Source: Rhodococcus pseudokoreensis (GTDB lineage Bacteria; Actinomycetota; Actinomycetes; Mycobacteriales; Mycobacteriaceae). From it: a stretch of 64,000 bases of DNA. Positions 1 to 64,000 of the stretch are shown piece after piece (the first letter of the stretch is position 1; every line of letters starts with the position of its first letter). Where the stretch lies: contig NZ_CP070616.1 in NCBI RefSeq assembly GCF_017068395.1, positions 1 to 64,000 of the forward strand, in the 5' to 3' direction. Position numbers and translations under genes: made by a program. Below the pieces are notes generated by a model. The model was not told where the DNA came from, searched no databases, and saw only the letters and a list, made by a program, of their open reading frames with translations.

Positions 1-1045
1 CCACTGCGGTGATGCAGGTCATCACGAAGGTGATGTACAAGGTCAACGACACGATGAGCAGCGCACTGTTGAGTTGGTCGATGACCCAGAACAGCGGGAA
101 GGACACCGCGGCGGTCAGGGCGGTCCCGACGAGCAGGATGGGTCGACGGCCGACTCGATCGGAGAACGACGAGATGACAGGGGTGAGGAGCGCTGACCCG
201 ATCGTGCCCAGCAGTACAGCGGTCAGCACGGTAGAGCGCTCGTGGCCCAGGCCTGTGCGTAGGCAAGGATGTAGACGCCGAAGATGCCGGTCCCGGCTAC
301 TCCGCCGATCAGGATCAGCGTGCCGAGTACGAGGTTGCGAGGCTGGGTCCGGAAGAGTTCGAGTACCGGTACTCGGGTGGGTTCGGCGGTGGAGACCTGC
401 TTCTCGAGACCGGGCTTTCGACGACCTTGTGACGGACGAAGTAGCCGATGATCAGCAGACCGAAGCTCAGGAGGAACGGGATTCGCCATCCCCACGCCTG
501 GAACTGTTTCGGTGGTGAGCACGCCGGTGAGGGTGAGAACGGACAGCATGCCCAGGCCGAACCCGCAGGGTTACCCATCACGGTGAGGCTGGTGGTCCGT
601 CCGCGCTTGTTGTCCGCGGAATGCTCCGCTGTCATCAAGACGGCTCCGCCGAACTCGCCGCCGAGTGCGAATCCTTGCACCAACCGCAACGTCAGCAGCA
701 GAAGTGGTGCGGCGGCGCCGATCTGTGCCTGTGTGGCAGCAGACCGATGAGGCCGCTGGCCAGACCCATCACGATCATGGTGATCAGCAGGGCGGATTTG
801 CGGCCCAAACGGTCGCCGTAGTGCCCGAAGATGATCGCGCCGAGCAGACGGGACAGGTAGCCGGCCGCAAGTGTGGCAAAGGCTGCGATGGTGCCGACGA
901 GGGGATCGAGGTTGTTGAAGAAGACCTGGTTGAAGACCAGGGCGGCAACAGTCCCGTAGACGTAGAAGTCGAAGTACTCGATCGTCGTTCCCAGGAAGCC
1001 TGAGAGTGCGACCCGCCTGGACATGGCGGTGTTGTGGTCTGACAT
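1..1045 (-). pseudogene. MHS-family MFS transporter, multiply frameshifted and cut by the window edge
   Basis: Pieces in different frames of one strand join into a metabolite:H+ symporter of the major facilitator superfamily. The N-terminus has the family hallmark GTTIEYFDFYVYG and the loop GHYGDRLGRK, followed by LRLVQGFALGGEFGGAVL, AWGWRIPFLLSF and, near the edge, FSDRVGRRPILL. At least five frame changes (near 240, 420, 500, 545 and 700) are needed to read through, so as written it cannot make a transporter. Start ATG at 1045 has AAGGAGAT just upstream. It diverges from the ring-cleavage genes and was probably their uptake system. The C-terminus lies outside the window. Sequencing error is an alternative to true decay. 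Confidence 0.8.
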
Positions 1046-1180
1046 CCGATCTCCTTGAAAGGCGGCATTCGGCCCAGCCGAAAATGCTGATGGAGGGGTG
1101 GTGTGCGGCCGCATGGTTGGGGGAGTGCCGGTGTATCGGCCTGCGAGGCCCGCGGCCGCCGGGCCCGATCCGCGGTGGAA

Positions 1181-1192
1181 TTAGGTACCTAA
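1181..1192. promoter_or_regulatory. Palindromic operator TTAGGTACCTAA
   Basis: This is a perfect 12-bp palindrome in the divergent promoter region. A near-copy sits at 1324. The size and symmetry suit a winged-helix dimer such as MarR; the MarR gene at 9404 is the natural candidate (inference). Confidence 0.6.
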
Positions 1193-1323
1193 CACCACGC
1201 CGGTGATGTCTATCACATAGCTACCGATAGGGCAAGAAGCCGATCGAATTTCCCGCGTCCGCTTCGAGTTCTACTGCGCCCCTTGACTCCGGGTCGGCAA
1301 TGTGGTTTCGTTCACATCAGCAG

Positions 1324-1335
1324 TTAGGTGCCTAA
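1324..1335. promoter_or_regulatory. Palindromic operator TTAGGTGCCTAA
   Basis: This is a second copy of the 1181 palindrome with one central base changed; the outer bases extend symmetry to GTTAGG...CCTAAC. It lies about 130 bp before the start of the dioxygenase remnant. Confidence 0.6.
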
Positions 1336-1462
1336 CTCATGGACGTCCATGTAACAGGTGGAGTCCCGATCGCTTTCCCGTGCATGCGGTGCAAGCGCCC
1401 AACACCGGCCGAACCCGAGGCACCAGCCCAAGCCCGATCCAGGGCAGAAATGGAGGAAGTAC

Positions 1463-2356
1463 ATGGCGGCGGTGACAGCCCTCGGCCACATCGGTGTCGA
1501 CACGACCGACATCGACCTGTGGCGGCGTTGGGGCAACCTGATCGGCGCTGTGGTCGTCGACGACACCGTGACTCGTTGGGCCTGCGGCTCGACACCGAAG
1601 CCGGCGCACGCATTCTGGTGCGCTCGTCCACCCAGGACTCGTTTGCATTCGCGGGATGGGAAGTCGAGAACGAAGCGGCATTGAAAGGTATCTGCAGCAG
1701 GTTGAAGCTGCGGGTGCACAACCGAAGGACCGACCCGACCTGGCCGCCGAGCGTGGCGTGGTGGACCTGGTGACATTCGTTGATCCCGACGGATTCGTCG
1801 CCGAGTTGTACTGGGGCCGTATGAGCCGTGTTCGAACCGATTCCTCTCTCCCCACGGCGTGGACTTCTCCATTGGAGATATGGGGATCGGACACCTCGTG
1901 CTCGGCGTGACCGACTTCCGCCGCACGATGGCCTTCTACACCGAGGTTCTGGGCATGGTCCGTCACCGAGACCATGAACATCGGCGGCAACCGGGTCGCG
2001 ATGGTGCGCTGCAATCCGCGACATCACAGCCTGGCGTTCGCGGAGGTGACGTCGGCGCGTCCACGCGTGCTGCACTTCGCAGTCGAAGTCGACCACCTCG
2101 ATGCTCTGGGCGCCATCCGAGACCGGCTTCTCGACGAAGGATTTCCGATCTCTCGTGATCTCGGGCGCCACCCGGCGACGGCGTGATCTCGTTCTACCAG
2201 CCCATGGGTGACGCCTTCGAGGTCGAAGTGGCATGGGGGACAACTCGAATCGACGAGCGAACGTGGCCGCAACGACGGCACGACCGCCCCTACTGGTCGT
2301 GGGGTCATCGACCGCTGACCGGCGCCGCCACGGCCTTGGGTTCGGATGTCGAGTAG
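1463..2356 (+). pseudogene. BphC-type (VOC) extradiol ring-cleavage dioxygenase, multiply frameshifted
   Basis: Segments in several frames line up in order as a type I extradiol dioxygenase, which cleaves catechols next to the hydroxyls using Fe(II). Visible blocks are ALGHIGVDTTDIDLW at the start, VTFVDPDGFVAELYWG closing the first domain, MGIGHLVLGVTDFRRTMAFY opening the catalytic domain with its metal His, then NPRHHSLAF, VLHFAVEV (second His) and MGDAFEVEVAWG (metal Glu). Five frame changes (near 1575, 1690, 1822, 1957 and 2170) are required. Total length, about 297 codons, is normal for BphC. In context it would open the ring made by the hydroxylase at 4545. Confidence 0.8.
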
Positions 2357-2428
2357 ACGTTCGCGCCGTCGACTCCATCTGACCATCACTGCACGAATAT
2401 CCGCACACAACTATCGAAGGACAGCAAT

Positions 2429-3435
2429 ATGAGACTCGCTTCTGTCGCCATCGCGGGCACCGATCACGTCGTGGTCGCGGTTCCGGACCAGGACCGCGTG
2501 GTCACGCTCGCCGATCTGTACGCCAAGGCCGGCCTCGGTGATGCCCCCGCCACCGTCAAGACGCTGTTGAAGGCAGGCGCCGACGAATGGGCGAAGGTCC
2601 GGCAGGCCTACCAGGGGATCGCCGACGCGCCGTCGGTGAGCCTCGACGAGCTGACCTGGCTGCCGCCGGTCCCCGACACCGGCAAGATTCTCTGCGCCGC
2701 GATGAACAACTCGCTGCTCACCCGCGGTGCCCACGTCGAGGCCGCGGCTCCGATGTTCTTTCTCAAGCCGCCGAGCGCGATGGTCGGCCACGGTGACAAC
2801 ATCGAGATCATCCCGACGACTACGGTTTCACCTTCCCTGAACTCGAAGTCGGCGTGATCATCGGGCGCAAAGCCAAGAACATCTCCGAGGACGAGGCCCT
2901 CGACCATGTCGCCGGCTACACGATCGTCAACGACATCACCTCGCAGGGTCTCAAGCGGGGCGACTCCATCGCCGTCGACGTAAGCCGGCAGCAGGCCGAC
3001 TCCCCCGGCTACTCGGAGTACTTCGCATGGCGCCGGGTCAACGGCCCCGACGATCTGGCCGTGTACCTCACCTACCACACGCGTTCCAAGGGAACCGACA
3101 CCTTCGGCCCGATGGGACCGTGGCTCACCACCGCCGACGAGATCAGCAACCCCGACGCGCTCGCGGTCCGCGGCTACGCGGACGGCGAGGTGTTCGCCGA
3201 GGACTCCACCTCCGCCTACAGCTTCACAGTCGCCAAGCTCATCTCCTGGGCCAGCCGCTACTTCACCCTCGAGCCGGGCGACATCATCCTCACCGGCACG
3301 GCCGCGAAGGGCAACGAGAAGTTCCCCCGCGGACACCACGAGATCGACATGAGCCGCATGACGCCGACCATCGACATCGAGATCGAGGGCCTGGGCACGC
3401 TCACGAACAAGGTCACCCACATCACCCGCGCGTGA
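2429..3435 (+). pseudogene. FAH-family hydrolase/decarboxylase, one frameshift
   Basis: The two halves form one fumarylacetoacetate hydrolase-family enzyme. The first half ends in GHGDNIEIIP and then leaves frame near 2815; the second resumes with YGFTFPELEVGVIIGRKAKN, where PELEV carries the metal-binding acidic residues. The remainder (SQGLKRGDSIAVD, GPMGPWL, PGDIILTGTA) is typical for the family. Members act on ring-cleavage products as hydrolases, hydratases or decarboxylases. It is followed 28 bp later by a second, intact FAH gene, so the pair probably did successive steps. A single indel could also be a sequencing error. Confidence 0.8.
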
Positions 3436-3463
3436 CCCCATACGGAAGGACAGGAGGCACACC

Positions 3464-4414
3464 GTGAAATTCGTGACCTACATTTCGCCCTCGACCGGTT
3501 CGACCGCCGTCGGAGTGGTGCAGGACGATCAGATCGTCGGTGACCCCGCGTCTGCAACCCTGCTCGAGCTGGTGCAAACCTCGGACCTCGTCATCGCCGG
3601 TGAGCGAATCCTCCAGGCGCACAACGAGACCATTCCGCTGACCGAGGCGCGAATGCAGGCCCCGATCGCGGCGCCTCCGTCCTTCCGTGACTGCATGACA
3701 TTCGAAGGTCATGTCGTCAACTGCAACAAGTGGCTCGACCGACCCGTACCCGAGGTGTGGTACGAACAGCCCACCTTCTACTTCTCCAACCCTCAGGCGA
3801 TCGTAGGACCCAACGACGAGGTCCCGATCGCTCCGGGATCCTCGATGTTCGACTTCGAACTCGAGATCGCAGCGGTGGTCGGTAGGACCGGCGCGAACCT
3901 GACACCCGAACAGGCGGAAGACCGCATCGCCGGCTACATGGTGCTGTGCGACTGGAGTGCACGTGACGTGCAGATGCACGAGATGACCGGATCCCTGGGA
4001 CCGGTCAAGGGCAAGGACACCGTCACCAGCACCGGACCGTACCTGGTCACCCCCGACGAGCTGGCCGATCGGCGCCGCAATCTCGGATATGACCTCACCG
4101 CCCGCGTCAGCGTCAACGGAAGCGTTATCGGCGAAGGCAACTGGGCCGACACCTACTGGTCCTTCGCCGATGTGATCGCGTACGCCTCCCGAGGTACCCG
4201 TGTGGTTCCGGGCGACGTCATCGGCGGCGGCACCCTGCCCACCTGCTGTCTGTTCGAACACCTCGGCCTCGACACCACCTCGTCTCGCTGGCTCACTCCG
4301 GGCGACACCGTAGTCCTGGAGGTCGAACGCCTCGGCCGCATCGAGACCACCGTCGTCACCGGTCCGGAGGTCGTGCCGGTCCCACCGCGCGGATCGCGCC
4401 TCGCGGCCCGCTGA
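3464..4414 (+). CDS. FAH-family hydrolase
   Basis: This 316-residue protein of the fumarylacetoacetate hydrolase superfamily is intact. The metal site is represented by MFDFELEIAAVVGR around residue 130, followed by DWSARDVQMHE, GPVKGKDT and a C-terminal PGDVIGGGTLPTC segment. GTG at 3464 is preceded by AGGAGG. The family breaks C-C bonds or hydrates and decarboxylates dicarbonyl acids. Between an extradiol dioxygenase and a flavin hydroxylase it most likely processes the meta-cleavage product; the exact reaction cannot be read from sequence. Confidence 0.85.
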   Translation: MKFVTYISPSTGSTAVGVVQDDQIVGDPASATLLELVQTSDLVIAGERILQAHNETIPLTEARMQAPIAAPPSFRDCMTFEGHVVNCNKWLDRPVPEVWYEQPTFYFSNPQAIVGPNDEVPIAPGSSMFDFELEIAAVVGRTGANLTPEQAEDRIAGYMVLCDWSARDVQMHEMTGSLGPVKGKDTVTSTGPYLVTPDELADRRRNLGYDLTARVSVNGSVIGEGNWADTYWSFADVIAYASRGTRVVPGDVIGGGTLPTCCLFEHLGLDTTSSRWLTPGDTVVLEVERLGRIETTVVTGPEVVPVPPRGSRLAAR

Positions 4415-4544
4415 TCCGCGTCGAAAACTACCCCACCAACCGAAACCCCTGGATGTCACTGTTCGCCTGCAACGCCGTCGACACACGCGAAGCCCGAACG
4501 AATGACACTCATTCACCCACGGATGCACGAGAAGGACACCTCCC

Positions 4545-6284
4545 ATGGCTGATGCTGAAACCCCGGTGCTCATCGTCGGTGCCGGACCCGCCGGGTTGAC
4601 CGCCGCCCTGGCGCTTGCGAAGTTCGGAATCGAGCACGTACTGGTCGAAAAGTACCCGGGAACCGCACACTCGCCGCGTGCCCACATCGTCAACCCCCGC
4701 ACCGTCGAGATCATGCGACACCTGGGTGTCCAGGAAGAAATCGAGGCAGTGTCCTCACCCCACGAGCGCCTGCGACACCACGTCTGGTACACCACGCTGA
4801 ACCAGCCCGAGATCGCCCGCAAGGAAGCATGGGGCACCTCCCCGCACCGCAAGGCCGACTACCTCGCGGCGAGCCCCTGCCCCTCGATCAACTGCCCCCA
4901 GACCCGGTTCGAACCGGTCCTGGTCGAGGCACTGCGTGATGCCGGCTCCGACGTGCAGTTCCAGCGTGAACTCCTCTCGATGGAGCGCGAGGGGGACCAC
5001 TGGGTCAGTACGATCCTCAACCGCGAGGACGGCACGACATTGACGGTCCGCTCCCGCTACGTCATCGGTGCGGACGGTGCCCGCACCAAAGTGCTCGGCT
5101 TCGCCGGGCTCGACATCGAGGGACCCTCGGGGCTGTTCCACGCCGCGAACATCTGGTTCAAGGCCGACCTCAGCCGCTATCTGGCACACCGACCCGGCGT
5201 GCTCACCTGGAATATGCACCCCGGCCCGCAACCGCCGCTTGCGCTCGGCACGTTCATCTGCATGAACCCCTTCGACGAGTTCGTGCTCAACAGGTTCTAC
5301 GACCCCGAGGTCGAGGATCTGTCCGAGATGACCGAAGAGCAGGCGATCGGTCACATTGAACGGGCCGTCGGCGAGCCCGTCGACGACATCGAGATCCTCG
5401 GCATCTCGGGGTGGAAGGTCAACGCGCAGGTCGCCCCCGAGTACGCCCGCGACGGCGTGTTCTGCATGGGTGACGCCGTGCACCGCCATCCCCCGACGAA
5501 CGGCCTCGGCCTGAACATGTCGGTGGCCGACGCCTACAACCTGGCCTGGAAGCTTGCACTCGTCCTCCGCGATGAGGCCGGTGCCGAGCTGCTGGACACC
5601 TACAACAGTGAGCGCCAGCCCATCGGCGCGACGGGCGTCGACCGAGCCATCAAGAGCCTGCACCAGGCAACGGCGATCCAGGAAGCTGTCGGACTCCACG
5701 AAGGGCTTTCCGAGGAAGAGGGATGGGAAGCGCTGGCGTCCCTCGAGGATCCGGGTCCGCTGGGAGATGAACGGCGCGCGGCTTTGCGCGCTGCCCTCGA
5801 CAAGAACGAGAACCGTTTCAACGCATTGGGTCTGGAAGTCGGATACCACTACGACGAGGGTGCCCTCGTGCACGACGAGACGCCCTACCCTCCGTTCGAG
5901 GGTGATCCCGTCCTGGACTTCCAGACCACCACCAGGCCCGGGGCGCGTGTGCCCCACGCGCGGCTGATCCGGAATGGGGAGCAGATCTCCACGCTCGACC
6001 TCGTCGACGGGTTGGAATTCGCCCTGCTGGTCGGTCTGGACGCCGAGCACTGGTTCGAAGCTGCCGAGAAGGTCTCGGCCGAACTCGGGGTGCAGGTCGT
6101 CGCCCATCGGATCGGCGGTGACATCCTCGACCCCTACTGGGAATGGAGCGACGCCCGCGAGGTCGGGCACGCCGGCGCGGTGCTGGTCCGTCCCGACCGG
6201 CATGTTACCTGGAGGAGCGTCGACCGTCCGACGGATGCAGCAGCCGAGCTCTCCCGCGTGATGAGGACTGTGCTGCACCTCTGA
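4545..6284 (+). CDS. FAD-dependent aromatic hydroxylase (TfdB/PheA-like)
   Basis: This 579-residue flavoprotein monooxygenase has the N-terminal FAD motif VLIVGAGPAGLTAALAL, the substrate-side block SPRAHIVNPRTVEIMRHLGV, the segment DYLAASPCPSINCPQTRFEP typical of phenol and dichlorophenol hydroxylases, and the second FAD motif GDAVHRHPPTNGLGLN around residue 310. A thioredoxin-like C-terminal domain ends in a VLVRPDRHVTWR block. It should hydroxylate a phenolic substrate with NAD(P)H and O2 to give a catechol for ring cleavage. A GAAGGA sequence precedes the ATG. The substrate is unknown. Confidence 0.9.
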   Translation: MADAETPVLIVGAGPAGLTAALALAKFGIEHVLVEKYPGTAHSPRAHIVNPRTVEIMRHLGVQEEIEAVSSPHERLRHHVWYTTLNQPEIARKEAWGTSPHRKADYLAASPCPSINCPQTRFEPVLVEALRDAGSDVQFQRELLSMEREGDHWVSTILNREDGTTLTVRSRYVIGADGARTKVLGFAGLDIEGPSGLFHAANIWFKADLSRYLAHRPGVLTWNMHPGPQPPLALGTFICMNPFDEFVLNRFYDPEVEDLSEMTEEQAIGHIERAVGEPVDDIEILGISGWKVNAQVAPEYARDGVFCMGDAVHRHPPTNGLGLNMSVADAYNLAWKLALVLRDEAGAELLDTYNSERQPIGATGVDRAIKSLHQATAIQEAVGLHEGLSEEEGWEALASLEDPGPLGDERRAALRAALDKNENRFNALGLEVGYHYDEGALVHDETPYPPFEGDPVLDFQTTTRPGARVPHARLIRNGEQISTLDLVDGLEFALLVGLDAEHWFEAAEKVSAELGVQVVAHRIGGDILDPYWEWSDAREVGHAGAVLVRPDRHVTWRSVDRPTDAAAELSRVMRTVLHL

Positions 6285-6335
6285 CCGCGCTCGCTCCTCT
6301 CCACTCCCCGACACTTCACCGGAGACAGAAGACAC

Positions 6336-7961
6336 ATGGACACGACGTTCACACCGGAGACCACCGCTGCCGTCGCAGATGCCCGGCAGCACTCCATCGG
6401 AGACCTGCTGCACCGTACCGCCTTACGGTATCCGGACAAGCTCGCGGTCGTCGCCGGAGACCTGCGGGTGACCTACGCCGAATTCGACGCCGCGGCCAAC
6501 CGGATGGCCCATGCGCTGACCGCCCGTGGCCTGACCAAGGGCGACCGGCTGGCACTGCTGAGTCACAACTGCTGGCAGTACGCTCTGACCGTCTTCGCCA
6601 CCGCGAAGCTGGGCGTGGTCCTGGTGCCGGTGAACTTCATGCTCGGCCCGGACGAGATCGCCTACATCCTGCAACACGCCGATGCGCGTGGGATCCTCGT
6701 GGAGGACACGCTCGCCCCCACAGCAGGCAAGGCACTGGCCACCGCGCGCATCGACGGTGTGCGGGGATGGATCTCGACCTCAGGGGCAGCACCCGACGCC
6801 GGGTGGGAGGACGTCGACGACTGGTGGCGTTCCGGTCACGACTCGGCACCGAACGTCCTGGTCGCCGACGACGATCCGGTCCGCCTGATGTACACCTCGG
6901 GCACCGAATCGCGCCCCAAGGGCGTGATGCTGTCCAGTCGTTCTTTGATAGCCCAGTACACCTCCTGCGCGATCGACGGTGGAATGAGCGTGGACGATGT
7001 CGAGGTGCATGCGCTGCCGATGTTCCATTGCGCGCAGCTGGATTGCTTCTTCTCCGTCGATGTCTACCTCGGCGCAACCAGCATCATCCTGCCGGCCCCG
7101 GACCCCGCGGTGCTGCTCGAGACCATCGCCCGGGAGAACGTGACCAAACTGTTCTGCCCGCCGACGGTGTGGATCTCGTTGCTGCGCCATCCTTCGTTCG
7201 ACAGCACGGACCTGTCGAGTCTGCGCAAGGGCTACTACGGTGCGTCGCCCATGCCGGTGGAGATCCTCCGGGAGTTGCAGCAACGCCTGCCGCAGGTGCA
7301 GCTGTGGAACTTCTACGGCCAGACCGAGATGGCACCTCTGGCAACGATATTGCGCCCACATGAACAAGTCGAACGAGCCGGGTCGGCGGGCCGTGCCGCC
7401 CTGAACGTCGAGACCCGGTTGGTCGACGACGACGGAAACCCCGTGCCGGTCGGCGAGATCGGCGAGATCGTGCACCGAAGCCCGCAGGCCGCACTCGGCT
7501 ACTACAACGACGAGGAGAAAACCGCCGAGGCGTTCCGTGACGGCTGGTTCCACTCCGGCGATCTCGGCATCATGACCGAAGGCGGCTACCTGTCGGTCGT
7601 GGACCGCAAGAAGGACATGATCAAGACCGGCGGAGAGAACGTCGCCAGCCGTGAGGTCGAGGAAGCGATCTACGAACACGACGATGTCGCCGAGGTCGCG
7701 GTTTTCGGCATCAGCCATCCGTACTGGGTTGAGGCCGTCACCGCAGTCGTCGTCCCCAAACCTGGAGCGGCAGTGACCTCTGAGCAGATCAAGGACCACA
7801 CCCGTGGCCGGCTCGCCGGCTACAAACAGCCGAAATATGTTGTCGTCAGCGACGCGCTGCCGAAGAACCCGAGTGGCAAGGTACTCAAGCGTGAACTGCG
7901 TGATCTGTACGGCGGCCTCGCATCGAACATCGGCTCGGCAGAGAATGATTCGGGCCAGTAG
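6336..7961 (+). CDS. AMP-forming acyl-CoA ligase
   Basis: This 541-residue member of the adenylate-forming ligase family activates a carboxylic acid as acyl-AMP and then acyl-CoA. Signatures are MYTSGTESRPKGVML (phosphate loop), NFYGQTEMAPLATI, GWFHSGDLGIM and the C-terminal VDRKKDMIKTGGENVASREVE with the catalytic Lys in PKNPSGKVLKREL. It starts 51 bp after the hydroxylase and its stop immediately precedes the exporter start. It may activate the side chain or acid end of the aromatic substrate; the natural acid is unknown. Confidence 0.88.
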   Translation: MDTTFTPETTAAVADARQHSIGDLLHRTALRYPDKLAVVAGDLRVTYAEFDAAANRMAHALTARGLTKGDRLALLSHNCWQYALTVFATAKLGVVLVPVNFMLGPDEIAYILQHADARGILVEDTLAPTAGKALATARIDGVRGWISTSGAAPDAGWEDVDDWWRSGHDSAPNVLVADDDPVRLMYTSGTESRPKGVMLSSRSLIAQYTSCAIDGGMSVDDVEVHALPMFHCAQLDCFFSVDVYLGATSIILPAPDPAVLLETIARENVTKLFCPPTVWISLLRHPSFDSTDLSSLRKGYYGASPMPVEILRELQQRLPQVQLWNFYGQTEMAPLATILRPHEQVERAGSAGRAALNVETRLVDDDGNPVPVGEIGEIVHRSPQAALGYYNDEEKTAEAFRDGWFHSGDLGIMTEGGYLSVVDRKKDMIKTGGENVASREVEEAIYEHDDVAEVAVFGISHPYWVEAVTAVVVPKPGAAVTSEQIKDHTRGRLAGYKQPKYVVVSDALPKNPSGKVLKRELRDLYGGLASNIGSAENDSGQ

Positions 7962-9067
7962 TTGAGCCGAGCACCCGTGGATCCCTCGACCGACGACCCG
8001 CAGAATCGCAGTCGAGGGGCCTTCCGGCTAACCGTCGATCCGGTCTTCGGGCCGTTCTTCTGGGGCAAACTGCTCTCGTCGTGCGGCACGTGGACCTTCG
8101 TGGTGGTCGCCGCGATCCTGACATTCGATCTGAGCGGTTCGGCCTGGGCCGTGGGCATGGTGACGGTGGCCCACTCCGCCCCGCAACTGCTCTTCGCGCC
8201 GTTCAGCGGGCAGTTGGCCGACCGTGGCAAGGCCGCCACCCAGATCGTGGCGGGTTCGTTGTTGACCGGGGTCGGCGCGGGTGGCCTGGCGTTGTGGCTC
8301 TGGCTGTCCGGGGGGAGTGGACGGACTGTCAGGTCTCACTCCGGTGATGCTGTCCTCCGTCGTCGTCGGACTGGGCTTCGCGATCGGCGGCCCTGCGATG
8401 CAATCGATCGTGCCCGCAATGATCAGACCGGGGGAAATGACCGCGGCAATGTCGCTGAACACGGTCCCCATCACGGTAGGCAGGGCCGGTGGGCCTGCCA
8501 TGGGTGCCGCCGTGGCACTCTCACCGGGTGCTGCTCGTGCTTCTGCTCGGGATCGCGGCGGTTGGAGTCGGCGTAGACCCAGCCGTCACTTTGGCGCCGG
8601 CATTGGCGGAGCAACTCGGCGCCGAAGCGGCTCTGGCCGGATGGATGGCGTCCTGCTTCGGTATCGGTGCCGGCGTCGGCTTCTTGCTGTTCGGTCCGCT
8701 GCACCGCGCCGTGGGGATCGAGTGTCTGGGCAGTGGCGGATTGCTGCTGATCGCAGGTGGTCTCGTGCTCGCGGGAGGAACGGACAACGCCCCTCTCACG
8801 TTGATCGCATTCGGTGTGTCCGGTATCGGGATGACCCTGGCGTTCACCAGCATTACTACGCAGATCCAGAACAGATCACCCGACGAGCTTCGGGGCCGGA
8901 TCATGGCCCTGTGGTTCGTCGGCTTCGTCGGAGCCCGTCCGTTCGCAGCAGGACTGAGCGGGTGGATCACCGACACGATCGGAGTGACAGCAGCACTTGT
9001 CGGAGTCGCGCTGCCGGTGGTGGTAGTCGCCTATCTGTGCCGTCCCAGCTATCTGGCATCGTCGTGA
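7962..9067 (+). pseudogene. MFS exporter-like transporter, two frameshifts
   Basis: Three overlapping frames together give a 12-helix MFS protein similar to drug or siderophore exporters (MFS_3 type). The start TTG directly follows the ligase stop. The first block includes FWGKLLSSCGTWTFVVV and PFSGQLADRGKAATQ; the frame shifts near 8325 to a block with PAMQSIVPAMIRPGEMTAA, then near 8525 to HRVLLVLLLGIAAVGVGVDP and the C-terminal SPDELRGRIMALWFVGF. Summed length is near normal, so only small indels are involved. Confidence 0.75.
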
Positions 9068-9403
9068 ATGACCACCGCAGCACAGACGTGTCCGGCCTTC
9101 CGGCGGATGCCGCCCATCTGGTGAGAGGACATCGGTGGGTCTCGACGGCGGCCGTCGATCTGGGCCTGTGCGGCTCCGTGGCAACGGTCGGCCACCATGG
9201 CTCTGACTACACCACCATTTTCTGACCCGTAGCGTGCGGCGAGGATGGTGACGGGGGTGTGCACGATGCAGGGACAACGGGACGAGATGATGGGGGCATC
9301 AACGGTGACGCAGGAGTTGGACATTGTCCCGACGGAGGGTTGTCCGCGGGAGCCGGACGGGGCGAAAGCCACATCACGTGTCGGGTCTCGTACACTCAGG
9401 CCC

Positions 9404-9898
9404 ATGCAGCTCGAGGGTCGACGGTGGCAAGAGGCCTCCCTTCGGTTGCTGGGGCGCCCGACGACCCAGGTCGACTACACCGCCGCCGCGATCGTATGGC
9501 ATATCGGCCGCCTCGCCCGTCTGAACGAAAAGCGCATGGAATACGAGGTCCACCGACCTCTGGGGTGGACGTGGGGAGCGTTTCGGATCATGTCCCAGCT
9601 CTACGTGCTCGGACCCCAGGAACCCTCCCAATTGGCAGACAGTCTACAGTTGACCCGTCCCACAATCACTGGGGGAGTCGACCGCCTCGAGCGCGATGGA
9701 TATGTGACGCGTACGGTCCAGCCCAAGAATCGAAGCCGACTCACGATCGACCTCACGGAGGCCGGTAAAGAAGCTGTCGAGGAGGCAGCCGGGTTACAAC
9801 ATCAGGTCGAGCTTGATCTGGTCTCAGGTTTGTCCGAGGAAGATCAATCCCAGCTGTCCGAACTGCTCACGAAGTTGTTCAATACCCTCCAGCAGTGA
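9404..9898 (+). CDS. MarR-family transcriptional regulator
   Basis: This 164-residue protein has the MarR winged helix-turn-helix: WGAFRIMSQLYVLGPQEPS, then QLADSLQLTRPTITGGVDRL as recognition helix and a wing ending in RLTIDLTEAGKEAV. Terminal helices (LSEEDQSQLSELL) form the dimer interface. ATG 9404 gives the usual family length; an upstream extension to 9245 is possible. As the only regulator in this cluster it probably senses an aromatic ligand and binds the TTAGGT(A/G)CCTAA palindromes at 1181 and 1324 (inference). Confidence 0.87.
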   Translation: MQLEGRRWQEASLRLLGRPTTQVDYTAAAIVWHIGRLARLNEKRMEYEVHRPLGWTWGAFRIMSQLYVLGPQEPSQLADSLQLTRPTITGGVDRLERDGYVTRTVQPKNRSRLTIDLTEAGKEAVEEAAGLQHQVELDLVSGLSEEDQSQLSELLTKLFNTLQQ

Positions 9899-10254
9899 AC
9901 AGCCTATTCGGAAGTCGGCGCGTTTTCACTGCAGGTCGAGGCCGACCTGCGTGCCTTGCTCGACCGGATCTCAGGTCCGGAACACGCGCACTGACGAAAT
10001 GAGCCAGCTCAGGTGGTCTGCGCTCGTCCGGAAATGGATCAGGCCGACTGGGTGGACATGTCCAAGTGCTGGTGTGGCCGCGCAGTATTGAAAGCGTGCA
10101 GGGTGCGCCGATGGCCGGGCGGTGCCGTCTGCTGCGGTGCGTCGGTCAGGCCGGCAGCGAATGGGTCTCGGATTTGTGTCTGTAGACGAGAAGGGCATCC
10201 GTGGTGGACTGGATGTGTCGCTCCAGGGTGTCGGCAGCCTCGTTGCTTCGACGA
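9899..10254. other. Intergenic, no gene recognised
   Basis: After the MarR stop the same frame stays open for about 30 codons (LQVEADLRALLDRISG), which may be a fragment of something older. The rest up to the IS256 remnant shows no supportable gene. Confidence 0.4.
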
Positions 10255-10488
10255 ACTTGATGTCGCAGACGCCGAAGGCCTCGTGGCCTTGGGTGAAGAC
10301 GCTGCTGCACTCGGTCTACGACCAACCGGACTCCGATTCCGTTCACGCCCAATATGATCGGGTGATCGACGCTCTGCCTGAGAAGCTGCCGAAGGTCGCC
10401 GACCACCTCGACGCCGCACGGTCGGACCTGTTGGCGTTCACCGCATTTCCCAAGCAGATCTGGAAGCAGATCTGGAGCAACAATCCGC
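10255..10488 (+). mobile_element. IS256-family transposase gene, left fragment
   Basis: The frame reads LMSQTPKASWPWVKTLLHSV, YDQPDSDSVHAQYDRVIDAL and AFPKQIWKQIWSNNP, which are C-terminal blocks of IS256/mutator-type DDE transposases. The usual next residues [13 protein letters not shown] are found only at 12076, beyond an inserted element. The 5' two thirds of the transposase and the left IS end are not recognisable, so the IS was already degraded or deleted on this side. Confidence 0.85.
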
Positions 10489-10494
10489 GATCGG

Positions 10495-10504
10495 TTAACC
10501 GGCC
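10495..10504 (+). repeat. Left terminal inverted repeat TTAACCGGCC
   Basis: It matches the reverse complement of 12066-12075 over 10 of 10 bases, and one mismatch later over three more (TCG). It lies 6 bp inside the reconstructed left boundary. Confidence 0.75.
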
Positions 10505-10604
10505 CTCGGGCGACACGATTCTGTCCGCGGCGTGAGGTCCGGGGCCGCTGCCCGGATGGGGCGCATGCTGATGGTGGCGGCTCGATTCACGAGAGGAGCA
10601 GGCG

Positions 10605-12029
10605 ATGGCCGTTCGGGTGCACGCGGTGGACGACGGTTATGTGGTGGTCGGCGGGTGGGAGGGTTGCGCGGCGACGAACGCGTTTTTGGCGCATCTGGCG
10701 GGGCGGGCGTTCAGTGCGGCGACGGTGCGGGCGTATGCGTTCGATGTGCTGAACCTGGCGCGGTTCCTGATCGACCGCGATCTCGGATTGGCGGCGGTGA
10801 CGCCGGTGACCGTGTTCGAGTGGATCGATTGGCAGGGTGTGCGCCGTGATCCCCGACCCGGTGCAGCACCGAGGAACGGGCGGCAGCGGACGACGGCGGC
10901 GTCGACGATCAACCGGCGGGTCGCGGCGGTGCGGGCATTGTTCGACGCTGGCGCCGGACGCACCATCTCGACGGCCGTGATCCAATCGACGGTGCTGAGT
11001 CTGCGTAACCTGCTCGACGACATCACCGCATGGGGCTGGGAACAGGCACCAGCCCGCCGGCTGGTCTTCGCCGCCGACGTCCCCAAACTCGACCAACCGC
11101 TACCCCGCGCACTGGCACCCGACGTCGACGCCATGGTGATGAACTCCGTTGCTCTGCTTGAGGATCCGTTCGCCCGCATCGGGTTGACGGTGCTCCGCGG
11201 GGCAGGGTTGCGGGTCGGGGAACTGCTCGACCTCGAACTCGGCAGCGTCGTCGACTACGGCCCGGCCGGGACCTGGCTGAAGGTGCCGCTGGGCAAACTC
11301 GCCACCGAACGGATGGTGCCGCTGTCGGCGGCCACCGTCGCGGCGCTGGACGAGTGGACCAGCGGGCGCGGCGTTTGCCGACCACTGCCGCATCCACGCA
11401 CCGGAGCGCTGACCGACTTCCTGTTCGTCGCACACGGCCGCCGCCTCAGCCAGACCCGGCTACGCAACGGGCTTCTCGCCGCCGTCGAACGGTCGGGGCT
11501 GCGCGGCGCCGCCGGCGCGCCCCTGATCGTCACCCCGCACCAGCTGCGGCATACTTGGGCCACCGAACTCGCCAATGCCGGCATGAGCCTGCAGGCGCTG
11601 ATGGCGCTGCTCGGGCACGTCACCCCACAGATGACGATACGGTACGCCACCCTGGCGTCACCAACGCTGCGCGCCGCCTACGACCAGGCCATGGGCAAGG
11701 TGCGTCGCCGGTTCACGCTCACCCCGGTCGGCAAACCCATCGTTCCCGACGCCGTCAGCTGGCTCGGCAGCGAGATGCTCAAGACCCGTGTCGCACACGG
11801 CTACTGTTCCCGCCACGAAGCCGCCGGCGCCTGCCCCTATGCCAACATCTGCGAAACCTGCGACAACTTCGTCACCGGACCCGAATTCCGCGACGCGCTC
11901 GAGGCGCAACGCACCGACATCCAGGCCCTCGAAACCGACGCCCGCGACCGCGGCTGGCCCGACGAAGCTGCTCGCCACCACCGCGTCGCGGACGCCTTGA
12001 CCGATCACCTCCACCGGCTCGACCGCTGA
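10605..12029 (+). CDS. Tyrosine recombinase/integrase with C-terminal Cys-rich tail
   Basis: This 474-residue site-specific recombinase has an N-terminal SAM-like arm-binding domain (AFSAATVRAYAFDVLNLARF). Catalytic residues are visible in order: Arg in GAGLRVGELLDLE, His-x-x-Arg in HQLRHTWATELANAG, His in LLGHVTPQ and Tyr in TIRYATL. After the catalytic core is a tail with Cys spacing YCSRHEAAGACPYANICETC, a probable zinc site seen in integrases of small actinobacterial transposons. Start ATG follows GAGAGGAG. It is the only gene of the 1.6-kb element and should catalyse its excision and insertion. Confidence 0.9.
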   Translation: MAVRVHAVDDGYVVVGGWEGCAATNAFLAHLAGRAFSAATVRAYAFDVLNLARFLIDRDLGLAAVTPVTVFEWIDWQGVRRDPRPGAAPRNGRQRTTAASTINRRVAAVRALFDAGAGRTISTAVIQSTVLSLRNLLDDITAWGWEQAPARRLVFAADVPKLDQPLPRALAPDVDAMVMNSVALLEDPFARIGLTVLRGAGLRVGELLDLELGSVVDYGPAGTWLKVPLGKLATERMVPLSAATVAALDEWTSGRGVCRPLPHPRTGALTDFLFVAHGRRLSQTRLRNGLLAAVERSGLRGAAGAPLIVTPHQLRHTWATELANAGMSLQALMALLGHVTPQMTIRYATLASPTLRAAYDQAMGKVRRRFTLTPVGKPIVPDAVSWLGSEMLKTRVAHGYCSRHEAAGACPYANICETCDNFVTGPEFRDALEAQRTDIQALETDARDRGWPDEAARHHRVADALTDHLHRLDR

Positions 12030-12065
12030 CCCAAATCGGCAACCTCGGGTTGACCCACACGCGAA

Positions 12066-12075
12066 GGCCGGTTAA
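12066..12075 (-). repeat. Right terminal inverted repeat (GGCCGGTTAA)
   Basis: This is the reverse complement of the left repeat at 10495. The IS256 transposase frame resumes at the next base. Confidence 0.75.
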
Positions 12076-12372
12076 AGGAACGCCTCAATAAAGAAATTCG
12101 CAGACGGACCGATGTGGTCGGGATCTTCCCTGATCGCACCGCGTTGATCCGGCTCGTCGGGGCGGTCCTGGCCGAGCAGCACGACGAGTGGATCGAAGGG
12201 CGTCGCTATCTCGGCCTGGACGCGCTGGCACGCTCCCGCAACGACAAGCCCACCGACAGCACCACCGGGGCCACCGGGGCCACCGAGGAGGTGACACCAG
12301 CCTTGACTGCCTGACTCACCCACGAGGCATCACGCGACGACGTCGTACACCACCTCCAGGGACTTGACCGCC
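12076..12372 (+). mobile_element. IS256-family transposase gene, right fragment and probable IS end
   Basis: The frame resumes with [20 protein letters not shown], then [20 protein letters not shown], the conserved C-terminus of IS256-type transposases, and stops at 12314. The tail contains a short TGATGA repeat. Following sequence TCGTACACCACCTCC resembles the terminal repeat of actinobacterial IS256 elements, so the original right end is near 12372. Confidence 0.85.
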
Positions 12373-12387
12373 TACTAACCTAGGGTT

Positions 12388-12627
12388 ATGGAGCACTATG
12401 TGCGTAAGGAACCAATCCCGTACGGGTCCGCGCCAGCACCGTTCCGTTCGGTGAACTGGTTCCGGCGGACGCTCCAAGGGTTGGGGATCACCTTTCGGGG
12501 GCTGATGAACGACCGAAAGCCGAGTCAGTACTCGTCACTCTCACCTCGACGCATGGACGACACCCATACCGAAATCTTTCCGTTCAACAGCAGCGGCGGA
12601 GGATCAGGTGGGGGCGGGGCCGGCTAG
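12388..12627 (+). CDS. Small hypothetical protein with Gly-rich C-terminus
   Basis: This is a 79-residue protein of unknown function. The N-terminal half is basic and aromatic (APFRSVNWFRRTLQGLGITF) and the last 17 residues are mostly Gly and Ser (FNSSGGGSGGGGAG). AGGG lies 7 bases before ATG. No signal peptide or transmembrane segment is obvious. A short leader plus a Gly/Ser tail can be seen in peptide precursors, but no maturation enzyme is adjacent apart from a convergent methyltransferase; a linker-tailed plasmid protein is equally possible. Confidence 0.6.
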   Translation: MEHYVRKEPIPYGSAPAPFRSVNWFRRTLQGLGITFRGLMNDRKPSQYSSLSPRRMDDTHTEIFPFNSSGGGSGGGGAG

Positions 12628-12746
12628 ATGACCGTCAAGGCCCCGCGGCGTTGACGAAAAGATGGGCGCGTGTGCCGTCGCTTGTCAGGATCATCGTGAC
12701 TTTGTCGCTGGCGGAGAGTAAGTCGGGTCTGCTGACAAGGTCTGGG

Positions 12747-13565
12747 TTAGCTGCTGTCGGTTCGTTCGGCGACGAGGGTGATGGCCCCGAGATTGTCACG
12801 GTAGCGGTGGAAGGTGCGCCAGATCTTGACGAGCCGGGGCAGGACGGTGGGGTGTGTGAGGGCGCGGCCGAGGATGGCCGCGGTGCCGGCAGGTCCTTCG
12901 TCGGCGAGGACGGTGCGGGGATCGAGGAGCAGGAGTGGGCAGGTCTCCTCGGTGCGGACGGTGAAGCCACCGTCTGTGAGGAGCTGGCGCCATTCGCTGT
13001 GCGTGAGGGGGCGGGCACCGACGTGAAGGACCGAAGTGAGGGTGGTCTGGATATCGGCCTTGTCGGTGTCGCTGAGGCCCTCGGGGGTGAGGAGGAGTTC
13101 GTGGATGCCGTAGCGGCCGCCGGGGCGGAGAAGCCGGGCGGCCTCGGCGACGGTCTGGGTTTTGCGACTTGCCGGTTCGAGGGTGAGCAGTGCCTCGCCG
13201 AACAGGACGGAAGCGCTGTGGTCGGGTAGCCCGGTGCGGTGGACGGGTGCGACGGTGCACTGCTGATTCGGGCCGGTCAGGGCGGTGCGGGCGCGTACGG
13301 CTTCGGCTTGTCCGCGTTCGATGCCCACGTACGAGCGGGGTTGGCCGACGAGGGCGAGTGTGGTGGTGCGACCCAGTCCGGGCCACATCTCGACGACGTC
13401 GTCGTCCGGGCCGATGCCGAGGGTGTCGATCATGCGTTGGGAGGGTCCGAGTCCGCCCGGTCGCATGACGGTTTTGCCGAGTCGTCCGAGCATCCAGTGG
13501 GCGGGCATCCTGCGCAGGGACAGTCCCTCGCCGAGACGCGGGGCAGGGGTGTCGGAACCATCCAT
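12747..13565 (-). CDS. Class I SAM-dependent methyltransferase
   Basis: This 272-residue protein has motif I as VVEMWPGLGRTTTLAL, an acidic residue after the second strand (YVGIERGQAEAV), LPDHSASVLFGEALL as motif II and LRPGGRYGIHELLL as motif III, in the order of the Rossmann-fold methyltransferases. The Gly-rich loop is EMWPGLG rather than the usual ExGxGxG. The start is ATG at 13565. The substrate is unknown; similarity is to the general ubiE/Methyltransf_11 type. Confidence 0.82.
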   Translation of the reverse strand: MDGSDTPAPRLGEGLSLRRMPAHWMLGRLGKTVMRPGGLGPSQRMIDTLGIGPDDDVVEMWPGLGRTTTLALVGQPRSYVGIERGQAEAVRARTALTGPNQQCTVAPVHRTGLPDHSASVLFGEALLTLEPASRKTQTVAEAARLLRPGGRYGIHELLLTPEGLSDTDKADIQTTLTSVLHVGARPLTHSEWRQLLTDGGFTVRTEETCPLLLLDPRTVLADEGPAGTAAILGRALTHPTVLPRLVKIWRTFHRYRDNLGAITLVAERTDSS

Positions 13566-13944
13566 AAGTGGAGCATAGCCTGCCCTAACGCCCAACGTTT
13601 TGGGAGTCTTGCCGACCTCCGGGTGAGAGACACCGGGGAGCAGGACCTCGGAGCGGCAGATCGATTGGCGGCTACCCGCCAATGAGTTCAGTGGTCGATA
13701 TCGTGCCTTTCGTGGGAATCTGCGCGGTGCCGAAGCGAATTCGGCTGATCGAGCGGGACCTGATCCACGCAGCGCATGCCTTTCAGCGATCGGTTTGCGG
13801 TACTGGCGCCTATATCCCCTGCTCAGTATCGCCGCCGCAGTGAGCGTGGGGCTGCCGGCCTTCCTGCTGGCGCGGCGACTCCAACTCGCTGCGAGCCGAT
13901 CCAGCTCGTTCCCGGCGCCGCGCGCCGGTGCCAGACTCGCGCAG

Positions 13945-14129
13945 ATGACTGACATCGACACGCTGCCGCCCGACCTTTCCAGGTTCGTCGGCCGTGCCCG
14001 TGAACTCCGAGAGATCGCCGTCCTCGTGGTCCCGGGAGGTTCGTCACGTTGCTCGGCCGGGTAGGGTGCGGCAAGACACGTCTCGCAGCGCCCGCGGTGA
14101 TCGAACGCTGGCGCCGGGCCGGAAGGTAG
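13945..14129 (+). pseudogene. Remnant of an NB-ARC/LuxR-type ATPase regulator
   Basis: LPPDLSRFVGRARELREIA followed, after a frame change near 14035, by FVTLLGRVGCGKTRLA matches the start of large signal-transduction ATPases (family pattern LTSFVGRERE...VTLVGPGGVGKTRLA). The Walker A loop is recognisable but the ORF stops at 14129. Only about 60 codons of a protein normally several hundred residues long remain. Confidence 0.6.
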
Positions 14130-14137
14130 ATCCTGAC

Positions 14138-14572
14138 ATGCCACGCGGTTTCGCCGATCTCAAACACGAGGTCTTCGCGCGCCACTCCAACCCATGGAGT
14201 GCCTGGACTCGCTGGCTGAGCACCCCTCTTGTGCTCGTTCCTCTGTGGACACGGCGGTGGAGCCATGCCGCGATCGTCGGTGCCTGGATGGCCGCCAACC
14301 CCGTGATCTTCCCGAAACCGGCGGACGAGCAGGCTTGGTCCACCCGGGCGGTGCTCGGCGAAGAACTCTGGATCACCGAGCGGCCACGCGACACCGCGAT
14401 GGCGGTAAACGCGGCGGCCACGCTGGCCGGCATCACCGCACTGATCGCCGCCCGGCGACGCCGCGCCGCACCGGCAGCCGGTGCCACCGCGGTCATGATG
14501 GCGCTGCTACTGGTCTACTGGCGGCTGATGGCCGGCTACTACAGCCGACACCGGGGCGCCAACACCGGCTGA
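14138..14572 (+). CDS. Small membrane protein, DUF6653-like
   Basis: This 144-residue protein has RHSNPWSAWTRWLSTPLVLV near the N-terminus, then GAWMAANPVIFPKPADEQAW and two hydrophobic segments (residues about 87-103 and 112-130). It looks like a conserved actinobacterial membrane protein family of unknown role. The family name is from memory and uncertain. Confidence 0.65.
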   Translation: MPRGFADLKHEVFARHSNPWSAWTRWLSTPLVLVPLWTRRWSHAAIVGAWMAANPVIFPKPADEQAWSTRAVLGEELWITERPRDTAMAVNAAATLAGITALIAARRRRAAPAAGATAVMMALLLVYWRLMAGYYSRHRGANTG

Positions 14573-14689
14573 GCCCCGAATACGAGTCGGCTTCCGGTCG
14601 TCGTATCCGACGTGGACGATCCGGACGAGGGCAGGCTACTGATGTAGACCCGATAGCCGCCGCGGCGCCGACGAGTCCGAACGCAACCG

Positions 14690-14880
14690 ACTCGGGTGCG
14701 ACCGGATCTCACCACCGAACGCGCTGTCGCCGCCACCTGGGTGCTCACAGGCCATGCGGTCCACCGCACGCTCGTGCGCGAGCCCGGCTGGACGCGCCCA
14801 AGTACGCCAACCGGATCCAGGCGCACGACCATGGCCGAGCTCCTCAGGGATCGGCAACCGACACCATCGGCGAGCCCTAG
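14690..14880 (+). pseudogene. TetR-family regulator C-terminal remnant
   Basis: DLTTERAVAATWVLTGHAVH followed by RTLVREPGWT resembles the C-terminal helices of TetR proteins (pattern LTTERAADVLWAL...LLV.ERGW). The usual ending TMAELL is present but in another frame. The DNA-binding N-terminus is missing. Confidence 0.5.
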
Positions 14881-15009
14881 TCGCAGACCTGCGGTGCGGC
14901 GAGAAACAATTTGCCACAGACGAAGGCGCGGGAGAGCTTCCACTCGTTGTTGTAGCGCACGAAGGGTGTCGGCAGTGTGTCCGCCGGTGGTGTTGTAGAA
15001 GTCCTCGGC

Positions 15010-15936
15010 TCAAACAGTGACGAATTGGTAGGCATTGCCATCGCTCACGATACGACCGACACTGTTCCCTGCGAAGTGCGTGCCGAACACGAGAACATCA
15101 CTGTCTGCAACGGAGGCGAGGAACTCCTGACGCCGAGCGGAGGACACCTCACGATCCCAGTCACTTCGCGAACTCCAGGTAGGATGGGCGACCTGGATCG
15201 GATGATGCACGAAATCGCCGGTGATAAAACCGATCTCGCCCTTCGATTCGATGGTGAGACTGTGATGGTACTTGGTATGACCCGGCGTGGAGGTATACCG
15301 CACACCCTCGCAAATGGTGTGGTTGACCGGAACCAGATCGACGAGTCCCGCATCGACACAAGGTTGAATCGACTGCGCGAACACGAGACGCGTCTGCCGG
15401 TGGATGTCGGGATCCGCTCCGTTGTACGTGACGGCATGCCCGAGGTCGTCGGAGACGTCACCACCCTCGGTGAGTCCCTTGTGGTACTCGAACTCGTCCT
15501 GAACGAAGGTGTACCGGGCGTTCGGGAAGGTCGGCACCCATCGGCCACCCTCGAGCACGGTGTTCCATCCCACGTGATCGAGGTGCAGATGTGTGATGGC
15601 GACGTAGTCGATCTGTTCGGGCTTGTAGCCGGCATCCGCCAGTCGATCCAGATAGGGGGAGTCCAGGCCACCCCAGGACGGGATCAGCGGTAGATCCTTG
15701 TGATTGCCGCACGCGGTGTCGACGAGAACGACAGACGACCCGGTGTCGACGACGAACGAGTGAACGCTCCAGAGTGTCTGCCCCTGTTCGGTGGCGTAGT
15801 CGGGGTACAGCCACGGAACGGCCTTGACCGCATCCGGCGTTGCCTCTGCGATCAGTCCGTCGAGCTCACCGACCTCAACCGCGATTTCGTTTATCTGGGT
15901 GATTTTCACATCACCGATCTGCCACCTCTGAGTCAT
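15010..15936 (-). CDS. Metallo-beta-lactamase-fold hydrolase (lactonase-like)
   Basis: This 308-residue MBL-fold enzyme binds two metals through THLHLDHVGWN (HxHxDH motif), a His in STPGHTKYHHSL, an Asp in FITGDFVHHP and a C-terminal His in VFGTHFAGNS. It resembles quorum-quenching N-acyl homoserine lactonases and related cytosolic hydrolases. MTQRWQ at 15936 is chosen because AAGGAAA lies 8 bp upstream; an ATG at 15954 would add six residues. The substrate is unknown. Confidence 0.87.
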   Translation of the reverse strand: MTQRWQIGDVKITQINEIAVEVGELDGLIAEATPDAVKAVPWLYPDYATEQGQTLWSVHSFVVDTGSSVVLVDTACGNHKDLPLIPSWGGLDSPYLDRLADAGYKPEQIDYVAITHLHLDHVGWNTVLEGGRWVPTFPNARYTFVQDEFEYHKGLTEGGDVSDDLGHAVTYNGADPDIHRQTRLVFAQSIQPCVDAGLVDLVPVNHTICEGVRYTSTPGHTKYHHSLTIESKGEIGFITGDFVHHPIQVAHPTWSSRSDWDREVSSARRQEFLASVADSDVLVFGTHFAGNSVGRIVSDGNAYQFVTV

Positions 15937-16116
15937 GAGGTTTCCTTCTTTCATTCAGCGTGTGGAGCGCTTGTTCAGACAGCGCGTCCGGCCATTTCGC
16001 CTTCGTAGATCGCCTCGTCCACCCGGCGGGGTGCCAAGCAGTCTCCGACGCCGTCACGTCGAACTGCGCTTCGAGTTGGGGAAGCAGGGCCGTATCGGCA
16101 TCGCGAAGCATGACGG

Positions 16117-16257
16117 TCACGAGAGACTGCGCCGGCAACCACCAGGCGTCTCTGGGGAGTCGATCACGCCCCAGCCCTCGTCGTAGTTCCATGTCCGCAT
16201 CGTTCCGATGGTCGGAGACATGAATCGATACTGCATCATCACAACGACCGTGCACAT
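16117..16257 (-). pseudogene. Cold-shock-domain protein remnant
   Basis: A short frame contains GTMRTWNYDEGWGVIDSPET, similar to the start of CspA-like domains in actinobacteria (GTVRTW...EGWGVIDSP.TPGG). It stops after 46 codons, and the next 60 codons in another frame show no RNP2 motif. It appears to be a broken or truncated copy. Confidence 0.45.
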
Positions 16258-16336
16258 GCCAATTTTCTATTCGGCCACGTCATAGACGGATCCCGTGGAT
16301 CGATCGCAATCCGGTGCCGAGACACGTTCCGGATCG

Positions 16337-16801
16337 TCAAAGGCTGCCGATCATTGTGTAACGGCTTCTGTCTGACCAGAACGCGACGGCATCGACAAGG
16401 CGAGGGGTCATGAAACCACCGGTGTCACCCCATGGCCATGCCACATGAGCGCGGGCCACCTGATCTTGAACGAGGTCGGCAATGCAGACGACGACCGACT
16501 CCTCGTCGTTGTTGACCTGCGCGCCGTATCCGCTCATACCTAAACCGCCGGGCCCGCGACCGAGCACCGTCACGTCGCTCAGAAGCAGCACACAGCCGCT
16601 GTCCGGGTCGTACTCGGCGACCCAGTCGACCCGCTCGACCACACCTCCGTACTGACGCACGTTCAGATCCCGGCCGACGCGACCCAGCGCGTTGACCCAC
16701 GCATCCGGCAGGTCCGACGACACCAGGCGCACGCCTTCCCGCGCAACCCAGGTGGCCGTTAGCACTTGCTCACCGCGAGGGTTCCCGAAGAAGCCAGTCA
16801 T
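16337..16801 (-). CDS. Hypothetical protein
   Basis: This is a 154-residue acidic soluble protein with no recognised domain. It has several Trp and Asp/Glu-rich strands (VERVDWVAEYDPDSGCVLLL) and no signal or membrane segment. It stands alone between the hydrolase region and small plasmid-type genes. Confidence 0.6.
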   Translation of the reverse strand: MTGFFGNPRGEQVLTATWVAREGVRLVSSDLPDAWVNALGRVGRDLNVRQYGGVVERVDWVAEYDPDSGCVLLLSDVTVLGRGPGGLGMSGYGAQVNNDEESVVVCIADLVQDQVARAHVAWPWGDTGGFMTPRLVDAVAFWSDRSRYTMIGSL

Positions 16802-17005
16802 CGTTCCAGGGTGTCACCGAGACGCGATGTATCGAACGAAATCGAGTGCGCCTGGTCGCGACTATGGCGTCGCCTCGATGCCCTGACCTGTCGGGACACC
16901 GGTCAGCGATCCCTCAGCGGCGACTCATAGCCGGACTCAGCAATGCGCGAACCCAGCAGAAGTTGGTGGCTTGTGAACCGAATCCGTACGAGTTAGGCAT
17001 GTCGT

Positions 17006-17197
17006 ATGGCTGAGAATCCCGGAACCCGATCGGGTTTGAAGGTCGGCGACAAAGTCACGGTTCATGCGGAGGCGACGTCGGTGTTCACGATTGTGAGCAT
17101 CGATGGCGACGACGCGCTGATCGAGTCGATTGCCAGTACGCCGGGGACGTACCCGTTCCACTGCAAGCTTGAGCGCCTCGTTGCGGTCGAGTCCTGA
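17006..17197 (+). CDS. Small hypothetical protein, SH3-like composition
   Basis: This 63-residue protein starts MAENPGTRSGLKVGDKV and alternates beta-strand-like segments (VTVHAEATSVFTIVSIDGDD), consistent with a small beta-barrel. It has no Cys and no membrane segment. Function is unknown. Confidence 0.6.
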   Translation: MAENPGTRSGLKVGDKVTVHAEATSVFTIVSIDGDDALIESIASTPGTYPFHCKLERLVAVES

Positions 17198-17414
17198 AAC
17201 AGTCAAGAATGCGCCTGACCGGCGCAGATGACACGTCCCCCTCGTGGGTATGGTTCTCAGCGGTGCAGGGTTTGTCGCCGGCGATCGGGACGCACGGCAT
17301 CTACGGCATTTCATGATGATTGAGTTGTGACGGCCGGGGCCGGCCTGCGTGGGTCACCGCGCCCTCACGGGGTGTGCCATGCTGGGGGGCACAGTATCGA
17401 AGTCGGGGGACAAC

Positions 17415-17615
17415 ATGACTGTTCATGCGTTGGTGCGATCGGCAGGCAGGCGCGGGTGGACGTTGCGGTGCGATCTGTGCGAGCACACCTTCACCACGGC
17501 CGTCGCCGGCCGGCCCGAGGCGGTGGCTTTCGCTCGAACCCATGGGTGGATCGTCGGTGAGCGCACGTTGTGCCCGATGTGCGCGGTCACCGACACCGCC
17601 CGCCGCACAGCCTGA
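17415..17615 (+). CDS. Small zinc-ribbon-like protein
   Basis: This 66-residue protein has two Cys pairs, LRCDLCEHTF and TLCPMCAV, spaced about 40 residues apart, a likely zinc ribbon. GGGGA lies just before ATG 17415. It belongs to a run of small genes typical of actinobacterial plasmids and phages. Function is unknown. Confidence 0.65.
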   Translation: MTVHALVRSAGRRGWTLRCDLCEHTFTTAVAGRPEAVAFARTHGWIVGERTLCPMCAVTDTARRTA

Positions 17616-17711
17616 CCCGCCGATCCACAGCACCGCCCCGGGACCGCGGGGCGGGTGCCCGGCTGTGAGGATGTACCGAAAGAATTTGTCGCGTGTTGAA
17701 GGGAAACAGGT

Positions 17712-18176
17712 GTGATGGGGGAGCGGGCCGTAGCGAGCAAGGTGCATGTGATGGTGTCGTATTGGTGGTGCCGCGGCGACGGTCTCGCCAACCATCAACT
17801 CGGCCAGATCCTCACCCGCGCAGCAGGTGTGGGCGAGGTCGACATCACCGATCCGCAGTCCATGCTCACCGGCACAGCCGGCAAGACCGACCCCACGCTC
17901 CTGGGGAAACAAGCGGCCAACCCGGTCGGGAATGCGATCACCACCCAGGCGCGGACCCTCGACCTGAAAGGACTCGCCGGATCGGTGTCGACGATGGCGC
18001 GCTCGCAGGGGGCCGAGGACCTCGCCGCGGTCGTCGGGGAGGGCCTGAACGCGGCCAGCTTCCTCGCCTCCGGCGCACACCAGAGCTACCAGAACCTGGT
18101 CGTCGACAACGCCGGCCGCAACGCCATCCAATGGGTCTCGGATTGGCTGAACCTGCAGATCACCCGCGCCGCCTGA
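17712..18176 (+). CDS. Hypothetical protein
   Basis: This is a 154-residue protein with no recognised domain. It is rich in Ala and Gly with probable amphipathic helices (AGSVSTMARSQGAEDLAAVV). GTG 17712 and ATG 17715 are both possible. It precedes and is co-oriented with three small genes. Confidence 0.55.
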   Translation: MMGERAVASKVHVMVSYWWCRGDGLANHQLGQILTRAAGVGEVDITDPQSMLTGTAGKTDPTLLGKQAANPVGNAITTQARTLDLKGLAGSVSTMARSQGAEDLAAVVGEGLNAASFLASGAHQSYQNLVVDNAGRNAIQWVSDWLNLQITRAA

Positions 18177-18221
18177 CGATCCCGACCGTCTCACTCACCT
18201 CCCGAACAGGAGCACCGAACA

Positions 18222-18509
18222 TTGGCCCCTCACGCCCACCGCCGCACCTCCTGCTGGGTGACTTGCCCGCATTGCGACAAACGCACCTACTTCACCCGCA
18301 GGGATGCCCGCGCCGCTCGCACCCACCACGAAAAACGCCGCGGCCTGTCGATCTACCCCTGCCCACACCAAGACCAGGACAGTGACGGCTTCCACGTCGG
18401 GCTCCGGCCAATCGGGTTGGGCCGCGGGAACATCGATCGCTGCACCCTCGCCGAGAACCAGCGAGGAACACTCGCCGACACCCGGTTCACAGTGCGGGGT
18501 GGGTGGTGA
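18222..18509 (+). CDS. Small Cys/His protein, phage/plasmid type
   Basis: This 95-residue protein starts at TTG 18222, with AGGAG upstream. VTCPHCDKRTYFTRRDARAA followed by a His-His and a later CPH resembles the small zinc-finger proteins common in actinophages and plasmids (pattern CPxCxKR.Y.....A..A). Possible nucleic-acid binding (inference). Confidence 0.6.
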   Translation: MAPHAHRRTSCWVTCPHCDKRTYFTRRDARAARTHHEKRRGLSIYPCPHQDQDSDGFHVGLRPIGLGRGNIDRCTLAENQRGTLADTRFTVRGGW

Positions 18510-18856
18510 CCCTGATGAACACCACGGGATCATCGACCACCCCGATCCCACTCGCCCCCGGTGACCGGATCCGCTTCGGTATCGAACCGCGCCGCCCCTA
18601 CACGGTCCGCGCACTCTCGAAGAACTTCGTCGTCTGCACCCGCCACCGCGACTTCGCAACCCAAGGTGAGTTCGTCTACACGGTCATCGACTGGCGCAGC
18701 GGAATCCGCGGCCCGGTCACCGTGATCGGACACAGCATGGACGTGAGCACCGATCAGCAGTGCCGCGACCTCCTCGACGATCTCGAAGTCGGTCGGTGGG
18801 AAATCAGCCACCGCAACCGTGTCCAGCTCGACATCCTCGACCGGGGTGAAGCATGA
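18503..18856 (+). CDS. Hypothetical protein
   Basis: This 117-residue protein overlaps the preceding gene by 7 bp, so translation is probably coupled. LAPGDRIRFGIEPRRPYTVR suggests a small beta-barrel start; the C-terminus is charged. It resembles plasmid or phage accessory proteins without known function. Confidence 0.6.
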   Translation: MVTLMNTTGSSTTPIPLAPGDRIRFGIEPRRPYTVRALSKNFVVCTRHRDFATQGEFVYTVIDWRSGIRGPVTVIGHSMDVSTDQQCRDLLDDLEVGRWEISHRNRVQLDILDRGEA

Positions 18857-18893
18857 AAGACCCCACGCCCCGAGATGTCTTCTCGCGGAACTG

Positions 18894-18986
18894 ATGCTGC
18901 TCATCGCAGCCGCGGTGGTCCTGTTGTGGCTGGAGGCCAGCCGGTCCTCGTTCGACCAGCCGCCACTACCGATTCCATCCACATAG
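18894..18986 (+). CDS. Very small membrane protein (30 aa)
   Basis: The ORF reads MLLIAAAVVLLWLEASRSSF and ends PIPST: one transmembrane helix plus a short polar tail. Its ATG overlaps the TGA of a 13-codon ORF (18853-18894) that itself overlaps the end of the previous gene, so a chain of coupled translation is plausible. A real product is likely but unproven. Confidence 0.4.
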   Translation: MLLIAAAVVLLWLEASRSSFDQPPLPIPST

Positions 18987-19179
18987 GGTGCGGATCGCCG
19001 CCCCTGCCGGTCGGTCTCAATGCCGCTCCGAGACCAAAGAACACCACAGCGCCCGGCGCGGCGATGTTAGATCTCACGACCGCCGAACTCATCACGATCA
19101 GCCCAGGAAACGAGGCGTGTGGCATGCCGCGGGTCGCCGCCGATGAATCACTTTCCTCTCATCCAGTCCTGCAGACAGA

Positions 19180-19423
19180 GCACCTTCGCGGCACCCTGGC
19201 ACAGATGGAACGCCAGATGATCCGCGAACGCACCATGGCCGGTCTCCACTCCGCCCGGCGGGAGTGCCGCAGTCGGCGGTCGCCACCCGTAATAGCGGCG
19301 GGCCGCATCGAAACCGCACGAATACTGCGCGAACAGGGCAGGTTAGACGACGCGATCACCGACCCTCTCCGAGCGGGGGGATCTTCCGTTCGGTGTGCCC
19401 TTGCCGACATCAGTCGGGTGTAG
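19180..19423 (+). pseudogene. Serine resolvase/invertase C-terminal remnant
   Basis: The frame contains LAQMERQMIRERTMAGLHSA, matching the long E-helix of serine resolvases (family pattern LA..ERELIRERTMAGL), followed by a degenerate hinge and a partial helix-turn-helix (IETARILREQGRLDDAI). The catalytic N-terminus with its Ser is absent. Confidence 0.65.
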
Positions 19424-20343
19424 TGCCTGACAAAATCTACTTCTCTTGCCGAAAGGGCTGGCAGATCGCACCGCCGCAGATATGCGATAGTCGATCCACC
19501 GAACCTTCCGGCGCAAGAGAGGTTGCACTCGATACCACAGAACCACCCACCACACCGCGAACCCCAACGAAATGACGATCTTCAGCGCTGCCCCCAACAA
19601 CGTGAGGGCATCCTCGGCGTCAACAAGCAGCCCAGGCGCATTCCACAAGCCATGCATGACGATCAACCACCACAACCGTCGGAACCTGTAGTAGATCCAC
19701 ACCGCAGCCGAACCCCATACCAAGGCCCACACGAACCCGCCGGCGCCGTAGTACAAATGGAGTAGTCCGCGCATCGTGCCCGCCAGAATGATGATCGCAG
19801 GCAGTGGGAGACGCCCGATCAGAAGCACGACCGGCAATGCCGCGATCAGGCTCTTCTTCGAAGCCCGCCAACACGATGGTGAGATTCTGCAACCAACCAC
19901 CCGACTCGATCACCGGCGGAGGCAGTGGCTCCATCCGCAGACCCACGCCTACGCAAGTTAAAGCAAGGGCGACCGCGGCGATCTGGCCAGCACTCCACGC
20001 ACAGATCATCTCCACGGCCTGAACCACCACCAGGCGTCCGCCACCACCGGCGTTGCACCGGCAACAGCAACAGCACCAAACCGAGCGCAACGAACCCGAG
20101 CACCGAGCGGAAGAACTGCACCTCGAAACGGGACACGATCGAACCCCAGTCGCGCACTCGCGGTGCGGTCGACGGCGCTAGGAACTCACCCCAAGTCGAG
20201 ACAACCGCGGGCCCATATGCGACAGCCCAGATGGCCAGCAAAGCAACAATGAGCAGCGGACCAGCGACCATCGACCAGCGGACCGGGCCGACCGATCCCT
20301 TCTGCCTCGACAGACCTGGGAAGGACCGCAACGCGGAACTCAA
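19343..20343 (-). pseudogene. CPBP-family intramembrane metalloprotease, frameshifted
   Basis: Three frames on the minus strand join into a polytopic membrane protein. The start (20343) overlaps the stop of the upstream M48 gene. The Glu-Glu motif is in VLAGFEEE, broken by a frameshift near 19880, and later motifs are MRGLLHLYYG and IVMHGLWNAPG with the expected His residues. Another shift lies near 20050. CPBP proteases cleave membrane substrates and often serve immunity or maturation roles. Confidence 0.65.
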
Positions 20344-21113
20344 CGACCGGCCTGCGGAAGTGATGCGCGGCGAATCTGCCGACGAAATCTCAACCGGTGA
20401 GTCGGGTGAAGCAGATCGTTCCCTCCCTGCGCCTGTGTTTCGATCATGTCCAGGCAGCTTGCAGCGCGGACGATGCCACCGTGGTCACACATGAAGTCAT
20501 CTGCGCGGAATTCACAGAGCCACGACAGCGGAATGAAGGCAAGTGCTCCCAGAAGCAGTAAGAGCAGGCCGATCACGAAGCCCACGTACACAATCGGCAA
20601 CTCCCAAAACAGATCCACGAGCGCGGCTGCGACGAGTAACCCGCCCGCACCGACGACCGGCCACCACCGCGCGCGCAGCAGGGTTGCCTCGGCACGGTGA
20701 CCCAACTCGTGCAGAATCAGCCCCTCAAACCAGTACCCGACGAACCAGTCGACACCGAAATCGCTTCGTCCGCGAACCTCGGGATTGAGGACCAGGTCGT
20801 CGGTCTTGTAGTGATACGCCGCAAGCCCTAGTGCCCTCTGCCGATCAAAAACCACATTCGGAATGGTCGATTGACCAACCCGGAGCGCGAGGTCACGAAC
20901 CGTCACGCGTATCGCCTCTTCAGCCGCGGCGAGCGTCGGATCACCAGAGGCATCCACGGCAGACATGTCGGACGGATCGCCCATCCCTATCGACTCCCGC
21001 CACGGCCGCCCGACCACTTGCCGGCTGCGCCCGTCCGGCAGCAGATCCACAGACCACACAGCATGATGAACCTCCCTGAAAGTCCGAAGCTCGCGTGTCG
21101 AGACTCCGTTCAT
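20340..21113 (-). CDS. M48-type zinc metalloprotease
   Basis: This 257-residue protein has the zinc motif LILHELGHRAEATLL, two hydrophobic segments after it, and the third ligand Glu in WLCEFRADDFMCDHG, the order typical of HtpX/M48 peptidases. ATG 21113 is the longest start; ATG 20984 is an alternative. It overlaps the CPBP protease gene by 4 bp, giving a two-protease membrane operon. Confidence 0.8.
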   Translation of the reverse strand: MNGVSTRELRTFREVHHAVWSVDLLPDGRSRQVVGRPWRESIGMGDPSDMSAVDASGDPTLAAAEEAIRVTVRDLALRVGQSTIPNVVFDRQRALGLAAYHYKTDDLVLNPEVRGRSDFGVDWFVGYWFEGLILHELGHRAEATLLRARWWPVVGAGGLLVAAALVDLFWELPIVYVGFVIGLLLLLLGALAFIPLSWLCEFRADDFMCDHGGIVRAASCLDMIETQAQGGNDLLHPTHRLRFRRQIRRASLPQAGR

Positions 21114-21346
21114 CCGGCCTCACAGGTCCTCCCACCTGTGTCGCCGATGACAGTCTGCCGTGCGACCCCGACACGCGGTGCGCCATACCACCGCGGGCGA
21201 GTCCGCGAATGTCCTGTGCCAACGGCGTCCATGGTCGGTTTCAACGCGTGCCGGACTGGTGGGTGTAGTGGTCGGCTCGGTCGGTACGATCCGCATCGTG
21301 TTCGTCGGGGAACGGGCACGGAGAGTTAACTGGGAGGGGATCGTCG

Positions 21347-22516
21347 ATGCCAACGTTCGCGGGCTACGTAAGGAGCACAGATCTGAAACGACGCACCGCA
21401 CTGGCCTTCGCGGCGTCCGTGAGCGCGACACTTCTCACTGCCGCACCCGCCGCCCTGCCCGGCGACACGCACCCGGCGGGTACGTTGCTCGATGAGCAGC
21501 ATGTCACCGCAGCGGTGCTCCCGGCCGGCGCCGCGGACACCAGCACTGTCATCCGCTATTCCACCTTGCGAACCGCCACCGAAGCCGGAGAGTCCACCGG
21601 GTCGATATTCCTGCCGCAGGGCGCACCACCCGCCGGTGGATGGCCCGTCGTGTCCTACGCGCACGGCAACGTCGGCATCGACGACGAATGTGCACCGTCG
21701 GTCACCGGATCCGATGACGTCGAACGGGAATTCATCCACCGGTGGCTCTCCGCCGGCTACGCCGTTGCGGCCACCGACTACGCCGGGATCGGCACCGACG
21801 GAGTCAACGCGTACACCGACGGACCCGCGGCCGGCGCCAACACCGTCGACATCGTCCGCGCCGCCCACCAGCTCTACGGTGACCAACTCAGCGACCGGTG
21901 GATCGCCGCGGGCCTGTCCCAAGGTGGTCACGCCACCTACTTCGCCCACCAGGCCACCACCCGCACACCCGAACTCGACTTCCGCGGCGCGATCGCCGTC
22001 GCCGCCCCCACCCACCTCGACCAGCTCTTCCCGCTGGCCGGACCAAACTTCCCCGCCGTGCCGGTCGCTGGGATCGCACACTACGTCCTCTACACCCTCG
22101 CCGGACTCGACGACACTCGTCCGGAACTCGGAATCCGCCAGTATCTGACCCCCACTGGCATCGAGTTGATGGAGAAGGCGAAGGCAACCTGCAACAACGA
22201 CCTGAACGACTATTTGAGCGCTCACCCGGTGATCGTCGCGGAACTGTTCACCACCCCACTCGACACCCCCGGCCCCCGTGAGGCGCTCGATGAGATGCAG
22301 CACGTCCCCACCGATGGGTTCGACCGACCGATCCGGGTCGTGCACAGCCTCGCAGACACCAAGGTTCCGATCCCGCTGACCTGGGCACAACTCACCGAAA
22401 TGCGTTCCAGTGCCCTGGACGTCGAGTATCAGCAACTGTCAGAGGTGGACCATGCTCACAGCCTCACCGCGTCGATGCCCGAATCCCTGGACTTCGCCGC
22501 CCGGGTCCTGCGCTGA
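21347..22516 (+). CDS. Secreted lipase/esterase (LIP family)
   Basis: This 389-residue alpha/beta hydrolase is probably exported: basic start then ALAFAASVSATLLTAAPAAL as signal peptide. SYAHGNVGIDD forms the oxyanion region, AAGLSQGGHATYF carries the nucleophile Ser, and the acid and His are likely in HSLADTKVPI and EVDHAHSL. The layout matches secretory triacylglycerol lipases of actinobacteria. It stands alone in its orientation. Confidence 0.85.
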   Translation: MPTFAGYVRSTDLKRRTALAFAASVSATLLTAAPAALPGDTHPAGTLLDEQHVTAAVLPAGAADTSTVIRYSTLRTATEAGESTGSIFLPQGAPPAGGWPVVSYAHGNVGIDDECAPSVTGSDDVEREFIHRWLSAGYAVAATDYAGIGTDGVNAYTDGPAAGANTVDIVRAAHQLYGDQLSDRWIAAGLSQGGHATYFAHQATTRTPELDFRGAIAVAAPTHLDQLFPLAGPNFPAVPVAGIAHYVLYTLAGLDDTRPELGIRQYLTPTGIELMEKAKATCNNDLNDYLSAHPVIVAELFTTPLDTPGPREALDEMQHVPTDGFDRPIRVVHSLADTKVPIPLTWAQLTEMRSSALDVEYQQLSEVDHAHSLTASMPESLDFAARVLR

Positions 22517-22958
22517 GCGCACCCTCGGCCGCCCGAGGTCATGAGTCGGCCCCGGATGGCGTGCCGACACCCGTCGATCCGTGAGCAGTGGCGACTATGA
22601 GGGTGGACCTGGTGGCAGGGGGAGGGCAGCCGCCGATTTCATCACCGTGACGGAAGTGCGGAGCAGGTCGGGGTCTGTCTACTTCGATGCCGAGGGCGGG
22701 TGCCGCGGAAAGTGGGCATCGCCATCCCACGTACGAAGACACGGTCTGCTAGCGTAGCGCTGCTAGCTATCAGCGCTACGCTAGCAATCGTAAACTTCTT
22801 GGCTTGATCGTCGGCGAGACCACCCGAGGCCTGGGTTGCGGTCCACCCACTCGGCCGAGCCCCTTCGGGGGTGGGGCGGTGAACCGGGGGTTCCGACACT
22901 CGGAGATCGTCACCGGCGGCGCGGGGCGTTCCGTTCGTCGGACCGGGCTCCGAACCCA
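22517..22958. other. Intergenic region with long palindrome
   Basis: No reliable gene is seen in about 440 bp. The notable content is the 15-bp inverted repeat at 22748-22785. Confidence 0.5.
22748..22785. repeat. Perfect 15-bp inverted repeat, 8-bp spacer
   Basis: GCTAGCGTAGCGCTG and its exact reverse complement flank CTAGCTAT. The arms are made of overlapping GCTAGC and AGCGCT units. The size and internal repetition suit a protein-binding site (partition site, iteron or operator) more than a terminator, since no T-tract follows. No cognate protein gene is recognised nearby. Confidence 0.7.
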
Positions 22959-23453
22959 TCATCGACGGGCCCCGGACCCGAACGCGGTGGTGGGGAAGGG
23001 GCTGGGACCGAGCGTGAGGGTGACTGAGGTGGGGTGGAGTCCGACCTGTGGCCAGCCGGTGGTGAGGGGCAGTGATCCGGTGGTCGGGTAGGTGCCGATC
23101 CAGTACTGCGGCGTGGTTCGATACGGCCCGGATCCCTCCTGTCCGGAATCGGGTGTCAGGTGGAACGGGTCGGCGTACCCGTCGAGGTCGTCGGCGCCGA
23201 CGCGCACGGCCAGATAGGACCACTGCGCCGACCAATCACCGGGGTCGGTCAGGGCCCGGGTTTCGTAGCGCGCGAAGTCGGCGCGGTCACCGGTGACGCA
23301 CAGCGTGAACCGCAGCAGCAACCCGGACGAGAACGCGGTCGCCGCGGACAGCTCGAGGGCGAGGTCCTTCTCCGCCGCGATCGGCATGCCCGCGTGCACG
23401 ACGATCCCTCCGGTGGTGGGCGGCGCGAGGGCCGACCAACGATGGCGGCGCAT
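22959..23453 (-). CDS. Hypothetical protein
   Basis: This 164-residue protein has beta-rich stretches (LALELSAATAFSSGLLLRFT, WSYLAVRVGADD) and no known domain. No membrane segment is seen. It reads toward the palindrome at 22748. Confidence 0.55.
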   Translation of the reverse strand: MRRHRWSALAPPTTGGIVVHAGMPIAAEKDLALELSAATAFSSGLLLRFTLCVTGDRADFARYETRALTDPGDWSAQWSYLAVRVGADDLDGYADPFHLTPDSGQEGSGPYRTTPQYWIGTYPTTGSLPLTTGWPQVGLHPTSVTLTLGPSPFPTTAFGSGARR

Positions 23454-23639
23454 GCTTCATCGTCGCACCACCCGGCCCCGCAATGCCTGTGAATCTCCTG
23501 AGAGTCCCACTCCAGAAGGTGATTTGAGGACATAACCTACAGGCCGGTAACGCCGATCAGGGGTGCACATCCACCGGAAAAGTCCGCCAGGGGAGTGTAT
23601 CTATCCGCTCCAGGTAGCGGGCGGAACATGCCGGCCGGA

Positions 23640-23879
23640 TCAGAGGGCGGCAATGACCAGGCCGGCGACGCCGGCGACCGCGACGAGCGCGAAAAGAGCC
23701 AGCGGGAAGAATCCGAGGACAGTGCACACCAGGGTCGTCAGCACGGCCAGGCCGATGATCACGGCGATACCCGCTTCCCAGGACTCGAGCAGCGCCATGT
23801 CGGCCGGCGCGGGCTCGTCGCGACCGGCGGCGCGGGTGGGCTGTGTGGTGTGTAGATGCGGGCCGGGGACGGCGGTCAC
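23640..23879 (-). CDS. Small membrane protein behind a CIRCE operator
   Basis: This 79-residue protein (GTG start) has about 30 soluble residues and then two helices, AGIAVIIGLAVLTTLVCTVL and LALFALVAVAGVAGLVIAAL. A perfect CIRCE element lies 67 bp upstream of its start, so it should be repressed by HrcA and induced by heat or protein misfolding. Function is unknown. Confidence 0.6.
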   Translation of the reverse strand: MTAVPGPHLHTTQPTRAAGRDEPAPADMALLESWEAGIAVIIGLAVLTTLVCTVLGFFPLALFALVAVAGVAGLVIAAL

Positions 23880-23945
23880 GGGTGCTGCGGATCCTTTCTG
23901 GGCGTTGCAGGTTCGTGCGGGTTGGTGTCACCGCGTGCAGAGAAT

Positions 23946-23972
23946 TTAGCACTCTCCACGATGGAGTGCTAA
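23946..23972. promoter_or_regulatory. CIRCE element (HrcA operator)
   Basis: TTAGCACTC, a 9-base spacer, then GAGTGCTAA: an exact match to the CIRCE consensus bound by the heat-shock repressor HrcA. CIRCE normally precedes groES/groEL or hrcA-dnaK operons; here the only plausible downstream gene is the small membrane protein at 23879. Confidence 0.85.
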
Positions 23973-24024
23973 TGCATTGTTCTGTCGGCATGACTCGGTG
24001 AACACCGCGGTCGACTGCACACGA

Positions 24025-25185
24025 TTAGGAGTGTTGACCGGAGTGCGGAGCTGTCTCCCTGCTCGGGAACGGGTCGGACCGCGAATGACGGGTCGACCCC
24101 GAATGGTGAGGACGGTTCACCCTGTTGGTGGAGCGGCCAGCCCCGCATGGAGATCGCTCGAGCGGCGAGCAGCACTGTCGGGGTTGCTCGTGCCGGCTAG
24201 CAATTCCGCTGTCGGGTTCGGCGATTCCGGCGCAGCCGGGTCCCCAGGTTGGGGCGTCGAGGACGGTCCGGAGACTGGGGGAGCGGACGAAGTGATCGGT
24301 CCGCAACCGGGAACCGGGGTGCCCGAGATCGGTGAGCGCCCTCTCGGCATCGGTGAGGCGAAGCGGCGTCAGGTCGATGCGGATCCGCAGGAAGTACAGC
24401 ACCGCACCACCGGATCGCGGGATCGTCATGGGGTCGGACACCACGACCGTCGGCGGGTACACCCACCCGTCGTCGACGGAGACGAAGACGACCACGTCGC
24501 CGCGCCGGACAGCGCTGGTGCGGTCGAGGCGCAACGATTCGAGCCCGTACCTGACCGCCGGCCCTGCCGTGGCCGGTCGCCGCGACCGGTGCTCGTCGAG
24601 CACATGCTGTTCGGTGGGACTGGGCTCGTAGTCGACGGCATGCTTGACGAACATCCGGGTGACCGGGACCGGCAGAAACCCGGCCTCCGGGTCGCGGATT
24701 CGACCGGTCACCCCGGGGATCGGCACCGCCCGGCCGATCTCCCACTCCCGAGCGGCATTATCGATGAAAACCGCATCGACTTCGGTGATCTCGTCGATGC
24801 GGTCGATGAACGTCCGCACCGAATCAATCACCTCGGGGTCATCGGTGATGATGACGGCATCGTCGGCGAAGGCCGAGTTCTCGGAGGCATTCGCCGACCC
24901 GACCACCGCTCGCCGACTGGTGACGATGACCTTCGCATGCAGGGTCGGCGACGACAGCACCCGAACACCCTTGTTGAGGTAGTAGGCGAGGGCCGCGGGG
25001 GAGGTGGCATGCGCCCGGATCGCGCCCTTGGACGCGTTGACGACCAACAAGTCACCGGCGCGCAGGGGAAGCAGCTCTGGTGCGTCCTGGCCGAGGTAGG
25101 CGATCGCCGCGCGGCGGGCGCCGCGGGTGCCGATGGCGCGGGTGATGTGTGGCCATGGGCTCGGTCCGTGGAAAGTGGTCCCCAT
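24025..25185 (-). CDS. PLD-like (HKD) domain protein
   Basis: In this 386-residue protein the block LHAKVIVTSRRAVVGSANAS around residue 94 has the HxK and GSxN signature of phospholipase D-fold enzymes, a family that includes nucleases and phosphotransferases. Only one HKD motif is present, so a homodimer would form the site. The C-terminal 70 residues are Pro/Ser/Arg-rich and may be read out of frame. It is divergent from the ART-like gene at 25468; possible DNA-acting role (inference). Confidence 0.7.
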   Translation of the reverse strand: MGTTFHGPSPWPHITRAIGTRGARRAAIAYLGQDAPELLPLRAGDLLVVNASKGAIRAHATSPAALAYYLNKGVRVLSSPTLHAKVIVTSRRAVVGSANASENSAFADDAVIITDDPEVIDSVRTFIDRIDEITEVDAVFIDNAAREWEIGRAVPIPGVTGRIRDPEAGFLPVPVTRMFVKHAVDYEPSPTEQHVLDEHRSRRPATAGPAVRYGLESLRLDRTSAVRRGDVVVFVSVDDGWVYPPTVVVSDPMTIPRSGGAVLYFLRIRIDLTPLRLTDAERALTDLGHPGSRLRTDHFVRSPSLRTVLDAPTWGPGCAGIAEPDSGIASRHEQPRQCCSPLERSPCGAGRSTNRVNRPHHSGSTRHSRSDPFPSRETAPHSGQHS

Positions 25186-25467
25186 ACCAACTGACGGTAG
25201 CGGCCCATACGTGAGTGGGTGCACTGTTGGTCGCCATGCTTTGGCGGAGCCTGATGCCGGGCACGATCTTTCGGTATAGTTTCGGGCATCCGGCGGAGAC
25301 GCCGGCGACACGCACGCCGAACGTTGTTGATGGTTTGGTCGCCAGATGACGCACGTTCGCCGTGGCACCCACCAGGTGTGGGTCCGAGCGTGGCAGATGG
25401 TTACTAAGGCCCGTCTGCCACGCTTCGTCGTATCCACGGGGCGAAATCCGAGGCGGGGAGGCGACGG

Positions 25468-26352
25468 GTGGCATACAGCATCAGCCCGGACACCAGGGAC
25501 ACTCGCCTGGACCCCGAGGCCGGCATCAGCACCACCCCGGCCGCCAAGCCCGCCGGCTACCGCACGGCAGCAAACTATGACGACCGTGCCGCCGACCGCG
25601 ACGGGGCCCGGGAACTGGACCGGATGGTCGAGGAGGCCCAATTCACCCGTGCCCGCAAAGACCTCGAGCGAGCCTTCCCCCGGACCACGGTGCCGGAGGT
25701 GTCCGAGCGGAAACGCCGGGAGCTGCCGATCCCGGATTCGATTCGCCAGCCACCGAGTTCGCGGCAGCGCAAGGCCCGGTCGGTGAACAAGAACCGGGCG
25801 CAAACCCAGCTTCCGAAGGTCGGGTACACCGCGGTGCAGAACCTGATCACCGACCCCGACCGGTGGGACGAGGTCAGCGGCGCGCTCTCACGCGCGCGGG
25901 GCGACGCCCAGCAGTTGGAGGAGAAGATGCGCTCCCAGGTCCAGCGTGTCGATCGCGCGATTCAGACCGCGGAACGGTTCAACGACCGCGGCCACATCCT
26001 CTACGCCGCCGTCCGACTCCCACACACGGCACCACAGGAGGCGGCGAACCTGCCGTCGACCCTGCAACCCGGCTCCCGCCTCGAGTTCGACCGGTACACC
26101 GGGGCGGCGCATGCCCTTCACGAACTCGATCAGACACTGACCGAACGGGACGTTGTGTTCGAGATCGACACCGGCCGGGGCATGTATCTGGGACGCTCGG
26201 ACACGGTCGACGACACCGCGCACCTGCTACCGCGCGGGATGCGGTTCGAGGTGATCTCCTCCGGCCCTGGGCGTTACCGCCGACCGGATGGATCGATCGG
26301 CGAGCAGATGATCGTGCAACTGAAAGACATCACCGACGAGAAGGGGTTGTGA
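25468..26352 (+). CDS. ADP-ribosyltransferase-like protein
   Basis: This 294-residue protein has a long charged, helical N-terminal half (AQQLEEKMRSQVQRVDRAIQ), then about 110 residues resembling the ART fold: GHILYAAVRLPHT, LEFDRYTGAAH, VVFEIDTGRGMYLG and LLPRGMRFEVIS, like the E-x-LLPRG-x-F ending of bacterial ARTs. The usual catalytic Glu just before LLPRG is replaced by TAH, so activity is uncertain. GTG start with GGGAG upstream. It lies next to the type IV-B locus. Confidence 0.5.
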   Translation: MAYSISPDTRDTRLDPEAGISTTPAAKPAGYRTAANYDDRAADRDGARELDRMVEEAQFTRARKDLERAFPRTTVPEVSERKRRELPIPDSIRQPPSSRQRKARSVNKNRAQTQLPKVGYTAVQNLITDPDRWDEVSGALSRARGDAQQLEEKMRSQVQRVDRAIQTAERFNDRGHILYAAVRLPHTAPQEAANLPSTLQPGSRLEFDRYTGAAHALHELDQTLTERDVVFEIDTGRGMYLGRSDTVDDTAHLLPRGMRFEVISSGPGRYRRPDGSIGEQMIVQLKDITDEKGL

Positions 26353-26564
26353 TGGGATTGTTCACCGACGGCAAGGGCCGCCCCGAGCTGGTTATGCACC
26401 CGGACATCAAGCTGGGACGCGCACATTACCGGCCTGTCGACGACGAGCCCGAGCCGGAGGAGACGCCGAAGCAGCGCGCGCGCCGCGAGCTGAAGATGCG
26501 GCTGAGCGCCGAGAAACGGGCACGGGAGAAGAAAGAAAAGCCCGGAGACACCAACCCCCAGTAG
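26352..26564 (+). CDS. Small charged hypothetical protein
   Basis: This 70-residue protein starts within the stop region of the ART-like gene (GTGATG), indicating coupled translation. The C-terminal half is highly charged and helical (KQRARRELKMRLSAEKRARE). It may be a partner or antidote of the upstream protein (inference). Confidence 0.6.
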   Translation: MGLFTDGKGRPELVMHPDIKLGRAHYRPVDDEPEPEETPKQRARRELKMRLSAEKRAREKKEKPGDTNPQ

Positions 26565-26704
26565 GGGTGACGCCTCCGGCTCATCCTGTGCAACCGCAGT
26601 AACCGAGACACTACCTCAGGTAGTGCAGCAGTGACGGGAGCCGGGACCTCATGGATTGGCAGTAGCGCGCGACGTCACCGACGTCGTTCGCGGTGATGCA
26701 GCCG

Positions 26705-27508
26705 TCAGGTCATCTGCCGAATGCGAGGCAAGGTGTCGGCAATCTGCTCGAAGAGGGTGGGCCAGCCGCGCCGCAGCCAGGTCAGCCGGCCGCGGTCAAG
26801 GTGCCCGCCGTCAATCAGGTGCGAGAGCCGGTGCTGGTGTTCGGGCACACCGAGTTCGCGGAGTCTGGTGTAGACGGGATTGACCGGTAATCGGTGTCGG
26901 GCGATGTGCGCCCAGACGTCGGTGGTGGCCCAGTTCCAGATCGGCCCATACGCGGTGGTGCCGTCCGCGCGGACGATGACCCCGTCACGGAGACCCTTGC
27001 GGGTGTAGAGCAGGCGGCGGGCGGCCGATTCGTCGGCCCGCACACCCCACAACTCACCCGGCCCGAGGAGCCGGTGCGCGCGGCGGGCGGGCTCGGCGAT
27101 CAACACCTCGTGCAAATCCATCGCGGCTGCTGTGACGTCGGCGGTCGCGTGGTGGTCCCACAACCCGGAGTCGGCGAGGACATCGAGCAGCGGCGGATCA
27201 GTACGGATCCGGTGCAGATCCAGCCCCCAAGTGTGGGCGAGTTCGGTGAGGTAGTCGTAGGTTTCGGGGTAATCGAGACCGGAATCGAAGAACACCACCG
27301 GCACATCCGGATCAACCCGGCGGGCCAGGTCGAGAACGACTAACGAGTCTTTGCCGCCGGAGAACGCGACGTACCCGTCATGCGCGGTCAGGTGCGCCTC
27401 GATCCGCGTGAGGATGGTGTCGACGGCGGCCGGGCCGGCCTTCGTCGACGGTGCCCGCAATCCACGGAGCACGGTCAGGTCCAGGCCGGGGCCGGCTGCA
27501 TCCACCAC
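26705..27508 (-). CDS. cysH-like: CysH-like (PAPS reductase family) protein of type IV-B CRISPR
   Basis: This is a 267-residue adenine-nucleotide alpha-hydrolase family protein. GYVAFSGGKDSLVVLDLARR holds the SGGKDS P-loop; VPVVFFDSGLDYPETYDYL and LWGVRADESAARRLL follow as in PAPS reductases and DndC. The catalytic C-terminal Cys of assimilatory CysH is missing, so it is not a normal sulfate-assimilation enzyme. It is transcribed divergently, about 23 bp from csf1. CysH-like proteins are the known hallmark companion of array-less type IV-B systems. GTG 27508 is chosen, though a later GTG is possible given the short gap. Confidence 0.87.
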   Translation of the reverse strand: MVDAAGPGLDLTVLRGLRAPSTKAGPAAVDTILTRIEAHLTAHDGYVAFSGGKDSLVVLDLARRVDPDVPVVFFDSGLDYPETYDYLTELAHTWGLDLHRIRTDPPLLDVLADSGLWDHHATADVTAAAMDLHEVLIAEPARRAHRLLGPGELWGVRADESAARRLLYTRKGLRDGVIVRADGTTAYGPIWNWATTDVWAHIARHRLPVNPVYTRLRELGVPEHQHRLSHLIDGGHLDRGRLTWLRRGWPTLFEQIADTLPRIRQMT

Positions 27509-27531
27509 ACTTGGCAGGTTACGGTGCCGCC

Positions 27532-28203
27532 ATGACCCTCGCCGCCGACACCGATGTCGTCTGGGCCGCCTACACCGCCGCCTCCGGGTCCGTCGACGCG
27601 GCAACACCCGACGACCGAACGACGGGGTGCGCGCGCTGCGGCCACACCACACCGGTGATGACCCCGGTCGGGCAGGTGATCTCCCGGCGGTTCACCGGCT
27701 TCGAATCCTGGACGAACCTGGCCGCCCGGAAACTGTGTCAGGTGTGCGCGTGGGCATACCGAGACCGGACGTTGCGCTCCGACGCGCGTATCGTCACCCG
27801 TGATCCCGCCACACTGAGAACGGCGACCCCCACACTGCTACACCAGGTGCTCTCCACCACCCTCGGCGCGGACACCGCGGTGATCGTGCCGCTGCGGCCC
27901 GGCCGCAAACACCTGATACCCGATGCCCGTTGGGGCGCCGTCACGGTCGACGACAGCCGGCTGAATTGGGCGGCAGAAGATGCCCGCCGCCTCGAGGTGA
28001 TGTGCCGGCTCCGCGACCGCGGCTTCACCGAAACCATGCTCCGCGACAACGCCCCCACCTACTCCGTGGTGCACCGCCTCCCGGCCGACCGCTGGCCACA
28101 GGTCTTCGACGACTGGAACCTGTTGGCGCCGTGGCGGCACGCGGACCCGTGGTGGGAGGTCGGCCTCCGCGCCACCCGACACCAGCACACTCCGGCACCA
28201 TGA
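27532..28203 (+). CDS. csf1: Type IV-B CRISPR protein Csf1 (large-subunit-like)
   Basis: This 223-residue protein has a two-pair Cys zinc site, GCARCGHTT near residue 33 and LCQVCAWAYRDR near residue 79, with FTGFESWTNLAARKL between them, the pattern of Csf1. Csf1 plays the Cas8-like part in type IV effector complexes. It heads a tight rightward set csf1-cas11-csf2-csf3, with the cysH-like gene on the other strand. No DinG helicase, Cas1/2 or Cas6 gene is in the window. Confidence 0.85.
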   Translation: MTLAADTDVVWAAYTAASGSVDAATPDDRTTGCARCGHTTPVMTPVGQVISRRFTGFESWTNLAARKLCQVCAWAYRDRTLRSDARIVTRDPATLRTATPTLLHQVLSTTLGADTAVIVPLRPGRKHLIPDARWGAVTVDDSRLNWAAEDARRLEVMCRLRDRGFTETMLRDNAPTYSVVHRLPADRWPQVFDDWNLLAPWRHADPWWEVGLRATRHQHTPAP

Positions 28204-28304
28204 CCTCACCAAACCATCAGCCGATGAATGTCGTCGGACCGCTCAGGTTGTTGAGCCGATGAGCTCTCGACTCGAGAAAACTCCGATTCTTCTCTAGCAT
28301 TGCG

Positions 28305-28748
28305 GTGATGACTATGTCGGGGGAAAACGCACTGTCAGTAACCGACCGCTGGCTGGCCGCGGTTCCACAACTACCCGGGCTGACCGACCCCGCCGCGCAG
28401 GCGGCGGAGCGGTTGGTGCTGCTGCTGCACTACGGAATCGACTGGTCCGACCGCAACTGGGTGGCTGCCCGCCGCGGCGACTACTGGGACGCCCTGCTGC
28501 CCACTAGGGTGCGGTTGGCCACCTACAACAGCATCAACCTGCACCAGTGGTGGACCGCCTCCGCCGCCCGGCTCGGCTCCGCCCCGCGCACCGACGACCA
28601 ACGCTCCGAACTGGCCACGCTCCTCACGAGCGAACCGCGGCCCGTGCTGCAGGTGATGCGCGATCAAACCACCGCGCTGACCCTGCGGATCCGGATCGTC
28701 GCCGACGCAGTCCGCGGCGCCCGCACCGAGCACGGACTGGCATCGTGA
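28305..28748 (+). CDS. cas11: Type IV-B small subunit Cas11-like
   Basis: This 147-residue all-helical protein (AAERLVLLLHYGIDWSDRNW, ATYNSINLHQWWTASA) lies exactly where type IV-B loci carry the small subunit. Its stop overlaps the csf2 start (GTGA). Starts at 28305 (GTG), 28308 and 28314 (ATG) are all possible. A 100-bp gap after csf1 could hold an internal promoter. Identity rests mainly on size, helical composition and position. Confidence 0.75.
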   Translation: MMTMSGENALSVTDRWLAAVPQLPGLTDPAAQAAERLVLLLHYGIDWSDRNWVAARRGDYWDALLPTRVRLATYNSINLHQWWTASAARLGSAPRTDDQRSELATLLTSEPRPVLQVMRDQTTALTLRIRIVADAVRGARTEHGLAS

Positions 28749-29599
28749 CCGTCACGCGGGTGTGGGAGATCGAGATGACCGCGAAATCCCCGATCTCGCA
28801 TCGCGGGGAGCTGATCGGCACCACCGCGATCGGCCGGCGCATGAAAATCCTTCAACCCGACGGATCCGTCGAGCTGGTCCCGGTCATCTCCGGCAACTCC
28901 TTCCGCGGCGTACTGCGCCGGATCGCCGAAGAACTGCTGCGCGACATCCTCGGCTACGAGGGCAAGTTGCCGCTGGCCGTCGCACACACCCTCCGCAACG
29001 GCGGCGCGATCGTGAAAACGCAGGCGGAGCCGATCACCGGCCGCCGCCTGCACCAACTCCGTGAGTTGGTACCACTGCTGAGTGTGTTCGGCGGCGCCGT
29101 CGGGGCCGCCCCGATCGACGGTTGCCTGCGGGTCGGGCATGTGGTGCCGATCGTCACCGAAGCCGCCCCGATCCTCCGCCGCAGCTATGAGGGCCAGCCG
29201 CTGCCGTCGAGGTTCGACATCGAAGCGCTCGAGTCCTACTCGCACCTCGACGACGTCACCGCCGGCCATGCCGGCACCACCGTCGATCCGGATTCCGGAT
29301 CGGGTGGGTCGGGGTCGCCGGTAATGCGATACGACATCGAAACCCTCGCCCCCGGAACCCGCTTCGAGGCATGGGTGCAACTGGTCCGCGGATCCGACCT
29401 CGACCACGCCTTCACCGCCGACGTCCTGGCCGAGTTCACCCGCACCGGCTGGCTGGGTGGGCGCACCGGGATCGGGCACGGCCAGATCGCCACCACCCTC
29501 GACCCAACCCCTGATGGTGCGCCGGTGGTCGATTGGCGGGAGATCGTCGCCGCACGACGCGATGAGGCCCTGGAAACCCTGCTCTCGCTCCCTGCATGA
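28745..29599 (+). CDS. csf2: Type IV-B Cas7-like backbone protein Csf2
   Basis: This 284-residue RAMP-superfamily protein shows VWEIEMTAKSPISHRGELIG near the N-terminus, VISGNSFRGVLRRIAEELL, typical of Csf2/Cas7 proteins, and C-terminal LAEFTRTGWLGGRTGIGHGQ. Csf2 polymerises along guide RNA. It overlaps cas11 upstream and csf3 downstream by 4 bp each. Confidence 0.87.
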   Translation: MTVTRVWEIEMTAKSPISHRGELIGTTAIGRRMKILQPDGSVELVPVISGNSFRGVLRRIAEELLRDILGYEGKLPLAVAHTLRNGGAIVKTQAEPITGRRLHQLRELVPLLSVFGGAVGAAPIDGCLRVGHVVPIVTEAAPILRRSYEGQPLPSRFDIEALESYSHLDDVTAGHAGTTVDPDSGSGGSGSPVMRYDIETLAPGTRFEAWVQLVRGSDLDHAFTADVLAEFTRTGWLGGRTGIGHGQIATTLDPTPDGAPVVDWREIVAARRDEALETLLSLPA

Positions 29600-30339
29600 C
29601 CCTGCCGATCGCTGCAGGGATGGTGCCGCTGATCATCCGGGCGAAATTGGCCGCCGGTGTCGCGCACGCGGTGCCGTGGGGCATCAGCCTCGACGGCCTC
29701 CTGGCCTCGGAGATCCGGGAGAACACCAAGGCCGCCGCCCGAGCATCCGGAACCGACTACACCCCCTACAGTCTCGACACCGTGCCGGAGGACCTCGACC
29801 TGCCACTGGCCCGCTGCCCGGGCGACGGCGGTGACCGGTGGCACTGGGCAGCGACATTCGCCTACCCCGAGGACGAGGACGAGGTCCCGGGCCCGCACGT
29901 GCAGTACTGGTCCGCCCGCCCCGACCAACAGGCCCTGGAACAGATGTCGGTCGAGTTGCCGGCGTTGGTGTCCGAACGACAGGGCCGTTACCGCTCCCGC
30001 GTCATGCCGCTCCCGCTCACGGCCTGCCGGCACCTGGTGTGGCGCGCCGTCGGCGACGCAGTCGCCATCACCGAGTTGCTTGCACCCCTCGTTTCGATCG
30101 GGAAGAAACGCGGCGCCGGAAACGGCCACATCCTGTCTTGGGAGATCACCGAGCAGTCGGTCGGCAAGCCGTGGGAGTTCGCGCACCTGCACCCCGACGG
30201 CAGTCTCGGCCGCACCGCACCCGCGACCTGCCTGCATGAGCGCGGCGACCTGCGAACGGGTGGGGAGGGGCGGATGGGGTTGCGTCCGCCGTACATGCAC
30301 CCATCCCGTCGCGCACAGGTGCTTCTACCAGCGACCTGA
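29596..30339 (+). CDS. csf3: Type IV-B Cas5-like protein Csf3
   Basis: This 247-residue protein begins MTLPIAAGMVPLIIRAKLAA (RRM-like strand) and has the conserved loop IGKKRGAGNGHILSWEI around residue 170 that marks Csf3/Cas5-type RAMPs. ATGA overlap with csf2. In type IV complexes it caps one end of the backbone. It is the last gene of the set; no CRISPR repeats follow. Confidence 0.85.
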   Translation: MTLPIAAGMVPLIIRAKLAAGVAHAVPWGISLDGLLASEIRENTKAAARASGTDYTPYSLDTVPEDLDLPLARCPGDGGDRWHWAATFAYPEDEDEVPGPHVQYWSARPDQQALEQMSVELPALVSERQGRYRSRVMPLPLTACRHLVWRAVGDAVAITELLAPLVSIGKKRGAGNGHILSWEITEQSVGKPWEFAHLHPDGSLGRTAPATCLHERGDLRTGGEGRMGLRPPYMHPSRRAQVLLPAT

Positions 30340-30502
30340 CCTGTATTCGAGGCGATGCGTGTGATCCGCGGGTCGAGCTTGATATTCCGGGATAAGACCC
30401 GCCGGGACAATCGAATGTGCGTAGGTCGCCCTGAGGTGAATGAATTCGCGGGCGAGGCGAAGTATTTCACGATGTCAATCGCGGCCAGGCTGAGGCTCAC
30501 CC

Positions 30503-30903
30503 GGCAACACCGTCCGTGTCGACCTCGACCCGCAATACAACGCCACGACCTGGCTCGGTGCCACGCCCGAGGCCGTCGACAATGATGTCCTGTCGGTTCT
30601 GATGGTGCTGGCGAGCATCGAGGACACCACCACCATCACTGCGTCCGGGATTCACCTCGTTCCTGCCACCAAGGAACTCGATCCCGTCGGGCCCTCCTTT
30701 CTCAAGAAGCCCGGTGCGCACGGCGTCCTGCGTAAAGCCATCGTCGGCGCCCCCACCGCGAATTCATCCGCGGGACGAACAGCTGCCACTCTTTATTCAC
30801 GATTGGCTTCGCAACGGCGCCGGAATTCACCGACGCCGCGGTCATTTTCATTACCGCCACGTCCCCTGACTTGGCCGCGAAGGCCTCGCCGCACACCTCC
30901 TAG
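30503..30903 (+). pseudogene. Unrecognised gene remnant with one frameshift
   Basis: A frame with protein-like content (VRVDLDPQYNATTWLGATPE, SFLKKPGAHGVLRKAIVGAP) changes frame near 30755 and continues REFIRGTNSCHSLFTIGFAT to a stop at 30901. No start is obvious and the family is not recognised. It looks like the 3' part of an older gene. Confidence 0.45.
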
Positions 30904-30944
30904 CCGGCCACCCGATGGGCATCGGATCGGCTAGGTGAACTCAC

Positions 30945-31430
30945 TCAGAAGTAGTCGGCGGGTGTCGCGTAGTGAGCAACGTGACGCTTGACATCGAACG
31001 GTTCCCACTCGGGATCGCAGAAGGCCGCCGCATCCAGCCGATAGTGCACGCGACACCGTTGTGCCAGATACTGCTCGCCGACATCTTCAGGCAGCGGACC
31101 GTAATAGACCACACTTCTGCCGGAGACCGTTGTAGGCTCGTATGGCGCGACTTGCCCCTTATCCCACACCGCGTTACGGCACCTGCGTCCTTGAACTGTT
31201 CGTCCGATGCACTGCCCACCTAGGTAGTACACCGGGAACGAAAACAGGCGCGGCTCCCCGTGGACGGTGATACACACCGGATAGTTCGGGTCCAGATCGG
31301 CCAGTGAAGGTATGCGATCCGGGAGAGTCCTTACCGGTGGCGTATCCCGCGTCATCGCGACTATTTGCCGCGGCGGCGTCGGGCCGCGACGTGGGCCGGA
31401 CTTCTTCTTGCGAGTCTTAGATTTCGGCAC
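30945..31430 (-). CDS. Hypothetical protein with Cys/His clusters
   Basis: This 161-residue protein has a very basic start (MPKSKTRKKKSGPRRGP) and a middle with GGQCIGRTVQGRRCRNAVW and RCRVHYRLDAAAFCD, a possible zinc site. It resembles small plasmid-borne nucleic-acid-binding proteins; function is unknown. Confidence 0.6.
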   Translation of the reverse strand: MPKSKTRKKKSGPRRGPTPPRQIVAMTRDTPPVRTLPDRIPSLADLDPNYPVCITVHGEPRLFSFPVYYLGGQCIGRTVQGRRCRNAVWDKGQVAPYEPTTVSGRSVVYYGPLPEDVGEQYLAQRCRVHYRLDAAAFCDPEWEPFDVKRHVAHYATPADYF

Positions 31431-31486
31431 TAGGCCAAACTTACACAGCCGGACTAACCGATGCGATCAGGGGTGTGGCCAGCTCG

Positions 31487-31651
31487 ATGGTCGTCTTCGC
31501 CGGCACTAATTCCGGCGCAGGCCCCGGCAACTATGGCCGCCCGAGCGGCAACGTAGTAATGCAACCGTGTGCCTATTACGACTTCGCAACCGGTATTAAC
31601 ATGGTTCTGCGGATGACTGCTGTAAAAGAACATTTACGCAGCGTCTCCTGA
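31487..31651 (+). CDS. Short ORF or gene remnant
   Basis: This 54-codon frame (FAGTNSGAGPGNYGRPSGNV) is open upstream of its ATG as well, suggesting the 3' end of a larger lost gene. It is unrelated to anything recognised. Confidence 0.25.
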   Translation: MVVFAGTNSGAGPGNYGRPSGNVVMQPCAYYDFATGINMVLRMTAVKEHLRSVS

Positions 31652-31817
31652 AAAACCCGTCGTCAGCACACTTTTTGCGTTGCAGGAGCGCCGTCGAGTG
31701 CCTGGGCTCGCGGGTTCGTGCAGGTGGGGTTGAGAACGGCGGTGCAGCCCGGTGTCAGGCAGTGTTCGAGGGACGTGCCGCGGTAACAGCACGGCGGCCG
31801 TCCGCGAAGTTGATCTT

Positions 31818-32087
31818 GTGCGGACATTGATACTGATCGGAACAGCTCTCGGACTCGGCGCGGGCCTGGTGTGCACCAGCCTGTTCGCCTGGTGGCTGTC
31901 CTACCCGGTGCATTTCTACGTGGGCAGCTACGAACCGCTCGGCAGCGAAGGCGCCACTGGCCACCTGGAATCGGTGGATCCGATCCCGTTCCTGGTGGCC
32001 GGCCTGATTGTCAGTGCGGTACTCGGTGCGACCGCCGGTTACACAGCGGCCCATCGTGGATGGCGGCTGACCCGACAGGGCGCCTGA
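31818..32087 (+). CDS. Small membrane protein
   Basis: This 89-residue protein has a GTG start, a hydrophobic N-terminal helix (LILIGTALGLGAGLVCTSLF), an extracytoplasmic-looking loop and a second helix (FLVAGLIVSAVLGATAGYTA). Function is unknown. Confidence 0.6.
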   Translation: MRTLILIGTALGLGAGLVCTSLFAWWLSYPVHFYVGSYEPLGSEGATGHLESVDPIPFLVAGLIVSAVLGATAGYTAAHRGWRLTRQGA

Positions 32088-32142
32088 CGTGCGCTCGATC
32101 CGGCGTGTCGGTGCCCGGGACTGACCGCCCCTCGACGAAGAC

Positions 32143-32787
32143 CTACACCGGATGCCGGGCACCCTCGTGCGCGGTGAGCAGCAGGTGATCGAACTGGGTG
32201 CGCAGACCCGCGCCGGTGTCGCACTGACCGAACCCGGCGACGAGCAGTTCCGCGAGGATGCGGAGCCGGGTATTGGTCTCCTGGGAGCGCCAGATGAGGA
32301 TGTCGAATGCCCGGTCGGCGGAGATGCCGTAGACCAGCATCAGTGCACCCTTGGCCTGCTCGATGATCGCCCGGGACTGCTCAAGTTCGGCGACCGCTTC
32401 GTCGACGGACTCCTTCACCTCGTCGCGGTAGGAGGCGGTGAGATCGATGTAGAACCCGGTCGTGCCGATCACGGCCCCGGTGTCGTCGCACAGCCGGTCG
32501 CCCACGACGACGACCTGGTGCACCTGGCCGGCGGTGTCGATGATGCGGTGTTTGCTGCTGAACGGTTCGGCGGCGTTGATCATCCGGTCCAGGACCCGCG
32601 CGACGTGCGGGTGGTCCTCGGGATGTTTGTGGGAGAGCAGCAGTTCGGTGGTGGGGACGATTTCGCCGGGTTGGTAGCCGTGCATCTGGGCGACGGCATC
32701 GGACCATTCCCACCGCTGCCCGTCGAGGAGGAACCGGAAGCTGCCCACCCGCTGCGGTTCCCCACCGAACACCTGATCCGTAGTCAC
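32143..32787 (-). CDS. PAS-ANTAR regulator
   Basis: This 214-residue protein has an N-terminal PAS fold (EWSDAVAQMHGYQPGEIVPT and FYIDLTASYRDEV) followed by an ANTAR RNA-binding domain with the conserved three-helix signature SRAIIEQAKGALMLVYGISA. ANTAR proteins act as antiterminators that respond to a sensor domain. This architecture is widespread and multi-copy in Rhodococcus and Mycobacterium. Confidence 0.88.
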   Translation of the reverse strand: MTTDQVFGGEPQRVGSFRFLLDGQRWEWSDAVAQMHGYQPGEIVPTTELLLSHKHPEDHPHVARVLDRMINAAEPFSSKHRIIDTAGQVHQVVVVGDRLCDDTGAVIGTTGFYIDLTASYRDEVKESVDEAVAELEQSRAIIEQAKGALMLVYGISADRAFDILIWRSQETNTRLRILAELLVAGFGQCDTGAGLRTQFDHLLLTAHEGARHPV

Positions 32788-33040
32788 GCCCTATTTTCTA
32801 GCGCATCGCGATAACCGACAAGTTGCCATGGTCATGCGGCCGTGCCGCCCGCCGCCCGCGCAACGGCTCGGAGCCGTGGAGAACGTCAACTGTGCTGCGG
32901 CAGGGGAGGGTTGGCGTCAATGACGTGAGTGATGTACAACATTGGAGGCAGAAAATGTGAAGCGGATCACATCACTGTGACGGTGGTGCACACCAACCTG
33001 GTGCGCCGGGTCCGCGGACACGATGAAAGGTAGGGCGCGC

Positions 33041-33193
33041 ATGAGCACAGCCTCGACGATTCCGGCGTCTTCGATCACCTCGCCGCCGCCGATGCGGCGC
33101 AGCGGCGCGATGAGCACCGCGGAGATCAAAGCGAGGATCGAGGCCATGTTCGCCGACGACCGCCGCCCAGCCCGCCAAATGGGTCCACGCTGA
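33041..33193 (+). CDS. Small hypothetical protein (50 aa)
   Basis: MSTASTIPASSITSPPPMRR leads into a helix MSTAEIKARIEAMFADD, similar to short plasmid ORFs. AAGGTAGGG precedes the ATG. It is followed 20 bp later by another tiny gene. Confidence 0.35.
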   Translation: MSTASTIPASSITSPPPMRRSGAMSTAEIKARIEAMFADDRRPARQMGPR

Positions 33194-33212
33194 CGCGTCG
33201 AGAGGGAACACG

Positions 33213-33305
33213 ATGAATGTGTTGCTCCTGCTGGGTTTGCTGATCACCGCGTTCGCTGCCGTCCTGGCGATGCACACCGACGAACAGTCCCGCTCACGCC
33301 ACTGA
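33213..33305 (+). CDS. Very small membrane protein (30 aa)
   Basis: MNVLLLLGLLITAFAAVLAM followed by a charged tail forms one transmembrane helix. AGAGGGA lies 8 bp before the ATG, which supports translation. Confidence 0.4.
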   Translation: MNVLLLLGLLITAFAAVLAMHTDEQSRSRH

Positions 33306-33356
33306 CACCGGCGCGCCACCGGTGATTGTCGGTGACCCTGGGTAGATTCCCCGGTT

Positions 33357-34517
33357 GTGACGATCGAGGCGACCGCCGGCGTACCGGCAGGAGTGAGTCC
33401 CGACCGTGGGTGGGGCGCGGCCCCCGAGTTGTCGGACCAGACCGTGGCCCACATCACCGGGGCGCTCGAGGCGTCACACTCGGCGGGCACCCGCCGCGTC
33501 TACGCCTCCGACTGGCGCCGCTTCCGCGGATGGTGCGAGCGGAGCGGTCATGCGGCGTTGCCGGCGCACCCGGTCACCGTCGCCGCGTATCTGGTCGACG
33601 CCGCCGAGACCCTCACCGACGTGGGGGAGCGCGCCTACTCACCGTCCACCCTGAACCGGTGGATCTCGGTGATCGGCCACTACCACCGCGCCGCGAACCT
33701 CCCGAACCCGTGCACCGAGGCCCTGGTAACTTCCACCCTGTCGGGGATCCGCCGCACCTACGCCACCACCGGCGACCGGCCCCGCACCCCGCGGGCACCG
33801 TTGCTGGTCGAGGACATCGTCACCATCGTGGGATCGGCCCGGCAGGCTGTTACCGGCTGGGCATCGGAAGTGCACGAGCGCCGCGACAGTGCCCTGTTGT
33901 TGATGGGGTTCGCCGGCGCATTCCGGCGCAGCGAACTCGTCGCCCTGCACTGTGGTGATGTCACCGTGCACCGGCAGGACGGGATCCATGTGCGGTTGCG
34001 GCGGTCGAAGACCGACCAGGACGGCGCCGGGAGCGTGCGGGCGTTGCCGTTCACCACCCACCACCACAGTTGCCCGCCGTGCGCGTATGCGCGGTGGGCG
34101 CAGGTCGTCGCCGCCTTCGACCTGGCCGGGCGGCCCGGGGTGATCCGGTTGCTGCGCACCGCGGCACCCTTCGAGGCCCATGTGTGCCGGGCGGGGTTGC
34201 CGCGGATGAAGGCTCGGGCGCCGTTGTTCCGGGCGATCGCCAAGAACGGCAACCTCTCCGCCGCGGCGTTGTCGGGGGCGTCGGTGCATGCGGCGATCCG
34301 CCGCCGCGCCCAGGCCGCGGGCTATGACGAGACGGTGGTGGCGCAGTTGGGTGGGCATTCGTTGCGGGCCGGGTTCGTCACGCAGGCGTTCCGCAACGGC
34401 GCCGACGCGCACGCAATCATGCGGCAGACCGGGCACACCAACCCGGCCACGGTGGAACTGTATGCCCGCGAACACGCTCCACTGGTGGGGAACGCGGTCA
34501 CCGAGATCGGGCTGTAG
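33357..34517 (+). CDS. Tyrosine recombinase, copy 1 of a duplicated module
   Basis: This is a 386-residue integrase. The N-terminal domain has SAGTRRVYASDWRRFRGWCE; catalytic residues are the Arg in GFAGAFRRSELVAL, Lys in LRRSKTDQD, His-x-x-Arg in GGHSLRAGFVTQAF, His in MRQTGHTNP and Tyr in VELYAREH. All are present, so it should be active. The companion gene starts 4 bp after its stop. A second, shorter copy lies at 35762. Confidence 0.88.
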   Translation: MTIEATAGVPAGVSPDRGWGAAPELSDQTVAHITGALEASHSAGTRRVYASDWRRFRGWCERSGHAALPAHPVTVAAYLVDAAETLTDVGERAYSPSTLNRWISVIGHYHRAANLPNPCTEALVTSTLSGIRRTYATTGDRPRTPRAPLLVEDIVTIVGSARQAVTGWASEVHERRDSALLLMGFAGAFRRSELVALHCGDVTVHRQDGIHVRLRRSKTDQDGAGSVRALPFTTHHHSCPPCAYARWAQVVAAFDLAGRPGVIRLLRTAAPFEAHVCRAGLPRMKARAPLFRAIAKNGNLSAAALSGASVHAAIRRRAQAAGYDETVVAQLGGHSLRAGFVTQAFRNGADAHAIMRQTGHTNPATVELYAREHAPLVGNAVTEIGL

Positions 34518-34521
34518 AGCC

Positions 34522-35528
34522 GTGTACGCCGACCCCGCCACCGCGGCGGCCGGGCTCGGTAACAGCCCACCGCAGCTGGTGGTGCCCCGCCGATACCAGC
34601 ACGACTGGGCGCTGTTCGCCGACTGGTGCGCAGCCTGCGATCACCGGGCTCTGCCCGCGCATCCGAGCGTGCTCGCCGACCACCCGGCCGCCGCCGGCAC
34701 CCAACGTCGGCGGGTGACCGCCATCAACGCCGTCCATACCGGCGCGGGGTTGCCGGCGCCGGGTCGCGCCGAGGCGATCCGGCAGCTGCTCAACGCCGCC
34801 CGCGCCGACCGTCTGGCGAGGGTCGGGGAGCGGGTGGCGCACGTGGTGCCCCGGATCCCGGTGACGGGGTGGCCGGGTGGGTTGTTCGGCCGCCGCGACG
34901 CCCTGATCCTCACCCTGGCCGCCGCCGGTCTGGGCTTTGAGCAGATCGCACGCCTCCGCCGCACCGACGTCACCGCCGAGGATGACGCCTTGGTGGTCCG
35001 GGTGGGGGAGGGACTGGCTCCGCATCCCCACCGACGGTGTGAATTCGGTTGATGTGTATTGGAACTGGGTAGAAGTGCTCGGGTTCCTGGACCGGTATCC
35101 CAGCACCCGGTTACTCGCCGGACGCCTCGAGAGGAGCGCGGATCTGTCCGCCTTCGCGGACAACGCCCGCCGCGACGACCGGCCTTTGCTGACCCCGATC
35201 GACCGGTGGGGCCACACACCCTTCGCCCCGACCCCGTTGACCGGGCAATCCGTCGCCGCCCTGGTCCGCGCCCACCTGACCGGCCAGGCACCGGTACATA
35301 GACGTCCCCCCCACCCGACGCCCGGCGGTCCGCGCGGGTGTGGCGCAGACGGTCTATATCGCCGACATCGAGTTGGACCAGGATTACTACGACCGCGGCA
35401 TCGCCGCCCGCCGGAGCGCACACACCCACCTCGCGGACGTCACCGACATCCTCGACGGCATCGAAGACGAGGCAGACAAACTCCTTGCCGATTTGCTGGT
35501 AGTCCTCGACAACATCGACGTCGAATGA
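34522..35528 (+). pseudogene. Recombinase partner protein, copy 1, frameshifted
   Basis: This gene has a GTG start 4 bp after the recombinase stop. The product parallels the intact copy at 36670: YQHDWALFADWCAACDHRAL, FGRRDALILTLAAAGLGFEQ, then after a shift near 35025 LRIPTDGVNSVDVYWNW and LLTPIDRWGHTPF, and after another near 35305 YYDRGIAARRSAHTHLADV. It resembles a tyrosine recombinase fold, but the catalytic Arg is replaced (GFEQIARLR) and no His-x-x-Arg or Tyr motif is seen. Two indels probably inactivate this copy. Confidence 0.7.
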
Positions 35529-35761
35529 TGGTTGGGCACTTGCTCGCCGAGCGGCTCGCATGATCGCGCCCACGGCTGTTGCCGGGCCGCTCGGGACATC
35601 GTTCACCGGTCGCTGACCGCAGGTTGTCGGTTCCTACCGTCAGTCCTGCGGAGCAGAAACGCGCTGACGTCGCAGTTTCCGGGGATAGCTGCGATAACTG
35701 AAATTATCGTCGCCGAGTGCGCATAAACCGTGAGTGACACGGAGGTGGAGCCAGAAGTGCC

Positions 35762-36667
35762 GTGAGTGTAGAGACTTGTAGGTTCCGCGACGCGGTGTCA
35801 CTTTCCAAATTTCATGTCACTCGCGTGTCACACCACCACCGGACCGGCCACGAGTCCCCGACCGGGCAGGAGATCGTGCGCGCCACCCTGTCCGGGATCC
35901 GCCGGGACTATGCCGCCGTGGGGGACCGGCCCCGCACCCCGCGGGCCGCCCTGCTGACGACGGACATCGTCAACATCGTCGCCGCCGCGAGAAACACGGT
36001 GGACGGGTGGGCGCAGGCGGTGCTAGAACGCCGCGACAGCGCCCTTATCCTGATGGGGTTCGCCGGGGCATTCCGGCCCAGCGAACTGGTCGGATTGGAC
36101 GGCGCCGACGTGAGTGTGCACCGGCACGACGGCGTGCACGTGCGCTTGCGCCGGTCGAAGACCGATCAGGAAGGCAAAGGGACCGTGCTGGCGCTGCCGT
36201 TCACCGACCGCCACGACAGCTGCCCTCCGTGCGCGTACATCCGGTGGACGCAGGTGGTGGCCGCGTTCGATCACCGCGGCCGTCCCGGGGTGATCCGGCT
36301 CCTGACCACTGCAGATCCGTTCGAAACACATGTGTGTCGCACTTCCGGTCCACGCACCACGCCGCGGGCGCCGCTGTTCCGGTCGATCCGTAAGAACGGC
36401 AACCTGTCCGAGACCGCCCTGTCGGGGGCGGCGGTGCACAAGGCGATTCGCCGCCGCGCCGGCAAGGCCGGCTACGACGCAGACCTGGTGAGCCAGCTCG
36501 GCGGACACTCGCTGCGGGCCGGTTTCGTCACCCAAGCCTTCCGCAACGGCGCGGACGCACACGCGATCATGCGTCAGACCGGGCACCGGACGCCGGAAAT
36601 GCTCGAAGTGTATGCCCGGGAACGCACCCCGCTGGTCGGAAACGCCGTCACCGTCCTCGGGCTGTAA
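35762..36667 (+). CDS. Tyrosine recombinase, copy 2, N-terminally truncated
   Basis: From about 35870 the protein closely follows copy 1 (TLSGIRRDYAAVGDRPRTPR, GFAGAFRPSELVGLDGADV, GGHSLRAGFVTQAF, MRQTGHRTP, LEVYARER). The first roughly 120 residues, the core-binding domain, are missing, and the present start region (35762-35860) is unrelated. Catalytic residues survive, but DNA binding should be impaired. Its intact partner gene follows 2 bp after the stop. Confidence 0.75.
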   Translation: MSVETCRFRDAVSLSKFHVTRVSHHHRTGHESPTGQEIVRATLSGIRRDYAAVGDRPRTPRAALLTTDIVNIVAAARNTVDGWAQAVLERRDSALILMGFAGAFRPSELVGLDGADVSVHRHDGVHVRLRRSKTDQEGKGTVLALPFTDRHDSCPPCAYIRWTQVVAAFDHRGRPGVIRLLTTADPFETHVCRTSGPRTTPRAPLFRSIRKNGNLSETALSGAAVHKAIRRRAGKAGYDADLVSQLGGHSLRAGFVTQAFRNGADAHAIMRQTGHRTPEMLEVYARERTPLVGNAVTVLGL

Positions 36668-36669
36668 CT

Positions 36670-37671
36670 ATGTACGCCACCCCACCCGGCGCCGGCGATG
36701 GATCACTGGGCCTCTCTGCCCGGGATCGGCACGTGTGGGCGCTGTTCACGGACTGGTGCGCCGCGACTGACCAACCACCGATTCCCGCCCCACCGCAGCA
36801 GCTGGCCCGCTTCCTGCACGACAACCCCGCAGTCCCGGCTACCCAACGACGTCGGGTCAGTGTCATCAACACCGTCCACCGTAGGCAGGGACACCCGGCG
36901 CCCGGCACGGATGAAGCGATCCGCCGCGCCCTCAACACCACGAGAGCCGCCCGGCTGCAACGCAGATCAGCTCTCGTCGCCGAACGGCTTACGCAGATTC
37001 CGATCGCCGGGTGGCCGGCCGGACTCTTCGGCCGCCGTGATGCCCTCATCCTTGCCCTGGCCGCGGCGGGCGTAGGTTTCGAGCAAATCGCCCGACTCCG
37101 CCGCCGGGACGTCACCGCCACAGGCGATCACAGTGGATCCCTACTGCTGAGCGTCGACCGCGACCGAATCGACCTGCCTGAATCACCCGAGATACCCCTG
37201 GTCTCGATCTATCGGGAGTGGACCGAGGTCCTGGGATTTCTCGACCAGAACTACGGCACCCGCACAATCGCCCGGCACTTCGAAGCCGGCCGCGACCTCG
37301 CCGGATTCGACGCCGTCTACTGCACCGACGACAGACCGCTGCTGACCCCGATCAACCGCTGGGGTCACACTCCGCTCACCCCGGCACCGTTGACCGCACG
37401 CGCGATCACCGCCATCACCCAGGCGCACCTGTCCGGAAAAGCACCCGCACACACCGTTCCGCCACGAACGTCGCGGCCGGACACGGCACCCGACATGCAT
37501 TCGATCGACGACGGCCGTGTCCTCGATCCGCACTACTACGAGCGAGGGATCGCGGCCCGCCGCAGCGCCCACAAGGACTTGACCGACGTCACCGACCTTC
37601 TCGACGACATCGAAGACCGCGCCGACCAGCTGTTGGCCGAGCTGGATTCCATCCTCGACGACGTCACCTGA
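36670..37671 (+). CDS. Recombinase partner protein, copy 2
   Basis: This 333-residue protein is always paired with the recombinase here. Its N-terminus has a SAM-like helical domain (HVWALFTDWCAATDQPPIPA, TQRRRVSVINTVHRRQGHPA). FGRRDALILALAAAGVGFEQ followed by IARLRRRDV mimics the first catalytic segment of tyrosine recombinases but lacks the Arg at the usual place; a later INRWGHTPLTPAPLTARAI resembles the second half without the active tetrad. The C-terminus is acidic and coiled-coil-like (VTDLLDDIEDRADQLLAELD). It is probably a non-catalytic accessory subunit. Confidence 0.7.
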   Translation: MYATPPGAGDGSLGLSARDRHVWALFTDWCAATDQPPIPAPPQQLARFLHDNPAVPATQRRRVSVINTVHRRQGHPAPGTDEAIRRALNTTRAARLQRRSALVAERLTQIPIAGWPAGLFGRRDALILALAAAGVGFEQIARLRRRDVTATGDHSGSLLLSVDRDRIDLPESPEIPLVSIYREWTEVLGFLDQNYGTRTIARHFEAGRDLAGFDAVYCTDDRPLLTPINRWGHTPLTPAPLTARAITAITQAHLSGKAPAHTVPPRTSRPDTAPDMHSIDDGRVLDPHYYERGIAARRSAHKDLTDVTDLLDDIEDRADQLLAELDSILDDVT

Positions 37672-37752
37672 GTACACCCCCGCCGCACAACCCCGATCGA
37701 TATCCTGTGGTCGACGGACCGGAGGTAGCCCTGACTCGAACGGACAATCCGC

Positions 37753-38031
37753 ATGGACATCAATGAGCGGTTCTACGACGACAGCGCCTTTCTGCCGATC
37801 GGATCGCTGATGCCGGCACCCGGCACCACCGGCGGACTACTCGGCCGGCTGAAACTGATCACAGCTGATCCCGCGTCCCAGTCCGCCGGGATCGCCGAGT
37901 GGCTCCGCGATCACACGCCGTCGGCCGGTTTCGTGCGAGCTCGCTCAGTGGCACGTTGGTCGGGGGTGAATTCTCAAATTTCGTTCAGGAATGCCCGAAG
38001 TCGTTCACGCGCCAACTCGTGTCGTCGTTGA
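37753..38031 (+). CDS. Hypothetical protein, probably truncated
   Basis: This is a 92-codon frame; the first 60 residues (FYDDSAFLPIGSLMPAPGTT, SAGIAEWLRDHTPSAGF) look protein-like, while the end is Arg/Ser-rich and likely out of frame. The following 38032-38194 has nothing recognisable. Confidence 0.3.
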   Translation: MDINERFYDDSAFLPIGSLMPAPGTTGGLLGRLKLITADPASQSAGIAEWLRDHTPSAGFVRARSVARWSGVNSQISFRNARSRSRANSCRR

Positions 38032-38194
38032 TCGACAATCCAGTGACCCGACTCCGTCGACCGGTTCGAGATGAAATCCAGCGGTCGTGTCCTGGGCAAT
38101 CCGTCGCGGGCCGGACGCGGTATTCGCATTGTTCACCGATCGCGGCGCCCGCGTGTGAATCGACCGGCTTCGCGCAGCCGAGGGGCGAGCATGT

Positions 38195-38926
38195 CTATCG
38201 AGGGTCGTGGGTTAGCCGGAGAATTGCGGGGTTCCCTATCCACGGACATCCGGTCAACTGGTGCACTTCCCGCATGTGGGTATCGAGCAAGATGCTGAAT
38301 TGATCGACCTCTCCGGCGCGGACGTGCTCAGTCAGTTCTGCATGATCGGTGATGATGCGATTCAACTGCGAGGGGTCGCGACTGACGGAGATGGCGGTCA
38401 TTCGTCGTTGTCGATCGCGGAGTGCCGTATGTACGGAGGTCAGTAGTGGGTTTCCGCTGTAGCGCACTACGACTGCATGGAAGTCGGCGTCTTCGGCGCT
38501 GAAGGCGCCGCGGTCGTCTTCGGCGGCAAGCCTTCGTTGTCGCTCCAGAATTGCGAGCATCTCGTCGGCGGCACCCGTTCGGCGCCTTGTGTCGGCCGTG
38601 AACGACCGCAAACATCCGCTCTCGATCAGAAGGCGAGCCTCGACGAGGTGTTCGGGTTCGTCCGGTGGAATAGCGTTGACCAAGGCTCCGCGCTTCGGAT
38701 ACAGGGTCAACCAGCCCTCGGCTTCGAGCCTCAGGAACGCTTCTCGCACAGGGGTTCTGCTTGTTCCCGTCCGCTCGGCCACGGCACCCTCGCTGGTGAG
38801 CTCGCCGCCGCCGAGTTCGCCGGCGATGATCAACTCTTTCACCGCTTCGTACACGTATTCGGACAGCGTGCCGTGCTTGGCCGGGCGCCGCGCCGAAGCG
38901 GGGATGCACGTGGTCGGGTCGGGCAA
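38195..38926 (-). CDS. GntR-family regulator (FCD type)
   Basis: This 243-residue protein has an N-terminal winged helix (LSEYVYEAVKELIIAGELGG, EGAVAERTGTSRTPVREAFL) and a C-terminal FCD ligand domain (LVEARLLIESGCLRSF, ADFHAVVVRYSGNPLL). TTG at 38926 is preferred because AAGGGGGGGG sits just upstream and leaves room for the operator at 38961; ATG 38956 is the alternative. It is divergent from the ilvC-like gene and probably controls it and itself. Confidence 0.85.
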   Translation of the reverse strand: MPDPTTCIPASARRPAKHGTLSEYVYEAVKELIIAGELGGGELTSEGAVAERTGTSRTPVREAFLRLEAEGWLTLYPKRGALVNAIPPDEPEHLVEARLLIESGCLRSFTADTRRRTGAADEMLAILERQRRLAAEDDRGAFSAEDADFHAVVVRYSGNPLLTSVHTALRDRQRRMTAISVSRDPSQLNRIITDHAELTEHVRAGEVDQFSILLDTHMREVHQLTGCPWIGNPAILRLTHDPR

Positions 38927-38960
38927 GAAAGACCCCCCCCTTGTATCTATTAGCATCCGA

Positions 38961-38975
38961 TGTATCCTGGATCCA
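38961..38975 (-). promoter_or_regulatory. Shared operator motif, site A (TGGATCCAGGATACA on minus strand)
   Basis: It lies in the divergent promoter between the GntR gene and the ilvC-like gene. The same motif with at most a few changes occurs at 48889, 61748 and 63494, each before a GntR or transporter gene. Likely an FCD-GntR binding site (inference). Confidence 0.55.
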
Positions 38976-39129
38976 CACTCTACATACGCTGCCTTGCAGA
39001 CCACAAGACCTGCTCGGACAGCATTCGGCTAGGCCTGGCGTGAGGAACGCGCCGGAGCGGTCTCCGTTGGTGGCACAGCAACACACACCTGATCCGACTG
39101 CTCCGCGCGAACGCCTGAACAATTAGTAG

Positions 39130-40158
<1,029 letters not shown>

Positions 40159-40209
40159 GAAATTCTCGGGGATGCGGCAGTGCGCGCATCGTGTGCATCC
40201 CCGAGTCCG

Positions 40210-41121
40210 TCAGGGGGCCGGAAGGTCGGGGACCAGGCGTGCGTGCTCGATCCGGGCGGTCTCCATCAGGTGCTCGCACACCGTCGTCACCCGCTCGGTC
40301 GTGAGAAGACGGGTGGGAATCACCATCCAGAAGCTGCGCTGGGCGCGAACCTGCTGGTGCAACACCGGACGCAGGCGGCGATCGTAATGTGCGAGAAAGC
40401 ACGGCACGAGCGCCAACCCGACACCGCTCGCCGCCGCCTCGAGTTGGGCGAAGAGATTCGTCGTGCGAAAGACGATGTTCGCGCGAGCGGCGATCGCCTC
40501 GGCGCTCTGCAGTTCGGGAAGGTCGAGCAGCGACTCGACGAACCACACCATGTCGTGCACAGCCAAGTCCTCGGGAGCGGAAACCGGGGGATGATCGGCG
40601 AGATAGCGCGGACTCGCATAGAGCCGCAAGTCGTAGTCGCACAGGTGAATCATCTTGAAGCCCGGACGTTCCGGTCGGTTGGTCGTGACCGCGATGTCGA
40701 ACTCTCCGACCGCGTAGTTGAGGAGGTGACTGGTGGTCACCAGTTCGATTTCGATCGCCGGGTGCTCGGTGCGTAGCCGGGCCAGTCCGGGGGCGATCAC
40801 CGTGCCGCCGAACCCGTCGGTGGCGACGATGCGGACGGTCCCCTGCGGACTGTGCTTGCGGTCGCTGATGGCGGCCTGAGCGGAATCGGACTCCAGTTCG
40901 ATCCGCTGGGCGTAGGGCAGCAGGCGCTGTCCGGCGGTCGTGAGAATCCAGCCCCCGGGCGTCTTGTCGAACAGCCGGGTGCCGAGATCCGTTTCGAGAG
41001 CGGTAACTCTGCGCCGGATGGTGGTGTGCTCGACCCCGAGTCGTTGAGCGGCCACGGCCAGCTTGCCGTAGCGCGTCAGGGCCAGGAAGTACCGGAGATC
41101 CTCGAGGTTCACACTGTGCAT
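40210..41121 (-). CDS. LysR-family regulator
   Basis: This 303-residue protein has an N-terminal helix-turn-helix (LALTRYGKLAVAAQRLGVEH, TTIRRRVTALETDLG) and a periplasmic-binding-like effector domain (GTVRIVATDGFGG to FWMVIPTRL). It is divergent from the hydroxyacid dehydrogenase gene with a 98-bp intergenic region, so it probably regulates the 41-49 kb operon. ATG 41121 gives the standard LysR length. Confidence 0.87.
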   Translation of the reverse strand: MHSVNLEDLRYFLALTRYGKLAVAAQRLGVEHTTIRRRVTALETDLGTRLFDKTPGGWILTTAGQRLLPYAQRIELESDSAQAAISDRKHSPQGTVRIVATDGFGGTVIAPGLARLRTEHPAIEIELVTTSHLLNYAVGEFDIAVTTNRPERPGFKMIHLCDYDLRLYASPRYLADHPPVSAPEDLAVHDMVWFVESLLDLPELQSAEAIAARANIVFRTTNLFAQLEAAASGVGLALVPCFLAHYDRRLRPVLHQQVRAQRSFWMVIPTRLLTTERVTTVCEHLMETARIEHARLVPDLPAP

Positions 41122-41219
41122 CTTTGCACAGTCCACGTGCGAAGGTCCTTCTTGTCCGTGCACTAATCCACCATCAATAGTGAACTGCAACACCCCCCCA
41201 CGAACGAAAGCAGGTTGAG

Positions 41220-42104
41220 ATGAGCACAATCGGGTTCATTGGTCTGGGCACGATGGGACGGCCCATGGCCGCGAACCTCGTCAAGGCCGGTCACGAGGTG
41301 AAGGGATTCGACGTCGTCTCCGACGCCCGGGACCGTGCGGTCGAGGACGGGATCAAGGTCGCCTCATCTGCGGTCGAGGCCGCAACCGGCGTCAATGTCC
41401 TGATCACCATGCTCCCCAAGGGCGATCACGTCCGTCAGGCGCTGCTGGTCGCCGACGGTCCGCTCTCGGTGCTTGCGCCGGGCGCCGTCGTCATCGACTC
41501 GTCGTCGATCGACGTGCCCACCTCGCGTGATCTGCACGAACGAGGCGTCGAGTTGGGAATCGAGGTGCTGGACGCCCCGGTCTCCGGCGGCCTCGCCGGC
41601 GCCCAGGCGGGAACCTTGACCTTCATGATCGGCGGTGCGGCCGAGACGGTAGAGAAGGTGCGGCCGCTGTTCGAGGCGATGGGGTCCCGCACCGTCCTCA
41701 CCGGCGGTCCCGGCTCCGGGCAGGTCGCGAAGGCGGTCAACCAGATGGTCTTCGGCAGCAGCCTCGTCGCCCTCACCGAAGCGTTCGTCATCGCCGAACG
41801 ACTCGGGCTGGCCCCGCAGAAGCTGTTCGACGTCCTGAGCACCTCCTCCGGAGATTGCTGGGCGCTGCACAACTTCTGCCCGCTGCCCGGACTGGTCGAC
41901 GGCTCGGCCGCCGACAACAACTACGCCCCGAAGTTCGCGGCCGCCCTGCTGGCCAAGGATCTCGGCCTCGCGGCTACTGCAGCCGACAGCGCCGGCGTCG
42001 AATTGGTCGTCGGACGGGGCGCGAAAGACAAGCTCGACGAATTGTCGATCAAGGACGGCCATCTCGATGCGTCCGCGGTGATCACCAAGGTCGGCCTCAA
42101 GTAA
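41220..42104 (+). CDS. 3-hydroxyisobutyrate dehydrogenase-family oxidoreductase
   Basis: This 294-residue beta-hydroxyacid dehydrogenase has the dinucleotide motif IGFIGLGTMGRPMAANLVKA, substrate motif LDAPVSGGLAGAQAGTLTFM and catalytic Lys in GSGQVAKAVNQM. It oxidises or reduces a 3-hydroxy acid/semialdehyde pair (3-hydroxyisobutyrate, tartronate semialdehyde or similar). It is first in the operon and is followed by an aldehyde dehydrogenase that could take the semialdehyde further. Confidence 0.88.
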   Translation: MSTIGFIGLGTMGRPMAANLVKAGHEVKGFDVVSDARDRAVEDGIKVASSAVEAATGVNVLITMLPKGDHVRQALLVADGPLSVLAPGAVVIDSSSIDVPTSRDLHERGVELGIEVLDAPVSGGLAGAQAGTLTFMIGGAAETVEKVRPLFEAMGSRTVLTGGPGSGQVAKAVNQMVFGSSLVALTEAFVIAERLGLAPQKLFDVLSTSSGDCWALHNFCPLPGLVDGSAADNNYAPKFAAALLAKDLGLAATAADSAGVELVVGRGAKDKLDELSIKDGHLDASAVITKVGLK

Positions 42105-42204
42105 GCGACGGCCGTACGCGGTCCTCTCCGAGCGCCGGTCACATCAGGCGCGCACACCGGGCCCTCACACGACTTATCCAGTACACACGGAAGACATCAG
42201 CAAC

Positions 42205-43680
42205 ATGGCTACAGTAACTGCCGAGCTCGCCGACGAGTACCTGAACCTGGTCGATGGCCAGTGGGTCGGCGCCCGCAACGACGAATGGATCCCGGTCGAA
42301 AGCCCCCGGGACCGTCGGACGATCGCCCGCGTGCCCCGTGGCGGCGAAAAGGACATCGCGGACGCGGTCAACGCCGCCGGGCGCGCCTTCCCCGGCTGGC
42401 GGGACACCGCACCCCGCGCCCGAGGGCGCCTGCTCCAGCAGATCGCCGACGCCCTCGAACCCCATGTCGAGCGCATCGCGCGGATCATCTCGGTGGAGAA
42501 CGGCAACGCGCTGCGCACCCAGTCGCGCGGTGAGGTGAACTTCGCTATCGACGTCTTCCGCTACTTCGGATCGGTCGCCGGCGAAATCAAGGGCGAGACC
42601 ATCCCGCTCAACGCCACCGTGCTCGACTACTCCCGTCGTGAGCCGCTCGGCGTGGTCGGCGCGATCACCCCGTGGAACGCTCCGGTGCAGCTGGCGGTCA
42701 TGAAGATCGCGTCCGCACTGGCGGCCGGAAACACGCTGGTGCTCAAGGCCGCCGAAGACGCCCCCCTCGCGGTCCTCGAGATCGCCAAGATCGCCGACGA
42801 GTTCCTGCCGCGTGGCGTGTTGAACGTGATCGTCGGCTACGGCACCGAAGCGGGCGAAGCCCTCATCACGCATCCGGATGTGCGGAAGCTCTCGTTCACC
42901 GGCTCCACCGCGGTCGGCTCCCGGGTGATGGCCGCCGCATCCGACCGGATCCTGCCGGTCTCCCTCGAACTCGGCGGGAAGAACCCGCAGATCGTCTACC
43001 CGGACGCGAACGAGGACTGGGTCGCGCAGGGCACCATCACCGGTATGCGCTTCGTCCGCCAGGGGCAGTCCTGCACCGCCGGATCACGCCTGTTCGTGCA
43101 CAAGAGCATCCTCGACTCCTTCGTCGACAAGGTCACCACCAACCTGGCGAAGCTGAAGGTCGGTGACCCCCTCGACGAGGACTCCGACATCGGTGCGATC
43201 GTCAACAAGAAGCAGTTCGACCGGGTCTGCGGCTACATCGACGACGGCTTGCAGCGCAGCAACACCACCGCCGCCGTCGGCGGCCGGCCCCCGACCGAGG
43301 GGCCGCTGTCGGAGGGCTACTACGTCGAGCCCACCGTCATCGTCGGGGTGGAGAACGACTGGCGTATCGCGCAAGAAGAGATCTTCGGACCGGTGATGTG
43401 CGTGATTCCCTGGGAGGACGAGGACGACGTCATCCGGATGGCCAACGACACCCACTACGGTCTGTCGGCGTTCATCTGGACTCACGACATCGGCCGTGCC
43501 CTGCGGGCGGCGCACTCGATCGAGGCCGGTTGGGTTCAGGTCAACCAGGGTGGCGGGCAGGTGCTCGGGCAGTCCTACGGCGGGTACAAGCGCAGCGGCA
43601 TCGGCCGTGAGTTCTCCCTCGAGGGCATGATCGAAAGCTTCACCCAGCGTAAGCACGTCTCCATCGACACCAACCGCTGA
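42205..43680 (+). CDS. Aldehyde dehydrogenase
   Basis: This 491-residue NAD(P)-dependent enzyme contains GAITPWNAPVQLAVMKIA, nucleotide-binding FTGSTAVGSRVM, general-base Glu in SLELGGKNPQIV and nucleophile Cys in RQGQSCTAGSRLFV, then EEIFGPVM. Length and motifs are normal for the superfamily. It likely oxidises the semialdehyde from the preceding dehydrogenase step to an acid. Confidence 0.92.
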   Translation: MATVTAELADEYLNLVDGQWVGARNDEWIPVESPRDRRTIARVPRGGEKDIADAVNAAGRAFPGWRDTAPRARGRLLQQIADALEPHVERIARIISVENGNALRTQSRGEVNFAIDVFRYFGSVAGEIKGETIPLNATVLDYSRREPLGVVGAITPWNAPVQLAVMKIASALAAGNTLVLKAAEDAPLAVLEIAKIADEFLPRGVLNVIVGYGTEAGEALITHPDVRKLSFTGSTAVGSRVMAAASDRILPVSLELGGKNPQIVYPDANEDWVAQGTITGMRFVRQGQSCTAGSRLFVHKSILDSFVDKVTTNLAKLKVGDPLDEDSDIGAIVNKKQFDRVCGYIDDGLQRSNTTAAVGGRPPTEGPLSEGYYVEPTVIVGVENDWRIAQEEIFGPVMCVIPWEDEDDVIRMANDTHYGLSAFIWTHDIGRALRAAHSIEAGWVQVNQGGGQVLGQSYGGYKRSGIGREFSLEGMIESFTQRKHVSIDTNR

Positions 43681-43961
43681 CCCATCACCGGCGATGGGTG
43701 GGTGATGCCGCAGTCGACGAGCCGGAGCCTTCGGCAGTCCTGAACCGACGTGCACGGCTCCAGGCCCGGCTGCTGACGGGCGAAGGCGGGCTCAACCTCC
43801 ACGCCTTCGCCCGTCCCCCCGCCGGCTTGACCCAACCCCCTACTCCCCAGACCCGTACCGCCGATCACTTCGGTCGAGGCTCGAGACAAGACCTCTCACC
43901 TTCCCCTGCCGAGATCAGCGAACAGGGTGGATCACTGCGACCGCGAGGAAGAACAGGCACC

Positions 43962-44840
43962 ATGACCATCACCCAGGAGTCGACGGCGACCGAACCGGAA
44001 CTCGCCCTTCGGCAGCTGCTCGAGAACGATCCACCGGCCGACCTAGTGACCGACCGCGTGGCCCTCCAGCGCCAGGGGAGTGTCGCCGTGGTCACCTTGA
44101 GTCACCCGAAGGCCCACAACGCCCTGGCCCTCGCAAGCTGGCAACGACTCCGGTCGATATTCGACGAGCTGGCACACGATCCGACGCTGCGCGCCGCCGT
44201 GATCCGCGGTGCCGGTACCAAGGCCTTCGCCGCCGGCGCCGACATCAAGGAGTTCCCCCGCACCCGGATGACGGCCGCCGACGCCACCCACTACAACGAG
44301 TTCGTCGCGCAAACCCTGCGCGCCGTCTCAGCTGTCCCGGTTCCCGTCATCGCGGCGATCCGCGGACTGGCCGTGGGAGGCGGATGTGAATTGTCCACCG
44401 CGTGCGATGTCCGCATTGCCACCGAGGACGCCCGGTTCGGAATCCCGATCGGGCGGCTCGGGGTCATCCTCGGCTACACCGAGGCCGACGCCGCCGCCCG
44501 ACTGATCGGTCCGGCAGCGCTGAAGTACCTCCTCTTCAGTGGCGACCTGATCTACGTCGAGGACGCCCAACGGCTGGGACTGGTGCAGAAGATCGTCCCG
44601 ACGCACGAACTCGCCTCGGCCACTGCGAAACTCGTCACACGAATCTGCTGCCAGTCGGCCGTCACCATGCGGGCATCGAAGCTAGTGGCCGACATGCACG
44701 GGCGGGCACTGACCGCGGCGGACACCGAGCTCTTGTCGCGTCTGAGTGTCGAAGCCTACGAAGGCGAGGACCTCCAGGAAGGGGTGGCGGCCTTCGAACA
44801 GGGACGCCGACCCGTGTTCAACCAGCAGGAAGTGAACTGA
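43962..44840 (+). CDS. Enoyl-CoA hydratase/isomerase-family protein
   Basis: This 292-residue crotonase-fold protein shows LSHPKAHNALALASWQRL, oxyanion-hole segments AFAAGADIKEF and AIRGLAVGGGCELSTACDVR, and FGIPIGRLGVILG. The acidic pair of classical hydratases is partly replaced, so hydratase, isomerase or hydrolase activity are all possible. ATG 43962 gives an N-terminal extension of about 30 residues. Its stop is one base before the CoA-transferase start. Confidence 0.88.
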   Translation: MTITQESTATEPELALRQLLENDPPADLVTDRVALQRQGSVAVVTLSHPKAHNALALASWQRLRSIFDELAHDPTLRAAVIRGAGTKAFAAGADIKEFPRTRMTAADATHYNEFVAQTLRAVSAVPVPVIAAIRGLAVGGGCELSTACDVRIATEDARFGIPIGRLGVILGYTEADAAARLIGPAALKYLLFSGDLIYVEDAQRLGLVQKIVPTHELASATAKLVTRICCQSAVTMRASKLVADMHGRALTAADTELLSRLSVEAYEGEDLQEGVAAFEQGRRPVFNQQEVN

Positions 44841-44841
44841 C

Positions 44842-46047
44842 ATGGCTGCACTCGACGGGATCCGCGTCGTCGATCTCACCCGCTATCTCTCCGGACCGAC
44901 CCTGACCATGCTCCTGGCCGACCTCGGCGCCGACGTCATCAAGATTGAGACGTTGCCCGTCGGCGACCCCGCCCGCCAGTCCGGCCCGTTTCAGGACGGC
45001 GAGAGCGTGTACTACATGGCCTCCAACCGGAACAAGCGCTCGATCGCGTTGGACCTGCGGACCCCGGAGGGAATGCAGGCGTGCCGGGACCTGATCCTTG
45101 ACGCCGACGTATTCGTCCAAAACTTCAAACCCGGCACCACCGACGCCATGGGGCTCGGCGCCGCAGACCTGCACGAACTCAACCCCCAATTGGTGTATGT
45201 GTCCCTCAGCGGTTTCGGTCAGCGCGGACCGGGTGCGGACCTGCCCGGCTTCGACCAGACCGCCCAGGCGATGTCCGGGCTGATGAGCATCACCGGCACC
45301 GCCGAGACCGGCCCCCTGCGCGTGGGTATCGCGGTCGCCGACTCGGTGACCGGAGTGTTCGGTGCCGTCGGTGTGCTGGGTGCACTCTACGAGCGTGAGC
45401 GCACCGGAGTGGGCACCGTCGTCGAGGGGTCGCTGATGCAGTCGATGCTCACCATGCTGTCGTATCAGGCGCAGAAGTACCTCAGCCTCGGCGTCGTGCC
45501 CGGTCAGGACGGCAACGACCATCCGATCATGTTCCCCCAGGGCACCTTCAAGACCGCCGACGGTGCCATGACCCTGGCCTGCGGCAACGAAAAGATGTGG
45601 CACCGGCTGTGCGACGTACTCGATTTCCCGGCCTACAAGAGCGACGAACGCTTCGCCGACAACGCCGCCCGGATGACCAACCGGGCTGAGCTGCGCCGCA
45701 TCATCGAGGACGTCCTCGCCGCGAAGACCACCGAGGAATGGCTCAACGTTGTTGCGGCGTCCGGTGTGCCGTGCGGTCCCGTCCTGACCGTCGACCAGGC
45801 ACTCGATCACCCGGTCACCGCCGGACTCGACATGATCGAGGAGACCGACCACACCACCCTCGGCCCGATGAAGGTCCTCGGACAGGCGATCAACATCACC
45901 GGGAGCGAGAAGAACTGGCTGCGCCGCCCGCCGCCGCTGCTCGGCGAACACACCCGCGAGATTCTCGCAGACGTCGGATACGACGACGAGCGGATCGGCG
46001 AGATGCTCACCGGGAAACAAGCGCTGCAGTGGAACTCGGAACAATGA
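44842..46047 (+). CDS. Class III CoA-transferase (CaiB/BaiF family)
   Basis: This 401-residue protein has IRVVDLTRYLSGPTLTMLLA and DLGADVIKIETLPVGDPAR at the N-terminus, SNRNKRSIALDLRTPEG, and LSGFGQRGPGADLPGFDQTA with the usual catalytic Asp in the DQTAQAMSG region. It moves CoA between organic acids. It starts one base after the enoyl-CoA hydratase and overlaps lutA by 4 bp, so CoA chemistry and the Lut complex are co-expressed. Confidence 0.9.
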   Translation: MAALDGIRVVDLTRYLSGPTLTMLLADLGADVIKIETLPVGDPARQSGPFQDGESVYYMASNRNKRSIALDLRTPEGMQACRDLILDADVFVQNFKPGTTDAMGLGAADLHELNPQLVYVSLSGFGQRGPGADLPGFDQTAQAMSGLMSITGTAETGPLRVGIAVADSVTGVFGAVGVLGALYERERTGVGTVVEGSLMQSMLTMLSYQAQKYLSLGVVPGQDGNDHPIMFPQGTFKTADGAMTLACGNEKMWHRLCDVLDFPAYKSDERFADNAARMTNRAELRRIIEDVLAAKTTEEWLNVVAASGVPCGPVLTVDQALDHPVTAGLDMIEETDHTTLGPMKVLGQAINITGSEKNWLRRPPPLLGEHTREILADVGYDDERIGEMLTGKQALQWNSEQ

Positions 46048-46817
46048 CCACCGCCCAGCACGAGAGTCCGACGTCCCGGCCGGCGGCGGGGATGCGGGTG
46101 GCCCTGATGGCGACCTGTCTGACCGACACCCTGTATCCGCACACCGCCCGGGCCGTCGTCACGTTGCTCGAACGCCTCGGCTGCACCGTCGAATTCCCGC
46201 TGAGTCAAACATGTTGCGGTCAAATGCACTTCAACACCGGCTACCGTGACGACGCCACCCGGCTCGCCTCCCGCATGAACGAGGTGTTCGACGGGTACAC
46301 CGCCGTCGTGGCACCGTCCGGATCGTGCGCAGCCATGGTCCGCGACATCTACCCGAAACTTCCCGGCGTGGGGGAGGACCTCGCCCACCGCATGTATGAG
46401 CTCTCGGAGTTCCTCGTCGATGTGCTCGGGGTGACCGACGTCGGTGCCTACTTCCCGCACCGCGTCACCTACCACCCCACCTGCCACTCACTGCGGATGC
46501 TCGGTGTCGGCGAGCGGCCGTTGCAGCTGCTGCGCGCGGTTCGCGGCATCGACCTGATCGAGCTGCCCGCCGCGGAATCGTGCTGCGGATTCGGTGGCAC
46601 ATTCGCGGTCAAGAACGCCGAAACATCGAGCGCTATGCTCAGCGACAAGATGCGGTGCGTGCTCAACACCGGCGCCGAAGTGCTCACCGCCGGCGACAAC
46701 TCGTGCTTGATGCACATCGGCGGCGGTCTGTCGCGTCTTCGCACCGGAGTGCACACCCTGCACCTCGCCGACATTCTCGCCTCGACCGAGGAGGACCCGT
46801 GGCACGTAACCCAGTGA
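46044..46817 (+). CDS. lutA: LutA-like Fe-S oxidoreductase subunit
   Basis: This 257-residue CCG-domain protein has two Cys clusters, LSQTCCGQMHFNTGYRDDA and ESCCGFGGTFAVKNAETS, as in LutA and GlcF-type heterodisulfide-reductase-like subunits. With LutB and LutC it forms an L-lactate (or 2-hydroxy acid) oxidising complex. ATGA overlap with the CoA transferase and overlap with lutB. Confidence 0.9.
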   Translation: MTTAQHESPTSRPAAGMRVALMATCLTDTLYPHTARAVVTLLERLGCTVEFPLSQTCCGQMHFNTGYRDDATRLASRMNEVFDGYTAVVAPSGSCAAMVRDIYPKLPGVGEDLAHRMYELSEFLVDVLGVTDVGAYFPHRVTYHPTCHSLRMLGVGERPLQLLRAVRGIDLIELPAAESCCGFGGTFAVKNAETSSAMLSDKMRCVLNTGAEVLTAGDNSCLMHIGGGLSRLRTGVHTLHLADILASTEEDPWHVTQ

Positions 46818-48241
46818 CCTGGATGGGGGTACCCACCTTCCCCAAGGCTGCCCAGGAAGCGCTTGGTGATTCACAGCTGCGGAGCAATCTGCGCCACGCC
46901 ACCCACACCATCCGTGACAAACGGGCCGCCGCGGTCGGTGAGGTGCCGGACTGGGAACGGCTGCGGCGCGCCGGGGAGGCGATCAAGGACGAAACCCTCG
47001 CCCACCTCGACACCTACCTTCAGAAGCTGGAAGCGGCGGTGACCTCCCGCGGTGGTGTCGTGCACTGGGCGCGTGACGCCGCCGAAGCCAACGCGATCGT
47101 ATTGAAGTTGGCACGCGCCGCCGGAGCCGACGAGGTGGTCAAGGTCAAGTCCATGGCCACCGCCGAGATCGGACTGAACGAAGCCCTCGAGGAGGGGGGC
47201 GTGACCGCGATCGAGACCGACCTGGCCGAACTCATCGTCCAACTCGGCAACGACCGCCCCTCCCACATCCTCGTTCCGGCCATCCACCGGAATCGATCCG
47301 AGGTCCGGGAAATCTTCCGGAACCAGATGCCGGAAGCGCCCGCGGACTTGTCGTCGGAACCGAAGGCGTTGGCCGAGGCGGCACGCCGGCATCTGCGTAA
47401 GAAGTTCCTCTCCGCGAAGGTCGCGGTCTCGGGAGCGAACTTCGCCGTCGCCGATACCGGTTCGATCATGGTGGTCGAATCCGAGGGAAACGGCCGCATG
47501 TGCCTGACCTTGCCGCAGACACTTATCACCGTGATGGGAATCGAGAAACTCGTCCCCACCAGCCGGGACCTGGAAGTCTTCCTGCAATTGCTGCCGCGCT
47601 CGTCGACCGCGGAACGGATGAACCCCTACACCTCGATGTGGACCGGGGTCACCCCCGGCGACGGCCCGCAGGAATTCCATCTGATTCTCCTCGACAACGG
47701 TCGCACCGCGACCCTGTCCGATCCCGTCGGGCGTCAGGCGCTGCGATGCATTCGCTGCTCGGCATGTCTGAACGTGTGCCCGGTGTACGAGCGCACCGGT
47801 GGCCAGTCCTACGGGTCGGTGTACCCCGGCCCCATCGGGGCGATTCTCACCCCGCAACTCGTCGACGACCCGCACGACAAGCAGGCGGCCTCGCTGCCGT
47901 TCGCATCGTCGCTGTGCGGCGCCTGCTTCGAGGTGTGCCCGGTACGCATCGACATCCCCGAGGTCCTCACCCACCTGCGGGCACGCGCCGTCGCCGAGAA
48001 GAGCAAGATGTCGCCGGAAGCCCTGGCGATGAGCGCCATGGCGACGATGTTCGCCGATCCCCGCAAGTACGCGCTCGCTCAGCGGGCCGGGGCCGCGGCC
48101 GCGAAGCTCGCCCCGTCCGGGTCGGTGTCCCGACTGCCGTTCCCGGGTTCGCGATGGACGGCCACCCGGGACATGCCGATGCCGGCGACCGAGTCGTTCC
48201 GCACCTGGTGGAAGACGAACCGGAAGGATTCCGATGAGTGA
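46799..48241 (+). CDS. lutB: LutB-like iron-sulfur protein
   Basis: This 480-residue protein has an N-terminal LUD domain (AVAEANAI region, KVKSMATAEIGLNEALEEGG, ISGANFAVADTG-like block) and two 4Fe-4S motifs, RCIRCSACLNVCPVYERTGG and LCGACFEVCPVRIDIPE. GTG 46799 lies within the end of lutA (19-bp overlap). Electron-transfer core of the Lut complex. Confidence 0.9.
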   Translation: MARNPVTWMGVPTFPKAAQEALGDSQLRSNLRHATHTIRDKRAAAVGEVPDWERLRRAGEAIKDETLAHLDTYLQKLEAAVTSRGGVVHWARDAAEANAIVLKLARAAGADEVVKVKSMATAEIGLNEALEEGGVTAIETDLAELIVQLGNDRPSHILVPAIHRNRSEVREIFRNQMPEAPADLSSEPKALAEAARRHLRKKFLSAKVAVSGANFAVADTGSIMVVESEGNGRMCLTLPQTLITVMGIEKLVPTSRDLEVFLQLLPRSSTAERMNPYTSMWTGVTPGDGPQEFHLILLDNGRTATLSDPVGRQALRCIRCSACLNVCPVYERTGGQSYGSVYPGPIGAILTPQLVDDPHDKQAASLPFASSLCGACFEVCPVRIDIPEVLTHLRARAVAEKSKMSPEALAMSAMATMFADPRKYALAQRAGAAAAKLAPSGSVSRLPFPGSRWTATRDMPMPATESFRTWWKTNRKDSDE

Positions 48242-48848
48242 CGCCCGCACCGCCATCCTCCACCGGGTCCGAGACGCGCTCAGCGATCGACCGATGGCCG
48301 GTGACATCCCCCGCGACTACGACCTGCATCGCGACTACCCGGATCTGCTCGAGTTGGCGCAGGAGCGGATCGCCGACTACAAGGCCGACGTCCGCAGGGT
48401 CAGCCCCGCTCAGGTGGGGACGGAGATCACCGCGGCCCTGGCCCGCCGAGGCGCCGCCCGGGTCATCGCCCCGCCCGGGCTGCCGACCGACTGGCGCACC
48501 CCGGAAGTGACATGGCTCGACGACACACCGTTAGGTCTCGACGAACTCGACGCCGCGGACGCGGTGGTGACCGGGTGCGCCGTCACGATCGCCGAAACCG
48601 GCACCATCGTCCTCGACGCGGGCCCGACACAGGGGCGGAGGGCGTTGACCCTCGTCCCCGACTACCACCTGTGTGTGATCGAAGCCCACCAGGTGGTCGC
48701 GACCGTGCCGGAGGCTCTGGCCCGCCTCGATACCACCCGGCCGCTGACGTTCATCTCCGGCCCGTCCGCCACCAGCGACATCGAACTCGACCGAGTCGAA
48801 GGCGTGCACGGACCGCGGACCCTCGACGTCCTGCTGATCGAGTCGTAG
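48234..48848 (+). CDS. lutC: LutC-like LUD-domain protein
   Basis: This 204-residue LutC/YkgG-family protein shows GCAVTIAETGTIVLDAGPTQ and LTLVPDYHLCVIEAHQVVAT, both typical. It overlaps lutB by 8 bp and ends the operon. No lactate permease gene lies nearby, so the substrate may be another 2-hydroxy acid generated internally. Confidence 0.9.
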   Translation: MSDARTAILHRVRDALSDRPMAGDIPRDYDLHRDYPDLLELAQERIADYKADVRRVSPAQVGTEITAALARRGAARVIAPPGLPTDWRTPEVTWLDDTPLGLDELDAADAVVTGCAVTIAETGTIVLDAGPTQGRRALTLVPDYHLCVIEAHQVVATVPEALARLDTTRPLTFISGPSATSDIELDRVEGVHGPRTLDVLLIES

Positions 48849-48888
48849 GCCTGCCGACGGGGGTGACACACCACCGCCCGTGGATTGT

Positions 48889-48903
48889 GGATCCAGAATC
48901 ACG
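48889..48903 (+). promoter_or_regulatory. Shared operator motif, site B (TGGATCCAGAATCAC)
   Basis: It lies 40 bp after lutC and 120 bp before the second GntR gene. It matches TGGATCCAGGATNCA with two changes. Position suggests control of the regulator gene. Confidence 0.5.
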
Positions 48904-49022
48904 ATCCCCGCTATACTGACATCCGAGAGAGCTGCCGGACACCCGGCGGTAGCTCTCGGACCAGCGCGGGTGTCGGGTTCATCCCGCCACCCGCGATCAG
49001 TGGACACAGCGGAGGGCCCATC

Positions 49023-49766
49023 ATGTCTGAGCAACTAGCCGACGGCACGACCGGCTTCGCCCTGGGAGAGTCCGTCCTCGGCGAACTGCCGCCGCGCGAC
49101 ACTACCGCCCTGGTCCGTGGGGTGCGAGACCGACTTCGGCTGGCCATCGCACTGGGGGAGATTCCCTCCGGGTCCCGACTCAATCAAGTGCAGCTGGCCA
49201 AACAACTCGGCGTCAGCCGTATGCCGATCCGGACCGCGACCGCAGAACTGGTGGCCGAAGGACTGCTCGAGGTCGTTCCGGGCGGCGGGGTCGCGGTGCG
49301 TCAGTTCACCGAACGCGACCTGCGTGATGTGTTCGAGGTGCGTGGGGCGCTCGAATCCCGTGCGGTACGACACGTCGCCGAGCATCAGCCCGTCTGGGGA
49401 CTGGCCACCATCGACAAAGTGGTGGAGACGCACAAACCGTTGGTGCCGACCTATGGGCCCGCGCAACTGCTCGCCGCGGACCGCGAGTTCCACATGTCGA
49501 TTCTCGACGCCACCGAGAATTCGTTCTTCCGGCGTTCGATCATGCCGGTGTGGTCGACGGTCGAGCGGGCGATGGTTCAGGTCCTCCATCTCCAAGAGGT
49601 CTTTACCTCCGCCTGGGACGAGCACGAACAGATCGTGCAGGCGATGCGCGCCGGTGACCCGGAGTTGGCCGAGGCCCGATTGCACCAGCACCTCGAGCAC
49701 GCCGCTTCGGAATTGGCGAAGGTCATGCCCCCGGAGGACCGTGTCGCTGCCGCCGACCAGGGCTGA
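49023..49766 (+). CDS. GntR-family regulator (FCD type)
   Basis: This 247-residue protein has a winged helix (GVRDRLRLAIALGEIPSGSR, LAKQLGVSRMPIRTATAELV) followed by an FCD domain (DLRDVFEVRGALESRAVRHV, ADREFHMSILDATENSFF). It sits just after lutABC and before the convergent kinase gene. It is the second of three GntR genes associated with the shared TGGATCC motif. Confidence 0.87.
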   Translation: MSEQLADGTTGFALGESVLGELPPRDTTALVRGVRDRLRLAIALGEIPSGSRLNQVQLAKQLGVSRMPIRTATAELVAEGLLEVVPGGGVAVRQFTERDLRDVFEVRGALESRAVRHVAEHQPVWGLATIDKVVETHKPLVPTYGPAQLLAADREFHMSILDATENSFFRRSIMPVWSTVERAMVQVLHLQEVFTSAWDEHEQIVQAMRAGDPELAEARLHQHLEHAASELAKVMPPEDRVAAADQG

Positions 49767-49773
49767 TCGCCGC

Positions 49774-52700
49774 TCAGAGTAGATACGCGGACTCGACCTC
49801 GGCCATCGCGTCGAGGAAGGTCTGGGTCACCGGTGACCAGAGCGGCGACCACCGTCCTGCCGTCAGGTCGCCCCGAAGCTCGGTCACCAGGTCCGCGACG
49901 GCTGGTCCGCCGTCGGGCAGGAACCGCACCATGCCCAGCGGCATGCACGTAGCGGCGATCACGGTGCACAGTTGCTTGGCGTCAGCGGTCCGGCCGGCGC
50001 GCACCAGCGCCGCGACGTACAGCCGCTGCGCGTGTAACAGGGCACGAGGCCGCGCTTGCCCCTCGAGATCGTCCACCCACTGCCGAGCCCACCGACAGGC
50101 GAGTTCCACCTGGTCGGCGGTGGCGGCCGATCGCAACAGGGCGCGGATGAGGGTCGCGTCGCCAATCTGTGCGGTAATCGCCTCGATCCCGTCCAGCGGA
50201 GGGCGCGGCCACGGCGGCGCCGCGGCGACGACCGGGGCGTCGACCAGACCCAGCCGCACCATCTCCTGCTCCACCGCCGCCTGCAACCGGCCCAGCTCCA
50301 TCGAACGGGCTATGCGCGCACCCTCTCTCAGCCGACGCAGCGCCTCGTCCCGATCGCCGCGCAGCGCTTTGATCAGACCCCCGGTCACATACCGGGCGAG
50401 CTTGAAGTCGACGATGCCGGCCTCCGCTCCCAGCTCATACCCCTCGTCGAGGAATCGCTCGGCCTCTGCGATGTCACCACGCTCGTATCGGAGCTGACCG
50501 AGCAGACTTCCCGCGAGGCGAGCAGGATGCGAATGGATGCCGCCGGCCCGGCGGGCGACGCGGAGTGCTCGCCGAAAATTGTCCTCGGCGCTGTCGAGGT
50601 CGAGTTGCTCGTAATCGGTGAGACCGAGACAGCACAACCCATGCACCGCGTTGTACGGACCACGATTGCGTTCGTGATAGGGCTGGGCCCATTGCTGGAA
50701 GCGGCGGGCGGCATCGAAGTCGAAATGGTAAATGGCACCGAACGTTGCAACATTCGCGGCGACCGAGGCGACCCAGGGGCGCAGCGTGTCCGGCCGGGTC
50801 TGGCAGACCGCGACGAGTTCGTCGAGTCCCTCGATCCGGTCGGCGCGGATCTCAGCTACCCCCGTCACCACCACAGCTTCGGTGCGCAGGTCTGCGATCT
50901 GGGATTCGGTGAGCGAGGAGTCGGTCAGTGCAGTCTCGGCGCGGTCGAGTGCCCGGCGCATCTCGGCCGGTCGGTGCAGCAGACTGTTCGCCCAGGCCAG
51001 CGCAAGTTGAAGGCGTGGCCGGGTATCGACCATCGCCGGGGGAAGCTTTTCGACCAGTCCCCGGAGAGTGGCGATCTGGGAATCCTCGAGCAGCTCGACG
51101 CCGTCGACCTCGATGATCTCCGCTGCGGATTCCGGGTCCCCCGCGGCGAGGAAGTGATTGATCGCCTCATGGAGCGATCGATGATCGCCGAACCACTGTG
51201 CCGCAACAGCGTGCAGCCGGCCGAGCCGTCCCGGGTGATCGCGCTCGAGGCGCTGCTGGAGGAATTCGGCGAACAGATGGTGATAGTGGAACCATCGCCC
51301 TTCGTCGTCGAGGCGGCGCAGGAACAGATCGCGCCGTTCGATGTCCTCGAGCATCAGCTGTGCGCGACCGGGCCGGGTCTGTGTCAGCTCGGCCGCCAGA
51401 TCTCCGCTGATCCTGGTCGGCACGGAGGTGGCCAGCATGAACTCGAGCAGATCGGGATGCAGGGCGTCGAGGACGTTCTGGGCGAGGTAGTCGCCGATGG
51501 TGCGATGCCTGCCGGACAGGTGGGCGATCAGCTCGGCCGGTTCGTCGCAGTCACGCAGCGACAGGGTGGCCAGATGCAGCGCCGCCACCCAGCCCTCGGT
51601 GGCGTTCGTGAGATCGATGACCGCGTCATCGTCGAGGGGAAGGCCGCTGACGTCGCGCAGCAGGGCGCGCGCTTCCTCCTCGTCGAACCGCAGTGCCGTC
51701 GAATCGATCTCGACCAGTTCGTCGCGAACCCGCATGCGGCTGGCCGGAATACCGGATTGTGTTCGACTGGTGATGACCGTTTGCAGGTGATGGCAGCCGT
51801 GGTCGAGGAGGAACTCCATCGCCGCGACGGTGGATGGGGCGGTGATGCGATGCCAGTCGTCGACGATGAGCACTATCGATTCGCCGTCTGCATGAATCTG
51901 GTTGACCAGCTCGGTCAGCACGTACTGTTCGGCGTCGGCGCCGTAGTGCTCGAGGGTCTCGCGCAGCTCCCGGGCCAGGGTGGGACGCGTCTTGCGGAGC
52001 GCCTCGATGACATGGGAGAGGAACCACACCAGGTTGTTGTCGTCGTGATCGACGGTGAGCCAGGCGACGGAGGTTCCGCTCTCGGTCAGGAACTCGCCCC
52101 ACTGCGCGGCAAGGGTGCTCTTTCCGAAGCCCGCCGGTCCGTGGATCACGGTCAGGCGACGGCGACCGCTGGTGCGGAGCAAGTCGATCAACCTCGACCG
52201 CTCGACCATCGGGCGTACCGCACGGGGCGGCCGGAAGCGGGTCGCCGGTGCCGGCGGCGGGGTGGTATTGGCTCGCCGGTACGCCCTGTAGGGGGAGGTC
52301 GCGTCGCCGCCGGTCGATCCTCGGGTGACGTGCGGGTCGTCGGGATCGACCGCCAGCGCCATGTCGTCGACCGGCAACCCGTGACGACTCTGGGTGCGGC
52401 GGAGGAGTTCGCCGAACGCGGCGGCCGTGGGCGGCCGCATCGACCCGTCGCGGGCCATTGCGCATTCGATGCAGTCACGGACGTCGCCGGGGATGTCGTG
52501 TCCGTGCAAATCGGGAAGAGGGTCGGTGGTGGTACGCGCCAGCTGGGCGAGCAGGTGCTCACCGCCGCGGCGTTCGAAGGCGGCATGACCGGTCAGGGCG
52601 CAGAACAAGGTCGCGCCGAGCCCGTACACATCGGACTCGGGTGAGGCGGGGGCGCCGCTGAGCACTTCCGGTGCGGTGTAGGCGGGAGAGCCGGCGATCA

Positions 52701-53247
52701 CCCCGGTGGTGGTTTCGAAACCCCCGGTGATGTGTGCGACACCGAAATCGGTCAGTTGAGGCTCGCCGTACTCGGTGAGCAGGATATTCGCCGGTGTGAC
52801 ATCGCGGTGCAATGTCCCGGCCCGGTGGGAGGTCTCGAGGGCGCCGGCCATCTTCACCCCGAGCGCAACAACCTCGGCCCATGGCAGCGGGCCGTGGGCG
52901 CGGATCCGGCCGTCGAGGGAATCATGCCCGAGGTACTGCAGCACGATGAACGGGCGACCGCTGGCGAGGACTCCGGCCTGGAAGACGTTCACGATGTGCG
53001 GGTGCCCCGATACCCGCCCCATCGCTCGTTGCTCGCGCAGGAATCGTTCCCGGGTGACCGCGTCCAGCGTCGTGGTCAACACCTTGACCGCGACGACCCG
53101 ATCGAGCCGAGGTTGACGACACCGGAACACGGCCCCGAATCCACCGCTGCCGATCGCCTGCGCATCGTGGAGGCCGGCGTCTCGCAACTCGACAATCAGA
53201 GCGCCTACCCGGTCATCTCCGGTAGCGGTGGGATCGTCGGCGGCCAT
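49774..53247 (-). CDS. pknK: PknK-type Ser/Thr kinase fused to a MalT-like ATPase
   Basis: This 1157-residue protein has an N-terminal kinase (residues about 30-290) with GSGGFGAVF, the Lys in VVAVKVL, catalytic HRDVTPANILL, TDFGVAH and SPAYTAPEVL. Next is a P-loop ATPase (Walker A GPAGFGKSTLAAQWG near 370, VLIVDDWHRI Walker B), then TPR-like helices to the end, without a LuxR-type helix-turn-helix. The layout matches mycobacterial PknK (1110 aa), which links phosphorylation to transcription control. The substrate here is unknown. Confidence 0.88.
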   Translation of the reverse strand: MAADDPTATGDDRVGALIVELRDAGLHDAQAIGSGGFGAVFRCRQPRLDRVVAVKVLTTTLDAVTRERFLREQRAMGRVSGHPHIVNVFQAGVLASGRPFIVLQYLGHDSLDGRIRAHGPLPWAEVVALGVKMAGALETSHRAGTLHRDVTPANILLTEYGEPQLTDFGVAHITGGFETTTGVIAGSPAYTAPEVLSGAPASPESDVYGLGATLFCALTGHAAFERRGGEHLLAQLARTTTDPLPDLHGHDIPGDVRDCIECAMARDGSMRPPTAAAFGELLRRTQSRHGLPVDDMALAVDPDDPHVTRGSTGGDATSPYRAYRRANTTPPPAPATRFRPPRAVRPMVERSRLIDLLRTSGRRRLTVIHGPAGFGKSTLAAQWGEFLTESGTSVAWLTVDHDDNNLVWFLSHVIEALRKTRPTLARELRETLEHYGADAEQYVLTELVNQIHADGESIVLIVDDWHRITAPSTVAAMEFLLDHGCHHLQTVITSRTQSGIPASRMRVRDELVEIDSTALRFDEEEARALLRDVSGLPLDDDAVIDLTNATEGWVAALHLATLSLRDCDEPAELIAHLSGRHRTIGDYLAQNVLDALHPDLLEFMLATSVPTRISGDLAAELTQTRPGRAQLMLEDIERRDLFLRRLDDEGRWFHYHHLFAEFLQQRLERDHPGRLGRLHAVAAQWFGDHRSLHEAINHFLAAGDPESAAEIIEVDGVELLEDSQIATLRGLVEKLPPAMVDTRPRLQLALAWANSLLHRPAEMRRALDRAETALTDSSLTESQIADLRTEAVVVTGVAEIRADRIEGLDELVAVCQTRPDTLRPWVASVAANVATFGAIYHFDFDAARRFQQWAQPYHERNRGPYNAVHGLCCLGLTDYEQLDLDSAEDNFRRALRVARRAGGIHSHPARLAGSLLGQLRYERGDIAEAERFLDEGYELGAEAGIVDFKLARYVTGGLIKALRGDRDEALRRLREGARIARSMELGRLQAAVEQEMVRLGLVDAPVVAAAPPWPRPPLDGIEAITAQIGDATLIRALLRSAATADQVELACRWARQWVDDLEGQARPRALLHAQRLYVAALVRAGRTADAKQLCTVIAATCMPLGMVRFLPDGGPAVADLVTELRGDLTAGRWSPLWSPVTQTFLDAMAEVESAYLL

Positions 53248-53389
53248 GCTGGGCCCCGTACTCCGGTGGATTCGTCCGTATCGGTGCGTTCATCCGGTCA
53301 CCTCTCGGCTGTCCTCATCGAGGGTAATCCTGGAAGCGCAGATCGGTGTGAACACCGACCCATCCGATGCAGCGAAGGGGCACCGGCAC

Positions 53390-53719
53390 CTAGCTCCCGC
53401 CGTTCCGGCGCCGCTGCTTTCGGTGTAGGCGGGCCCGTTCGGGGGCGGAGGTGCCACCCCAGACCCCGTGCGACTCGCCGACGCGGAGTGCATGGTCACG
53501 GCATCGTTCCCGGACCGGGCATTCCCCGCAGATGGCTCGCGCCCTGCGCTCGCGCCGGATCCGCGCGCCCCTCGTTTCGCTGTCGGTGCCGAAAAACGTC
53601 TCGGTTCCCAGTGACCGACAGCGGGCACGCAGTTGCCAGTCCCACTGGTCGGTGCACGCGCGGAGGGATCCGCGGCCCTCACCGGCTCCCGCATGTGTTG
53701 TTCTCACCTGTCGCACCAC
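53390..53719 (-). CDS. WhiB-family regulator
   Basis: This 109-residue protein has the four Fe-S Cys in RARCRSL and ICGECPVRERCRDHAL, then the GVWGG turn and a basic tail (RARLHRKQRRRN) for DNA contact. WhiB proteins are actinobacterial redox or nitric-oxide responsive regulators. It lies upstream of and co-oriented with pknK. Confidence 0.92.
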   Translation of the reverse strand: MVRQVRTTHAGAGEGRGSLRACTDQWDWQLRARCRSLGTETFFGTDSETRGARIRRERRARAICGECPVRERCRDHALRVGESHGVWGGTSAPERARLHRKQRRRNGGS

Positions 53720-53741
53720 CCTCCGGGATTACTGCGTGGCC

Positions 53742-54272
53742 TTACACGGCCGCGTCGGCCCGGGCGTGGACAGCGGCATGGGTCCGCCGCGCGGTCAGGT
53801 ATCCGTCGGCGTTGGCCCGAATGTGATCGACTTCCGCCTCGGTGAGTTCGCGGCGCACCTTGGCGGGAACACCGGCGACCAGCGAGCGCGGTGGCACGAC
53901 CATCTTCTCGGGTATCAGCGCGCCGGCGGCCACGAGGCTGTCGCGGCCGATCTCGGCGCCGTTGAGGACCGTCGCGCCCATCCCGATGAGAACGTTGTCG
54001 CCGATGCTGCAGCCGTGGAGGGTGGCATTGTGTCCGACGGACACGCCGGAGCCGATGGTGGCCGGGCTCCCGGGATCGGCGTGCACGACGCAACCGTCTT
54101 GGATGTTGGTACGGTCGCCGATGGTGATCGTCGTGGTGTCGGCGCGGATGACGGCGTTGTACCAGATACCGACCTCGCAACCGATGGTGGCAGCGCCGAT
54201 CACGGCTGCGGACGGTGCGATCCAGGACTGTTCACCGATCTCGGGAACGGCGGAGTCGATTGCCAGAATCAT
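53742..54272 (-). CDS. Gamma-carbonic-anhydrase-family protein
   Basis: This 176-residue left-handed beta-helix protein shows hexapeptide repeats (APSAAVIGAATIGCEVGIWY), and metal His residues are present in DGCVVHADPG and VSVGHNATLHG. Many members have no proven carbonic anhydrase activity and accompany CoA pathways (PaaY, CaiE). It ends the leftward catabolic operon. Confidence 0.87.
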   Translation of the reverse strand: MILAIDSAVPEIGEQSWIAPSAAVIGAATIGCEVGIWYNAVIRADTTTITIGDRTNIQDGCVVHADPGSPATIGSGVSVGHNATLHGCSIGDNVLIGMGATVLNGAEIGRDSLVAAGALIPEKMVVPPRSLVAGVPAKVRRELTEAEVDHIRANADGYLTARRTHAAVHARADAAV

Positions 54273-54403
54273 CAATTCACGGCCTTTCGGTTGTGGGGTA
54301 GGTAGGTGCCGCATACTGCGGACGGATCGAGGATGCTCGGGTCGTGTACGGCGTGGACGATGGTTGCCGTCGCCGGCACGGCCGCCGGCAATGCCCGTGG
54401 CAC

Positions 54404-55996
54404 TCACGAGACCGCCCGGGGCCGCGCGGGAGGCCACGAGCGGGCGTGGAGTTGGCTGCGGATCGTGCGTTTGACGACCTTGCCGTAGCCGGATTTGGGC
54501 AGCTCGTCCCAGAGCAGAAAGTGCCGGGGCAGTTTGTACCGGGCCAGCCGCGGTTCGAGCCATCGACGTAACTCGTCCGGGTCGAGGCAGGCTCCGGGGA
54601 CCGGCACGCAGATCGCGACGCCCACCTCACCCCACACCGGATCGGGCATCCCGAGAACCGCGGCCTCCGAGACGTCGGGGTGCTCGAGCAGTTTCTCCTC
54701 GATGTCGCGCGGGTAGATGTTCGAGCCCCCGCAGATGTACATGTCCGAGGCGCGTCCGGTCACGTACAAGAAGCCGTGATCGTCGAGGATCCCGAGGTCG
54801 CCGGTGCGGAACCAGCCGTCCCGGAATGCGGCGGCGTCGGCGGCGTCGTTGTTGAGATATCCGGCGAACACCGCCGGTCCCGCGACGCAGATCTCGCCCT
54901 GCCGGCCGGCGGGGAGTTCGTGACCGGTCTCGTCCTGAATGCTGACCTGCATGCCGGTGCGGGGATATCCGCACGTGCCGATCTCGACCCCGTCCGGGCT
55001 GGGGTGGTCGTGCAGCCGGGGCGGTAGGACGGTGATGTTTCCGGTGACCTCGCCGAGCCCGTAGTACTGGACGAGAACGTCGCCAAGGACACGGCGGGCA
55101 TGCTGCTGGTCCGCGGCATACATCGGGGCGCCGGCATAGATCACGTGCCGCAGGCTGGAATGGTCGCGCACCCCGGCATCGGGGTGTTCGGCGAGTAGCT
55201 TCAAGATGGTCGGCACGGTGAACATGTTGCTCACCCGCTCGCGCTCGACGAGCTCCCACACCTCGGACCCGTCGAGCGTGCCCGACCGGGTCAGCACCGT
55301 GGCGGCGCCCACGGCGACCTGCGGCAGGACATGGGTGCCGGCACCGTGCGAGAGCGGAGCCACCACGAGCGACACATCCCGCTCGGTCAGGGCCGGCATC
55401 AGGTCACAGAGGTGATTGGTCAGTACGAATCCCATCTGGTCATGGGTGAGGATCGCCGCCTTGGGGGCGCCGCTGGTGCCGGAGGTGAAGAAGTACCACG
55501 CCGGGGCACCGACACGGACCGGCGCATCGGTGTACGGGATGGGTGATCCGGCCGCGGCGACGCCGTCCTCGTCCGTCGGATCGGCGCCGATCCACAGGAT
55601 CCCGGCGGGCAGGGGGATCTCCGCGGTCACCGCGGACGCATGCTCGGGGAAGTCTCGGTGGCACACCAGCGCGACCGGCCGGCAGGTGCGCGCGATTCCG
55701 GCCACATCGGCCGGTGTCACCCGCACATTGGTGGGGGCCAACACCGCGCCCACCCGCCACACCGCGAACATCGTCTGGACATACTCGAGGTGGTTGGTGC
55801 TGTGGACGAGCACGCACTGTCCGGGACGCACCCCGCGCTCGTGCAGCAGGTGCGCGAGCGCGCCGACCGCGTCGTCGAGTTCGCGCCAACTCCACCGAAC
55901 TGGGCCACTGACCAGTGCGGTCGATTCCGGCAACCGGCGTGCGGTCTTGGTCAACGTGTGCGCGAGGTTGACCGCGCGAGTCGCACGCGGGCTCAC
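54404..55996 (-). CDS. AMP-forming acyl-CoA ligase
   Basis: This 530-residue ligase has the phosphate loop FFTSGTSGAPKAAILTHDQM, YYGLGEVTGNITVL, GWFRTGDLGILDDHGFLYVT and the C-terminal Lys in PKSGYGKVVKRTI. GTG start overlaps the thiolase stop, so the two are translationally coupled: the ligase would form the acyl-CoA that the thiolase splits. The substrate acid is unknown. Confidence 0.9.
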   Translation of the reverse strand: MSPRATRAVNLAHTLTKTARRLPESTALVSGPVRWSWRELDDAVGALAHLLHERGVRPGQCVLVHSTNHLEYVQTMFAVWRVGAVLAPTNVRVTPADVAGIARTCRPVALVCHRDFPEHASAVTAEIPLPAGILWIGADPTDEDGVAAAGSPIPYTDAPVRVGAPAWYFFTSGTSGAPKAAILTHDQMGFVLTNHLCDLMPALTERDVSLVVAPLSHGAGTHVLPQVAVGAATVLTRSGTLDGSEVWELVERERVSNMFTVPTILKLLAEHPDAGVRDHSSLRHVIYAGAPMYAADQQHARRVLGDVLVQYYGLGEVTGNITVLPPRLHDHPSPDGVEIGTCGYPRTGMQVSIQDETGHELPAGRQGEICVAGPAVFAGYLNNDAADAAAFRDGWFRTGDLGILDDHGFLYVTGRASDMYICGGSNIYPRDIEEKLLEHPDVSEAAVLGMPDPVWGEVGVAICVPVPGACLDPDELRRWLEPRLARYKLPRHFLLWDELPKSGYGKVVKRTIRSQLHARSWPPARPRAVS

Positions 55997-57165
55997 CGGG
56001 TCTGCTCCAGAACCGTCGCGTAGTTGGTCACGGCTGCACCGCCCATGTTGAACACCGCTGCCCGCCGCACCGTCGGCAACTGCATCTGCCCGGCCTCACC
56101 GGTGAGCTGCATCGCCGCCAACACGTGCTGGGACACACCGGTAGCGCCGATCGGGTGCCCCTTCGACTTCAATCCTCCCGAGACGTTCGTCGGCAAGGCC
56201 CCGGTGCGCTCGGTGATGCCGGCATCGATGACCAGCCCGCCCTTGCCCTGCTCGGCCAGCCCGAACGCTTCGTACTGCATCAGTTCGGCCTGGGTGAAGC
56301 AGTCGTGGGTTTCGAGGAGATCGAGGTCCTCCCGCGAGATCCGGGCCTCGTCGAGTGCACCGCGGAACGCCGCCTGCGCCCCGGCGAAGAACAACGGGTC
56401 CCGCCGCCGTGCCAACGGGAGCGGGTCGTTGGCCTGTGCCCGTCCACGCACCGACACCGATCGTCGCGCGGCCCGGGCCACCTCGGGGGAGGCGACCACC
56501 AACGCGGCGGCCCCGTCGGACACGAGCGAGCAGTCGGTGCGCAGCAAGGGTCCGGCGACCACGGGGTTGCGCGTGCTCGGTGCCGCGCAGAACTCGTATC
56601 CGAGGTCTTTCCTGATGTGTGCGTAGGGGTTTCGTACGCCATTGCCGTGGTTCTTCGCGGCGATCCGGGCGAGGGAATCGTGCTGGTCGCCGTAGCGCCG
56701 CCCGTATTCTTCGGCGAGCCGACCGAAAATCCCGGCGAAGCTTCCCGCTCCGGCCTCGGTCCGGCGATGTGCCGCGCCGAGCAGGATGTCCCCGACATCG
56801 GCGCCGAGCACACCGGTCATCTTCTCGGCGCCGATCACCAGCGCCACCCGAGCACGGCCGGACTGGATGTGATCGAGAGCGGCGAACAATGCGGCACTTC
56901 CTGTGGCGCAGGCATTTTCGACGCGTGTCGATCGAGTCCGGGCAAGTTCGGGGTGACCGACCCCGACGAGGGCGGCCTCGAAACTCTGCGGCGAGAACCC
57001 GTTGTTGAACACGCCGACGTAGATGGCATCGACATCCCGGGGCTCGACACCTGCGTCGTCGAGCGCGGCGACCGCTACCTCGGCGATCAATTCTTCGACG
57101 TCCGGCAGGTCGAGCTTCCCGAAGGGGGTGTGCGACCAGCCGACGATGGAGGGCATATCTGGCAT
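55993..57165 (-). CDS. Thiolase-family acetyl-CoA acetyltransferase (SCP-x/lipid-transfer type)
   Basis: This 390-residue protein has the nucleophile Cys in STRVENACATGSAALFAAL, His in SKGHPIGATGVSQH and a variant C-terminal FNMGGAAVTNYATVL in place of the usual CxGxG. The pattern is typical of SCP-x-type thiolases, which often act on branched or ring-derived CoA esters. ATG 57165 is preferred; the earlier ATG at 57285 gives an atypical extension. Confidence 0.87.
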   Translation of the reverse strand: MPDMPSIVGWSHTPFGKLDLPDVEELIAEVAVAALDDAGVEPRDVDAIYVGVFNNGFSPQSFEAALVGVGHPELARTRSTRVENACATGSAALFAALDHIQSGRARVALVIGAEKMTGVLGADVGDILLGAAHRRTEAGAGSFAGIFGRLAEEYGRRYGDQHDSLARIAAKNHGNGVRNPYAHIRKDLGYEFCAAPSTRNPVVAGPLLRTDCSLVSDGAAALVVASPEVARAARRSVSVRGRAQANDPLPLARRRDPLFFAGAQAAFRGALDEARISREDLDLLETHDCFTQAELMQYEAFGLAEQGKGGLVIDAGITERTGALPTNVSGGLKSKGHPIGATGVSQHVLAAMQLTGEAGQMQLPTVRRAAVFNMGGAAVTNYATVLEQTR

Positions 57166-57510
57166 TGGTTCGAACGCCTCCGCAGTGGGGGTAGGTGGAA
57201 TCGAGTGTCTGCCGACCACGAGCGCCGCCACGACCGCCCTTGCCGGGAATCGACTGCGGGCTCCTGCCTCTCGGGACGGGAACACCGTTGCGGAGCTGAC
57301 CTCGGGTTTGGTCGCCTCAGGAACCGAGTCGACCTACCCGGAGCATTGGTGGGCACGGGTGCCGAGCGGGGCGATGGAACCCCAAACCGGCGGGACCCTG
57401 ATTTCGGCGGGACACCGGCCATCCGGGACGGGAGGCTTCGACAATGCGGGGACAACTCGGTGGCCCCTGCGCTCCGACGCGGGCATACGCGATCCCGCAC
57501 GGGCCTCAGC
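57166..57510. other. Intergenic, nothing recognised
   Basis: The 345-bp gap between the reductase and thiolase genes shows no supported gene. It could hold an internal promoter for the thiolase-ligase-carbonic anhydrase block. Confidence 0.45.
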
Positions 57511-58488
57511 TCACAGTTCGAGGACGAGCCGGCTGCACTTGGACCGCGAGCAGCACAGCATCATGACCTCGTTGGACTCCTTCTCCTGCTCGGTGAGGTA
57601 GGAGTCGCGGTGATCGGGTGTGCCCTCGAGGACCACGGTCTCGCAGGTGCCGCAGGTGCCCTCACGGCAGGAGGTGGGAACGTGGACACCGGCGGCCTCG
57701 AGCGCGTCCACGATGGACTCCTCCGCCCCGACCGTGACGACGATGCCGCTCTCGTCCAGTTCGACCTCGAAGGAGGTGTTCGGCCCGTCGAGGGCGCCGG
57801 CCTTCGGTCGGAACCGTTCCACGTGCAATGATCCCGAGGGCCAGCCGTGGCACCGTTCCTCGACGGCGTCGAGGAGTACGCCCGGGCCGCAGCAGTAGAC
57901 GGCCACGTTGTCACGAGGTTCGCCGAGGAGTGCTTCGAGGTCGATGATGCCGCAGTTGTCCTGGGGCCAAAACGTCACCTTGTCCCCGTGCTCGGCGAGG
58001 GCCTCGGTGAACGCCATCGAGGTCTGTGTGCGCCCGCCGTACACCAGTCGCCACGGTGTCCGCGCGGCTTCACACCGGGCGATCATGGGCAGAATCGGGG
58101 TGATCCCGATCCCGCCGGCGATGAACAGGTACTCGGTCTCCTCGACCAGGGGAAAATTGTTGCGCGGGCCCCGCACCCGAAGACGGTCACCGACCGCGAG
58201 GCGGTCGTGCACCCATTCGGACCCGCCACGGCTCTCCGGTTCCCGCAGCACGGCAACGCGCCAGGTGCCGTGGTCGTCGGGATCACCACACAGTGAGTAC
58301 TGGCGTTCGAGTTCGGGGGACAGGAGCAGATCGATGTGCGCCCCGGGCTCCCATCGCGGCATCTTGTCGCCATCGGCGGGCGCGAGTTCGATGGAACGGA
58401 CTCCGTGTGCTTCGTTGGTGACGCTGACGATGATCGCCTCGAGTTCGGTGACGTCACCGCTATGGACATGTGTTTTCACTGGTGCCAT
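57511..58488 (-). CDS. Phthalate dioxygenase reductase-type oxidoreductase
   Basis: This 325-residue protein has an FMN/FAD domain (ERQYSLCGDPDDHGTWRVAV), NAD-binding segment (FIAGGIGITPILPMI) and C-terminal plant-type 2Fe-2S site with PTSCREGTCGTCETVVLEG and a later Cys in MMLCCSRS. This order (flavin, NAD, ferredoxin) defines the phthalate-dioxygenase reductase class. It passes NADH electrons to a Rieske or P450 partner; a separate Rieske protein is encoded just upstream. Confidence 0.92.
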   Translation of the reverse strand: MAPVKTHVHSGDVTELEAIIVSVTNEAHGVRSIELAPADGDKMPRWEPGAHIDLLLSPELERQYSLCGDPDDHGTWRVAVLREPESRGGSEWVHDRLAVGDRLRVRGPRNNFPLVEETEYLFIAGGIGITPILPMIARCEAARTPWRLVYGGRTQTSMAFTEALAEHGDKVTFWPQDNCGIIDLEALLGEPRDNVAVYCCGPGVLLDAVEERCHGWPSGSLHVERFRPKAGALDGPNTSFEVELDESGIVVTVGAEESIVDALEAAGVHVPTSCREGTCGTCETVVLEGTPDHRDSYLTEQEKESNEVMMLCCSRSKCSRLVLEL

Positions 58489-58646
58489 CCCTGCAAGAGA
58501 ATCGACTTGGGCATCTGGCCGACCACATCGGTGATCGTCGTTGTCGCCGTCGGCAACGAGTCCGTGACGACAGTCGCGGTGGGCCGGACCGGTGAGGTGA
58601 TCGGAGATCGAGTCACCGGCCCGGCCCACGACGAGTGTTCGGGCAG

Positions 58647-59168
58647 CTACGCCGTCGTGGCGGGCTGGGTGTCCGCGCACGGTGTCGCGGTGGGCCGGTT
58701 GCGCTGAGTGCCGGCACGCCGACGGCTGGTGTCGACGACGACGACGTCACCTTCGATGGACACGGCGTACCCCTCCATCACGTGCGGTCCCTGCTGCACC
58801 CCGCCGTCGGGATCGACCACATCCTCCGGAGCGCCGGGCATGACCTCCACCTCGTACTTGCGTACCTTGGTGTTGCGCGGGTCGTACCAGGACTGGCCGG
58901 TGCGGATGTCGAACTCCCACTGGTGCCAGGGGCACCGCAAGGACTTCCCGCGCTGGTATTCGATGGTCTGGTCGGGACCCTCCGCGGCCGAGACACCGAA
59001 GATGGTGCCGTGTTCGCACAACGCGGCGCCGGCGTGCGGGCACTGGTTCAACAACGCGAAGTACTCGCCGTCGAGGTTGAACACGCCGATAGAGCGGCCT
59101 TCCAGTTCGATGATCTTTCGCTGGCCCGGCTCGATCTCGGTCGCGTCGGCCACTATGTATTTCGTCAT
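58647..59168 (-). CDS. Rieske 2Fe-2S ferredoxin-like protein
   Basis: This 173-residue protein has both Rieske ligand motifs, NQCPHAGAALCEHG and LRCPWHQWEFDIRTG, with a longer C-terminus than a standard ferredoxin but no catalytic mononuclear-iron domain. Its ATG overlaps the TAA of the upstream amidohydrolase. It probably carries electrons from the reductase at 57511 to an oxygenase not found in this window. Confidence 0.88.
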   Translation of the reverse strand: MTKYIVADATEIEPGQRKIIELEGRSIGVFNLDGEYFALLNQCPHAGAALCEHGTIFGVSAAEGPDQTIEYQRGKSLRCPWHQWEFDIRTGQSWYDPRNTKVRKYEVEVMPGAPEDVVDPDGGVQQGPHVMEGYAVSIEGDVVVVDTSRRRAGTQRNRPTATPCADTQPATTA

Positions 59169-60298
59169 TACTCTGTCACCTCGAGGCCGAAGAATTTCTG
59201 GCCGTTTGTGCGAAGGATCTTGTCCCGCAGATCCTTGGGGAAGCTCGGGGGGAACACCGTTTCCGGCGAATCGAAATCGAAGTGCGGGTAGTCGGACGCG
59301 TACAGGACGTTGTCCGCGCAGAATTCTTCGACCATCTCGGCCAGGTGCGCCGGGTTGTCCGGCTCGTCGATCGGCTGAGTGGAGGCCCAGATGTGGTCCT
59401 GGATGTACTCCGACGGTTTGCGCTGCAGGTCGGCGACCTCGCTGCGCAGTGTTTTCCAGTGGTACTCGAGCCGCTGCAGCAGCGACGCGAAGTGGACCAC
59501 GTTGCCTTCGACGAACATGATCTTCAGGTCCGGGAACCGGTCGAAGGTGCCCGTCAGGATCAGGCTCAAGACCTGGGACTGGAAGCTCTGCACGTGACCG
59601 ACGTGGTATTCGGTGTGGTACGAGGTCCAGCCGGTACCGGTGTTGGCGTGACCGCCGCCGGTGGACAGGTGGAACTGGAACGGCAGTCCGGCTTCGACCG
59701 CGGCTTCGTAGAGCGGCCAGTAGCGGCGACTGCCGAGCGGTTCGAGCGTCTTGCTCAGGCCGAGGATGGAGACGACGCCGGGGTCGGAACCGACCCGCTT
59801 GATCTCCTGGATCGCGAACTCGGGGCAGTCGAGTGTGACCGGAATGGCCGCGCGCAGACGCGGCTCCGGGTACACCAGGTGCTCGAGCTGCCAGTCGTTG
59901 ATCGCGCTGCACAACGCGGCACCGAGCTCGGGGTTCAGTGCCTGGCTGGCCGGGTTGAGGGTCTGACCGCCGGGCGCCAGGCACTGCAGGACACCGAGCT
60001 GAACGTCGTGCAGGTCCAGCAGCTGCTTTTGGATGAGCCCGAGGTCCGAACCCGGGTATCCCGAATCGGGCCAGGCGTCGGCGCGCATCGCGCCGCCGTA
60101 CATCTGCGGGTACTCGCCGATGGACTGGAGACCGTTGGTGGTGCGCACTCCGTACTCGCGGATGTGATCGCGCCACTTCTTGGGCAGGTAGGTGTTGATC
60201 AGACCGTCCCGGGGCACCGGGTGGATGTCGACGTCGATGACTCCGGTGTCGACCACAGGAGCGCTCAAGGAGCCGGCTGCGTGCTCGATGGTGGTCAT
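59168..60298 (-). CDS. ACMSD-type amidohydrolase/decarboxylase 1
   Basis: This 376-residue amidohydrolase_2 TIM barrel has GVIDVDIHPVP as the first metal site (DxHP instead of DxHxH), LPFQFHLSTGGGHAN with the next His, and VLYASDYPHFDFDSPE with the terminal Asp. Relatives decarboxylate aromatic or muconate-type acids or hydrolyse lactones. It is paired with a homologous gene directly upstream (2-bp gap). Confidence 0.88.
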   Translation of the reverse strand: MTTIEHAAGSLSAPVVDTGVIDVDIHPVPRDGLINTYLPKKWRDHIREYGVRTTNGLQSIGEYPQMYGGAMRADAWPDSGYPGSDLGLIQKQLLDLHDVQLGVLQCLAPGGQTLNPASQALNPELGAALCSAINDWQLEHLVYPEPRLRAAIPVTLDCPEFAIQEIKRVGSDPGVVSILGLSKTLEPLGSRRYWPLYEAAVEAGLPFQFHLSTGGGHANTGTGWTSYHTEYHVGHVQSFQSQVLSLILTGTFDRFPDLKIMFVEGNVVHFASLLQRLEYHWKTLRSEVADLQRKPSEYIQDHIWASTQPIDEPDNPAHLAEMVEEFCADNVLYASDYPHFDFDSPETVFPPSFPKDLRDKILRTNGQKFFGLEVTE

Positions 60299-60300
60299 AT

Positions 60301-61431
60301 CTATTCCGCCTTTCCCGAGGTGGTGGGTACTACGAGGTTGTAGAGATCTGCGGCGTTCTGTCGGTAGATGCGGTCGAGCAGCGCACCGTCGTGGGTTCCG
60401 CTTTCGATGTCACGCGGCCCGGAGTGGTGGTTGTGCGGGTAGTCGCTCGAGTACACGAGCATCTGATCCGAACCCATCCGATCGACGATGCTGTCGAGAC
60501 GGCCCGGCTCCTCGGCACCATCGGAGGGGGCGGTGGTGAAGCGGACGTGCTCACGGATCAGCTCCGACGGAAGTCGGTCCACCCAGGGCAGGTCGGGGCG
60601 GTAACTCTTCCACAGTTTGTCGAACTTCCACAGGAACGGCGGAAGCCAGTTGAAGCCGACCTCGGTCACGACGATCTTGGTGGCCGGGAACTTCTGCAGG
60701 ATGCCCTCGGAGACGATCGAGCAGAGCTGGGCCTCGAGGTTGGCCTGTTGCCCCACGTACCACTCCAGGTAGGTCGTCGGCCAACCGACCGAGGTCGGCG
60801 CCTGCCGGAAGACGCCGCCGATGTGGATGGCGACGGGCAGGCCGGCCTTCTCGGCGGCTTCCCAGATCGGCCAGTTGCTCTCGCGACCGAGCAGAGTCTC
60901 CGACTGCCCGAGGAGCAGTACCTGCACGAATCGGTCGTCCTGGGCCGCCCAGTACGCGATCTCGTCAGCGGCGGCGCGGGGGGTTCCCATCGGCACGACG
61001 ATCGAGGCCCGCAACCGCGGATCGTGGTCGAGCCAGTCCCGTGCGATCCACGTGTTCAGCGCCCGTGCATGGGCCGCCTCGCGTCGTGGCTGATGGATCT
61101 GCTGGACCGCGTACAGGCAGTTCAGGATCGCGAAATCCGTGAACCCGTCGGCGAACACATCCTTGACCAGGCCCTCGACCGTGGTAGCCGCGCGTCCTTC
61201 CTTGTCCTGCGTGGCGTCGGGGCGCTGCGCGATGGCGGAACCGCGCGGATGGTAGTTGGGTTCGTAGGTCGGGGACAGTGCCGCGACGAGCTGGTCGCCC
61301 CAGTACTCGTCCAAGTAGGGGAGGAGCGCGGTCGACGAGGAGAGAATGGGGTGCACGTCGCAGTCCACCACTGCTGGTCGGACGGACTGTGTCACGGTGT
61401 GGGCATTCTCGGCTACAACGTTTGCAACCAT
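60301..61431 (-). CDS. ACMSD-type amidohydrolase/decarboxylase 2
   Basis: This 376-residue homologue of the downstream gene shows AVVDCDVHPIL, LPVAIHIGGVFRQAP and LVYSSDYPHNHHSG at equivalent places. It opens the leftward operon. The two could be subunits of one enzyme or have acted on successive intermediates after duplication. ATG 61431 is the only start near the intergenic region. Confidence 0.88.
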   Translation of the reverse strand: MVANVVAENAHTVTQSVRPAVVDCDVHPILSSSTALLPYLDEYWGDQLVAALSPTYEPNYHPRGSAIAQRPDATQDKEGRAATTVEGLVKDVFADGFTDFAILNCLYAVQQIHQPRREAAHARALNTWIARDWLDHDPRLRASIVVPMGTPRAAADEIAYWAAQDDRFVQVLLLGQSETLLGRESNWPIWEAAEKAGLPVAIHIGGVFRQAPTSVGWPTTYLEWYVGQQANLEAQLCSIVSEGILQKFPATKIVVTEVGFNWLPPFLWKFDKLWKSYRPDLPWVDRLPSELIREHVRFTTAPSDGAEEPGRLDSIVDRMGSDQMLVYSSDYPHNHHSGPRDIESGTHDGALLDRIYRQNAADLYNLVVPTTSGKAE

Positions 61432-61857
61432 GGTTTTGACGCCACCTAACCTTTCCGATGGCTCGCGAAGGCACGCGAGGTTGAACTGGGGCCGGCTACA
61501 GGGCTGAATTTGTGCCGGGAACTGTGGGGCATGAGCCCGTGGAAGAGAATGTCCGTCTTCCACGGCTGGAGTGAGTCGGCTACGAGAGCGCCAATTATGT
61601 TTCGCCGCTTTCGGATACGGGGTTCGTCGTCAGTTCCGGATCGAGTCGGCTACCGTGCCTCTCGGACCAAGACCTTCTGTTCATCCACTCACCTGTCGGT
61701 GTGCTTCATTGACGTGTTCCGTAAGGATTGTTAGCCTCATCACTACGTGGATCCAGGGTCCAGGATACACACACCATCGAACTTTCGACAAGACGCGGGG
61801 GCGACCGCGCCGAGGACGAAGACGCAACGGGCAACCGCCCTGAGGAGTTGATCTTTC
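61432..61857. promoter_or_regulatory. Divergent promoter region of amidohydrolase operon and MHS transporter
   Basis: About 430 bp without a supported gene. Operator motif C lies at 61748, about 90 bp before the transporter start, and may control both directions. Confidence 0.6.
61748..61770 (+). promoter_or_regulatory. Shared operator motif, site C
   Basis: TGGATCCAGG is followed by an overlapping GGGTCCAGGATACAC, so the site contains the motif start once and the motif end (TCCAGGATACA) exactly as in site A. It lies in the divergent promoter of the catabolic operon and transporter. Confidence 0.55.
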
Positions 61858-63282
61858 GTGCCAGAACTCGACCAAAAGTCGGTAGAAAAACCGGTAGCCT
61901 CGCCCGTAGTGGCTGGATCTACCGCGTCGCACTCGGCGAAGAAGACGAGCCTGCGTCGCGTGGCCGCAGCCAGCTCGATCGGAACCACGATCGAGTACTA
62001 CGACTTCTTCATCTACGGGACCGCCTCAGCGCTGGTGTTCCCGGCCTTCTTCTTCCCGGGCGCGGACCCGGCCATCGGGACCATTGCCTCCTTTGCGACC
62101 TTCGCGGTGGCGTTCTTCGCCCGACCGGTGGGAGCAATCCTCTTCGGACACTTCGGAGACAGGGTCGGGCGCAAACGCACCCTGGTCTGGACGTTGCTCA
62201 TCATGGGTTTCGCCACCGTCGGCATCGGTTTCATGCCCGGTTACGACGTCGGAGTCTTCGGCTTCTTCGAAGGTGGCATCGGAATCTGGGCCCCCATAAT
62301 CCTGGTAGCCATGCGTTTCCTGCAGGGCTTCGCCGTCGGTGGCGAGTGGGCCGGCGCGACACTGCTCACCGCCGAGTACGCCCCCGAGGGCAAACGTGGG
62401 AAAATGGCGATGTATCCGCAGCTGGGCCCGGCATTCGCCTTCTTCCTCGCGAGCGGAACCTTCTTCATCGCCTCGATCACCATCGGCGCCACCAGCTCGG
62501 CCTTCCTCACCTATGGCTGGAGGATTCCGTTCATCGCCTCGATGCTGCTCATCGCCGTCGGCATGTGGGTGCGATTGGCGGTCGAGGAAACTCCGGTGTT
62601 CAAGGACCAGCAGAAGCAGCAGCAGGCGCAGGCCGCTGCCACCACCGGCCACCACAAACTGCCGTTCGTCGAGGTCATCCGCGTCCAATGGAAGGAAATC
62701 GTGATCGCGGCGGGGGCGATGGCGACCCTGTTCTCGCTCTTCTACATGGGCACCGCATTCCTGACCAGCTACGGCACCGGCCATCTGGGCTTCAGTCGCA
62801 CGATGATCCTCGGGATGGGGATGATCGCCTCGGTCGTCTTCGGACTGGCCACCGCAGCGGCGGCAATCCTGTCCGACCGGATCGGGCGCCGCAAGATCAT
62901 CCTGGCGGCGGTGGCAACCGCAGTGCCGTGGACGCTGATCTTGTTCCCGCTCCTCGACACCGGCTCGCCGATCGCGTTCCTCATCGCCGTCACCGGCACG
63001 CTGGTCCTCTACGGCGTCGCCTACGGACCCACCGGAGCGCTGTTGCCGGAAATGTTCCGGGCCCGGTTTCGATACACCGGGGCGGGCCTGAGCTACAACC
63101 TCGCCGGCATCCTCGGTGGCGCGATACCGCCGCTGCTCGCCGCCCAAATCGTCTCGACCCACGCAAGTATCTGGGTGGGCGTGATGCTCGCGGCGCTGTC
63201 GGCGATCTCCGTGGCCTGCGCCAGCGCCATTTCCGAAACCAAGGACCGCGACATCGAGGCGGGCCTCGTACCCGAGGACTGA
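61858..63282 (+). CDS. MHS-family MFS transporter
   Basis: This 474-residue metabolite:H+ symporter has GTTIEYYDFFIYGTASAL in helix 1, the loop FGHFGDRVGRKRTLV, RFLQGFAVGGEWAGATLL and YGWRIPFIASMLL, all family hallmarks. GTG start with GAGGAG upstream. It is divergent from the amidohydrolase operon and probably imports its organic-acid substrate. It is the intact counterpart of the broken transporter at the left edge. Confidence 0.92.
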   Translation: MPELDQKSVEKPVASPVVAGSTASHSAKKTSLRRVAAASSIGTTIEYYDFFIYGTASALVFPAFFFPGADPAIGTIASFATFAVAFFARPVGAILFGHFGDRVGRKRTLVWTLLIMGFATVGIGFMPGYDVGVFGFFEGGIGIWAPIILVAMRFLQGFAVGGEWAGATLLTAEYAPEGKRGKMAMYPQLGPAFAFFLASGTFFIASITIGATSSAFLTYGWRIPFIASMLLIAVGMWVRLAVEETPVFKDQQKQQQAQAAATTGHHKLPFVEVIRVQWKEIVIAAGAMATLFSLFYMGTAFLTSYGTGHLGFSRTMILGMGMIASVVFGLATAAAAILSDRIGRRKIILAAVATAVPWTLILFPLLDTGSPIAFLIAVTGTLVLYGVAYGPTGALLPEMFRARFRYTGAGLSYNLAGILGGAIPPLLAAQIVSTHASIWVGVMLAALSAISVACASAISETKDRDIEAGLVPED

Positions 63283-63334
63283 CCCACACGGCGGACACGA
63301 CCGTCGACGCCTACAACTGAATATCGGCGCGAAA

Positions 63335-63362
63335 GCCCGGGGCCGAGCGGTTGGCCCCGGGC
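63335..63362 (+). terminator. GC-rich hairpin after the transporter gene
   Basis: GCCCGGGGCC and its exact complement flank an 8-base loop 52 bp after the MHS stop codon. No T-tract follows, so it may be a factor-dependent or weak intrinsic terminator. Confidence 0.6.
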
Positions 63363-63725
63363 ATTCGCGCCGGCTCGGTGGGGAAGCTCGCCGAGCGGAC
63401 GGGCTCGACAACCAGTGCAGCCCTGGTCCGTCACAGCGGAGGAGCAGACTGTGGATTGACTACACCTCGTCTTCCCGTTAGCGTGGAAATCTCTGGATCC
63501 AGGATTCACTGCTATCCAAGAATTCGGACGTAGATGCCTGAATGAATTGACTGCGGTGTCAAACGCCGCTTCGCTCAGGGCCCGCGAGGAACTCGCCAAA
63601 TGATGTCGATGGCATACGGCACCGCGATATTCATCTCTGTACCTCGCCGAGTAAGCGGGGACGTGCCGCAGGACTTTCCTGGCTTTCCCGGCCCGGCTTC
63701 ATCGAACTCCCACTAGGAAGTCGCC
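63363..63725. other. Intergenic before the third GntR gene
   Basis: No supported gene is seen; the region holds operator motif D at 63494 and the presumed promoter of the GntR gene. Confidence 0.5.
63494..63508 (+). promoter_or_regulatory. Shared operator motif, site D (TGGATCCAGGATTCA)
   Basis: It matches the motif at site A in 14 of 15 bases. It lies 217 bp before the GntR gene at 63726. Confidence 0.55.
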
Positions 63726-64000
63726 ATGATCGGTATGTCATCTCCCACCGCCATCCAACACAGATGCAGCTCACCGGCACCCAAACTGTCCGGGCGCGAA
63801 CGGGCATATCGATACGTGCGAGACGAGGTGCTGCGCTATCCGGAATCGACAGGAACATTTCTCAACGAGCAGGCCCTCGGAACGCTCCTGGGTATCTCCC
63901 GGACACCGGTCCGGGAAGCTTTGCTACAACTGCAAGCCGAGGGATTCGTCGAAGCAATTCCCAAACGAGGAGTCTACGTCGCGCCAATCGAACGAACACC
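63726..64000 (+). CDS. GntR-family regulator, partial
   Basis: The frame from ATG 63726 (AGGAAG upstream) runs off the right edge. After a polar start it shows SGRERAYRYVRDEVLRYPES, LNEQALGTLLGISRTPVREA and LQAEGFVEAIPKRGVYVAPI, the N-terminal winged helix of FCD-type GntR regulators. It is the third GntR gene linked to the TGGATCC motif. Confidence 0.8.
   Translation, partial: MIGMSSPTAIQHRCSSPAPKLSGRERAYRYVRDEVLRYPESTGTFLNEQALGTLLGISRTPVREALLQLQAEGFVEAIPKRGVYVAPIERT

What the first reader, a model, noticed from the sequence alone, without database searches (positions are those of the whole stretch)
26705..30339. Array-less type IV-B CRISPR-Cas locus with CysH-like partner
csf1 (two Cys pairs), a helical small-subunit gene, csf2 (SGNSFRGVLRR) and csf3 (GKKRGAGNGH loop) form one overlapping set, divergent from a CysH-like SGGKDS protein without the catalytic Cys of assimilatory CysH. 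This is the known type IV-B arrangement, whose biological role is still unresolved. I see no CRISPR repeats, adaptation genes, Cas6 or DinG anywhere in the window. The 23-bp gap between the divergent starts means promoters must lie inside genes or transcripts are leaderless.
Basis: partly seen in the sequence, partly recalled or inferred. Interest (0 to 1): 0.92.

Follow-up and report, generated by a model that had tools for sequence, protein, structure and literature searches.

The report
Plasmid CRISPR-like complex with unnoticed partner
A soil bacterium's plasmid carries a known but unexplained CRISPR-like complex without a CRISPR memory of its own, and comparison with other plasmids suggests that it travels with an extra, so far unannotated protein that may point to what it does.

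Summary
Csf1, Cas11, Csf2, Csf3 and a cysteine-free CysH-like protein match type IV-B families. The host genome is Rhodococcus-like; its smaller contigs hold two more full IV-B loci and one broken one. No array was found on the five smaller contigs (146 bases unread), and no Cas1 or PF10040-type Cas6 in the genome; the chromosome was not scanned for arrays.

As type IV-B this is ordinary. An unannotated gene, X (25468-26352), with a small follower Y, belongs to the module: only X, cysH, csf1, cas11, csf2 and csf3 of this contig are shared with all three whole plasmids compared. X occurs in 56 of 72,556 plasmids, 54 of them among the 60 csf2 records listed of 69. In mycobacteria and Gordonia X, Y and cysH are adjacent as in an operon. 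X's C-terminal profile matches ADP-ribosyltransferases best (E 5.6e-4), but the recalled catalytic Glu is absent in 18 of 18.

Motifs read by eye suggest leaderless divergent promoters and a separate palindromic promoter before cas11. No conserved RNA gene was seen. Structure prediction never ran. Function remains inferred.

The parts
25380..25467 (+). leader/promoter region of X
   Evidence: DNA aligned from 25379-25380 on in 3 of 8 clade relatives (L038, L078, L080), not in the other five; ribosome-binding-site-like GGGGAGG before the GTG start seen by eye
25468..26352 (+). X: unannotated type IV-B partner protein (294 aa); C-terminal domain resembles the ADP-ribosyltransferase fold by profile, recalled catalytic Glu absent
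26353..26564 (+). Y: small protein (about 70 aa) directly after X, weak shared motif HPdI...FRxV
   Evidence: by eye; DNA aligned in L038, L068, L078, L080 of 8 relatives
26705..27508 (-). CysH-like PP-loop protein, SGGKDS and GVRADES motifs, no cysteine
27509..27531 (.). probable divergent leaderless promoter: -10-like TACGGT (+) 6 bases before the csf1 ATG and TAACCT (-) 7 bases before the cysH GTG
   Evidence: GGTTACGGTGC conserved in 7 of the 17 loci printed; motifs read by eye, no chance estimate
27532..28203 (+). csf1 (large subunit, two CxxC)
   Evidence: PADLOC E 9e-84
28267..28304 (+). promoter/operator-like element of cas11-csf2-csf3: CTCGAGAAAAC-N8-TTCTCTAG imperfect inverted repeat overlapping a -10-like TAGCAT that ends 7 bases before the cas11 ATG
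   Evidence: DNA aligned in 6 of 8 relatives
28308..28748 (+). cas11 (small subunit)
   Evidence: PADLOC E 5e-59
28745..29599 (+). csf2 (Cas7-like)
   Evidence: PADLOC E 8e-99, TIGR03115 7e-9 below cut-off, PDB 7jhy 2e-51
29596..30339 (+). csf3 (Cas5-like)
   Evidence: PADLOC E 2e-99, TIGR03116 5e-7 below cut-off

Best explanation
This is a plasmid-type type IV-B module with seven genes, not five: X-Y, cysH, csf1, cas11-csf2-csf3. SHOWN HERE: gene content and order, the conserved DNA blocks of the module, strong co-occurrence of X with csf2, a cysteine-free CysH, and no array, Cas1 or PF10040 Cas6 and no conserved RNA gene where looked for. INFERRED: Csf2 and Cas11 form an RNA-binding filament (shown by others for a mycobacterial relative, PMC7937560) that loads on RNA supplied by the cell rather than on a guide encoded in the locus. 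CysH, a PP-loop ATP-binding protein without the thiol of a reductase, and X, an ADP-ribosyltransferase-like protein with an altered active site, form the working end: they bind or transfer nucleotide groups (AMP or ADP-ribose type chemistry) on RNA or protein brought in by the filament. The likely benefit is to the plasmid: shielding it from, or disabling, RNA-based host defence or competing elements. Expression is split: cysH and csf1 from a shared leaderless promoter, cas11-csf2-csf3 from a separate palindromic one. Step by step I hold: type IV-B 0.97; X is a functional partner 0.85; X has an ADP-ribosyltransferase fold 0.7 (lowered from 0.75 on rechecking: the best single stretch has E 0.0056 and the LLPRG stretch alone is not significant); nucleotide-transfer working end 0.35; plasmid counter-defence 0.3.
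For: Families. X as partner: among ORFs of 70 aa or more of C3 (blastp E up to 1e-8) only X, cysH, csf1, cas11, csf2 and csf3 are shared with all three of pXCEL01, Gordonia Swx-4 and Mycolicibacterium NZ_CP122997; two other C3 ORFs match one plasmid each. X is in 56 of 72,556 plasmids; 54 of the 56 are in the 60 csf2 records listed of 69; start-to-start distance median 6.4 kb, 40 of 54 within 10 kb. In 401 genomes of the family csf2 matches in 27 and X in 23, 21 shared, Fisher P 1.4e-27, not corrected for kinship. In 394 genomes of the class X is in 2, the window's own and one other, both with csf2. X, Y and cysH lie on one strand with overlaps of 1-4 bases or gaps of 0-13 bases in four mycobacterial plasmids and one of Gordonia. 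Fold of X: the two best of 177,635 PDB sequences are ADP-ribosyltransferases (1ojq E 5.6e-4, 3bw8 E 0.67), with weak single-member hits to PF01129 and PF03496. No RNA-gene-like conserved block; no Rfam match in the window. Promoters.
Against: In one search the best single stretch of 1ojq has E 0.0056 and the LLPRG stretch alone is insignificant; single members hit ten other families about as weakly. The recalled catalytic Glu position before LLPRG holds no Glu in 18 of 18 and no Arg follows the invariant Tyr, so X may be enzymatically dead. X was not found in IMG/VR, nor in the stretches held of 20 IMG/VR type IV-B loci, nor in the archaeal plasmid CP135527, nor in class genomes G560, G570 and G597 with distant csf2, so the complex can exist without it. 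In some plasmids X lies 64-115 kb from csf2. Two X plasmids (CP070610, CP092102) were not among the listed csf2 records, six of the 60 listed csf2 records lack X, and nine csf2 records were not listed. X aligned at DNA level in only 5 of 8 clade relatives: in G004 and G071 it lies elsewhere on the contig, in L012 it was not found in the stretch held. Nothing computed here shows what the complex acts on.
Confidence: 0.4

Rival explanations
1. RNA sponge: the Csf filament only soaks up small guide RNAs of host defences; CysH and X have roles in assembly or regulation, not in catalysis.
For: The solved complex binds heterogeneous RNA of about 55-60 nt (PMC7937560, parts 1 and 2 of 4 read). No guide-like conserved block in the module. 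X lacks the recalled catalytic Glu.
Against: In the PP-loop motif SGGKDS, S50, G52, K53, D54 and S55 are invariant in 12 CysH proteins, and X has invariant His, Asp and Tyr residues, which suggests kept chemistry. No Cas1 or PF10040 Cas6 was found in this genome whose guides could be sponged; other guide systems were not tested.
Confidence: 0.25
2. Borrowed-guide interference: the complex takes crRNAs from another CRISPR system and blocks transcription or replication of competing plasmids.
For: Type IV-A can remove plasmids by guide-directed repression (PMC11656645, passages read). In six genomes with several intact csf2 genes no two copies fell in the same hand-made group (0 same-group pairs, shuffle P 0.04).
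Against: No array on contigs C1-C5 and no Cas1 or PF10040 Cas6 in this genome (chromosome not scanned for arrays). In the solved case co-expressed crRNAs were not enriched (PMC7937560). The group pattern is confounded by plasmid type, and the third group is loose (58-69% identity for its C1 and G011 members, 54-60% to the second group), so P could be larger with other groupings.
Confidence: 0.15
3. X is a plasmid backbone or cargo gene that merely shares the plasmids with type IV-B.
For: X can lie 64-115 kb away, and in two Micrococcales plasmids it lies near a prepilin peptidase gene. X was not found in the IMG/VR type IV-B loci.
Against: No other gene of C3 is shared with all three plasmids compared; X-Y-cysH are adjacent or overlapping in four mycobacterial plasmids and one of Gordonia; conserved DNA around X ends on both sides.
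Confidence: 0.12
4. An addiction module of the CreTA kind, with a hidden guide-like RNA in the csf1-cas11 slot keeping a toxin silent.
For: A cargo slot exists between csf1 and cas11, with a HEPN-domain protein and other unrelated cargo in relatives.
Against: In the window the slot is about 100 bp and only its promoter part (28267-28304) is conserved; the cargo differs between loci. No dedicated search for degenerate repeats was made.
Confidence: 0.05

Closest known systems
Type IV-B CRISPR-Cas, Mycobacterium sp. JS623 (PDB 7jhy)
   Same: csf1, cas11, csf2, csf3; cysH stated for the subtype; no array in the operon; on a megaplasmid (PMC7937560); Csf2 matches at 2e-51
   Different: The parts of the paper read here name only cysH as ancillary gene; whether JS623 has X could not be checked (record not held)
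Rhodococcus jostii RHA1 pRHL3 locus (NC_008271)
   Same: 91% identical Csf2, same X-Y / cysH / csf1 / promoter / cas11-csf2-csf3 layout
   Different: About 0.5 kb between csf1 and cas11; two further genes annotated zinc-ribbon and pentapeptide-repeat between X-Y and cysH
PAPS reductase CysH and other PP-loop proteins (PADLOC BrxP, SspD, DndC)
   Same: PP-loop SGGKDS; PF01507 3.5e-21; PADLOC BrxP 7e-17, SspD 2e-5, DndC 6e-4
   Different: No cysteine, so no thiol chemistry; far below the NCBIfam cut-offs; the best BrxP stretch covers only about 50 of its 779 positions
C3-like ADP-ribosyltransferases (fold only)
   Same: A 40-residue helix region of X matches 1ojq and 3bw8, with an LLPRG stretch in line in 1ojq but not significant alone
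   Different: Recalled catalytic Glu and Arg motif not conserved in X; X has a further N-terminal part of about 100 residues

Membership tests
Type IV-B CRISPR-Cas | csf1, cas11, csf2, csf3 present together | tested here: met
Type IV-B CRISPR-Cas | cysH-like gene adjacent | tested here: met
Type IV-B CRISPR-Cas | no CRISPR array at the locus | tested here: met
   (window; contigs C1-C5 less 146 bases; chromosome not scanned)
Type IV-B CRISPR-Cas | no Cas6 / adaptation genes | tested here: met
   Cas1 PF01867 and Cas6 PF10040 in the whole genome; the Cas6 model rang in 2 of 14 controls; other Cas6 and Cas2/Cas4 families not tested
Type IV-B CRISPR-Cas | no DinG partner (would be IV-A) | not tested
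   no DinG search was run; seven proteins at the locus were scanned and none matched one
Type IV-B CRISPR-Cas | Csf2-Cas11 filament on RNA | not testable with these tools
   needs purification
Assimilatory CysH reductase | catalytic cysteine | tested here: not met
   0 Cys in the window protein; no invariant Cys column in the alignment of 12
ADP-ribosyltransferase (protein X) | fold | tested here: inconclusive
   profile best hits 1ojq E 5.6e-4, 3bw8 E 0.67; no structure obtained
ADP-ribosyltransferase (protein X) | catalytic Glu before the LLPRG strand (position recalled) | tested here: not met
   0 of 18
CreTA addiction module | crRNA-like RNA gene inside the cas operon | tested here: inconclusive
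   no conserved non-coding block besides the promoters in the clade compared; no search for degenerate repeats

The most novel reading that the evidence does not exclude
Actinobacterial type IV-B is a nucleotide-transfer machine: an RNA-loaded Csf filament delivers targets to a paired ATP-using CysH and an ADP-ribosyltransferase-like protein X with a new catalytic centre of invariant histidines, so that a CRISPR-derived complex would modify molecules chemically instead of cutting or blocking nucleic acids.
Probability: 0.2. Interest if true: 0.95.

Novelty: new variant of a known kind. Interest (0 to 1): 0.62.

Why it matters
The role of type IV-B is an open question, and the passages read here treat CysH as the key lead. 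A second conserved partner, next to cysH as in an operon in several plasmids and resembling a nucleotide-transfer fold, gives a concrete, testable handle: deletions, pull-downs and ATP/NAD assays can be aimed at CysH plus X. The promoter layout suggests how such a tightly packed locus is expressed and separates csf1 from the filament genes.

Tried and rejected
Plasmid-backbone origin of X: tested on four plasmids (C3 and three others) and disfavoured. A guide-RNA gene in the module: the conservation map and Rfam gave none; an RNA overlapping the genes or encoded elsewhere is not excluded. A CRISPR array on the smaller contigs: the repeats found have period 42 (C1 327438, C2 297437) or irregular spacing (C5 133964) and were judged not arrays by spacing. 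Conserved neighbours by all-frame ORF clustering were swamped by shadow frames; the X family and a ParA-like one were noted, only X was taken further. The csf1-cas11 cargo is unrelated between loci and was not pursued. X was sought in IMG/VR: none. Family searches of X gave only weak hits of few members (Pfam; PHROGs 88; NCBIfam 132; PADLOC 134, where IetS at E 0.0017 in 1 of 16 members was not followed). Exclusion between co-resident loci: P 0.04 with hand-made groups, one of them loose, confounded by plasmid type, no tree built; broken loci were left out of that count. Papers: PMC7937560 (parts 1 and 2 of 4), PMC8175902, PMC11656645, PMC12669027, PMC11127173, PMC12915292 (passages only); other papers only as listings. 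PMC7038947 and PMC8658065 are not held, and a 2018 survey cited in PMC8175902 was not looked up, so X may be mentioned there.


Full report
WHAT IS THERE. PADLOC also gives it BrxP at 7e-17, SspD 2e-5 and DndC 6e-4. The NCBIfam csf2 and csf3 models match below their cut-offs (35 of 130 and 29 of 140 bits).

WHERE IT LIES. The window is bases 1-64000 of a 77,479-base contig (C3) in a genome of six contigs and 9.87 Mb, the largest 8.73 Mb. I take the five smaller contigs for plasmids; that was not tested. The genome is Rhodococcus-like: same-genus genomes G005, G009 and G006 have contigs whose lengths equal those of R. jostii RHA1, R. opacus B4 and R. koreensis records, with csf2 at the same places. 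Two more full sets of csf genes with cysH sit on C1 (468,864 b) and C2 (320,146 b), with Csf2 52% and 49% identical to the window's. On C5 there is a cas11-csf2 remnant with a transposase-like ORF next to its promoter element (by eye) and X fragments. Several type IV-B loci per Rhodococcus cell are in print: PMC12915292 reports three on linear plasmid contigs of R. erythropolis NI86/21 (passages).

NO MEMORY. No Cas1 (the model rang in 9 of 14 control genomes) and no Cas6 of PF10040 (it rang in only 2 of 14, a weak test) in the whole genome. A scan for three or more exact 18-mers at 40-95 base spacing over C1-C5 (146 bases of C2 missing) found runs on C1, C2 and C5 that are period-42 or irregularly spaced repeats, and none on C3 or C4; a synthetic array was detected. 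The chromosome was not scanned and DinG was not searched.

PROTEIN X. Clustering ORFs within 9 kb of csf2 in 33 loci showed a family in 20 of them besides the csf genes and cysH: the window ORF 25468-26352. Blastp of every C3 ORF of 70 aa or more against three whole plasmids from Xylanimonas, Gordonia and Mycolicibacterium left X, cysH, csf1, cas11, csf2 and csf3 as the only genes shared with all three; shadow frames of these genes aside, two other ORFs matched one plasmid each. In 72,556 plasmids X is found in 56; 54 of these are among the 60 csf2 records listed of 69. The exceptions are CP070610 and CP092102. Six of the 60 listed csf2 records lack X: CP092100, CP058641, CP046574, CP015203, CP088909 and the archaeal CP135527; in CP058641 and CP046574 csf2 itself matched in four pieces. 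CysH at E up to 1e-20 gives 61 records, 60 listed, holding 55 of the 56 X records. In 401 genomes of the family csf2 matches in 27 and X in 23; 21 are shared, and the two X-only genomes (G013, G015) hold partial X. The six csf2-only genomes have partial matches (G139, G215, G309), a split gene (G289), a 25%-identity match (G194) or a 14-kb contig (G338). Of the 21 shared, G016 and G375 have csf2 only in pieces on separate contigs and G004 has a disturbed csf2 frame. In 394 genomes of the class X is in two, one of them the window's own, both with csf2; csf2 matches ten, five of them weak partial hits in long frames. So X marks one lineage of type IV-B on actinobacterial plasmids rather than the whole subtype: the 20 IMG/VR loci show none in the stretches held, and a search of IMG/VR with the X alignment found none.

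X starts 2.4 to 115 kb from the best csf2 place, median 6.4 kb, 40 of 54 within 10 kb (start to start, circularity ignored; the 356-kb value for pRHL2 pairs a second X, another lies 7 kb from csf2 in the same plasmid). In Gordonia Swx-4 X, Y and cysH are consecutive with gaps of 2 and 13 bases; in four mycobacterial plasmids they overlap by 1-4 bases or abut. This is the best sign that X works with CysH. Y is short and weakly conserved; the mycobacterial gene in its place is longer, and my automatic pick of Y failed in several loci.

FOLD OF X. The profile of 16 X proteins finds 1ojq, an ADP-ribosyltransferase, at E 0.016. The C-terminal profile of 18 finds it at 5.6e-4 for the whole chain (best stretch 0.0056) and 3bw8, another, at 0.67: the two best of 177,635 sequences, through a 40-residue region; in 1ojq an LLPRG stretch lies in line but is not significant alone. 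Scanned singly, two members each touch PF01129 (0.012) and PF03496 (0.058), among ten other families about as weak, one of them better (PelD_GGDEF, 0.0048, one member). The position that I recall as the catalytic Glu holds A, T, S, H or L in 18 of 18, and no Arg follows the invariant Tyr, while His, Tyr, Phe-Asp and the His of HLLPRG are invariant. So X is at best an unusual member and is not filed as an active ADP-ribosyltransferase. The AlphaFold job was never accepted (16 tries), and its allowed alignment would have held only two sequences.

PROMOTERS. The divergent gap holds GGTTACGGTGC in 7 of the 17 loci printed, those with a gap of about 23 bp. Read both ways it gives TANNNT motifs 6 and 7 bases before the csf1 and cysH starts in the window, the spacing of leaderless actinobacterial transcripts (rule recalled; motifs by eye). 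Before cas11 an imperfect inverted repeat, CTCGAGAA and TTCTCTAG, overlaps a TAGNAT motif 7 bases from the ATG. It is unique in the window with 0.00 expected by chance. In 28 genus genomes the pattern occurs five times with none for the reversed control; four sites lie before a cas11 of normal length and the fifth before the decayed one on C5. Blastn of the region against eight clade relatives aligned 25380-26600 (5 of 8, not all to both ends), 26703-28181 (8 of 8, csf1 only in part in two) and 28267-30339 (promoter part in 6 of 8, csf3 truncated in one), and nothing in 26602-26698, 28182-28266 or after 30339. So I see no conserved block that looks like a guide-RNA gene; an RNA overlapping the genes is not excluded.

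CARGO. Between csf1 and cas11 seven relatives carry 0.5-3.6 kb of other DNA, for example a HEPN-domain protein in USK13 or a pentapeptide-repeat-like protein in L089 (by eye); in H-CA8f (L069) and G278 (L090) 4-6 kb lie between csf2 and csf3.

READING. In print: a type IV-B complex assembled on heterogeneous RNA (PMC7937560), and CysH was proposed to act by ATP alpha-hydrolysis and noted to lack the catalytic cysteine (PMC8175902, passages). Added here: a second conserved partner beside cysH, the promoter layout, and the lack of a conserved RNA gene in this clade. The proposed nucleotide-transfer mechanism is inference. I rate the locus itself as a member of a known subtype and the seven-gene actinobacterial form as a variant whose extra gene I did not find described in the papers and searches named above.

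Noticed in passing
L122, 8700-10750 (IMG/VR contig, 61.5 kb): A phage-like contig (terminase-like ORF by eye) with a type IV-B operon also carries an eight-repeat CRISPR array (37-bp repeat, spacing 72-75) about 20 bases after a 491-aa ORF that looks TnpB/Cas12-like by eye.
   Followed up: partly
L077 (archaeal plasmid NZ_CP135527), 10867-14063: Type IV-B in Halomontanus has two PP-loop proteins, annotated DUF3440 and PAPS reductase family, on either side of a ParB-like and a GNAT gene.
   Followed up: no
G000:C5:19785-26113: Decayed type IV-B remnant (cas11, start of csf2, X fragments) with a transposase-like ORF just upstream of its promoter element.
   Followed up: partly
G000, G005, G006, G009, G011, G278: In the six genomes with several intact csf2 genes no two copies fall in the same hand-made identity group, while broken copies resembling the window's group occur in RHA1 (G005) and in the window's genome.
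   Followed up: partly
L068, 6071-7345: HEPN-domain protein annotated between csf1 and cas11 on pUSK13_2.
   Followed up: no
L036, L070, L071, L086, L095, L097: A MinD/ParA-like gene (annotated in L070 and L071) lies upstream of csf1, between it and cysH where cysH is held, in one group of loci.
   Followed up: no
window 24025-25803, minus strand: A long open frame (592 aa) runs antisense into the start of X; not examined.
   Followed up: no
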